DNA from: Caulobacteraceae bacterium
GTDB lineage: Bacteria > Pseudomonadota > Alphaproteobacteria > Caulobacterales > Caulobacteraceae
Length of the DNA stretch: 35,478 bases
Assembly: GCA_031291685.1 (NCBI GenBank)
Contig: JARLIP010000111.1
Location: 1 to 35,478, forward strand
Direction of reading: 5' to 3'
Numbering within the stretch: position 1 is the stretch's first letter; every line of letters begins with the position of its first letter. Below the pieces are notes generated by a model. That model did not search any database. It was not told the origin of the DNA and saw only the letters and a list, made by a program, of their open reading frames with translations. The position numbers were made by a program, and so were the translations under genes. Below are positions 1-35,478 of this stretch, in pieces.

Positions 1-509
1 ATCCGAACGGCAACGCCCAGATCGGCCCGGTGGTCAACAAGACCCAGTGGGACAAGATCCAGCGGCTGATCAAGGCCGGCATCGCCGAGGGCGCCACCCT
101 CGTCACTGGCGGCCCGGATCGTCCGGAAGGCCTCGACAAGGGCTTCTATGTGAAGCCGACGGTGTTCGCCAACGTCACCAACGACATGACCATCGCCAAG
201 GAAGAGATCTTTGGCCCGGTGGTCTCCATCCTCGGCTACGAGACCGTGGATGAGGCCGTCAGGGTCGGCAACGACACCGAATACGGTCTGGCCGCCTATG
301 TGTCCGGCACGGACCAGGCCAAGATCCGTGACGTGGCCGCCCGCCTGCGGGCCGGTCAGGTCAGCATCAACGGCGCCGGCGGGGACATGATGGCGCCCTT
401 CGGCGGCTACAAGATGTCCGGCAACGGCCGCGAGTGGGGCGATCACGCCTTCGCCGAGTTCCTCGAGACCAAGGCGATCCTCGGCTACAACGCCCAGGCC
501 GCCGAATAG
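1..509 (+). CDS. Aldehyde dehydrogenase family protein, C-terminal part (5' truncated by window)
   Basis: The frame is open from the window edge (codons in phase with position 3), so the gene starts outside. About 168 residues of the C-terminal third of an NAD(P)+-dependent aldehyde dehydrogenase are visible. Family landmarks are EEIFGPVVSI, with the conserved glutamate and phenylalanine that contact the nicotinamide ribose, and PFGGYKMSGNGRE near the end. The catalytic cysteine and the FTGS-type motif lie upstream, outside the window. The enzyme should oxidise an aldehyde to its carboxylic acid in the cytoplasm. The substrate cannot be told from this part. A strong terminator follows 13 bases after the stop. 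Confidence 0.93.
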   Translation, partial: PNGNAQIGPVVNKTQWDKIQRLIKAGIAEGATLVTGGPDRPEGLDKGFYVKPTVFANVTNDMTIAKEEIFGPVVSILGYETVDEAVRVGNDTEYGLAAYVSGTDQAKIRDVAARLRAGQVSINGAGGDMMAPFGGYKMSGNGREWGDHAFAEFLETKAILGYNAQAAE

Positions 510-522
510 GCTGAAGACACCC

Positions 523-560
523 CAGGGGTCGGCGGAGCAATCCGCCGGCCCCTGTTTCTT
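523..560 (+). terminator. Intrinsic terminator after the aldehyde dehydrogenase gene
   Basis: A 14-bp stem (523-536 pairs with 541-554, one G-U wobble) closes on a GCAA tetraloop and is followed by TTTCTT. It lies between the dehydrogenase stop and the esterase start, so the esterase probably has its own promoter downstream of it. Confidence 0.85.
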
Positions 561-598
561 GCGCTCAAGACATCCGCACACCGAGAGGAAGGCCGAGC

Positions 599-1522
599 AT
601 GCTCGACGCCCAGTTCAAAGCCATGCTCGACGCCGCCAAGCAGGCCGCTCAGCCCTCCCTGGAGAGCCTGCCCGTGGATATGGGCCGGGCGATCTATCGC
701 AGCCTGCGCACCGACGGCGATGTGACCTATCACGGTCAGGTCCGCGACCTGCAGGTGGCCGGCGCCGCCGGGCCGATCGGCGCGCGGCTCTATACCCCCA
801 AGGACGCCCCAGCCTCCGGGCCGGGGCTGATCTTCTATCACGGGGGCGGCTTCGTCATCGGCGACTTGGAAAGCCATGACGGCCTTTGCCGGCAACTGGC
901 GGAAGCCTCGGGCGTGCGCGTCCTGGCCGTCGACTATCGCCTGGCGCCGGAGGCCAAGTTCCCCGCCGGCCATGAAGACGCCGTCAGCGCGGCCAACTGG
1001 GCTTTCGAGCACGCCGCGGAGATCGGCTTCGATACCGCCCATGTGGCCGTCGGCGGGGACTCGGCCGGGGGTAATCTGGCCGCCTCCACCGCCATCACCC
1101 TGCGCGACCAGGGCCGCTATAAGCTGGCCTTTCAACTGCTGCTCTATCCGGTGGTTCAGTTCACTGGCGAGACGGAATCCATGCGCAAGCTGTCCGAGGG
1201 CTACTTCCTGACCAAGAAGGGCATGGACTGGTTCACCGCCTGCCTGTTCGGGGACGGCGACAAGGCTCACCCCCAGGCCAGCGTGCTCTTGCACCCATCC
1301 CTGGAGGGCCTGCCCCCGGCCCTGGTGGTCACCGCCGGCTTCGATCCCCTCAAGGACGAGGGCCGCGCCTATGCCGAAAAGCTGACGGTCGCGGGGGTGA
1401 CGGTGGAGCATCGGGAATACGCCCGTTTCATCCACGGCTTCTACAACATGGCGGGCATCTCACCCGCGGTTGCGCCGGTGGTCCAGGAAACAGCCGCGGC
1501 GCTGAAGGCGGCCCTGGCCTGA
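599..1522 (+). CDS. Alpha/beta hydrolase, hormone-sensitive-lipase (HSL) family esterase
   Basis: A 307-residue cytoplasmic esterase/lipase of the bacterial HSL (family IV) type. Visible are the oxyanion-hole motif HGGG (residues 81-84), the nucleophile elbow GDSAGG (Ser155), Asp249 in AGFDPLKDEG and His279 in FIHGF, so the catalytic triad is complete and correctly spaced. Length is normal for the family. The ATG has an AGGAAGG-like ribosome site (gagaggaaggccgagc). Such enzymes hydrolyse short acyl esters; the natural substrate is not indicated. Its convergent neighbour is nhaA, with a palindromic repeat between the two. Confidence 0.92.
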   Translation: MLDAQFKAMLDAAKQAAQPSLESLPVDMGRAIYRSLRTDGDVTYHGQVRDLQVAGAAGPIGARLYTPKDAPASGPGLIFYHGGGFVIGDLESHDGLCRQLAEASGVRVLAVDYRLAPEAKFPAGHEDAVSAANWAFEHAAEIGFDTAHVAVGGDSAGGNLAASTAITLRDQGRYKLAFQLLLYPVVQFTGETESMRKLSEGYFLTKKGMDWFTACLFGDGDKAHPQASVLLHPSLEGLPPALVVTAGFDPLKDEGRAYAEKLTVAGVTVEHREYARFIHGFYNMAGISPAVAPVVQETAAALKAALA

Positions 1523-1532
1523 CCTTTCGCCC

Positions 1533-1616
1533 TGCTCCCCTGTTCGAAGAGCGGGGGAGCTGGCGGGGCGCCACCCCGCAACACCTCCCCCGCATCGCGG
1601 CGCGAAGCAGGGGAGG
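1533..1616. repeat. Dispersed intergenic palindromic repeat, copy A
   Basis: GCTCCCC...GGGGAGC forms a 7-bp hairpin, followed by a second conserved block containing CACCTCCCCCGC and CGCGAAGCAGGGGAGG. The same two blocks recur at 5449-5593 (copy B). It sits between the convergent esterase and nhaA genes, where it could also act as a bidirectional terminator. Confidence 0.75.
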
Positions 1617-1625
1617 AAATAATCC

Positions 1626-2831
1626 CTAGATCTCGTCCTCGTCCGCCGCCGACCGCAAGCGTCGGCGACGGGCCGCCGCCACCGCGAGCACCCCAGCGCC
1701 AAAGGCCGCCGAGGCCAGGGAGCCGATGACGATGGCCAAGGTCGCCTCGGGGCCGCCGGGGCCGTGGCGGGGGAAAGTCAGGTCGGCGATGAACAGGCTC
1801 ATGGTGAAGCCCACCCCGCACAGGGCCGCCACCCCGTAGAGCTCGAGCCAAGTCGCCCCCGTGGGCCGGCGGGCCAAGCCCGAGCGGATGGCGATCCATA
1901 CCGCCCCCAGCACCCCGACCTGTTTGCCGATCAGGAGTCCGGCGGCGATGCCCAGGGGCGCGGGGGTCAGCATCTGCCTGGGGTCCACGCTTGACAGGGA
2001 CACGCCCGCCGCGGTCAGGGCGAACAGGGGCAGGACCCCGAAGGCCACATAGGGGTGCAGGGTGCGCAGGAAGTTCTTGAGCACCCCCTCCTGCCCCGGC
2101 CGCCGGGGGGCGACCGGCACGGTCAGGGCGCCCGCGACCCCCGCAAGGGAGGTGTTGATCCCGGACTTCAGGGTAAAGGCGCCCAGGACCAGGAAGCCAA
2201 CGGCCCGAAACAGAAACGGCGCCTCCTTCCATTCCGACAGGGCGATCAGCCCCACCAGGGCCAGGGCCGCGCCCAGCAGGTACCAGGCGTGGATCTGGCT
2301 GGTGAACAGCACCGCGATCAGGGCCACGGCCCCCAGGTCGTCGGCTATGGCCATGGCCAGCAGGAAAATACGCAGGGATTGCGGCAGGCCGCGCCCCACC
2401 ATGGCCAGGGCCGCCAGGGCGAAGGCGATGTCGGTGGCCGTGGGGATGGCCCACCCGTGAGGCGTGCCTCCGGACCGCAGATTGAAGGCCAGATAGATCA
2501 GGGCGGGGGCGATCATGCCTCCGGCCGCCGCGGCCACCGGCAGGGCCAGCTTGCGCGGGCTGGACAGCTCGCCCTTGAGCACCTCCTGCTTGATCTCCAA
2601 TCCCACGACGAAGAAGAAGACCGCCATCAGGCCTTCCTTGATCCAGTCCTGGACCGTCAGGGTCTCGGAAAAGCCGCCGAGCTGGATGGTGAAATCCGAG
2701 CCGATCGCCTGGAAATAGGCGTGGGACAGGGGTGAGTTGGCCAGGATGAAGCCGATCAGGGCGGCCACGGCCAAAACGGCGCCGCCGGCCGCCTCGGTCT
2801 TCAGGAAATCCAGGGTGGGGCGCAGGGCCAC
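1626..2831 (-). CDS. nhaA: Na+/H+ antiporter NhaA
   Basis: A 401-residue inner-membrane antiporter that expels sodium in exchange for protons, supporting sodium tolerance and pH homeostasis. The ion-binding aspartate pair is present in MAIADDLGA (Asp164-Asp165), as are TATDIAF (Asp134), GLEIKQE around residue 80 and the transport lysine in LIGKQVG (Lys303). About twelve hydrophobic segments alternate along the chain, and the length is close to E. coli NhaA (388). The start is GTG at 2831. A charged tail rich in Arg and acidic residues ends the protein (ARRRRLRSAADEDEI). It is divergent from selO with 124 bases between the starts. Confidence 0.96.
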   Translation of the reverse strand: MALRPTLDFLKTEAAGGAVLAVAALIGFILANSPLSHAYFQAIGSDFTIQLGGFSETLTVQDWIKEGLMAVFFFVVGLEIKQEVLKGELSSPRKLALPVAAAAGGMIAPALIYLAFNLRSGGTPHGWAIPTATDIAFALAALAMVGRGLPQSLRIFLLAMAIADDLGAVALIAVLFTSQIHAWYLLGAALALVGLIALSEWKEAPFLFRAVGFLVLGAFTLKSGINTSLAGVAGALTVPVAPRRPGQEGVLKNFLRTLHPYVAFGVLPLFALTAAGVSLSSVDPRQMLTPAPLGIAAGLLIGKQVGVLGAVWIAIRSGLARRPTGATWLELYGVAALCGVGFTMSLFIADLTFPRHGPGGPEATLAIVIGSLASAAFGAGVLAVAAARRRRLRSAADEDEI

Positions 2832-2955
2832 GGGGTCACGCTCGCACTCGATAGAATGACACCAGCGGTTACCATGGGGCGAGCTGTGGGCAAACGCATT
2901 CCGGAGAAGAACAGGCCGCTTGTATCAAAGGGCGGTCACGGCCATTTGGAGACCC

Positions 2956-4383
2956 ATGCCCGTCACCCGCGCCTATCGCCCCGACCCCCGGTTCATGACC
3001 CTCGGCGAGGACTTCGCCGATCCGGCCCGGCCGGCGGCCTTTCCCCGCTCCGAGATCCGCTTTCGCAATAACCGGGCCGCCGCCACGGTTGGCCTGGAGG
3101 GCCTGAGCGACGTCGAATGGGTGGCCGCCTTCGCCCGGTTCGAGCCCCTGCCGGACAATCAGCCCCAGCCGTTGGCCATGCGCTATCACGGCCACCAGTT
3201 CCGCAACTACAACCCCGACATTGGCGATGGGCGCGGCTTTCTGTTCGCCCAGCTGCGGGAGGCGGGGACGGAGCGGCTCCTGGATCTCGCCGGCAAGGGG
3301 TCTGGCCGCACGCCCTGGTCGCGCAATGGCGATGGCCGGCTGACCCTCAAGGGCGCCGTGCGCGAGGTGCTGGCGGCGGAGATGCTGGAAGCCCTGGGCG
3401 TGCCCACCAGCCGGGCCTTTTCCCTGATCGAGACGGGGGAGGCTCTGCATCGGGGGGACGAACCCAGCCCGACCCGCTCGGCGGTGCTGACCCGCCTGTC
3501 CCACAGCCATATCCGGTTCGGGACCTTCCAGCGGCAGGCCTATTTCAACCGCGCGGACAATATCACCCGCCTGATCGACCACGCCGCCGAGGCCTACTAT
3601 CCCGAGATCCTGCCCTTCGAGGGCGAGGAACGGGCTCTGGCCCTGCTGCGAGTGGTGCTGGCGGCCTCGGCCCGGCTGGTGGCCCGCTGGATGGCCGCCG
3701 GTTTCGTGCATGGGGTGCTCAACACCGACAACCTCAACCTCACCGGGGAAAGCTTCGACTACGGCCCCTACCGGTTTCTGCCGCGCAACGATCCCAACTT
3801 CGTCGCCGCCTATTTCGACGAGGGCGGGCTCTACAGCTTCGGCCGCCAGGCCGAGGCGGTGTTCTGGAACCTGAACCAGCTGGCCAGCTGCCTGACCCTG
3901 GTGGCCGACCGCGAGGCCCTGATCGAGATCCTGAAGGACTTCGCGCCGGCCTATCGGCGAGAACTGGCGGCGGCCATGCTGCGGCGCCTGGGCCTGAAGA
4001 GCCGTTCCCCCGACGAGGACGTGGATCTGGTCAACGCCGCCTTCCGCGCCCTGGCGGCGGGCGGCGACGCTCAAGGCTGGGAGCCCTTCTTCTTCGACTG
4101 GTTCGGCGGCGCCGCCTCGGCCCAGCGCGCCCTGGCCGGCCCCCGGTCCTTGCTCTATGCGGACGAGGCTTTCGCCGATTTCCGCGAGAAGCTGGCGGAT
4201 TTCGAGGCGGCGGCGCCCGAGCGCCTGGCCGATCCTTATTTCGCCCGGAGCGAGCCCGAGACCTTGCTCTATGACGAGATCGAGGCCCTGTGGGCGCCCA
4301 TCGCCGAGCGCGATGACTGGGCCCCGTTCCACGCCAAGGTCGCCGCCATCCGCCAGGCCGGGGCGGCGTGGGGCCTGGATTAG
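2956..4383 (+). CDS. selO: SelO family protein adenylyltransferase (pseudokinase AMPylase)
   Basis: A 475-residue protein of the SelO/YdiU family (UPF0061), pseudokinases that transfer AMP to Ser/Thr/Tyr of protein targets and act in redox defence. Visible signatures are RYHGHQFRNYNP near 76-87, the phosphate-binding KGSGRTPWSRNGDGR (Lys114), Glu137, NTDN (256-259) and the metal aspartate of DYGPY (Asp268). The length matches E. coli SelO (478). The chosen ATG at 2956 has a GGAGA site four bases upstream; a TTG 12 codons earlier is open but lacks such a site. The C-terminus ends GAAWGLD, without the C-terminal cysteine or selenocysteine seen in some relatives. Confidence 0.93.
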   Translation: MPVTRAYRPDPRFMTLGEDFADPARPAAFPRSEIRFRNNRAAATVGLEGLSDVEWVAAFARFEPLPDNQPQPLAMRYHGHQFRNYNPDIGDGRGFLFAQLREAGTERLLDLAGKGSGRTPWSRNGDGRLTLKGAVREVLAAEMLEALGVPTSRAFSLIETGEALHRGDEPSPTRSAVLTRLSHSHIRFGTFQRQAYFNRADNITRLIDHAAEAYYPEILPFEGEERALALLRVVLAASARLVARWMAAGFVHGVLNTDNLNLTGESFDYGPYRFLPRNDPNFVAAYFDEGGLYSFGRQAEAVFWNLNQLASCLTLVADREALIEILKDFAPAYRRELAAAMLRRLGLKSRSPDEDVDLVNAAFRALAAGGDAQGWEPFFFDWFGGAASAQRALAGPRSLLYADEAFADFREKLADFEAAAPERLADPYFARSEPETLLYDEIEALWAPIAERDDWAPFHAKVAAIRQAGAAWGLD

Positions 4384-4507
4384 GCCGCCGGTCGAGCCCC
4401 TTTTGCTGCAAATCAAGCCGGACGGGCGCCGAGGTCTGTTCGGTCTTCTGTCCGGCGGCGGCCTGGGCTAACCAGGGGCGCTTCAAACCCCAATCGGCGG
4501 AGCGTCC

Positions 4508-5440
4508 TTGTCCATCGTCCCGGTCTCCCTGACGGCCTATCAGGCCGATTTCGACGGCTTTTCCCAAGCGCTGGGCGCCTCCTTCGAGCGCTACGGCTTC
4601 GCGGTGATCTCCGACTGCGACCTGCCCGCCGAGGTGATCGACCGGGCGCTTGCCAGCGCGCGCGCCTTCTTCGACCTGCCGGAAGCGACCAAGCGGGCCT
4701 ATGTGGCGCCCGGCGGCGGCGGCCAGCGGGGCTATACTCCCTTCGGCGTGGAGACCGCCAAGGGCGCGGACCACTATGATCTCAAGGAGTTCTGGCATGT
4801 CGGCCGGCAACTGCCCGAGGGCCATCCCTACCGCGCTATCTATGGTGACAATCTATGGCCCAGCGAGGTTCCCGACTTCCGTGCGAACCTGATCGCCCTC
4901 TACGACGGCCTGGAGGCCCTGGGCCATCGGCTGCTGCGGGCCATCGCCCGGCATCTGAACCTGGCTGACGATTTCTTCGAGGCCACGGTCAAGGACGGGG
5001 ATAGCATCCTGAGGCTGCTGCACTATCCGCCGGTGCCCGCCGACGCGGGCGGGGTGCGCGCGGGCGCCCACGAGGACATCAACACCATCACGCTGTTGCT
5101 CGGGGCCGAGGAGGCGGGGCTGGAGGTGCTGGACCGCCGCAATGGCCAGTGGCTGGCGATCAATCCGCCGCCGGGCGCCCTGGTGGTCAATATCGGCGAC
5201 ATGCTGCAGCGCCTGACCAACGGCGTCCTGCCCTCCACCACCCACCGGGTGGTCAATCCGGCGCCGGAACGGCGGGGGTTTTCCCGCTATTCCACGCCCT
5301 TTTTCCTGCACTTCGCTCCGGACTATCTGATCCGCACCCTGCCATCCTGCATCACCCCCGAGCGCCCCGACGCCTATCCCGACCCCATCACCGCCCGGGA
5401 TTTCCTGTTGCGGCGCCTGCGGGAGATCAAGCTGGTCTAG
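4508..5440 (+). CDS. Isopenicillin N synthase-like 2-oxoglutarate/Fe(II) dioxygenase
   Basis: A 310-residue non-haem iron oxygenase with an N-terminal DIOX_N-like part and a C-terminal double-stranded beta-helix core. The iron ligands are His188 and Asp190 (AHED) and His246 (TTHRV); the co-substrate-binding RYS motif (Arg260, Ser262) follows. The family couples 2-oxoglutarate decarboxylation to hydroxylation or desaturation of small molecules. Most proteobacterial homologues have no assigned substrate, so none is given here. Start is TTG at 4508 with GGAG five bases upstream; no ATG fits better. It lies 124 bases after selO and may share its transcript. Confidence 0.9.
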   Translation: MSIVPVSLTAYQADFDGFSQALGASFERYGFAVISDCDLPAEVIDRALASARAFFDLPEATKRAYVAPGGGGQRGYTPFGVETAKGADHYDLKEFWHVGRQLPEGHPYRAIYGDNLWPSEVPDFRANLIALYDGLEALGHRLLRAIARHLNLADDFFEATVKDGDSILRLLHYPPVPADAGGVRAGAHEDINTITLLLGAEEAGLEVLDRRNGQWLAINPPPGALVVNIGDMLQRLTNGVLPSTTHRVVNPAPERRGFSRYSTPFFLHFAPDYLIRTLPSCITPERPDAYPDPITARDFLLRRLREIKLV

Positions 5441-5448
5441 AACGCCTT

Positions 5449-5593
5449 TGCTCCCCTGTCTGGCGCAGCCATACGGGGGAGCTGTCAGGACGCAGTCTGA
5501 CTGAGGGGGCGTACCGTCGGTTCGAGCGTCCCCTCCGTCACGGGGCTTCGCCCCGCGACACCTCCCCCGCGTCGCTGCGCGAAGCATGGGAGG
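5449..5593. repeat. Dispersed intergenic palindromic repeat, copy B with internal extra segment
   Basis: It shares TGCTCCCCTGT, CGGGGGAGCTG and the right block (CACCTCCCCCGC, then GCGCGAAGCA.GGGAGG) with copy A at 1533-1616. It is about 60 bases longer in the middle, where the inner hairpin GGGGCTTCGCCCC is also found. It fills most of the 238-base gap between the oxygenase gene and the next gene. It has no coding content. Confidence 0.75.
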
Positions 5594-5678
5594 AGGGTGC
5601 GACTCTTCCCAAGGCTCAGCCTGATTGACGCTGCGTGCGCGCCTTCCCATCATCCATGACGAATCACGGGAGGCGAGC

Positions 5679-6254
5679 ATGAGGCTAAGGCTGATTCTGG
5701 CGGCGCTGATCGCGGGTTCCCTGGGGACGGGACCCGGTCTCGCCCAAACCTATCCGCGTGCGCCCGCGCCGCCGCCTCCGATCGCGTCCGCCTCCGCCGC
5801 GCCGGCTCCGCCCGCCCTGCTCACCGCCGAGGCCAGCCACGAGGCCGTCACCCGCTGGCTGGCCGACAATGTCCCCAGTTCCCGGAGCAAGACGGTCTAT
5901 GTCAGCGGGACCGAGGCCTTCTGGATCGAGCACGAGGATCACGACCCCAAGAAGCCCATGCGGGTGGTGGCGACCATCCATAGCGAGACCTTCGCCGAGA
6001 CCGGCAGCGAGGATCGCTCGGTCTATCAGGTCACGGAGTACGACTGCGAGAAGCAGACCCAGTACCAGATCTATCTTCGCCGCTACCCCGGCTCGGACCT
6101 GAGCGGCGAGGCGCGCAAAGATAAGACCCTGCTCAAGACAGCGCAGTTCGTCTCACCGGTGGATCAGGACTATGCCCATCTGCGCACCGTCTGCCTGCCA
6201 ATCTACGATCAGAACCGCAAACGCACCTATTCGATCACCATCCCCTCGCGCTAG
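5679..6254 (+). CDS. Small secreted protein of unknown function, proline/alanine-rich linker
   Basis: A 191-residue protein with a Sec signal peptide (two Arg, then LILAALIAGSLGTGPGLA, likely cut before QTYP), a Pro/Ala-rich linker to about residue 47, and a globular domain of roughly 140 residues. The domain has two cysteines (YDCEK and TVCLP), which could form a disulfide. The layout loosely recalls the surface-adhesin E type of small envelope protein, but I cannot confirm that. The ATG at 5679 is preceded by GGGAGG; an upstream in-frame ATG at 5625 would hide the signal peptide behind 18 residues and is less likely. It lies 35 bases upstream of mtnP. Confidence 0.8.
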   Translation: MRLRLILAALIAGSLGTGPGLAQTYPRAPAPPPPIASASAAPAPPALLTAEASHEAVTRWLADNVPSSRSKTVYVSGTEAFWIEHEDHDPKKPMRVVATIHSETFAETGSEDRSVYQVTEYDCEKQTQYQIYLRRYPGSDLSGEARKDKTLLKTAQFVSPVDQDYAHLRTVCLPIYDQNRKRTYSITIPSR

Positions 6255-6289
6255 AGCAGGGTCAGGTTCGGCGCACGAAGGAGCAGGGC

Positions 6290-7153
<864 letters not shown>

Positions 7154-7185
7154 CCCTGTTTGAAATTCACGAAAGAGACGCGCCC

Positions 7186-7713
7186 ATGACTCTGGCCGAC
7201 GCCATCCGCACCATTCCCGACTATCCCAAGCCCGGGATCATGTTCCGCGACATCACCACCCTACTGGGGGACGCGCGGGCGTTCCGGCGGGCGGTGGACG
7301 AACTGGTCCAGCCCTTCGCCGGCCAGAAGATCGACAAGGTGGCGGGGATCGAGGCGAGGGGCTTCATTCTCGGCGGCGCCGTGGCCCACCAGCTTTCCGC
7401 CGGCTTCGTGCCCCTGCGCAAGAAGGGCAAGCTGCCGCACAAAACTATCGCGGTGGAATACGACCTGGAATACGGGACCGATTCGATGGAAATCCACCTG
7501 GACGCCATCACCCCTGGTGAAAAGGTGATGTTGATCGACGACCTGATCGCCACCGGCGGCACCGCCATCGCGGCGATCCAGCTGCTGCGCCAGACCGGCG
7601 CCGAGGTGGTGGCCGCGGCCTTCGTCATCGACCTGCCGGACCTGGGCGGCGCCGACAAGCTGCGTGAACTGGGGGTGCCGGTCTCGACCCTGATGGCGTT
7701 CGGCGGGCACTGA
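7186..7713 (+). CDS. apt: Adenine phosphoribosyltransferase
   Basis: A 175-residue type I phosphoribosyltransferase that converts adenine and PRPP to AMP. The PRPP-binding motif [13 protein letters not shown] is at residues 114-126, and the adenine-specific region [13 protein letters not shown] is at 12-24. Length is typical. It starts 32 bases after the mtnP stop on the same strand, consistent with co-transcription; together they recycle the adenine of methylthioadenosine. It converges with the TPR gene, with 22 bases between the stops and no clear terminator seen there. Confidence 0.97.
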
Positions 7714-7735
7714 CGGCGGGGGCGGGAGTCCTCGG

Positions 7736-9832
7736 CTAATCGGTCGCCTTCAGCTTGGCGGCGGCCGCGATGTCGGCTTCGGCCCCGGCCTTGTCGCCGA
7801 GCTTGGCCTTGGCCTCGGCCCGCTTCTTCAGGGCCAGGGCGTAGCGCGGGTTCAGGGTCAGGGCGTAGTCGTAGTCCCGCACCGCCCGCAGATAGTCGTC
7901 GAGGTCCGCATAGACTTCGCCGCGTTCCTCGACGATCTCGGCGTCGTCCGGGGCCAGGCGCTGGGCCGCGTCCAGGTCACGGATGGCCCGGTCGTAATGG
8001 CCCTGGTCGTCCAGCACCAGGGCGCGGTCATAGAGCGCCGCCCAGCTGTCGGGTTTGTGCGCCAGGGCGGCGTTGAAATCGGCCAAGGCGGCGTCGTTGT
8101 CATCGTGGCGCCAATAGAACAGACCGCGGTCGATCAGGAGCTCTACATCGTCCGGCTTTAGCACCAGAGCCTGCTGATAACGCTCCAGGGCGTGGACTTG
8201 GTCGCCCTTGGCGCCATAGGCCTCGGCGCTCTGGCTCAGGGCGTGAGTGTTTTTGGGATCAATCTCCAGAGCCCGGCGATAGTCGGCCTGGGCCGCGCCA
8301 TAGGCCTTGTCCTCAGCCTCCATGCCCGCCCGGTCGAGGATGGCCTCGGTGTTCTTCGGGTCCAGGCGGATGGCCTGCTCATATTCGCTCCGGGCCCGGA
8401 CTCGGTCTCCTTGGCCGAGCCACACGTCGCCCCGGCCAATGTGCAGATCCACATCCTTGGAGGACTGGGCCAGGGCCCTATCGAAGGCCTTGGCCGCATT
8501 GGGCCAGTCCTTGCGGTCGAGATAGATGAAGGCGCGATTGTAGAGGGCCGTGTCGTAGTCCGGTTTCAGCTTCAGGCAGGCCTCGTAAAAGGCCAGGGCC
8601 TCGTCGCTCCGTCCCGCCTGATTGGATTCGTAGCCGGCCTTGAAGGGCGCGTCCGGATCGCTGGGGTCGAGGGCCGCGGCCTTGACGAAGTCCTCTACGG
8701 CGCGGGCGTGCTGGTCCTTGTGGCCGTAGGCCAGGCCCCGATCGTAGAAGGCCACGGCATTGGCGGGGGCCAGCGCCAGGGCGGCGTCGAATTCCTTGAT
8801 CGCGGCGTCATACTGGCCCTGTTCGGAATGCAGGTTGCCACGGATGATACGGCCTGAGGCCGTGTCCGGGGCGAGGCGTATGGCGCTGTCGAAATCCTGA
8901 CTGGCCTGATCCTTGTTGCCCAGGGCCAGATAGGCCCGCGCCCGGACGGCATAGGCCTGGACCTGATCGGGATCCAGCTTGATCGCCGTGTCCGCATCGG
9001 CGATGGCGCCCTTCTCGTCCCCCCGGCGGTGCAGCAGCGCCGCACGATCGAGACGCACGGCCGAGTCGTCCTGACTCTCAATGGAACGGCCAAAGATCTT
9101 CAGGGCGTCGTCGTCCCGATCCATGGCCTCTAGCAGCAGCCCCCTCTGATCCGCCAGGGCCGGCGGGTAGGGCGGGCTCAGGGCTTCGGCGGCGTCGAGG
9201 TCCTTGAGGGCGGCGGCATAGTCCCCCTGGTCCTGTTCCAGGCGAGCACGCTGGAAGTAGGTGTCGTAGAAGGCCGGCTTGTAGCGAACGGCGGCGTCAT
9301 AGTCGCGCCGGGCCTTCTGTGGATCGTGCTTGTAATAGTACCAGGTTCCGCCCCGGGTCAGGTAGGCGTCGCCATTGGTCGGGTCGATCTTGAGGGCGGC
9401 GTCATAGTCGGCGAGGGCCTCGTCATGGCGTCCGAGATTGTCCCGGGCGTCTCCCCGGGCGATCAGGGCGGCGACGTCCGTGGGATCGAGGGCCACCGCG
9501 GCCTCGGCGTCCTTCAGGGCTTCGTCCTTCTTGTCCAGGCTGGCCTGGGCGCGGCTGCGGGCGACATAGGCCCTGGCCTGAACCTTGGGCTCCACGGGGC
9601 GGGCCTCGATCACGTGGGTGCAGGCGCTGATCGTGCTGTCCGCATCGGTGATCACGGCGCCCTCTTCAGGGCAGACGGCGAGGGAAGGCTTGGCCGGCGC
9701 TGTGTCCAGGCTCTTGGCCCACAGCGGCCCACTCCCCATCGCACCCATAATGGTGATGGCGGTCGGGATGAGGCTCAGCCAGAGGCGCGGGCGGGGACGC
9801 TGGGTGTTGGCGATCATGCGGCGGATTCTCAC
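7736..9832 (-). CDS. Large TPR-repeat protein, probably periplasmic or membrane-anchored
   Basis: A 698-residue protein built almost wholly of tetratricopeptide repeats: more than a dozen 34-residue units with pattern positions such as A..DRA/Y..A..D...A, from about residue 75 to the C-terminus. A hydrophobic N-terminal segment (LWLSLIPTAITIMGAMGSGPLWA) looks like a signal peptide or anchor, so it probably works in the periplasm as a protein-binding scaffold. Start is GTG at 9832, overlapping the upstream peptidase stop by four bases (GTGA), which suggests translational coupling; an ATG five codons later is the alternative. Partners are unknown. Confidence 0.9.
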   Translation of the reverse strand: MRIRRMIANTQRPRPRLWLSLIPTAITIMGAMGSGPLWAKSLDTAPAKPSLAVCPEEGAVITDADSTISACTHVIEARPVEPKVQARAYVARSRAQASLDKKDEALKDAEAAVALDPTDVAALIARGDARDNLGRHDEALADYDAALKIDPTNGDAYLTRGGTWYYYKHDPQKARRDYDAAVRYKPAFYDTYFQRARLEQDQGDYAAALKDLDAAEALSPPYPPALADQRGLLLEAMDRDDDALKIFGRSIESQDDSAVRLDRAALLHRRGDEKGAIADADTAIKLDPDQVQAYAVRARAYLALGNKDQASQDFDSAIRLAPDTASGRIIRGNLHSEQGQYDAAIKEFDAALALAPANAVAFYDRGLAYGHKDQHARAVEDFVKAAALDPSDPDAPFKAGYESNQAGRSDEALAFYEACLKLKPDYDTALYNRAFIYLDRKDWPNAAKAFDRALAQSSKDVDLHIGRGDVWLGQGDRVRARSEYEQAIRLDPKNTEAILDRAGMEAEDKAYGAAQADYRRALEIDPKNTHALSQSAEAYGAKGDQVHALERYQQALVLKPDDVELLIDRGLFYWRHDDNDAALADFNAALAHKPDSWAALYDRALVLDDQGHYDRAIRDLDAAQRLAPDDAEIVEERGEVYADLDDYLRAVRDYDYALTLNPRYALALKKRAEAKAKLGDKAGAEADIAAAAKLKATD

Positions 9833-12687
9833 GACGCGGGCGCCTTTGCGGCGCCAGGTTTGGGAGAGGCTATGACGACGATCGGCGCCCGCTTTAGCCA
9901 GGTCGCGGCCACCTGGCGAACCTCCGCGGGGGTTATGGAGGCGAGCATCGGCTCCATGCCCTGCATTTCCCCCAGATAGGCCTCATTGCGTGAGGCGGCG
10001 TCCAGCCAACCCGCCAGCCAGTCATTATTGGTCCTTTGCGCGCCCAGGAGGGTCAGCATCGGCTTTCTGGCCGTTTCCAGCGCCTCGTCAGTGAACTCAC
10101 CCCGGGCCAGACGCTCGGCGATCCGCCGGGTCTCCGCGAGCAGACTGTCGGCCTCCTCGGGGCTGGTCTCGATCAGGGCGTAGATATAGCCCTGATCGGC
10201 CTCGTCGGGGGTTCGGGTTCCGACCGTGGGGTTATAGGCCTTGCCCAGTTCCTGGCGCACGCGGTGGCGCAGCTCGTTGTCGAAGATCTTGGCCAGCAAC
10301 ATCAAGGTCAGTTCCTCCCGTCGCCGTGAGGGTGTGGCCACGTAGAGGGGCCAGAAGGCGCCGATCATCGCCTTGTCCGGCGCGCCGGCATGGGTCGTGC
10401 GGATCAGGGGCAGGTCGTGATCGGGAAACCGCAGAAACCAGGTGTCCGCGCGGGGCGCCGGCGCGGACTGGCGCGGGGGCAGGGCGCCGAAGGTCTCGGC
10501 CACATATTCCGTGGCGCTGGCCTCATCCACGTCCCCGACAATGATGATCCGCAGGGGCGAGCCGGTGATGGAGGGCTTGAGAATCCGTTCGAAGTCCTTG
10601 GTGCGCAAGGCCGCGAGGGTGGCCTCAGGGGGCAGGGACAGGGGCCCGCCTGGGGCGATGGCCTCGTTCAGCGCGTTGTTGATAGCCGAAGCCGGATTCG
10701 CCGCCGACAGGCGATAGCCCGTGCTGACGGCCGTGGGGATGCGGGCGTCCAGGGTGGGGCGGAAGCCAGGATCACTCATATAGGCGGCCAGGATCTGCAG
10801 TTGCGACCTCAGTCCAGCGGCCCGGGTTTCGCCCTGCAACTGAAATGTGTCATCGCCGATAACCAGCTTGGCGCCCCATGAGGTCTGGGCGAACAGCTTT
10901 TGCAGGTCGCCATGGTCGTGCCGCCCGAGGCCCGCGGCGGAGAACAGGACTGATCCGAACTGCGCGGCGGCTACATCTGAATTGGCGATGTTCCGCCGAC
11001 CGGCGCCAAAGCTGACGACGACCTTGACCTCGCCCTGGATGAAACCGGTGTGCTTGAAGCTCAGCGCCACGCCGTTTGCGAAGGTGATCCTGGTGAAATT
11101 CGGTCCCGGGATCACCTGCCTGGACTTTACGCGCCCGGCCCGTCCGAAATCGGAATAGGCCCAGCGCAGGGCCTGGCTGTCGGGGCTCTGCGGGCCGGGT
11201 GGAAGCGCCGAAGCCCTGTCCCATGCGGCTCGCACCAAATCGGCCGGCGGCGCCTTGGGCGACATGACGGTGAGCAGTGGGCCGGAGCCTGACCAATCCC
11301 GGACGAAGGCGGCCTGGATGGTCTGGGGCGTCATGAATTCGACGGCGGCGTCGAACGCCCAAAGGTCTTCGGCCGGGGAGGTCACCACAGCCTTGTCCAG
11401 CAGGGCGTCGGCTATGGGCGTGGCCAAGTCCTGGGACGGCCGGGTCGCGGCGGACATCATATTGCCCCGGCGCACCGCGCGCTTGGCCAGGATTTCGTCA
11501 TCCAGTTCCGCATCGGTCGGGCCGTGGGCCGCGAAGCGGGTCAGCTCCGCCTCGGCGGCCTCTATCGCCCCTTGCCAGTCTTCACCGAGGGGCGCGATCA
11601 TCAGGCAAGTGCGTCGGGCCTCGCGCGGTTCGGTGGTGGTCTCCAACCGCGCGCCTAGGAACGGCGCCTTGGGGCCGCGACCGACATCGTCCAGTCGTCG
11701 ATTGAGCAGACTGATCCACATCTCCGACTCCAGCCGGCCCCGCAGTCGCGCCACATCGTCCTGTCGGTCGGGCGGGCCGGCCCGCAGGCGGCAGACCTGG
11801 ACCAGGGAAGGCAGGCTGGGGTCGCTCAGGGCCAGGACCGCCTCGCCCCGCTTTTCGTCGGGCGCGCGCCGTGGCTGGCGCGCCGGCGTCGGCCCCTTGG
11901 CTGTCCAGCTTGAGAAGCTCTGTTCGATACGTTGGCGGATGGCCTGGGGGTCCGCGTCGCCCACCACCACCAAGACGGCGTTGTCCGGCCGGTACCAGCG
12001 CTCATAAAAATCGCGCAGGGTTTTGCCATTGAGGGCCTTGAGGCTCTCGAGCGAACCGATCGGCTCCCCGGCCATGGACCGCAACTCCGGCGCCTCGAAC
12101 TGGTAGCTGGCCGCCTGGGCCAGGGTCAGGGGGCTTCGGCCAGCAGCGCGCTCGGCCAGGATGATGCCCCGTTCGCGGTCCACGGCGTCGGCCTCGAAGG
12201 TGGTCCCGTCGGCGGCCGCTCGCAGCCAGTCGAACGCCAGATCCAGAGAGGGTGCGTCGTTTTGTGGCAGGTCCAGACGATAGCGGGTGGCGAACAGGCC
12301 GGTGTCGGCGTTCTGGTCCCGGCCAAAGGCGACGCCCGCCGCCGCGAAGGCATGCTCCGGCCCCGCCTCATGGGCGTTCTTGCCAGCGCTGAAGGCCATG
12401 TGCTCGACGAAGTGGGCCGCGCCATGTTCGACCGCGGTCTCGTCGAAGCTGCCGGTCCCGATGGCCAGGCGCAGGGAGACCGTGCCCTTGGGTGTGGCGT
12501 TGCGAAGAATGGCGTAGCGCAAGCCGTTGGGCAGTATCCCCTGGATCACCGCCGGGTCGGCGTGGAGGGTGTTGTTATCCTGAGCGGGGACAGGTTGGGG
12601 AGGCTTTGCGGCCGGCTCGTCCGCCCAGACGGGACCAGTGACCGCGAACAGCGCGATCAAAACTAAACCCAATCGTTTAAACAACAC
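9829..12687 (-). CDS. M16 family zinc metallopeptidase (pitrilysin/PqqL-like), secreted
   Basis: A 952-residue peptidase with a Sec signal peptide (MLFKRLGLVLIALFAVTGPVWA). The inverted zinc motif HFVEH is at residues 92-96, and the third ligand is probably Glu172 in DRERG, 76 residues on, as in the family. The length fits two fused M16 halves: an active N-terminal half and an inactive C-terminal half, as in pitrilysin and PqqL. It should degrade peptides in the periplasm. It is first of a two-gene unit with the TPR protein, whose GTG overlaps its TGA. The 209 bases upstream separate it from the divergent pilin-like genes. Confidence 0.93.
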   Translation of the reverse strand: MLFKRLGLVLIALFAVTGPVWADEPAAKPPQPVPAQDNNTLHADPAVIQGILPNGLRYAILRNATPKGTVSLRLAIGTGSFDETAVEHGAAHFVEHMAFSAGKNAHEAGPEHAFAAAGVAFGRDQNADTGLFATRYRLDLPQNDAPSLDLAFDWLRAAADGTTFEADAVDRERGIILAERAAGRSPLTLAQAASYQFEAPELRSMAGEPIGSLESLKALNGKTLRDFYERWYRPDNAVLVVVGDADPQAIRQRIEQSFSSWTAKGPTPARQPRRAPDEKRGEAVLALSDPSLPSLVQVCRLRAGPPDRQDDVARLRGRLESEMWISLLNRRLDDVGRGPKAPFLGARLETTTEPREARRTCLMIAPLGEDWQGAIEAAEAELTRFAAHGPTDAELDDEILAKRAVRRGNMMSAATRPSQDLATPIADALLDKAVVTSPAEDLWAFDAAVEFMTPQTIQAAFVRDWSGSGPLLTVMSPKAPPADLVRAAWDRASALPPGPQSPDSQALRWAYSDFGRAGRVKSRQVIPGPNFTRITFANGVALSFKHTGFIQGEVKVVVSFGAGRRNIANSDVAAAQFGSVLFSAAGLGRHDHGDLQKLFAQTSWGAKLVIGDDTFQLQGETRAAGLRSQLQILAAYMSDPGFRPTLDARIPTAVSTGYRLSAANPASAINNALNEAIAPGGPLSLPPEATLAALRTKDFERILKPSITGSPLRIIIVGDVDEASATEYVAETFGALPPRQSAPAPRADTWFLRFPDHDLPLIRTTHAGAPDKAMIGAFWPLYVATPSRRREELTLMLLAKIFDNELRHRVRQELGKAYNPTVGTRTPDEADQGYIYALIETSPEEADSLLAETRRIAERLARGEFTDEALETARKPMLTLLGAQRTNNDWLAGWLDAASRNEAYLGEMQGMEPMLASITPAEVRQVAATWLKRAPIVVIASPKPGAAKAPAS

Positions 12688-12908
12688 CGCAAGCCCCCGA
12701 ACGCCCTTCTCGACAACCTATACTCGTGTGCGCTCGCGTCGCCAGACCTTAGCCGCCCTTGCGCTGCTCAGGTGGCCGTTAGGGTTTCACTAAGCCTAAG
12801 CCTCAACGAAGGTTTAGGGCGCCTGTGTGACGGTGACGCGGGGGTCAATTTTGATTTGAACGCGATCGGAACGGGTGTTCCCCCAGCTTCCGGCGAATGA
12901 GGCGAGGA

Positions 12909-14843
12909 ATGTTCCTAAGGCTGCTACGCCATAGACGCGGCAGCGTGAGCGTGCTGAGCGCGGTTGTTTTCCCGGTTCTGATCGGGATCGTCGCCCTGGT
13001 CGCCGATTTCGGCTACGCTCTGGTGATCAAGGCTGAAAACCAGCGCGTCGCGGACTTGGCGGCCTATGCCGGCGCCCTGGCCTACAACGCCACCACCTCG
13101 ACCACCACCATGAACGCGGTGGTCGCCAATGTCGTCACCCTCAACGGCGTCGCCAGCGCCAACGCCACCGCCAGCCTGGTGACCTCTCCTACGGGAGATG
13201 GCAATCAGGCGGTGCTGGTGTCCATCGCCACCACTGATCCGCTGCAGTTGGCCCGGGTCCTGAGCACCACGACCCAGCTGACCATCGGAGCCCAGGCCTA
13301 TGCCGAACTCAAGGCCAACACCTCCGGCTGCGTCATCGCGCTCAGCACCTCTGGAACCGGGGTGACCCTCAGCGGGGGCACGGCCCTGACCACGAACAAC
13401 TGCGCGGTGGCTTCCAACGCCACGGTGTCCGCGCCCTGCGGCACCACCATCACCACCATCGCCGTGGACTACAATTCCAGCACGGTTCCCAGCCAGCCCT
13501 GCGGCGGCATCAAGCCGCCATCCGGAACCTCGGCGGTCAAGATCCTGAAGGCGATCACGGCCGATCCCCTGGCCGGCGCCAGCGGCGTCACCGCGGCCAC
13601 CGCCCGGATCACCACCGTGGCGGCCGAAGCCTCGCCATCCGCGCCGACGGTCACCACCGGCGGCGATATCAGCTTCGCGTGGAGCGCCAGCGCCACCCAG
13701 GCCCAGGCCGTGGCCGATGGCTGCACAGCGACCTTCTCCTCCCCCACCTGGACCCTGACCTGCCCCAGTGGCGGGACCTATAAGTTCGGCAATATCACCA
13801 TCGGCGGCGGGATCACGGTCAATTTCAACACCAGCGGCACGGCGGCCACGACCTATAATTTCAGCGGTTCGATCTACAATACCGGCTCGGCCATGACCTT
13901 TGGTCCAGGGACCTACAACATCGCCGGCGGCGTCATGACCGGGGGCGGAACCACCACCACCTTTGGGGCTGGAACCTTCAATATCGGTCGCGGCGGCGGC
14001 GCCTGTAGCGGCGCCGGCAAGTACAGCATCTGCAACACCGGAACCAAGCTGGTGTTCGGCGGGCCCAGCACCTTCAAACTTCAGGGCGGGATCTACAACG
14101 CCGGCGGCTCGATCCTGACCCTTGGGTCGGGAACCACCAACAGTTTCCTGATCGGCTCCAGCAGCGACGGCAACGCCTTCTATGCGGGCGGCGGCTCCAA
14201 CACGATCTTCGCCGACGCCACCGGATCGTCCAGCCTGTTCCAGCTGATCGGCAACTTCAACGTGGCCAGCGGCGGGGGCAGCTGCGTGTCCGTCAGCGCC
14301 GCCGCCCAGCACGACATCAACGGCTATTTCTCCACCGCCGGGGGCACTACCCTGGGCGCGGGGGTCTATACGGTGAACGGCTATGTGGCCCTGGGCGCCA
14401 ATGGCGGGGGCGATGTCACCTGCAACGGCGTCAGCGTCGGCATGGCCGGGACCGGGGTCACCTTCGTGATCTCGGCGGTGACCAAGCCCTCGTCCGGAAC
14501 CTGCTCGGGTCAGGCCTTCTGCCTCGCGGCGGGCTACAGCAACGTGACCCTGACCGCGCCCTCTTCAGGCACGACGGCGCAGCTGTTGGTGGTCGGCCCC
14601 ATCTCCAGCGCCAACACCGCCGGCGCCACCTTCGCCGAGGGGGCGAGCAACACCAGCCTTTCGGGGACCTTCTACTTCCCCAATGGCCCCGTGACCCTCA
14701 GCGGCGGCGCCAGCGTGGGCAATGGCGCGGGCCAGTGCCTGGAGCTGGTCGGCTCGCAGATCACCCTGACCGGCGGCACGACCCTGGCTTCCAACTGTAT
14801 CGCCAGCACCTCCAGCTCCAGCACCGTGAAGTTGGTCCAATGA
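12909..14843 (+). CDS. TadG-like Flp pilus-associated protein with long beta-rich, glycine/serine/threonine-rich domain
   Basis: About 644 residues. The N-terminus (RHRRGSVSVLSAVVFPVLIGIVALVADFG) is a TadG-type membrane anchor, with an arginine patch followed by one hydrophobic helix. A helical segment follows (AENQRVADLAAYAGALAYNA). The rest is a long G/S/T/N-rich domain with repeated short strands of the type TFGxGTYNI, suggesting a beta-solenoid exposed outside the inner membrane. The second ATG (12909) has GAGG six bases upstream; the first ATG (12897) has only a weak site. The next gene's ATG overlaps this stop (ATGA). No tad/cpa assembly genes are in the window. Confidence 0.85.
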   Translation: MFLRLLRHRRGSVSVLSAVVFPVLIGIVALVADFGYALVIKAENQRVADLAAYAGALAYNATTSTTTMNAVVANVVTLNGVASANATASLVTSPTGDGNQAVLVSIATTDPLQLARVLSTTTQLTIGAQAYAELKANTSGCVIALSTSGTGVTLSGGTALTTNNCAVASNATVSAPCGTTITTIAVDYNSSTVPSQPCGGIKPPSGTSAVKILKAITADPLAGASGVTAATARITTVAAEASPSAPTVTTGGDISFAWSASATQAQAVADGCTATFSSPTWTLTCPSGGTYKFGNITIGGGITVNFNTSGTAATTYNFSGSIYNTGSAMTFGPGTYNIAGGVMTGGGTTTTFGAGTFNIGRGGGACSGAGKYSICNTGTKLVFGGPSTFKLQGGIYNAGGSILTLGSGTTNSFLIGSSSDGNAFYAGGGSNTIFADATGSSSLFQLIGNFNVASGGGSCVSVSAAAQHDINGYFSTAGGTTLGAGVYTVNGYVALGANGGGDVTCNGVSVGMAGTGVTFVISAVTKPSSGTCSGQAFCLAAGYSNVTLTAPSSGTTAQLLVVGPISSANTAGATFAEGASNTSLSGTFYFPNGPVTLSGGASVGNGAGQCLELVGSQITLTGGTTLASNCIASTSSSSTVKLVQ

Positions 14844-15421
14844 ACAGGATCAGAGCCAAGATCCGCCGTCTGGCCGCCCGAATCGGGATCACCGACCGGC
14901 GCGGGGTCGCGGCGGTGGAATTCGCCTTGATCGCGCCTCTGTTCGCCATGCTGCTGGCGGCTATGATCGATTTCGGCGGGGTGCTCTACACCAAGTTCCA
15001 GCTCGATTCCGCGGTCTCGGCAGGCGCCAACTACGCCCTGGTCAACGCCGCCAGCGTCAATTCCGTCAACGGGGCCACCCTGGCCAGCACCGTGGCCAGG
15101 GTGGTCGCCACCAGCCAGGGCGCGGCCTGGGCCAATGGTGGGATCGTGGTCAACAATGGCCCGACCTCCACGGTCACCAGCGGCACGGCGGTGGCTTCGG
15201 GAACAGCGTCCAACGCCGACAGCTGCTATTGCCCTACCACCTCGGGCTCCACCTTCAGCTGGGGCTCGGCGGCGACCTGCTCATCGAGCTGCCCCTCCGG
15301 CGGCCTGGCGGGAAAGTTCGTGCGCATCAGCGCCAGCCGCGCCTATACGCCGATGTTCTCCAGCTATGGCATCGTCAGCAGCCACACCATCACCGCCACG
15401 GCACTGGTTCAGGTGCAGTAG
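14840..15421 (+). CDS. TadE-like pseudopilin
   Basis: A 193-residue protein with a basic N-terminus, then RRGVAAVEFALIAPLFAMLLAAMIDFGG. This is the TadE signature: a prepilin-peptidase-like Gly site with Glu at +5, followed by one hydrophobic helix. The remainder is small-residue-rich and extracytoplasmic, with a cysteine cluster (DSCYCP, TCSSSCPS) that may form disulfides. The ATG overlaps the TadG-like stop by four bases, which decides the start and implies coupled translation. TadE-type minor pilins help assembly of Flp/Tad pili. Confidence 0.9.
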   Translation: MNRIRAKIRRLAARIGITDRRGVAAVEFALIAPLFAMLLAAMIDFGGVLYTKFQLDSAVSAGANYALVNAASVNSVNGATLASTVARVVATSQGAAWANGGIVVNNGPTSTVTSGTAVASGTASNADSCYCPTTSGSTFSWGSAATCSSSCPSGGLAGKFVRISASRAYTPMFSSYGIVSSHTITATALVQVQ

Positions 15422-15422
15422 G

Positions 15423-15866
15423 ATGAAGCGCAGGTCTCTTCGCGGTTTCGGGCGCGCGCGGGGCGGGGCCACGGCGGTGGAGTTCGCCCTGGTGATCGGC
15501 CCGTTCCTGCTCTTGATGTTCGGGGTGATCGAGTTCGGCCGGCTGATGTGGACCCGTCAGGCCCTGCAACAGGCGGCCATGGCCGGCGCCCGTTGCGCCG
15601 GGGTGCTGAACAGTTCATGCGCGTCCTCCGGCGCCTTCAGTTCGGCCAACACCGTCACCTATGTCCAAGGGCTCTCCTCGGGCTGGGGGATCACCCTGAC
15701 CACCTCCAACATCACGGCCACCAACAGCACCACCTGCGCGGGGGTGTCGGGTTTTTCCCAGGTGGCGATCAGCTACACCTTCCAGACCCCGGTGGCGGTG
15801 CTGATCGGCCTGCCCAGCGCTGGCTATCCGCTTACCGTTTCCGCCTGCTTTCCGAACCAATCCTGA
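15423..15866 (+). CDS. TadE-like pseudopilin (second copy)
   Basis: A 147-residue TadE-family protein: basic leader MKRRSLRGFGRARGG, then ATAVEFALVIGPFLLLMFGVIEFGRLMW with the conserved Glu after the cleavage-like glycine, then a short exported domain with cysteines at CAGVLNSSC. The ATG lies one base after the stop of the preceding gene, so the three genes form one compact unit. It is a paralogue of the preceding gene in the TadE region but differs after the helix. Its role is probably a minor pilin or envelope-anchored partner of the TadG-like protein. Confidence 0.9.
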   Translation: MKRRSLRGFGRARGGATAVEFALVIGPFLLLMFGVIEFGRLMWTRQALQQAAMAGARCAGVLNSSCASSGAFSSANTVTYVQGLSSGWGITLTTSNITATNSTTCAGVSGFSQVAISYTFQTPVAVLIGLPSAGYPLTVSACFPNQS

Positions 15867-15952
15867 TCCATCGGCGCGGCGCGTCTTGCGCTGGGCGGCG
15901 GACTTGGCGATGAACCATGCCTTCGGGGGCGCGGCGGTTTGGAGTTGGTGCG

Positions 15953-17044
15953 ATGATGTTGCGTGTGGGTGTGGCCCTGCTGGCCAGTCTGGGGTTGTGG
16001 GCCGAGGTCCAGGCCGCGCCGGTGGCGCCTGCGCCCTATGACCACGTCTTCGTCATCATCGAGGAAAACAAGGACTACGATCAGGTCCTCAACCCCGCTG
16101 TCGCTCCCAATATCGCGGGCCTGGCCCAAACCTATGGGGTGGCCACCCAGTTCTTCGGCGAGGTCCATCCCAGCGAGGCCAACTATGTCGCCCTCCTGGG
16201 TGGCGACACCTTCGGCATCCATGATGACGACGCCTTCTATTGCCGCCCTGGCCTGAAGGACCCGGAATGCCCCGGCTCGGCCCTGGCCGGCTATGTCGAC
16301 CATACGGTCCATTCGCCGCACCTGGGCGACCAGCTCCAGGCCAAGGGCCTGACCTGGAAGGGCTATTATGAGGACCTGCCCGAGCCTGGCTCCTTGGCCG
16401 TCAACGCCGGTTCCCCCGGTGGTGCGCCGTTGAACATCGGCACGGCCCTCTACGCCTCCAAGCATTCGGGCTTTTTGAATTTCGCCTCGGCTCAGAGCGA
16501 TCCGCGCCGGGCCGAGCACATCGTGGGCTTCGATCAACTGAACGCCGACCTGAAGTCCGGCAAGGCTCCGACCTTCGCCCTGGTGGTGCCCAACCAGTGC
16601 AACGAGATGCATGGCCTGTGGGGCAAGGACCTGCCCGCCGGCTGCGACCTGCGGGACGTGGCGGGTCTGGTGCGCCGGGGCGACGCCTATACCGGAGACC
16701 TGGTGCGCAAGATCCAGGCCTCGCCGGTGTGGCGGGGCAAGGGCAATGTGGCCATCGTCATCACCTTCGACGAGGGTGGACGTGGCGCCCGTGAGGGCTG
16801 CTGTGGGATCACGCCCGGGGCGCCTTCCAACTATGGCGGCGGCCATATTCCGACGGTGGTGATCACCAATCACGGCCCCCGCGGCGTCAGCGATCCGACG
16901 CCCTACAGCCACTATTCCCTGCTGCTGACCCTTGAGCAGATGTTCGGGATCGCCACGCCCCTCGGCCACGCCGCCGATGCGGACAAGGGCGTTACGCCCA
17001 TGACTCCGCTGTTTCAGGTGAACTCGGCGGTGGCTCGGCGGTAG
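15953..17044 (+). CDS. Secreted phosphoesterase family protein (acid phosphatase / phospholipase C-like, PF04185 type)
   Basis: About 363 residues with a signal peptide (MMLRVGVALLASLGLWAEVQA). Family features: HVFVIIEENKDYDQV (metal-site Glu-Asn), VHPSEANYVALLGGD with a likely active-site region, TFDEGGRG (Asp-Glu of the second metal site) and SHYSLLLTLEQMFGI near the end. Such enzymes hydrolyse phosphomonoesters or phospholipid head groups outside the cytoplasm. The ATG at 15953 follows GGAG by eight bases and puts the signal peptide at the N-terminus; an ATG at 15917 would add 12 residues. The substrate is not determined by the sequence. Confidence 0.85.
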   Translation: MMLRVGVALLASLGLWAEVQAAPVAPAPYDHVFVIIEENKDYDQVLNPAVAPNIAGLAQTYGVATQFFGEVHPSEANYVALLGGDTFGIHDDDAFYCRPGLKDPECPGSALAGYVDHTVHSPHLGDQLQAKGLTWKGYYEDLPEPGSLAVNAGSPGGAPLNIGTALYASKHSGFLNFASAQSDPRRAEHIVGFDQLNADLKSGKAPTFALVVPNQCNEMHGLWGKDLPAGCDLRDVAGLVRRGDAYTGDLVRKIQASPVWRGKGNVAIVITFDEGGRGAREGCCGITPGAPSNYGGGHIPTVVITNHGPRGVSDPTPYSHYSLLLTLEQMFGIATPLGHAADADKGVTPMTPLFQVNSAVARR

Positions 17045-17056
17045 AAGGGGGCAGGA

Positions 17057-17647
17057 TTACGCCGCGACCATCTCGCCGGCGCCGAAGGCCTGGATCAGGG
17101 TCTGCAATTCCGGCTCGTGCACCGCCTCGGCCGCTTCCTCGACGGAAAACCAGTGGGCCGTGCGCTGGTGCTGCTCGGGCCAGTGGGGGCGCTGGATCTC
17201 GACCTCCAGGGGATAGACATCGACTGTGCAGGCGATGGCCGAGCCGTTCTTCAGCCGCTTCATATAGTGGTAGGCGCCGATGGGGCTTTCGGCGATCTGA
17301 CCGACGATCCCAGCCTCCTCCAGGGCCTCCTGGGCCGCGGCGGCGTGGGGCAGGCGGCCTTTCATCGGCCAACCCTTGGGGATCACCCAGCGTTGGGTCT
17401 CCCGGGAGGTGACCAGCAGGATACGCAGCGCCTCGCCGTCCCTACGAAAGGGCAGGGCGGCGTACTGCAGGCCAGGACGCATGGACTTTTTGAGTCTGTC
17501 CTTCGCAGCGACCTTCTCCTTGGGGGCGGCCCTTTCCTTCAGGACGGCTTTTGCCTTCGGGGGGGACTTGGCTTTTGGGGCGGCCTTGCTCTTTGCGTCG
17601 ATCTTGCCCTTTTGCCCAAGCTTGTCCTTCTGTTCCGCGTCCGACAT
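17057..17647 (-). CDS. Nudix hydrolase with lysine-rich N-terminal tail
   Basis: 196 residues. A Nudix domain (about 57-190) carries the helix motif starting at Gly92 (GWPMKG) and ending QEALEEAGI (106-114). The catalytic glutamates of the REUXEE core are kept, while the usual first Glu is Arg and the Arg is Gln. RWVIPKGW resembles diphosphoinositol-polyphosphate/ApnA-type Nudix enzymes, which hydrolyse a nucleoside- or inositol-linked pyrophosphate. Residues 1-54 hold 16 lysines with Ala and Pro, like a histone-H1-type tail. The ATG at 17647 has GGAG five bases upstream. It starts one base after the stop of a pit remnant, so it was probably the last gene of a phosphate operon. Confidence 0.88.
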   Translation of the reverse strand: MSDAEQKDKLGQKGKIDAKSKAAPKAKSPPKAKAVLKERAAPKEKVAAKDRLKKSMRPGLQYAALPFRRDGEALRILLVTSRETQRWVIPKGWPMKGRLPHAAAAQEALEEAGIVGQIAESPIGAYHYMKRLKNGSAIACTVDVYPLEVEIQRPHWPEQHQRTAHWFSVEEAAEAVHEPELQTLIQAFGAGEMVAA

Positions 17648-17648
17648 C

Positions 17649-17921
17649 TCAGCTCCAGACCTTGGACAGGGGGTAGAACAGGGCGGCCATGAACAGGGTG
17701 ATCGCGCCGCCGGTCTCGGCGCAGGAGCTCTGCATAGGGGTGAGTCGCGTAATTTTGGAGCCCATTGTGTGAACGATTCGCCATCCGCCAAGCAGGGCGC
17801 CGAGGATCATAGCCGATTGGCGAGACAGCGCCACCCAAAGGGGGACGTGAAAGCCGCCCTTGAGCTGGCCGTAGGCGAAAAGCGGCGCCGTGATCACGCC
17901 CATGGTCTTTTGCGCGTCATT
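17649..17921 (-). pseudogene. pit: Remnant of a PiT-family inorganic phosphate transporter gene (pit)
   Basis: Reading from 17921 gives NDAQKTMGVIT, the hallmark first motif of PiT phosphate permeases, then LGGWRIVHTMGSKITRLTPMQSSCAETGGAITLF, which is the central PiT region. It then jumps to a short C-terminal tail (ALFYPLSKVWS). The N-terminus before NDAQK and the second signature (PVSTTHT...) with the following helices are missing. What is left is about 90 codons of a protein normally over 330. No start with a ribosome site is present except the internal ATG at 17903. It is certainly non-functional as a transporter. Confidence 0.85.
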
Positions 17922-18037
17922 TCCGCCATGGCGTTCAACCCCGGCTCAGCGCCCAGGACGATGGAGGCGACATGGCGGTTGAACAGCTCGAAGAAGCACT
18001 CTTCCCACGGCGTCAGGGTCTGCAAGCACTTGAGCAT
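17922..18037 (-). pseudogene. Truncated DUF47 (PhoU-like) gene, 5' end only
   Basis: The ATG at 18037 with a strong GGGAGGTG site begins MLKCLQTLTPWEECFFELFNRH, the typical start of DUF47/TIGR00153 PhoU-like proteins. These are usually encoded just upstream of pit and regulate phosphate uptake. After about 38 residues (GLNAMAE) the sequence runs directly into the pit motif NDAQKTMG in another frame, and the DUF47 frame stops at 17894-17896. A deletion has removed the C-terminal four-fifths of this gene together with the start of pit. The ribosome site and start remain intact, so a 47-residue hybrid peptide could still be made. Confidence 0.8.
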
Positions 18038-18192
18038 GAACACCTCCCAGATTGCGCCGCCCAGATTGCGCCGGGGTGAATCGGCGGCCCGGGGGCAGCA
18101 AGCCCCGGTATAACGGGTGCGGACGATCTCGCATCCCAAATCCGCCGACGCGCTTGGGCCCTTATGTCGCAAGCCTCTGGAAAGCCGTCCGG

Positions 18193-18206
18193 CCCTGGTT
18201 TAGGAA
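18193..18206 (+). other. Segment complementary to the tRNA-Arg anticodon arm
   Basis: CCCTGGTTTAGGAA is the reverse complement of 18249-18262 (anticodon arm and following bases of the tRNA) at 13 of 14 positions. It lies 11 bases before the tRNA 5' end, in the leader or promoter. Confidence 0.5.
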
Positions 18207-18216
18207 GCTCCCAGGG

Positions 18217-18293
18217 GTCTCCGTAGCTCAGCCGGATAGAGCACAGGTTTCCTAAACCTGGGGTCGCGTGTTCGAGTCACGCCGGGGACGCCA
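18217..18293 (+). tRNA. tRNA-Arg (anticodon CCU)
   Basis: A 77-base tRNA with encoded CCA. Acceptor stem GTCTCCG (18217-18223) pairs with CGGGGAC (18283-18289, one G-U wobble), followed by discriminator G. The D-arm GCTC...GAGC is present. The anticodon stem CAGGT/ACCTG (18244-18248/18256-18260) encloses TTCCTAA, with anticodon CCT at 18251-18253 reading AGG. The T-arm contains GTTCGAGTC. This tRNA is a common integration site for mobile elements, but I found no second copy of its 3' end and no integrase in the window. Confidence 0.96.
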
Positions 18294-18513
18294 TAAAATC
18301 AAGGGGATGGCGTGCGGATGGCTGCTTCCAGGCCATTTCCCGCGCTGCGGGCCGGGACATATTGCCGCAGAATCGGCGACGTGCTCATGGCTGACGGTAT
18401 GTGCCGCCTTTCGTCCAATCCGTGGTGTGCGGCGCTTTCCGGCGCCGAAGCGCCTCGGTGACCGCAACACCGCCACCCGCTCGCCCAGCCAGGTCAGATC
18501 TCGGCTCTGGTCT

Positions 18514-19761
18514 TTATTGTCGAGTTCCATCGACTGTCGCCCCGCGGGGCCGGGTTCGGGCGGACACCGCGGTCGCTAAGGCGGCCAGGACGAACAGGGC
18601 GGCGGCCGTCGCCAGGGCGGGCTTCATGTTGGTGTCGGTGGCGAAGGCGCCGGCGGCGAGGGGGCCGAGGCTGGCGCCGAGCAGGGTCGCCGCAGGCCCG
18701 TACATCGGCGCTCGCCGCGTGGGATCGGCCGCGATCAGCAGCGGCAGTCCCAGGGAAAGAGCGACGGTCCAAAGCAACCCGAACGCCACGGTCGCGGCCA
18801 CGAACGCGGCTTGTGAAGACGGCCAGGCAAAGACCGCGGTGACGGCAAGGAAGGCGGCGGCGGTCACCAGCAGGCCGGAAACCGGCTTCACCCAGCGGTC
18901 GAGGGCGACAATGGCCGTGGCGCCCACGACCTGGGCGCCGAGGGAGGCGGCGATGGCCAGTGAGACCACCTTGTCCTGGATGTGGATGGTGTGAGCGATC
19001 GGTTCCACATAGACCCAGACCCCCACGATGCCCCCCATCATCAGCAGGCCCGACGCCAGCCCCGTCATGCTCGAGAGCTGCAGACCGGACCCTTGCTTCA
19101 TCTCCGCCGGCGGCTCTGGGAGCCGGTTTGGGATGAGCAGCAGGAGCGGGAGCGTCAGCAACGCCCCGCCACCGATGACAAATAGTCCGCTGTTCGCGCC
19201 CAGCACTGGCCCAAGGGTGATCGGCACGAGGGCGGCGACCGCGCCCTGGCTGAGCGCCTGGGCCCCGAGGAAGATGGCGTTGACGCGGCTCGCGTCATGG
19301 CGGCGAGTGATCAGGCCGACCGCGATCCAGACGATGACGCCGGCGGCGGCGCCGGCCAGCCCGCGGCTCAGGACGAAGTCCAGCCCGCTGGTGACCGCGC
19401 CCATCCCGTTCGCCAGGATGAGGAGAAGGGCGCCCGCCAGGCCCCAGAGACGCAGTCTTCGGTGAGGAACCCGCGCCGCCATTCCCGCGGACACGACGCC
19501 AAGGGCGAGGGTCTCGACGGTCGCCGCCAGGCCCATCTGCGGCACCGACAGCCGCCCGGCGGCCTGCAGGGCGCCCAACACGATCGGCTGGACGCCCAGC
19601 ATCAGCAGCCCCACGCACCCCATGACGATGACCGACGTCACTCCCCTGGCGGGAATGGGGGCCGTGGCGGCGTGCGGGTCGTGCAACCTGTCCGGCGGCG
19701 TCATCTCGGCGATCACCCCCGGCAATGCCAGGTCCACCGTCAGTTCAGGCTCGTGCGGCAT
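18514..19761 (-). CDS. MFS transporter, 12-helix type
   Basis: A 415-residue inner-membrane protein with about twelve hydrophobic helices in two halves, and the pattern of drug/sugar efflux (DHA/arabinose-efflux-like) permeases: a loop after the second helix contains ARVPHRRLRLWG, close to the family motif A (GxxxDRxGRR-like, degenerate). The first 40 residues are a hydrophilic cytoplasmic leader. The ATG at 19761 has AAGGGG eight bases upstream. It is divergent from the acid-sugar kinase gene, so it may move the same substrate or an intermediate, but direction and substrate cannot be read from the sequence. The 220 bases between it and the tRNA hold nothing I recognise. Confidence 0.88.
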   Translation of the reverse strand: MPHEPELTVDLALPGVIAEMTPPDRLHDPHAATAPIPARGVTSVIVMGCVGLLMLGVQPIVLGALQAAGRLSVPQMGLAATVETLALGVVSAGMAARVPHRRLRLWGLAGALLLILANGMGAVTSGLDFVLSRGLAGAAAGVIVWIAVGLITRRHDASRVNAIFLGAQALSQGAVAALVPITLGPVLGANSGLFVIGGGALLTLPLLLLIPNRLPEPPAEMKQGSGLQLSSMTGLASGLLMMGGIVGVWVYVEPIAHTIHIQDKVVSLAIAASLGAQVVGATAIVALDRWVKPVSGLLVTAAAFLAVTAVFAWPSSQAAFVAATVAFGLLWTVALSLGLPLLIAADPTRRAPMYGPAATLLGASLGPLAAGAFATDTNMKPALATAAALFVLAALATAVSARTRPRGATVDGTRQ

Positions 19762-20207
19762 GAGCGCCCCTTCTCTTTATTCTGCTGGCCTTGTGCGATG
19801 GGTGATCGCGTCAGTTCCTTGGCGCGTTCGGGCCAGATCGCTTCCTGAGCATTCAAGGTGTCAGACGTCGCCCCTCGCCCAATTTGTTGGGTGGACGCTA
19901 ACACGGCGGTTTTTGCGGCATCAACTTTAAAGTCGTTGTATGTCGGGTTTTGGCTCGTGGCGAGCACGCTAGTATTGTGGGGTGGGCGTCGTCGAGGCGG
20001 CGTCGGCGCCGTTTCGAGAATATTTATTAGTTACTGAACAGTATCGGAAATTTTCGCCCATCATATGAGGCGATCTGGCTCGACCTGAGGCGCTATCGCT
20101 ATCGGAATTTCGGTGTCCGTCACCGTTAAAATCGGATAATTGTCGAGTTAAGAAATTCACGTGCCGAAGCCGAAGCGGGTTCTTACGGCCAGGGGAGGGT
20201 GTTGAAA
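19762..20207. promoter_or_regulatory. Divergent intergenic region between MFS and acid-sugar kinase genes
   Basis: About 446 bases, clearly richer in A+T than the flanks, especially 19920-20160. It holds no convincing ORF. Two copies of a candidate regulator motif are seen: GTATGTCGGGTT at 19938-19949 and TGTCGAGTTA at 20141-20150. The latter is identical to 23142-23151 in front of the TonB receptor. Promoters for both flanking genes must lie here; I could not place -10/-35 boxes with confidence. Confidence 0.6.
20141..20150. promoter_or_regulatory. Candidate operator, shared TGTCGAGTTA motif
   Basis: An exact 10-base match to 23142-23151, lying 58 bases before the likely kinase start. With one extra base on the left (TTGTCGAGTT) it differs at a single position from 23024-23033. 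Confidence 0.45.
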
Positions 20208-21494
20208 GTGCTCGAACTCGCGGTTCTGGCGGACGATCTGACCGGCGGCATGATCATCGCCAGCAAGCTGGAAGCGGCGGGGATCGCCTGCCCGTTGGTG
20301 ACCAGCACCGAGGAATTCCTCGCTCTGCCGGGCGACCCCACGGCGGTGGTGCTTGCGCGAAAGATCCGTCTGGTGGCCCCCGCCGAAGCGCGCCTGGAAG
20401 CCGAGGCCGCCGCCGCGGCGTTCATCAGGCGCGGCGCGAAAACGATCTTCTATAAGTACAGCGCCCTGTTCGAATCCACGGACCAGGGCAATATCGGACC
20501 GATCGCCGAGGCCTTGCTGGCCTCGACCGGGGCGAAGCGGACCATTTTCTGCCCCGCGTACATCGACCGCGGCCTGACCCTGTACAAAGGGAACATCTTC
20601 GTCGGATCGACCCTTCTGTCGGAGACCGCCAAGCGGTTCGACCCCATGACGCCGGCCACCACCTCGGATGTCGTCGCCAAGCTTCGCCGTCAAACCACCT
20701 GGCAGGTGGGGCTCGCGGATCATCAGATGCTGACGGGGGAGGCGGCAGCGATCGCGGCGGCCCTGGAGGCGCAGCCGGAAGTTCCCTTCTGGGTGATGGA
20801 CGCCGTCGACGAGGCCGATGTCGCGAAGATCGCGGCGGTGACCCGCGACTGGCCCCTTGTGACCGGAGCCGACTCCCTGCCGCCGGCCATCATCCACGAT
20901 CGGCGCGGGCGCGCGTCGGCGGAGCCTGGCAGCGGCCGTCGCCTTCTGCCGGGCGTTTCCGGAGGCGAGGCGGTCATCGCCGGCAGCTGCGGCGTGGCGA
21001 CCATGGCGCAGTTGGAGGCGTTCGCCGAGAGGCGTCCCGTATGGCGCATTGAGCTGGCGCGTGATGCGGAAAAGGAAGACCTGGTGGACAGCATCGCCGC
21101 GTGGGCGGCCGACCGGCTGCCGGAGGGTCCGGTGGCGATCGCCACAACGGCCGACCCCGCCGGGGTCGCCGCCGCTCAGGCGGCGTTCGGGCGGGAGGGC
21201 GCCTCGAAGCGCGCCGACCGGATCCTGGGTGAGCTGGCCGTCCGGCTTCGCGACCTCGGCGTCGGTAAGTTCGTGATCTCGGGCGGTGAGACCTCCGGCC
21301 AGGTGCTGAAGGCCCTGGATGTCGGGCGACTTGAGGTCGCGGCCTACGATGATCTCCATGGCGGCTACTGTTACGCGCCGGGGGCAAGGCCAGCGTCCTT
21401 CGTCCTCAAACCGGGCGGCCTTGGTGATCAACAGTTCCTGTTCAATGCGCTCCATCGCCTGCGCGAGGCAGAGCGCCAGTCTGCGGAAGGTTAA
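20208..21494 (+). CDS. Four-carbon acid-sugar kinase family protein (DUF1537, OtnK/DtnK-like)
   Basis: About 428 residues. The N-terminal substrate domain (PF07005) opens with AVLADDLTGG, carrying the conserved double Asp; the C-terminal nucleotide-binding domain (PF17042) contains FVISGGETSGQVLKAL and a Gly-rich end (PGG). The family phosphorylates four-carbon acid sugars such as 3-oxo-tetronate, D-threonate or erythronate with ATP. The start is uncertain: GTG 20208 has GGAGG nine bases upstream; GTG 20199 and TTG 20202 are in frame but too close to that site. The next gene is a class II aldolase, matching the OtnK-OtnC order of characterised tetronate pathways. Confidence 0.9.
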   Translation: MLELAVLADDLTGGMIIASKLEAAGIACPLVTSTEEFLALPGDPTAVVLARKIRLVAPAEARLEAEAAAAAFIRRGAKTIFYKYSALFESTDQGNIGPIAEALLASTGAKRTIFCPAYIDRGLTLYKGNIFVGSTLLSETAKRFDPMTPATTSDVVAKLRRQTTWQVGLADHQMLTGEAAAIAAALEAQPEVPFWVMDAVDEADVAKIAAVTRDWPLVTGADSLPPAIIHDRRGRASAEPGSGRRLLPGVSGGEAVIAGSCGVATMAQLEAFAERRPVWRIELARDAEKEDLVDSIAAWAADRLPEGPVAIATTADPAGVAAAQAAFGREGASKRADRILGELAVRLRDLGVGKFVISGGETSGQVLKALDVGRLEVAAYDDLHGGYCYAPGARPASFVLKPGGLGDQQFLFNALHRLREAERQSAEG

Positions 21495-21501
21495 GCGCAT
21501 C

Positions 21502-22149
21502 ATGACGATGGGATCGGAGACCGCGGCGCGGGCCAGGCTCGTGCAGGCTTACAAGGAGGTGGTCGGCCTGGGGCTGACCGAACTCTCCTCGGGCAATATC
21601 AGCCTGCGCTACGGGGAGGGGATGCTGATCTCGCCGACCGGGGCGACCGGCGAGACCATCAACGAGGACAACGTCGTCTATGTCGGGCCTGACGATCGTT
21701 GGGAGGCGGGGCTGAGGCCTTCAAGCGAGTGGGAGTTGCACGCCCGCGTTTACCGCTGCGGCGCGGACACCAACGCCGTCGTCCATACCCATTCGGACTT
21801 CTGCGTGGCGGTCGCCTGCCACTGCAAACCGCTGCCCGGTTTCCACTATCTGGTGGGGGTGTTCGGCGGCGACGATGTCCCATGCGTCCCCTACAACACC
21901 TTCGGCAGCGAAGCCCTCGCCATCGACGTGGCCGAGGCCCTGAAGGCCCGCACGGCCTGCCTGATGGGCAACCACGGCGCCACGGCGCGAGGGCCGACCA
22001 TGGAGGCGGCGATCAAGGGCGCGCACCGCCTGGAGATCTGCTGTCGTCAGTATATCCACGCCCTTGCCCTGGGCGAGCCGCGCCGGCTGACGCCGACGGA
22101 ATTCGAGGACTTCCACCGGCGGATTGGAACGTCCGGATACGCTAAATAG
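21502..22149 (+). CDS. Class II aldolase/adducin family protein (OtnC-like 3-oxo-tetronate 4-phosphate decarboxylase)
   Basis: A 215-residue zinc-dependent class II aldolase-fold enzyme. Motifs: SSGNISLR (29-36), ISPTGA (43-48), SSEWELH with the catalytic Glu76, HTH zinc ligands His95 and His97, and the third ligand His158 in MGNHGA. Related enzymes are L-fuculose-phosphate aldolase and, when next to a DUF1537 kinase, OtnC, which decarboxylates 3-oxo-tetronate 4-phosphate to dihydroxyacetone phosphate. The neighbour makes OtnC-like activity the best guess. The ATG at 21502 lies seven bases after the kinase stop, with GGAAGG inside the kinase end. It converges with the TetR gene, leaving five bases between the stops. 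Confidence 0.88.
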   Translation: MTMGSETAARARLVQAYKEVVGLGLTELSSGNISLRYGEGMLISPTGATGETINEDNVVYVGPDDRWEAGLRPSSEWELHARVYRCGADTNAVVHTHSDFCVAVACHCKPLPGFHYLVGVFGGDDVPCVPYNTFGSEALAIDVAEALKARTACLMGNHGATARGPTMEAAIKGAHRLEICCRQYIHALALGEPRRLTPTEFEDFHRRIGTSGYAK

Positions 22150-22154
22150 CCGTT

Positions 22155-22958
22155 TCAGCGTGTTGCGCGGCGGCGTCTGCCGGCGGGGCTCTTGGCCGGG
22201 GGGGCGGGCTGCGCCGCGGCGACGGGTTCCGATTCGACGGTCGCGTGTCGCGCTATGGATTCCGGCGCGCGCAAGGCGATCGTGTTGGGCAGGAAGGTCG
22301 ACATATAGGCGAGGGCCGCGCGCAGGCCCTCCTTGGCGTGCTTGGGCGTGATGCGCCCGTGCTTGGCGTAGGACGCCGCCCAGACCCCGTCATAGATCGC
22401 GAAGGTGATGGAGAACTTGAAGGCCGGATCGCGGACGTAGGGCATCTCGAAGAACCGGTCCATCGACTTGTAGGTGCTGGCCGCCAGATTATCTATGTCC
22501 TCGAAATCGAGCCTTCTGACGTCGGACAGTAGGGCCATGCCCAAGAATAGCTTCAGCGCATTCTGGCTGCCGTTGAAATACTCGACGACGCGATAGTAGC
22601 GGAGCGCGACAAGATCGTGCCAGTGCTCCAACGCTTCGTGGTCGATGGGCTCGTCGAGCGCCGTGTGCATGGTCTGCAGATAGCGCTCGGCCAGCCCGAG
22701 GAAGACGGATTCCTTGGTCGGGAAGAAGTGATAGGTCGAGGTCGGCGGCACGTCCGCGGCGTGCGCGACGTCGTAGAGGCTGATGTCGTTGATGTCGCGA
22801 TCCCGCAGCAGGGCGTCGGCCGCATCCAGAAGCGCGATAACCCGAGTCTGGCCTCGCTTTTGAGCCGGCCGCCGGCCCGGCGCCGTGGGGGACGGCGCGG
22901 AATTCTTCTCGGCGATCTGGCCCATGCGGCTTGGCGGTCCTTCTTTGCGGCGCGCCAC
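22155..22958 (-). CDS. TetR/AcrR family transcriptional regulator
   Basis: About 256-267 residues. The N-terminal helix-turn-helix domain is clear (TRVIALLDAADALL, then DISLYDVAHAADVPPTSTYHFFPTKESVFLGLAERY). A C-terminal ligand/dimer domain of about 150 residues ends in a Pro/Ala and Arg-rich tail (AGRRRRATR). The start is uncertain: GTG 22958 or ATG 22925, 11 codons later; neither has a strong ribosome site. It is divergent from the TonB receptor gene across 325 bases holding three copies of the motif TTGWCGAGTT or its complement, so it likely controls itself, the receptor and perhaps the kinase operon. Confidence 0.9.
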   Translation of the reverse strand: MARRKEGPPSRMGQIAEKNSAPSPTAPGRRPAQKRGQTRVIALLDAADALLRDRDINDISLYDVAHAADVPPTSTYHFFPTKESVFLGLAERYLQTMHTALDEPIDHEALEHWHDLVALRYYRVVEYFNGSQNALKLFLGMALLSDVRRLDFEDIDNLAASTYKSMDRFFEMPYVRDPAFKFSITFAIYDGVWAASYAKHGRITPKHAKEGLRAALAYMSTFLPNTIALRAPESIARHATVESEPVAAAQPAPPAKSPAGRRRRATR

Positions 22959-23283
22959 CCATTCTATCGCGGCTCACCGTGTGCAGCACAAGTGACGCGG
23001 AAGGATCGGTCAAGAGTCAATTATTGACGAGTTTGACGTGTGGCAGTCTTGCGACAGGTTCGCCGGATTCTGCGAACTTCTCACATTCTCGGTGATTCCG
23101 GCCCCGGGCTCGGTGGAACGGGTTGTTGCAAATCAGACGTATGTCGAGTTAGCTAGCCGGTGACACAGGCGAAAACTAAGGGAATGCCGCAGGTTCCGGC
23201 CTCGTCTCCCTGAAAACTCGTCAAGTGTCGAAAATTAAGCGGAAAAGCAGACCGCGAGGGCGGTCCCGAGGGGGAATCAGGAA
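22959..23283. promoter_or_regulatory. Divergent promoter region between TetR and TonB-receptor genes
   Basis: 325 bases without a gene. It contains a perfect dyad GTCAAT-T-ATTGAC at 23016-23028, TTGACGAGTT at 23024-23033, TGTCGAGTTA at 23142-23151 and AACTCGTCAA at 23215-23224, which is the exact reverse complement of 23024-23033. These repeated elements are the best candidates for TetR-family operators. Confidence 0.6.
23016..23033. promoter_or_regulatory. Candidate TetR operator, dyad plus shared motif
   Basis: The 13-base perfect palindrome GTCAATTATTGAC (6-1-6) overlaps the motif TTGACGAGTT. Position and symmetry fit an operator for the adjacent TetR-family gene. Confidence 0.5.
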
Positions 23284-25659
23284 ATGTCCGTCGTTCAGCA
23301 AATATCCGGCCGCCGCGCTGGCCTGTTCGCGGCCACCGCCGTCGCGGCGCTCTTGGGGGGCGTTGACGCGGCCCAAGCCCAGACCCAGGCGGGATCGTCC
23401 GCGCCTCAGGTCCAGGAAGTCGTGGTCACCGCCCAGCGGCGAAGCCAGAACCTCCAGGAGGTTCCGGTCTCGGTCCAGGCGCTCTCTGGCAAGGAGCTGC
23501 AAACCGCCGGCATCAAGAGCACGCAGGATCTCGGCCAGATGACGCCGAACGTGACCATCATCAGCCCGATCGGCCAGGGCAACCAGCCGCTGATCACCAT
23601 CCGCGGCATCGGCCTGAACGACTTCGACACCAACAACGCCGGTCCGAACGGCGTCTATGTCGATGACGTCTATATCAGCGCCCCATCGGCGCAGTCTTTC
23701 GCTGTGTTCGACCTGGCGCAGGTGCAGGTGTTGAAGGGACCGCAGGGCACCCTGTACGGGCGTAACACCAGCGGCGGCGCGGTGGTCTTCACCTCCAACA
23801 AGCCGACCGACTACTTCACTGGCGACCTGCATCTCGAATATGGAGCGTTCAACACGCTCCAGGTCGCGGGCGCCGTCGGCGGCCCGATCGCGTCCAACCT
23901 CTCCGGCCGGGTGTCGGTCGTGGTCAACCACTCAGACGGTTATAACAAGAACGCCTACGCTGGCGGCGATCCGATCGACAACGTCAACAACGAATCCGTC
24001 CGGTTGCAACTGCTCTATAAGCCCAACGACAAGCTGAAGCTCTACTTTGAGACCATGGATGGCTACGTGCGCAACCGCCCGCAGCCCTATGGCCACATCG
24101 GGACCTACGCGCCGGGCACCCAGGGCCTCGACCCGAACTCCCAAAAAAATCCTCCGATCAAATGCACCCCCGCCCAGGCCATGGCCGGCGGCTGCGTCGA
24201 TCTGTTCGGCTTCGGCACGCAACGGCAATGGTCGGGCTCCTACAACCGGTCGCAGGATCTGACCAACTTCGTCTCCATCAACCAGATCCGAGCGGATTAC
24301 GACCTCGGCCCGGCCGTGCTGACCTCGATCACCTCGTACCAGTACGACGACAAGTTCCATCCCGAGGAGACCGACGCCAGCCCGAACAACCTGCTCAGCG
24401 CGACCTACGGGGTGAAGTCGGACACCATCACCCAGGAAGTCCGCCTGGCGCACACCTCGAAAACATTCAACTGGGTCGTGGGCGGCTTCTATCTGCATGA
24501 GAGCCTGCGCCAGAACCAGCCGCTTGACCTGTTCGGCGACGGCGACCTGTTCGGTGGTTTCGGCAACCCCGCCCGCTCCGGCGCCTTCGACGGCATCGCC
24601 CAGCGATCATACGATCATAGCAAGCAGGTCACGGACAGCTACGCGGCGTTCGGCCAGGCCGACTACACCTGGGACAAGCTGACCCTGACGCTCGGCGCCC
24701 GCTACACCTGGGAGAAGAAGGCGTTCGACTACGATGGCTCGACGCAATATCAGGACGGCGGCATGGGCCACTACGGCCCGCTGAGCTATATCCCCCACTA
24801 TGCCAATTCGAAGTCCTGGTCGAACGTCACCTGGCGGGCGGCCCTCAGCTACCATTTCACCCACCAGATCCAGGCCTATGCCAGCGTCGCGACCGGGTTC
24901 AAGAGCGGCGGGTTCAATGGCAGTTTCCTGAGCAACGATCCGCAGCAGGTGCTCCTCCAGTTGCAGCCGATCAAGCCGGAAATGGTCACCGCCTACGAGA
25001 TTGGCGAGAAGGCCACGCTGTTCGACCGCCGGGTGAACTTCAACGTCGCGGCCTTCTATAACGACTACAAGAACGAGCAGATCTTCGCCACCGTGCCGCA
25101 GACCCTTACAACGGGCAACGGTCAGCAGATCCAGACCACGACACAGCTGCTGACCAATGCGCGCAAGGCCCATACCGAGGGCGTGGAGATGCAGATCACC
25201 GCCGCGCCGTTCCACGGCCTGATGATCGACCTGCAGTCGGCCTGGCTGCGAACGCGCCTGGACGATGCGAGCCTGCCCCTGTTTGGTGGCGGCGCCTCCT
25301 CACTGAACGGCAATGAACTGGCCAACGCGCCGCACTTCACCTTCAGCGGGGTGGTCGACTACAAGCTGGATCTGGCCGGCGGGGACGACATCAACTTCCG
25401 TTGGAATTCGAACTACCGCAGTCACGTGTGGTTCGACTCGACGAACGACCCGTATATTCAGCAGTCGCCCTATTGGGTGCACAATCTGAACATCGACTTC
25501 GAGTCCCGCCAGGGCTGGATCGCTGGCGTGTTCGTCCGCAACGTCGCGGACACGAAATACGCCCTCACCGCGACCGACCTTTCAGTCCCCTTCGGGCTCA
25601 TCGAGCCGGTCTATGGCGCTCCGCGCACCTACGGCGTCGAGCTTAGCTACCACTTCTGA
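23284..25659 (+). CDS. TonB-dependent outer-membrane receptor
   Basis: A 791-residue receptor. A signal peptide (about 1-30, ending in DAAQAQ) is followed by a TonB-box-like EVVVTAQRR, a plug domain with PNVTI, RGIGLNDF, GVYVDDVYI and the typical VEVLKGPQGTLYGRN-like stretch (here VQVLKGPQGTLYGRNTSGGAV), then a long beta-barrel ending in ELSYHF with terminal Phe. It imports a large or scarce substrate across the outer membrane using energy from TonB. The subfamily resembles receptors of sphingomonads and caulobacters used for carbohydrates and plant or terpenoid compounds rather than siderophores; this is an inference. The ATG at 23284 has an AGGA site. The neighbouring TetR gene and P450 suggest a catabolic substrate. 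Confidence 0.95.
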   Translation: MSVVQQISGRRAGLFAATAVAALLGGVDAAQAQTQAGSSAPQVQEVVVTAQRRSQNLQEVPVSVQALSGKELQTAGIKSTQDLGQMTPNVTIISPIGQGNQPLITIRGIGLNDFDTNNAGPNGVYVDDVYISAPSAQSFAVFDLAQVQVLKGPQGTLYGRNTSGGAVVFTSNKPTDYFTGDLHLEYGAFNTLQVAGAVGGPIASNLSGRVSVVVNHSDGYNKNAYAGGDPIDNVNNESVRLQLLYKPNDKLKLYFETMDGYVRNRPQPYGHIGTYAPGTQGLDPNSQKNPPIKCTPAQAMAGGCVDLFGFGTQRQWSGSYNRSQDLTNFVSINQIRADYDLGPAVLTSITSYQYDDKFHPEETDASPNNLLSATYGVKSDTITQEVRLAHTSKTFNWVVGGFYLHESLRQNQPLDLFGDGDLFGGFGNPARSGAFDGIAQRSYDHSKQVTDSYAAFGQADYTWDKLTLTLGARYTWEKKAFDYDGSTQYQDGGMGHYGPLSYIPHYANSKSWSNVTWRAALSYHFTHQIQAYASVATGFKSGGFNGSFLSNDPQQVLLQLQPIKPEMVTAYEIGEKATLFDRRVNFNVAAFYNDYKNEQIFATVPQTLTTGNGQQIQTTTQLLTNARKAHTEGVEMQITAAPFHGLMIDLQSAWLRTRLDDASLPLFGGGASSLNGNELANAPHFTFSGVVDYKLDLAGGDDINFRWNSNYRSHVWFDSTNDPYIQQSPYWVHNLNIDFESRQGWIAGVFVRNVADTKYALTATDLSVPFGLIEPVYGAPRTYGVELSYHF

Positions 25660-25670
25660 TCTGAACCCGA

Positions 25671-25706
25671 GGACGCGCGCGGTGACCCCGCGCGCGTCCG
25701 ATTTTC
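25671..25706 (+). terminator. Strong hairpin between TonB receptor and P450 genes
   Basis: A perfect 12-bp GC-rich stem (25671-25682 with 25688-25699), loop TGACC, followed by GATTTTCG. It fits an intrinsic terminator for the receptor transcript, or a processing/attenuation point if the P450 gene is co-transcribed; the P450 ATG is only 18 bases after it. Confidence 0.8.
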
Positions 25707-25723
25707 GTTGCGGAGACCTACCG

Positions 25724-27043
25724 ATGCCTGCTGACAACGCCCCTTCCGCACCGCGGGTTCTCGATGTCGGCGCCCTGCCGACGCTCGAGGAATACGGCTA
25801 TACGGGCGGTCGTCAGAGCTTCCACACCTTCTGCGAACGCGTGTTCGCCCCTGGCGGACCGCGCTTCCTGCGCAGCGCCGATGGCGCGCTGGCGGTGTTC
25901 CGCCATGCCGACATCCGCGCCCTTGGCGCCGCGCCGGACATGTCGACCCTTGCGCCCGCCGTCCTCTTCCCAGGCCTCCTCGACGGCCCCACCCCAGCCA
26001 CAGATCGTCCGGGCTTCGCGGTCGCGGATCTGCTCAAGAACCAGCTCTTCACCACCAATGCGCCGCTCAATCCAGCGCTTCGCAAGGTGCTGCTCAACCA
26101 GATCGGGCCAAAGCAGGTCGCGGCCCAGGCGGATCGGACGCGCGCTATCGTCGCTGACCTGCTGGGCGCCCTGCCGCAGGGCGTTCCCGTTGATTTCGTG
26201 CGGCAGGTCGCCGAGCCGCTGATCGGGCGCTTCTGGGGCGGGCTGTTGGACATGCCGGACGACGAGGCGGAGGCGGCGGCGGTGGAGGCGCGTCAGATGA
26301 GCCCCATGCTAAGTCTGCGCCCCGATCCCAAGGCCGGCGCCGACATCGACGCCGCGGCCCGGGCCTACCGCGCCCTCGTTCAGGGGGCCGCGGACCGCGC
26401 CCTGGCCAAGGGCGGATGCCCGTTTGTGGCGGGCGTCGCCAGGGACCTGTCGGCGATCGACATCGGCGACGACCTGGGCCACGTCGGGTTCGTCCCGAAA
26501 TCCGCGGGGGCGTTCCTCAGCGGCAATCTGTTCGATGGTTTCCATACCGCCGTGCTGGGGGTGGCCAACACCCTGTACGCTCTGCTGCGGCGGCCGGAGG
26601 TGCTGGAGGAAGTGCGGCGGTTCCCCGAAAAGGCCGCGGCGGCGGTCGCCGAATGTCTGCGACTGGAGCCTCCGGTGATTCAGCTGAGCCGCCTCACCAC
26701 AGCGGAGATCGTCTATGACGACGTGGTGATTCCCAAGGGGGTTTTGGTGACGATCATGTGGGGCGTGGGCAATCACGATCCTTCGGCGTTCCCTGACCCC
26801 GGGACGTTCGACCTCGATCGTCCGCAGCAGGGCGCGACCATGTTCGGCGGCGGCGCGCACATCTGTCCGGGGCGGTTTGTGGCTCTGCTCGCGGCGCGGT
26901 CCATGGTTGAAGTCCTGGCCGCCAGCGAGTTCAATGTGGCGCCCGCCTCTGACGAGAACTATTGGCTTTCTGGCAGCGCCATGTCGCAGCTCGTCCACCT
27001 GCCCGTGTTCCTTGAGAAGACCGCCCTGGGCGCCGCGAGCTGA
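25724..27043 (+). CDS. Cytochrome P450 with atypical I-helix
   Basis: A 439-residue soluble bacterial P450. The haem-binding loop FGGGAHICPG has its ligand at Cys381, and the ExxR motif is ECLR (Glu310, Arg313). In the I-helix, where most P450s have (A/G)Gx(D/E)T for oxygen activation, this protein has DGFHT (271-275): the acidic residue is His274 while Thr275 is kept. It normally would hydroxylate or epoxidise a small hydrophobic compound with electrons from a ferredoxin, but no ferredoxin or reductase gene is near. The ATG at 25724 has GGAG eight bases upstream. It follows the TonB receptor by 64 bases with a hairpin between. Confidence 0.93.
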   Translation: MPADNAPSAPRVLDVGALPTLEEYGYTGGRQSFHTFCERVFAPGGPRFLRSADGALAVFRHADIRALGAAPDMSTLAPAVLFPGLLDGPTPATDRPGFAVADLLKNQLFTTNAPLNPALRKVLLNQIGPKQVAAQADRTRAIVADLLGALPQGVPVDFVRQVAEPLIGRFWGGLLDMPDDEAEAAAVEARQMSPMLSLRPDPKAGADIDAAARAYRALVQGAADRALAKGGCPFVAGVARDLSAIDIGDDLGHVGFVPKSAGAFLSGNLFDGFHTAVLGVANTLYALLRRPEVLEEVRRFPEKAAAAVAECLRLEPPVIQLSRLTTAEIVYDDVVIPKGVLVTIMWGVGNHDPSAFPDPGTFDLDRPQQGATMFGGGAHICPGRFVALLAARSMVEVLAASEFNVAPASDENYWLSGSAMSQLVHLPVFLEKTALGAAS

Positions 27044-27189
27044 ACGCACAAATGGAGGAAATGCCGGCGGCCGAGCCTGCCAACCCAACTCCACCCGTCG
27101 CGATGGGCCGCGATTTGAGCGAGTGGTGACCGGCCGCCTTGCCTCGGGATTGCGCGGCAGTCGCCTGTCCTTGACGACGACCCAATAGA

Positions 27190-27208
27190 ATGACGAGGCC
27201 CTCGTCAT
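27190..27208. terminator. Perfect 19-base palindrome between convergent P450 and LysR genes
   Basis: ATGACGAGG-C-CCTCGTCAT (9-1-9). It lies in the 230-base convergent gap, so a bidirectional terminator is the simplest reading, but there is no T-tract on either side; an operator is the alternative. The rest of the gap holds only a 25-codon open frame (27053-27130) with no recognisable similarity. Confidence 0.5.
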
Positions 27209-27273
27209 GTCGTTTGGATGCGACTTTGACCCATCCGAGGATCCGGAGAACCAAGGATGCCTGATCCCAGTCA

Positions 27274-28239
27274 TTATCCGTGGTGATGATCGGGCGGCGG
27301 CTCCACGCAGCGCTTGAGCAGATCGCGCAGCCAGAGCAGTTCCGGTTCCTCTGTGCGTCCGCGACTCCAGACCATGACCAGTTCCAGGTCGGGGAACGGC
27401 AGGGGGCAGGGGCCGATGCGAAGGGGAAGGCCCTCCACGACGAGTTGGGCCAGGCTGCGAGGCGCCAGCACGATGCAGTCGGAACGGGCCGCGATCAGGG
27501 GCAGCACGGTGAAGTCCGAGGTCAGGATACGGTTGAACTGATCAATCCCGTGCTCGATCAGATAGCCGTGCTCCAGGCTGGCGTGGGCGCTGAGGTCTAG
27601 GTGAAAGCTGGCGTGGGGCCGGGCGAGATATTCCTCGGCGGTGAGTCCCCGGGCGAAGGCCTCGTCATCCGCCCGCCCCAGGCAGACGAAGGGTTCCCGG
27701 GTCAGGGGCTCGAACGTGAATTCGCGCATCAGGTTGGGCGCGTCATAGATCCCCGCCTCGATGATCTGGCGGGGGGAGATGATCATGTCGATATTGCCGG
27801 CGCGCAGGTCAGCCACGGACTGAGCCCGGGCGGTCACCATCTGCACCGTCATCCCCGGCGCGTCGCGTCCCATGATCGCCGCCATCCGCGGCGCGGTGAT
27901 CGCGGTGACATAGTCCGCCGTCGCCACCCTGAAGCGGCGTCTGTCGATGGCGGGTTCGAAGCGGGTGTTGGCCAGCACCCGCTCAACGGCGGACAGGGCG
28001 CGCTCGAGGGGCTCAATGAGCGACTTGGCCTTTTCCGTCAGGCGCAGGGTCCGGCCGTCGCGCACCAGCAGTTCGTCGTCGAAATGGGCCCGCAACTGCC
28101 GCAGGCTGTTGCTCACGCCGGACTGGGTGATGTTGAGCTCCGCCGCCGCCTTGGTGAGGTTGCGGTGCTTCAGCACGGCCCGCAGCACTGGCAGCAGATT
28201 GAGGTTGGTGCTGCGCAGACTGCGTTCGAGCGGGTCCAT
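27274..28239 (-). CDS. LysR-type transcriptional regulator of the aromatic (NahR/NodD-like) class
   Basis: 321 residues. The N-terminal winged helix-turn-helix is clear: LNLLPVLRAVLKHRNLTKAAAELNITQSGVSNSLRQLRAHFDDELLVR. A periplasmic-binding-like effector domain follows (about 95-305). The N-terminal wording LNLLPVLxAVLxxRNLTxAAxxLNxTQSxVSxxLxxLR is that of regulators of aromatic catabolism and NodD. The ATG at 28239 is preferred over a TTG 12 codons upstream. It is divergent from the flavin hydroxylase gene, and an ATC-N9-GAT palindrome lies between, so it most likely activates the meta-cleavage operon in response to an aromatic inducer. Confidence 0.93.
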   Translation of the reverse strand: MDPLERSLRSTNLNLLPVLRAVLKHRNLTKAAAELNITQSGVSNSLRQLRAHFDDELLVRDGRTLRLTEKAKSLIEPLERALSAVERVLANTRFEPAIDRRRFRVATADYVTAITAPRMAAIMGRDAPGMTVQMVTARAQSVADLRAGNIDMIISPRQIIEAGIYDAPNLMREFTFEPLTREPFVCLGRADDEAFARGLTAEEYLARPHASFHLDLSAHASLEHGYLIEHGIDQFNRILTSDFTVLPLIAARSDCIVLAPRSLAQLVVEGLPLRIGPCPLPFPDLELVMVWSRGRTEEPELLWLRDLLKRCVEPPPDHHHG

Positions 28240-28264
28240 GGGCGATCTCTTTGAGTTGGAACGT

Positions 28265-28279
28265 ATCATTTTCAATGAT
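28265..28279. promoter_or_regulatory. Candidate LysR-type operator (ATC-N9-GAT, T-N11-A)
   Basis: ATCATTTTCAATGAT is a perfect 6-3-6 dyad in the 128-base divergent region between the LysR gene and the hydroxylase gene. It fits both the general LTTR box T-N11-A and the NodD/NahR-type ATC-N9-GAT. Confidence 0.7.
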
Positions 28280-28367
28280 GGCTCGGATCACAACTCCAAA
28301 GTTCTCGTGACGATGTCCGCGGGGGCAAGCTTCGGCTCAAGAAAACACGAAGTGGAGGAAATCTTCC

Positions 28368-29573
28368 GTGCCGACCGCAGCCATAGCCGTGACATGTGTC
28401 GCGCCCAGTGAAGCCGAATTGCTGGAGCGAGCCCGAAAGCTCGTCCCGGTCCTGCGTGAGCGGGCTCAGAAGGCCGAAGACAATCGCTCCCTGTTGCCCG
28501 AAACCCTGCGGGACTTCGTGGAGGCCGGTTTTTACCGAATCCTGCAGCCGGCCCTTTATGGCGGTTATGAAATGCCGCCCATCACCCTGTTCCGGGTGGC
28601 CATGACCCTGGCCAAGGGGTGTCCGTCCAGCGCCTGGTGCCTGTGCCTGGTGACCGTCCATAATTGGGAGGTCTCTCTGATGGATCCCCGGGCGGCGGAG
28701 GATCTGTGGAGCCAGGACCCCGAGGCTCGAATCTCCTCCTCCTACGCGCCCTTCGGTCAGATCACCCCGGTGGATGGCGGCTTCAGGGTTAGCGGGCGAT
28801 GGTCCTGGTCGAGCGGTTCGGATCACTGTTCCTGGGCGATCCTGGGCGGGGTCGCGCCCAGCCGCGAGGCGGGAGCCTTGCCAGATGTGCGGGCCTTTCT
28901 GATTCCTCGCGCGGACTATGAGGTCGTCGATGTCTGGAACGTGATCGGTCTGAAGGGGACGGGCAGCAATGACGTGGTGGTCAAGGACGCCTTTGTTCCC
29001 GAGCACCGCACCCACCAGTTCGTCCACTCCTTCCTGATGATGGACCCGGGGCGGGCGGTGTTCACCTCGCGAAACTACAAGTACCCCTTCGGCGTGATCT
29101 TCGCCTACAGCCTGTCGATCGTGACCATTGGCATGGCGGACGGCGCCCTGGAGACCTTCCGGGAGGACATGAAGGTGCGGCTCAGCGCCTATGACGGCGC
29201 CAAGGCCATGGACGATCCGTTCATCCGCCAGCGCCTGGCCGAGGCTGGGGCGATCATCCGCGGTCTGCATTCCCGGCTGGAGGCGAATTTCGCCGAGCTG
29301 GACGCCCTGATCGACGCGGATCAGCCGATCCCGGTGGAACTGCGGGTTCAGAACAAGTGGGACGCCCAGTGGATCGCCAAGGAGGCGCAGAAGGCCGTGG
29401 AGCTGTTGTTCAAGGCCAGCGGCGCCCGGGGCCTGAAGCTGGAGAGCCCGATGCAGCGCTACTTCCGGGACGTCCACGCCGCCTCGAACCACGCCTTCCT
29501 CAACGCCGACAAGGGCGCGCTCAACGCGGGCCTGGTGCAGCTCGGCGGGGGCACCACCGACTTCACCCTTTGA
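28368..29573 (+). CDS. Flavin-dependent monooxygenase, acyl-CoA dehydrogenase fold (HsaA/HpaB-like hydroxylase)
   Basis: A 401-residue group D flavin monooxygenase of the acyl-CoA-dehydrogenase fold. Recognisable are the helical N-terminal part, the middle stretch VSGRWSWSSGSDHCSWAILGG (sugar/flavin-site region), VIGLKGTGSNDVVVKDAFVPEHR, and the C-terminal RYFRDVHAASNHAF. This is the pattern of HsaA (steroid A-ring phenol hydroxylase) and p-hydroxyphenylacetate hydroxylase C2, not of true acyl-CoA dehydrogenases. It should ortho-hydroxylate a phenol to a catechol using reduced flavin from a separate reductase, which is not in the window. Start is GTG 28368 with GGAGG nine bases upstream. It is first gene of the meta-cleavage unit. 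Confidence 0.88.
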   Translation: MPTAAIAVTCVAPSEAELLERARKLVPVLRERAQKAEDNRSLLPETLRDFVEAGFYRILQPALYGGYEMPPITLFRVAMTLAKGCPSSAWCLCLVTVHNWEVSLMDPRAAEDLWSQDPEARISSSYAPFGQITPVDGGFRVSGRWSWSSGSDHCSWAILGGVAPSREAGALPDVRAFLIPRADYEVVDVWNVIGLKGTGSNDVVVKDAFVPEHRTHQFVHSFLMMDPGRAVFTSRNYKYPFGVIFAYSLSIVTIGMADGALETFREDMKVRLSAYDGAKAMDDPFIRQRLAEAGAIIRGLHSRLEANFAELDALIDADQPIPVELRVQNKWDAQWIAKEAQKAVELLFKASGARGLKLESPMQRYFRDVHAASNHAFLNADKGALNAGLVQLGGGTTDFTL

Positions 29574-29663
29574 GCGCGGTCCCGGGCCGCGGGGCGCCGC
29601 GCGCGCCTGGCGCCAACCCCATCCCGTGCGGGCGCCGCCATCCCCAGTTGAAAGAGATATCTC

Positions 29664-30542
29664 ATGTCCGTCATCGGTCTTGGCTATATCGGCCTGAACG
29701 TCAGCAATGTGGACGCCTGGAAATCATGGGCGTCCGACTTCCTCGGTCTCATGGCGGCGCCGTCATCGCCGTCCGGGACGCAGCGGCTGCGGCTCGACGA
29801 CTATGCCTGGCGGATCGCGCTGGAGCCCGGGGACAAGGACGATCTGGCCTGGATCGGGCTTGAGGTCGCCGGGCCGGACGAACTGGCAATGCTGCGGGCG
29901 CGGCTGGAGGCCGGGGGCGTCGCCGTGGAGGATGCGGATGAGGCCTTGCTGGCCGAGCGGGGCGTGGTTGGCCTGGTCCGCTGCCAGGACCCGGGCGGAC
30001 TGGGAGTCGAGCTCTATTATGGGCCGACCCACCTGACGCAGACGCCGTTCGTGTCCCCCGTGGGGGCCCGGTTCGTGACGGGAAGCCAGGGGCTGGGCCA
30101 TGTGGTGCTGGCCACGACCGATCTGGCCGGTTTTCGGCGCTTCTATCTGGACCTGCTGGGTTTTCGGCAGTCCGACACGATCCGCATGGCGATGGGACCA
30201 AGCTTCCACATCGACCTTGAGTTCTATTTTTGCAATCCGCGCCACCACACCCTCGCGGTCGCGCCCCTGCCGATGCTTCCACCCAAGCGCATGCATCACC
30301 TGATGGTGCAGGTGGAGACCCTGGACCAGGTGGGCTTCGCCCTGGACCGGGTGGGTCCGACCAACACCACGCTCACCCAGACGATAGGGCGGCATTCCAA
30401 CGACAAGATGGTCTCGTTCTACGTGGCCACGCCGTCGGGCTTTGAGCTCGAATATGGCTACGACGCCATTGAGGTGGACGCCCCCACCTGGAGCATGGCG
30501 CGTCACGACCGGATCTCCAGCTGGGGCCACCACCGCGTCTGA
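29664..30542 (+). CDS. Extradiol (meta-cleavage) ring dioxygenase, BphC/HsaC-like, VOC family
   Basis: 292 residues with two VOC-fold domains as in type I extradiol dioxygenases. Iron ligands by pattern: His146 (GLGHVV), His211 or 212 (RMHHLM) and Glu263 (GFELEYG). Second-shell catalytic residues also match the 2,3-dihydroxybiphenyl dioxygenase layout: His195 (RHHTLA), His244 and Tyr253 in the signature GRHSNDKMVSFYVATPSG. It opens the catechol ring next to the hydroxyls using O2. An ATG at 29664 follows AAAGAGAT. It lies 90 bases after the hydroxylase gene, across a GC-rich spacer. The product feeds the next gene's hydrolase. Confidence 0.94.
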   Translation: MSVIGLGYIGLNVSNVDAWKSWASDFLGLMAAPSSPSGTQRLRLDDYAWRIALEPGDKDDLAWIGLEVAGPDELAMLRARLEAGGVAVEDADEALLAERGVVGLVRCQDPGGLGVELYYGPTHLTQTPFVSPVGARFVTGSQGLGHVVLATTDLAGFRRFYLDLLGFRQSDTIRMAMGPSFHIDLEFYFCNPRHHTLAVAPLPMLPPKRMHHLMVQVETLDQVGFALDRVGPTNTTLTQTIGRHSNDKMVSFYVATPSGFELEYGYDAIEVDAPTWSMARHDRISSWGHHRV

Positions 30543-30584
30543 CGTCCGCCTTCAACCAATCCCTGGCAATTCCTGGAGCCCTCG

Positions 30585-31418
30585 ATGGCCGTTCAAATCA
30601 CCAGCCGCTTCGTCGAATTCGACGGGCTGAACATCCACTATGATGAGGCCGGCGCCGGCCCGGCCCTGATCTTCGTCCATGGGGGCGGACCCGGCTCGTC
30701 GGGCCTGAGCAACTTCTCGCGCAACATGGAGGCCTTCGCCGACCGCTACCGGGTGATCGCCATTGATCTGCCGGGCTATGGCCAGTCGACCAAGCTCAAG
30801 ATCTCCGAGCCCCTGTGGGGCTACTACGCCAAGGTTCTCGCCGGGTTCATCGACGCCCTGGGCCTTGGCAAGGCGCACCTGGTCGGTAATTCCCTGGGGG
30901 GCGCCTCCTGCCTGAAGACCGCGCTGGACTTCCCGGCGAAGGTTGATCGTCTGGTGCTGATGGGGCCGGGGGGCGGATATTCCCTGTTCGAAAAGCAGCC
31001 CAGCGATGGAATCCGCGCCTTGGTGACCTTCTATCTGCCGCCGGGGCCATCCATTGAGCGGCTCAAGGGCTTCGCCGAGTATCTGGTCCATGATCCCGCC
31101 TCCCTGACCGACGAGCTGTTGCAGGAGCGGCTCGACCGGGCGATGGAGCCGGATACGGCGCGGTTCATGCCCCTTCGCATCGGCCCCAACATGGCGCCCA
31201 TCACGGATCTGTGGCGCGAGCGGCTGGACCAGCTGCCGCACGAGACTCTGATCCTCTGGGGGCGCGAGGACCGGGTGAATCCCATGGATCAGGGACTGAT
31301 CCTGATGCGGCAGATCCCCAACGCGCGCTTTCTGGTGATGCCCAAGTGCGGCCACTGGGTGCAGTGGGAAAAGGCCGACGAGTTCAACCGCACCGTCGCC
31401 GCGTTCCTGGAGGGATAG
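30585..31418 (+). CDS. Meta-cleavage product hydrolase, BphD/HsaD-like alpha/beta hydrolase
   Basis: A 277-residue C-C bond hydrolase. HGGGPGSSG (32-40) is the oxyanion region characteristic of meta-cleavage hydrolases; the nucleophile elbow is GNSLGG (Ser103), and Asp229 (GREDRV) and His257 (KCGHW) complete the triad. It splits the 2-hydroxy-6-oxo-dienoate made by the extradiol dioxygenase into 2-hydroxypentadienoate and an acid. It starts 42 bases after the dioxygenase gene, completing a three-step unit: hydroxylation, ring opening, C-C hydrolysis. The lower pathway (hydratase, aldolase, acylating aldehyde dehydrogenase) is not in the window. Confidence 0.94.
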   Translation: MAVQITSRFVEFDGLNIHYDEAGAGPALIFVHGGGPGSSGLSNFSRNMEAFADRYRVIAIDLPGYGQSTKLKISEPLWGYYAKVLAGFIDALGLGKAHLVGNSLGGASCLKTALDFPAKVDRLVLMGPGGGYSLFEKQPSDGIRALVTFYLPPGPSIERLKGFAEYLVHDPASLTDELLQERLDRAMEPDTARFMPLRIGPNMAPITDLWRERLDQLPHETLILWGREDRVNPMDQGLILMRQIPNARFLVMPKCGHWVQWEKADEFNRTVAAFLEG

Positions 31419-31446
31419 CGGAGCCTCCGACCGCTACGCCTCCGCG

Positions 31447-31466
31447 GGGATCGCCGCGCCGATCCC
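31447..31466. terminator. Hairpin between convergent hydrolase and aldo/keto reductase genes
   Basis: GGGATCG and CGATCCC form a 7-bp stem around a 6-base loop, in the 57-base gap between the two convergent stops; a short T-run (gttt) follows on the plus strand. It is modest as a terminator. Confidence 0.4.
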
Positions 31467-31475
31467 TCCTGTTTG

Positions 31476-32504
31476 TCAGCCCAGGTCGCGTTCGTTGAGT
31501 TGCGGGAAGCCCCGCTGGTGCCAGACGGGATAGGCTGGCTCGGCGTCGCTAGCGGCGTCGAGGGCGGCGACCTGTTCGGCGGTCAGGGCCCAGCCGACCG
31601 CGCCGATATTGGCGATCAGCTGTTCCTCGTTGCGGGCCCCGATGATCACGGTGGAGACGGTCGGGCGGCGCAGCAGCCAGTTCAGGGCGATCTGCGGGAT
31701 GGTCTTGCCGGTCTCCTCGGCGATCACGTCCATGGCCTCGATGATCTTGAACAGACGCTCTTCGGGATAGGCTGGGCCAGTGCCGGCGATGTCGTGGGCG
31801 CGGGTGCCAGGCTGGGCCGGCTGCCCCCGACGGATCTTGCCCGTCAGCTTGCCCCAGCCGAGCGGGCTCCAGATCGTGGCCCCGACGCCCTGGTCGAGGC
31901 CCAGCGGCATCAGCTCCCATTCGTAGTCGCGGTTCAGCAGGGAATAATAGACCTGATGGGCCACATGGCGGGCGTAGCCATGGCGGTCGGCCGCGGCCTG
32001 CGACTTCATCAGATGCCAGCCGGAGAAGTTGGAGGCGCCTATATAGCGAATCTTGCCCGCCCGGACGAGCTGGTCGAGGGTGGAAAGGGTCTCCTCCACC
32101 GGGGTGTTGTAGTCCTGGCCATGCAGTTGGAAGAGGTCGATGTGGTCGACCCCAAGGCGGGTCAGGGACTTGTCCACGGCGTCGATCAGGTGCTGGCGGG
32201 AGGAGCCGAAATCATTGGGCCCGTCACCGGAGGGGAAGGTGGCCTTGGTCGAGATCAGCAGCCGGTCGCGCTTGCCCTTGATCGCCTCTCCCAGGATCGT
32301 CTCGGCCAGACCGCCGGAATAGATGTCGGCGCTGTCGAACATCGAGACCCCATGGTCCAGGCAGATGTCGATCAACCGCTCGGCGCCCCCGGCGTCGGTG
32401 GAGCCCCAGGCCTTGAAGAAATCCCCGGCCCCGCCGAACGTCGCGGTGCCGAAACTGAGGGCGGGAACGCGAAGGCCCGAGGCCCCCAATCGCCGAAATT
32501 CCAT
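31476..32504 (-). CDS. Aldo/keto reductase
   Basis: A 342-residue NADPH-dependent oxidoreductase of the TIM-barrel AKR superfamily. The catalytic tetrad is visible: Asp57 and Tyr62 (FDSADIYSGG), Lys87 (ISTKATF) and His127 (QLHGQD). The C-terminal cofactor-binding region holds STVIIGARNEEQL. It is of the YajO/PhdI-like soluble AKR type that reduces aldehydes or ketones; the substrate is unknown. The ATG at 32504 has GGAAGG nine bases upstream. It follows the PhyH-type gene on the same strand after 122 bases. It converges on the meta-cleavage operon and need not belong to it. Confidence 0.94.
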   Translation of the reverse strand: MEFRRLGASGLRVPALSFGTATFGGAGDFFKAWGSTDAGGAERLIDICLDHGVSMFDSADIYSGGLAETILGEAIKGKRDRLLISTKATFPSGDGPNDFGSSRQHLIDAVDKSLTRLGVDHIDLFQLHGQDYNTPVEETLSTLDQLVRAGKIRYIGASNFSGWHLMKSQAAADRHGYARHVAHQVYYSLLNRDYEWELMPLGLDQGVGATIWSPLGWGKLTGKIRRGQPAQPGTRAHDIAGTGPAYPEERLFKIIEAMDVIAEETGKTIPQIALNWLLRRPTVSTVIIGARNEEQLIANIGAVGWALTAEQVAALDAASDAEPAYPVWHQRGFPQLNERDLG

Positions 32505-32626
32505 GCTGTCATACCTTCCGAGCCGCCGAGGACAAACCTAGGTAGGGACCGCGACCAAATTTCGCAGCCAGCCGCGGTGGCGAAATCGGAAAGAATTTGG
32601 CGCTCGCCGCGACGACGCCGATCGGA

Positions 32627-33322
32627 TCAGGCCTCGAACACCGCCTCGGTGTCCATGCGCACCGCCCGCAAGGCGCGGGTCTGGCTGTAGTCCTCGTACA
32701 GCTCCTCGGCGGCGTAGCAGATCAGCAGGGACCGGCGCGGGGCTCCGCTGTGATTGCGTGTGGCGCCGTGCGGCAGGTTGGAGCCGAACAGCAGGATGTC
32801 GCCCGCGTCCCCCTCCGTTGTCCGCGCCTGGGAGGAATAGGCTTCCGGCGGCGCCGCGAGCGCCTCGCCGCGATGGGCCCCGGGCACGACCTGGGTGGCG
32901 CCGTTGCGCGGTCCGAACGGATCGAGAAAAACCAGGGCGGAAACGGTCTCGGCCTGGCTGGTGCTGGCGCCGTCCCGGTGCAGCAGCTGGTCCCCGCCGC
33001 CGGGGCGCGGCTCGCGCCCCTCGACCTGCGCCAGGAAGAACGGCGCCCGCAGGACATGATGGGTGGCGGCGAGCATCGTCGGCAGGTGGCAGACCCGCCG
33101 TACGACGGGATCCAGGTCCACCAGGGCGTGGCGCCAATCCGGACCGCGCGGGACCGGCCATTGGTGGGACGGCGTCTCTCCCGCCTCGAACGCCGCCCGT
33201 AGGGGCTCGATCCAATCGGCCGGAACAAGGCCGCGCAACAGGACAAAACCGTCCTGGTCAAGGCGCTGGGCGTTCTCGGCGTCGAGCCGATCGACCTTCG
33301 CGCGTGGCGACACTGTGCTCAT
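32627..33322 (-). CDS. Phytanoyl-CoA dioxygenase (PhyH) family 2OG/Fe(II) oxygenase
   Basis: 231 residues. The start [22 protein letters not shown] is the usual PhyH N-terminus. Iron ligands are His115 and Asp117 (LLHRDGAS) and His185 ([10 protein letters not shown]); Arg197 probably binds 2-oxoglutarate. PhyH-family bacterial proteins hydroxylate varied small molecules, and the substrate here is not known. An ATG at 33322 follows AGGGTGAAGC. It lies 120 bases downstream of the CurA-like reductase on the same strand and could share its transcript. Confidence 0.9.
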
Positions 33323-33442
33323 GCTTCACCCTGTCCCTGAGCCGGGGTTTCCGCATTGAACCCGTCTTGGGCGACGGGCGCCATAGAAAAATCCATCGAG
33401 AGTTGTCTTGGGGCCGTGGGACGGCCGCTCTCGCCGTCGTCC

Positions 33443-34480
33443 CTACAGCGTCGGGTCCGGCCCGACCTGGACCAGCATCTTGCCGAAATTGTCCCCCCGC
33501 AGCATTTCGGCGAAGCAGGCGGGCACGGTCTCGACGCCCTGGCGGATGTCCTCGCGGTATTTCACCTGGCCCGAAGCCACCAGGGGCGCCACATCGCGCA
33601 GGAAGGTGTCGTGATGGCCCTCCACGAAATCCCCGACGAAGAGATCCTTCACGCTCACGCCCCTGGCCGCGAACACCGCCTGGCCCTTGGCCATCAGGGC
33701 CGCGCGGGCGTCGGCGCCGCCCTCATCCCCATAGTGGGCGATCAGGCCGCAGATGGTCATCCGCGCCCCGGGGTTGAACAGGGGCAGCACCGCCTCGAAC
33801 ACCGCCCCGCCCACATTCTCGAAATAGACGTCGATCCCCGTCGGGCAGGCCGCCCGCAGGTCCTCGGCGAAGGTGGGGCTGAGGTGAGAGACACAGGCGT
33901 CAAAACCCAGTTCCTCGGTCACGAACCGGCATTTCGCCTCGCGGCCGGCTATGCCCACCACCCGCGCGCCCCGCAGCCGGGCCAGCTGCCCCGCGATCTG
34001 CCCGACCCCGCCGGAAGCGGCGGAGACGACCACGGTCTCGCCAGCCTTGGGCCGCGCCATCAGGATCATCCCGGCATAGGCGGTTAGGCCCAGCATGCCC
34101 AGGACGCCCACCGCCTGGGAGATACGCCCCTGGGCCGGGTCGAGCTTGCGCGGGATCATGTAGGACGGCCGGGCGACGCCTTCGCCCATCAGGCCATACT
34201 CGGCCCAGCCATTGGTGTTGAACACCAGATCGCCGGGGGCGAAGCCCTCCATCCGGCTCTCGATTACCTGGGCGATGGTGCGGGCGTGACAGGGGGCGCT
34301 CGGAGTGTCGATCCCCCGGCGCTTATAGGCCCATTGGTAGGGATCGAGGGAGATGTAGATCGTGCGCGTCAGGGCCTGGCCAGGTCCGGGCGAGGGGATC
34401 GGTCCCTCGCGCAGCTCAAAGGTGTCCGCCTCGGGCCAGGCGCCGATCGGCTTGCCGGATAGGGTCCAATAGCGGTTCAC
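33443..34480 (-). CDS. NADP-dependent oxidoreductase, zinc-free MDR family (CurA / prostaglandin-reductase-like)
   Basis: 345 residues. The N-terminus NRYWTLSGKPIGAWPEADTFEL and the early SLDPYQWAY-type stretch are typical of the leukotriene-B4-dehydrogenase/CurA group of medium-chain reductases, which reduce the double bond of enones with NADPH and carry no zinc. The Rossmann motif is AASGGVGQIAGQLARLRGARVVGIAG-like around residue 155. The start is GTG 34480 with AGGAGA six bases upstream; an open extension to 34666 is rejected because it would overlap the divergent gene's start. It is divergent from the YghU-like transferase gene with 175 bases between. Confidence 0.92.
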   Translation of the reverse strand: MNRYWTLSGKPIGAWPEADTFELREGPIPSPGPGQALTRTIYISLDPYQWAYKRRGIDTPSAPCHARTIAQVIESRMEGFAPGDLVFNTNGWAEYGLMGEGVARPSYMIPRKLDPAQGRISQAVGVLGMLGLTAYAGMILMARPKAGETVVVSAASGGVGQIAGQLARLRGARVVGIAGREAKCRFVTEELGFDACVSHLSPTFAEDLRAACPTGIDVYFENVGGAVFEAVLPLFNPGARMTICGLIAHYGDEGGADARAALMAKGQAVFAARGVSVKDLFVGDFVEGHHDTFLRDVAPLVASGQVKYREDIRQGVETVPACFAEMLRGDNFGKMLVQVGPDPTL

Positions 34481-34655
34481 GGGGCGTCTCCTGGCGGTCC
34501 TTTGAGCCTTCTGTAGGCGCTGGGCGAAAGCCTTGGCAATCGCGGGGCGCCTGTTGATGGCCGCCCTTCCACTACTGGCCAAATCCGCCCAGGGGCACCA
34601 CATTCGGTTGCGCGCCGGATCGTGAGCGCGCCGCAAAAGCTCTGGAGTGAAGCCC

Positions 34656-35478
34656 ATGACCGACACGCCCCCCTACACACCGCCCAAGGTCTGGACCTGG
34701 AACAAGGAAAACGGGGGGCGTTTCGCCAATATCAACCGGCCCATAGCCGGCCCGACCCATGACAAGGATCTGCCCGTCGGCCGCCACCCCTTGCAGCTCT
34801 ATTCCCTGGCCACGCCCAATGGGGTGAAGGTCACGGTGATGCTGGAGGAACTGCTGGCCCTGGGCCATACGGGCGCCGAGTATGACGCCTGGCTGATCCG
34901 CATCAACGAGGGGGATCAGTTCGGCAGCGGCTTCGTGGCGGTCAACCCCAACTCCAAGATCCCGGCCTTGCTGGACCGCAGCGGTCCCACCCCGATCCGG
35001 GTGTTCGAGTCTGGCGCGATCCTGGTGCATCTGGCCGAGAAGTTCGGCGCCTTCCTGCCCACCGAGCCGGCGGCCCGGGCCGAATGCCTGTCCTGGCTGT
35101 TCTGGCCAATGGGCAGCGCGCCCTATCTGGGCGGGGGGCTGGGCCATTTCTACGCCTATGCCCCGTTCAAGATCGAATACGCCATCGACCGCTTCGCCAT
35201 GGAGGTGAAGCGGCAGTTGGACGTGCTGGATCGCCGCCTGGCCGAGAGCCCCTATATCGCGGGCCCGGACTACACCATCGCCGACATGGCCATCTGGCCC
35301 TGGTATGGCGGTCTGGCCAAGGGCCTGCTCTACGAGGCTGGCGAGTTTCTGCAGGTCCAGGACTACACCCATGTTGTGCGGTGGGCCGATCTGATCGCCG
35401 AGCGCCCGGCGGTCCAACGGGGCCGGATGGTCAACCGCCCCTTCGGCGACCCCTCCAGCCAACTGCATGAACGCCACG
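34656..35478 (+). CDS. yghU: Glutathione S-transferase, YghU (Nu class) type, 3' end beyond window
   Basis: Open from ATG 34656 (GGAG eight bases upstream) to the window edge: 274 codons, near the 288 residues of E. coli YghU. Landmarks: the thioredoxin-like N-domain with LATPNGVKVTVMLEELLALG and VNPNSKIPAL, then RVFESGAILVHLAEKFG (glutathione-binding Glu-Ser-Gly) and the helical domain with GHFYAYAPFKIEYAIDRF and YTIADMAIWPW. The near-terminal LHERH matches the end of YghU, so only the last dozen or so residues are probably missing. The enzyme binds two glutathiones and acts on peroxides and disulfides. It is a cytoplasmic redox protein and divergent from the CurA-like reductase. Confidence 0.94.
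   Translation, partial: MTDTPPYTPPKVWTWNKENGGRFANINRPIAGPTHDKDLPVGRHPLQLYSLATPNGVKVTVMLEELLALGHTGAEYDAWLIRINEGDQFGSGFVAVNPNSKIPALLDRSGPTPIRVFESGAILVHLAEKFGAFLPTEPAARAECLSWLFWPMGSAPYLGGGLGHFYAYAPFKIEYAIDRFAMEVKRQLDVLDRRLAESPYIAGPDYTIADMAIWPWYGGLAKGLLYEAGEFLQVQDYTHVVRWADLIAERPAVQRGRMVNRPFGDPSSQLHERH

Follow-up and report, generated by a model that had tools for sequence, protein, structure and literature searches.

The question raised by this locus is whether a short sequence repeated in two intergenic spacers marks the binding sites of one regulator and, if so, which genes that regulator would join. The window (the whole stretch of DNA analysed, 35,478 nucleotides from a Caulobacteraceae bacterium) encodes an MFS transporter on the reverse strand (18514-19761, a weak match to Pfam MFS_1), divergent from a four-carbon-acid-sugar-kinase-like kinase (20199-21494, forward), which is followed on the same strand by a class II aldolase (21502-22149). 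The next gene, a TetR-family regulator on the reverse strand (22155-22958), is in turn divergent from a TonB-dependent outer-membrane receptor, identified by a profile match (23284-25659, forward), and a cytochrome P450, identified by Pfam (25703-27043, forward), that is probably co-transcribed with the receptor.

The sequence-only reading had proposed that a 10-bp motif unites the kinase operon and the receptor in one TetR regulon. The five strings on which it relied were all confirmed, every one inside the two non-coding divergent spacers: TGTCGAGTTA at 20141-20150 and 23142-23151, TTGACGAGTT at 23024-23033, AACTCGTCAA at 23215-23224 and GTATGTCGGGTT, described there as a weaker copy, at 19938-19949. 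With up to one mismatch, TTGWCGAGTT occurs 5 times in the window against 1.4 expected (two of 100 shuffles reach 5). Genome-wide the pattern is rare, with 13 copies in 3.93 Mb and 24 for the reversed control. Nine of these copies are elsewhere in the genome, eight of them overlapping an ORF of 150 or more aa and the ninth near the end of contig C244. Three of the four window copies are located in the two spacers. The fourth, TTGTCGAGTT at 18517-18526, had been overlooked and lies within the MFS gene, at its 3' end.

The recurrence of the motif is thus real, but the 10-mer is too short as a unit, being half of aAAnTCGAcaattgTCGAnTTt, an imperfect palindrome about 22 bp long that was learned from the spacers of related loci with the window left out. 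For this we have used a palindrome-constrained EM on the spacers of loci that carry a TetR ortholog, which yielded aAActCGAcaattgTCGagTTt. The decisive run was restricted to the spacers of five ortholog loci, with the 35.5-kb window held out, and reached a score of 170.3 against 51.4-64.2 in 12 dinucleotide-shuffled sets. When this matrix was applied to the whole window, the top five matches were the five sites already mentioned (17.8-26.6), and the sixth-ranked, at 12.4, fell inside a gene. Since the two spacers account for about 2% of the window's length, finding all of the five best matches there is not due to chance. The same five were retrieved by a sequence-only Infernal model derived from the ortholog sites. 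A first EM run in which the number of sites was unlimited drifted into AT-rich sequence and was discarded, and a degenerate 20-mer proved too loose in the same genome (230 matches against 95 for the control, partly a TTCCCGGCGAATGCCGGGAT-like repeat).

The five predicted operators, all of them unstranded, are distributed over the two spacers as follows. O1 (AAAGTCGTTGTATGTCGGGTTT, 19929-19950; held-out score 21.4, Infernal 9.3 bits) is 167 bp upstream of the MFS start codon and may act on the kinase promoter as well; it contains the supposedly weaker copy, which is real and, taken as a whole site, ranks second-best in the window. O2 (AAATCGGATAATTGTCGAGTTA, 20129-20150; 26.6, rank 1) ends 48 bp upstream of the kinase start. 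In the other spacer, O3 (AGAGTCAATTATTGACGAGTTT, 23013-23034; 17.8, rank 5) ends 54 bp upstream of the TetR start, O4 (AAATCAGACGTATGTCGAGTTA, 23130-23151; 21.2, rank 3; Infernal 8.2 bits) sits in the middle, and O5 (AAACTCGTCAAGTGTCGAAAAT, 23214-23235; 20.9, rank 4; Infernal 9.0 bits) ends 48 bp upstream of the receptor start. The window sites vary and fall short of perfect symmetry, O3 also differing at its centre; the counterparts aligned with O3 in the ortholog spacers are AAGTCAATGATTGACGAATT and AGAGTCAATCTTTGACGACTT. The genome-wide scan was carried out with the Infernal model, the EM matrix having been applied to the window. The best match in the 3.93-Mb genome was 20129-20149, within O2, followed by C88:29699, yet its E-value was 2.5 and the motif alone is therefore insufficient.

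A way to go beyond the motif is to examine the relatives of the regulator. TetR orthologs were 42-68% identical (64% in genome G004, 49% in G043, 44% in G002 and 61-68% over the aligned part in G401 and G425). The TetR ortholog of G004 and that of G043 are surrounded by the same set of genes, for MFS transporter, kinase, aldolase, P450 and receptor, at 46-82% identity, and the receptor is found in the G002, G401 and G425 loci at 64-72%. Gene by gene, the values beside TetR orthologs are 77%, 75%, 64%, 70% and 72% for the receptor and 71% and 64% for the kinase; in the same module of loci L039 and L040 they are 63% and 47% for the MFS protein and 58% (behind an operator spacer) and 46% for the P450. 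A class III aminotransferase gene lies near the TetR ortholog in all five genomes, giving a conserved module MFS-(aminotransferase)-kinase-aldolase-TetR-P450-receptor. The palindrome accompanies this module: as ortholog conservation would demand, sites are located at matching genes, specifically in the kinase/aminotransferase, TetR/P450, kinase/TetR, aminotransferase, aldolase/TetR and receptor promoters.

The same tendency extends to 16 more distant loci of the TetR subfamily. Matches scoring at least 16 were enriched 24-fold (p = 7e-8) in the 300-bp stretches that precede the genes for TetR, aminotransferase, receptor, MFS transporter and kinase, with 8 per 9.8 kb of such upstream sequence against 8 per 234 kb. 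For example, in Novosphingobium flavum (L054) a site lies 44 bp upstream of the TetR match, and another locus (L102) has two copies upstream of a receptor. No site was detected near TetR with the present matrix in five loci of the subfamily (L101, L060, L063, L064 and L042), as expected if specificity drifts; this fits such drift and is not proof of it.

The protein itself has the features of an autoregulator. It carries an N-terminal TetR_N helix-turn-helix (27.9 bits, curated cutoff 24), its AlphaFold2 model (mean pLDDT 83) is an all-helical TetR fold whose nearest PDB folds are EthR and FadR, which hints at a hydrophobic ligand for the modelled protein, and the palindromes O3-O5 occupy its own divergent promoter and are conserved in the orthologs. 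It shares with EthR/FadR-like autoregulated TetR regulons the TetR_N domain, the fold, the divergent self-operator and palindromes near promoters. No description of this regulator, its operator sequence, target set or pathway was found in the literature searched, and we regard it as a new regulon of a known kind.

We are therefore confident, on the sequence evidence, that the five predicted operators belong to the TetR protein encoded at 22155-22958 and form one autoregulated repressor regulon; this confidence concerns the regulator and its operators and does not extend to the pathway discussed below. The proposed union of kinase operon and receptor is well supported by the held-out footprinting, the conservation of the module and the control modules that lack this TetR. 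The two findings that the sequence-only reading had set against itself, a motif frequent throughout the genome and one absent from ortholog promoters, were both looked for, and neither was observed. Computation shows the palindrome directly: where it lies, that it is conserved at orthologous genes, and that homologous modules without the TetR subfamily do not have it. From what is known of the TetR family we infer dimer binding, repression and release by a ligand, with this TetR as the binder and the substrate or an intermediate as the inducer. Most likely, the ligand-free dimer would bind 48-54 bp upstream of the kinase-aldolase operon, of tetR and of the receptor(-P450) operon, and also upstream of the divergent MFS gene, repressing all of these targets, until a ligand derived from the imported substrate would release it. 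The MFS, kinase and receptor genes are likely members of the regulon.

An explanation of a different sort is that the palindromes are genuine operators of another regulator, such as a paralogous TetR, a PadR-type protein or the LysR encoded at 27274-28275 (Pfam), and that the adjacent TetR is incidental. The same genome has paralogous TetRs on C159, C178 and C24, one of them with a similar palindrome upstream (L045, score 20.5). A near-perfect palindrome, AANTCGAYAWWTRTCGANTT, searched with one mismatch in 390 genomes of the family, was present in 15, none of which has the TetR ortholog, and the one site of this type examined adjoins a PadR-type gene; the perfect form is therefore no marker of the regulon. 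More generally, similar near-perfect palindromes in other Caulobacteraceae adjoin unrelated genes, one of them of PadR type, so that sequence alone does not identify the regulator. Against this, several loci have sites within the promoter of the TetR gene itself, the occurrence of the sites follows that of the TetR subfamily, no PadR gene was identified in the window, and the LysR/HsaA spacer contains no site for the held-out matrix.

The operator was not found in four modules without this TetR subfamily (L133, L113, L117 and L118) that are homologous in aminotransferase and receptor. The one on a Novosphingobium capsulatum plasmid (L133) retains the receptor (60%), aldolase (60%), aminotransferase (54%) and P450 (41%), whereas its TetR is unrelated (22% over 129 residues) and its maximum operator score was 12.4; the other three have no site upstream of the aminotransferase and receptor. 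The operator therefore follows the TetR and not the enzymes, and we consider control by another regulator improbable. Still less probable is that the motif is a promoter element common to co-expressed genes, e.g., a TTGAC-type -35 box of the housekeeping sigma factor. TTGACG does resemble a -35 box described for Caulobacter, but a promoter scan gave no sigma-70-like promoter pairs around the sites, which face both ways and have the form of a conserved palindrome some 22 bp long, and the genome contains fewer copies of TTGWCGAGTT than of its reversed control. Recurrence of a 10-mer by chance or composition in AT-rich spacers, to which the raw count, just modestly above the shuffles, lends something, has a negligible probability and is refuted by the held-out motif recovering exactly the five sites, conserved at orthologous promoters.

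With the autoregulated TetR as the preferred reading, there is the matter of what the regulon is for. The "tetronate" or acid-sugar substrate suggested by the sequence-only reading is doubtful and probably wrong, given a kinase below cutoff, an aldolase nearest to FucA, a FumI-like aminotransferase in the module and a kinase that can be swapped. The kinase has both OtnK domains (SBD_N, 138 bits; NBD_C, 92 bits) and scores 282.3 against the NCBIfam 3-oxo-tetronate kinase (OtnK) equivalog cutoff of 350. The aldolase reaches 96.7 against the cutoff of 250 for 3-oxo-tetronate 4-phosphate decarboxylase (OtnC), and 163 and 174 against the fucA cutoffs of 400.25 and 264. This locus and the OtnK/OtnC erythronate/threonate pathway both combine, in a single operon, an SBD_N/NBD_C kinase with a partner of class II aldolase fold; they differ in that both window proteins fall below the cutoffs and that some copies of the module use a PfkB kinase. 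The closest solved relatives of the aldolase are L-fuculose-1-phosphate aldolases (FucA), and equivalents of Glu73, His92, His94, Tyr113 and His155 are present; we take Glu73 and Tyr113 of FucA to be catalytic and the three histidines to bind zinc. Unlike FucA, it belongs to a cluster without fucose genes.

In G401 and G425 a PfkB-type kinase adjoins the aldolase; the stretches of these genomes that were read showed no kinase of the SBD_N type. The replacement of an acid-sugar-type kinase by PfkB beside the same aldolase suggests that what the modules have in common chemically is a phosphorylation and then a retro-aldol cleavage. The aminotransferase of the ortholog modules has FumI as its closest solved relative (E 7.7e-137, against 7.4e-43 for GSAM), with 51% identity over 409 ungapped residues. 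FumI acts in the fumonisin catabolism of Sphingopyxis sp. MTA144 (PMC2933618; PDB 6hbs), a system that differs in that the window has no aminotransferase and the module has a kinase and a FucA-like aldolase in addition; the likeness does not imply a fumonisin substrate. Together these genes suggest that an aminopolyol, which may be sphingoid-like, is deaminated, phosphorylated and then split by retro-aldol cleavage.

In such a scheme the receptor and the MFS transporter would import the aminopolyol, the FumI-like aminotransferase (encoded outside the window) would convert it to a 2-ketone, the kinase would phosphorylate the CH2OH neighbouring the ketone, and the FucA-like aldolase would cleave the product to DHAP and an aldehyde. 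The series R-CHOH-CHOH-CHNH2-CH2OH to 2-ketone to 1-phosphate to DHAP plus aldehyde is consistent and unproven. The aminotransferase paralogs of the same genome, on C319 and C338, have no operator upstream, so that the regulon of the window is not extendable to them; with the aminotransferase outside the window and the assembly 81% complete, the scheme is therefore incomplete in its own genome. A possible, rather unlikely, elaboration is that the regulon would control a new route for 2-amino-1,3,4-polyol lipids (phytosphingosine-like), with TonB uptake, FumI-like deamination, phosphorylation of the CH2OH beside the new ketone by either of two unrelated kinases and FucA-like cleavage to DHAP and a long-chain aldehyde, the FadR/EthR-like TetR sensing a lipophilic intermediate.

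The locus provides a concrete proposed regulon with its operator for an uptake-and-catabolism module of Caulobacteraceae, and links particular enzymes to a TonB receptor. An aminotransferase, a kinase and a fuculose-type aldolase are conserved together, with the kinase swapped in some copies, and this trio points to a pathway that the labels of standard annotation ('tetronate kinase', 'siderophore receptor' and 'glutamate-semialdehyde aminomutase') would conceal. Past the P450 gene, the LysR gene is followed by HsaA/HsaC/HsaD-like meta-cleavage genes.

In the genome from which the window derives, a paralog of the window TetR (38%; locus L045, contig C159) has its own palindrome, ATTCCCGATATTTATCGGGTTA (3197-3218), about 100 bp upstream of the likely start of the gene, which suggests a related operator whose sequence has shifted. 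Near-perfect palindromes, similar to AACTCGACATATGTCGAGTT, were found recurrently close to genes of small membrane proteins (L121-L124, L131 and L132; other Caulobacteraceae), and the gene adjoining the palindrome in L124 is of the PadR type. A recurrent palindromic repeat resembling TTCCCGGCGAATGCCGGGAT was also seen on several contigs of the own genome.

Regarding the extent of the module, an aldehyde dehydrogenase that lies truncated at the edge of the contig (window 30-509) may belong to its pathway, since the protein is 72-85% identical to the counterparts in L041 and in the homologous plasmid-borne module of N. capsulatum. The HsaA/HsaC/HsaD-like meta-cleavage genes (28368-31418), located downstream, beyond the LysR gene, look like a separate regulon, as the operator is absent from their spacer in the window.

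At a contig end of the same genome (L113 on C319, 8036-11046), a second FumI-like aminotransferase (53%) is oriented divergently to a TonB receptor that is 57% identical to the one in the window. Another contig, C178, has at its start ATACACGACGCTCTTCCGATCT (14-35 of L046), similar to the end of an Illumina adapter, so this end of the contig may be contaminated.
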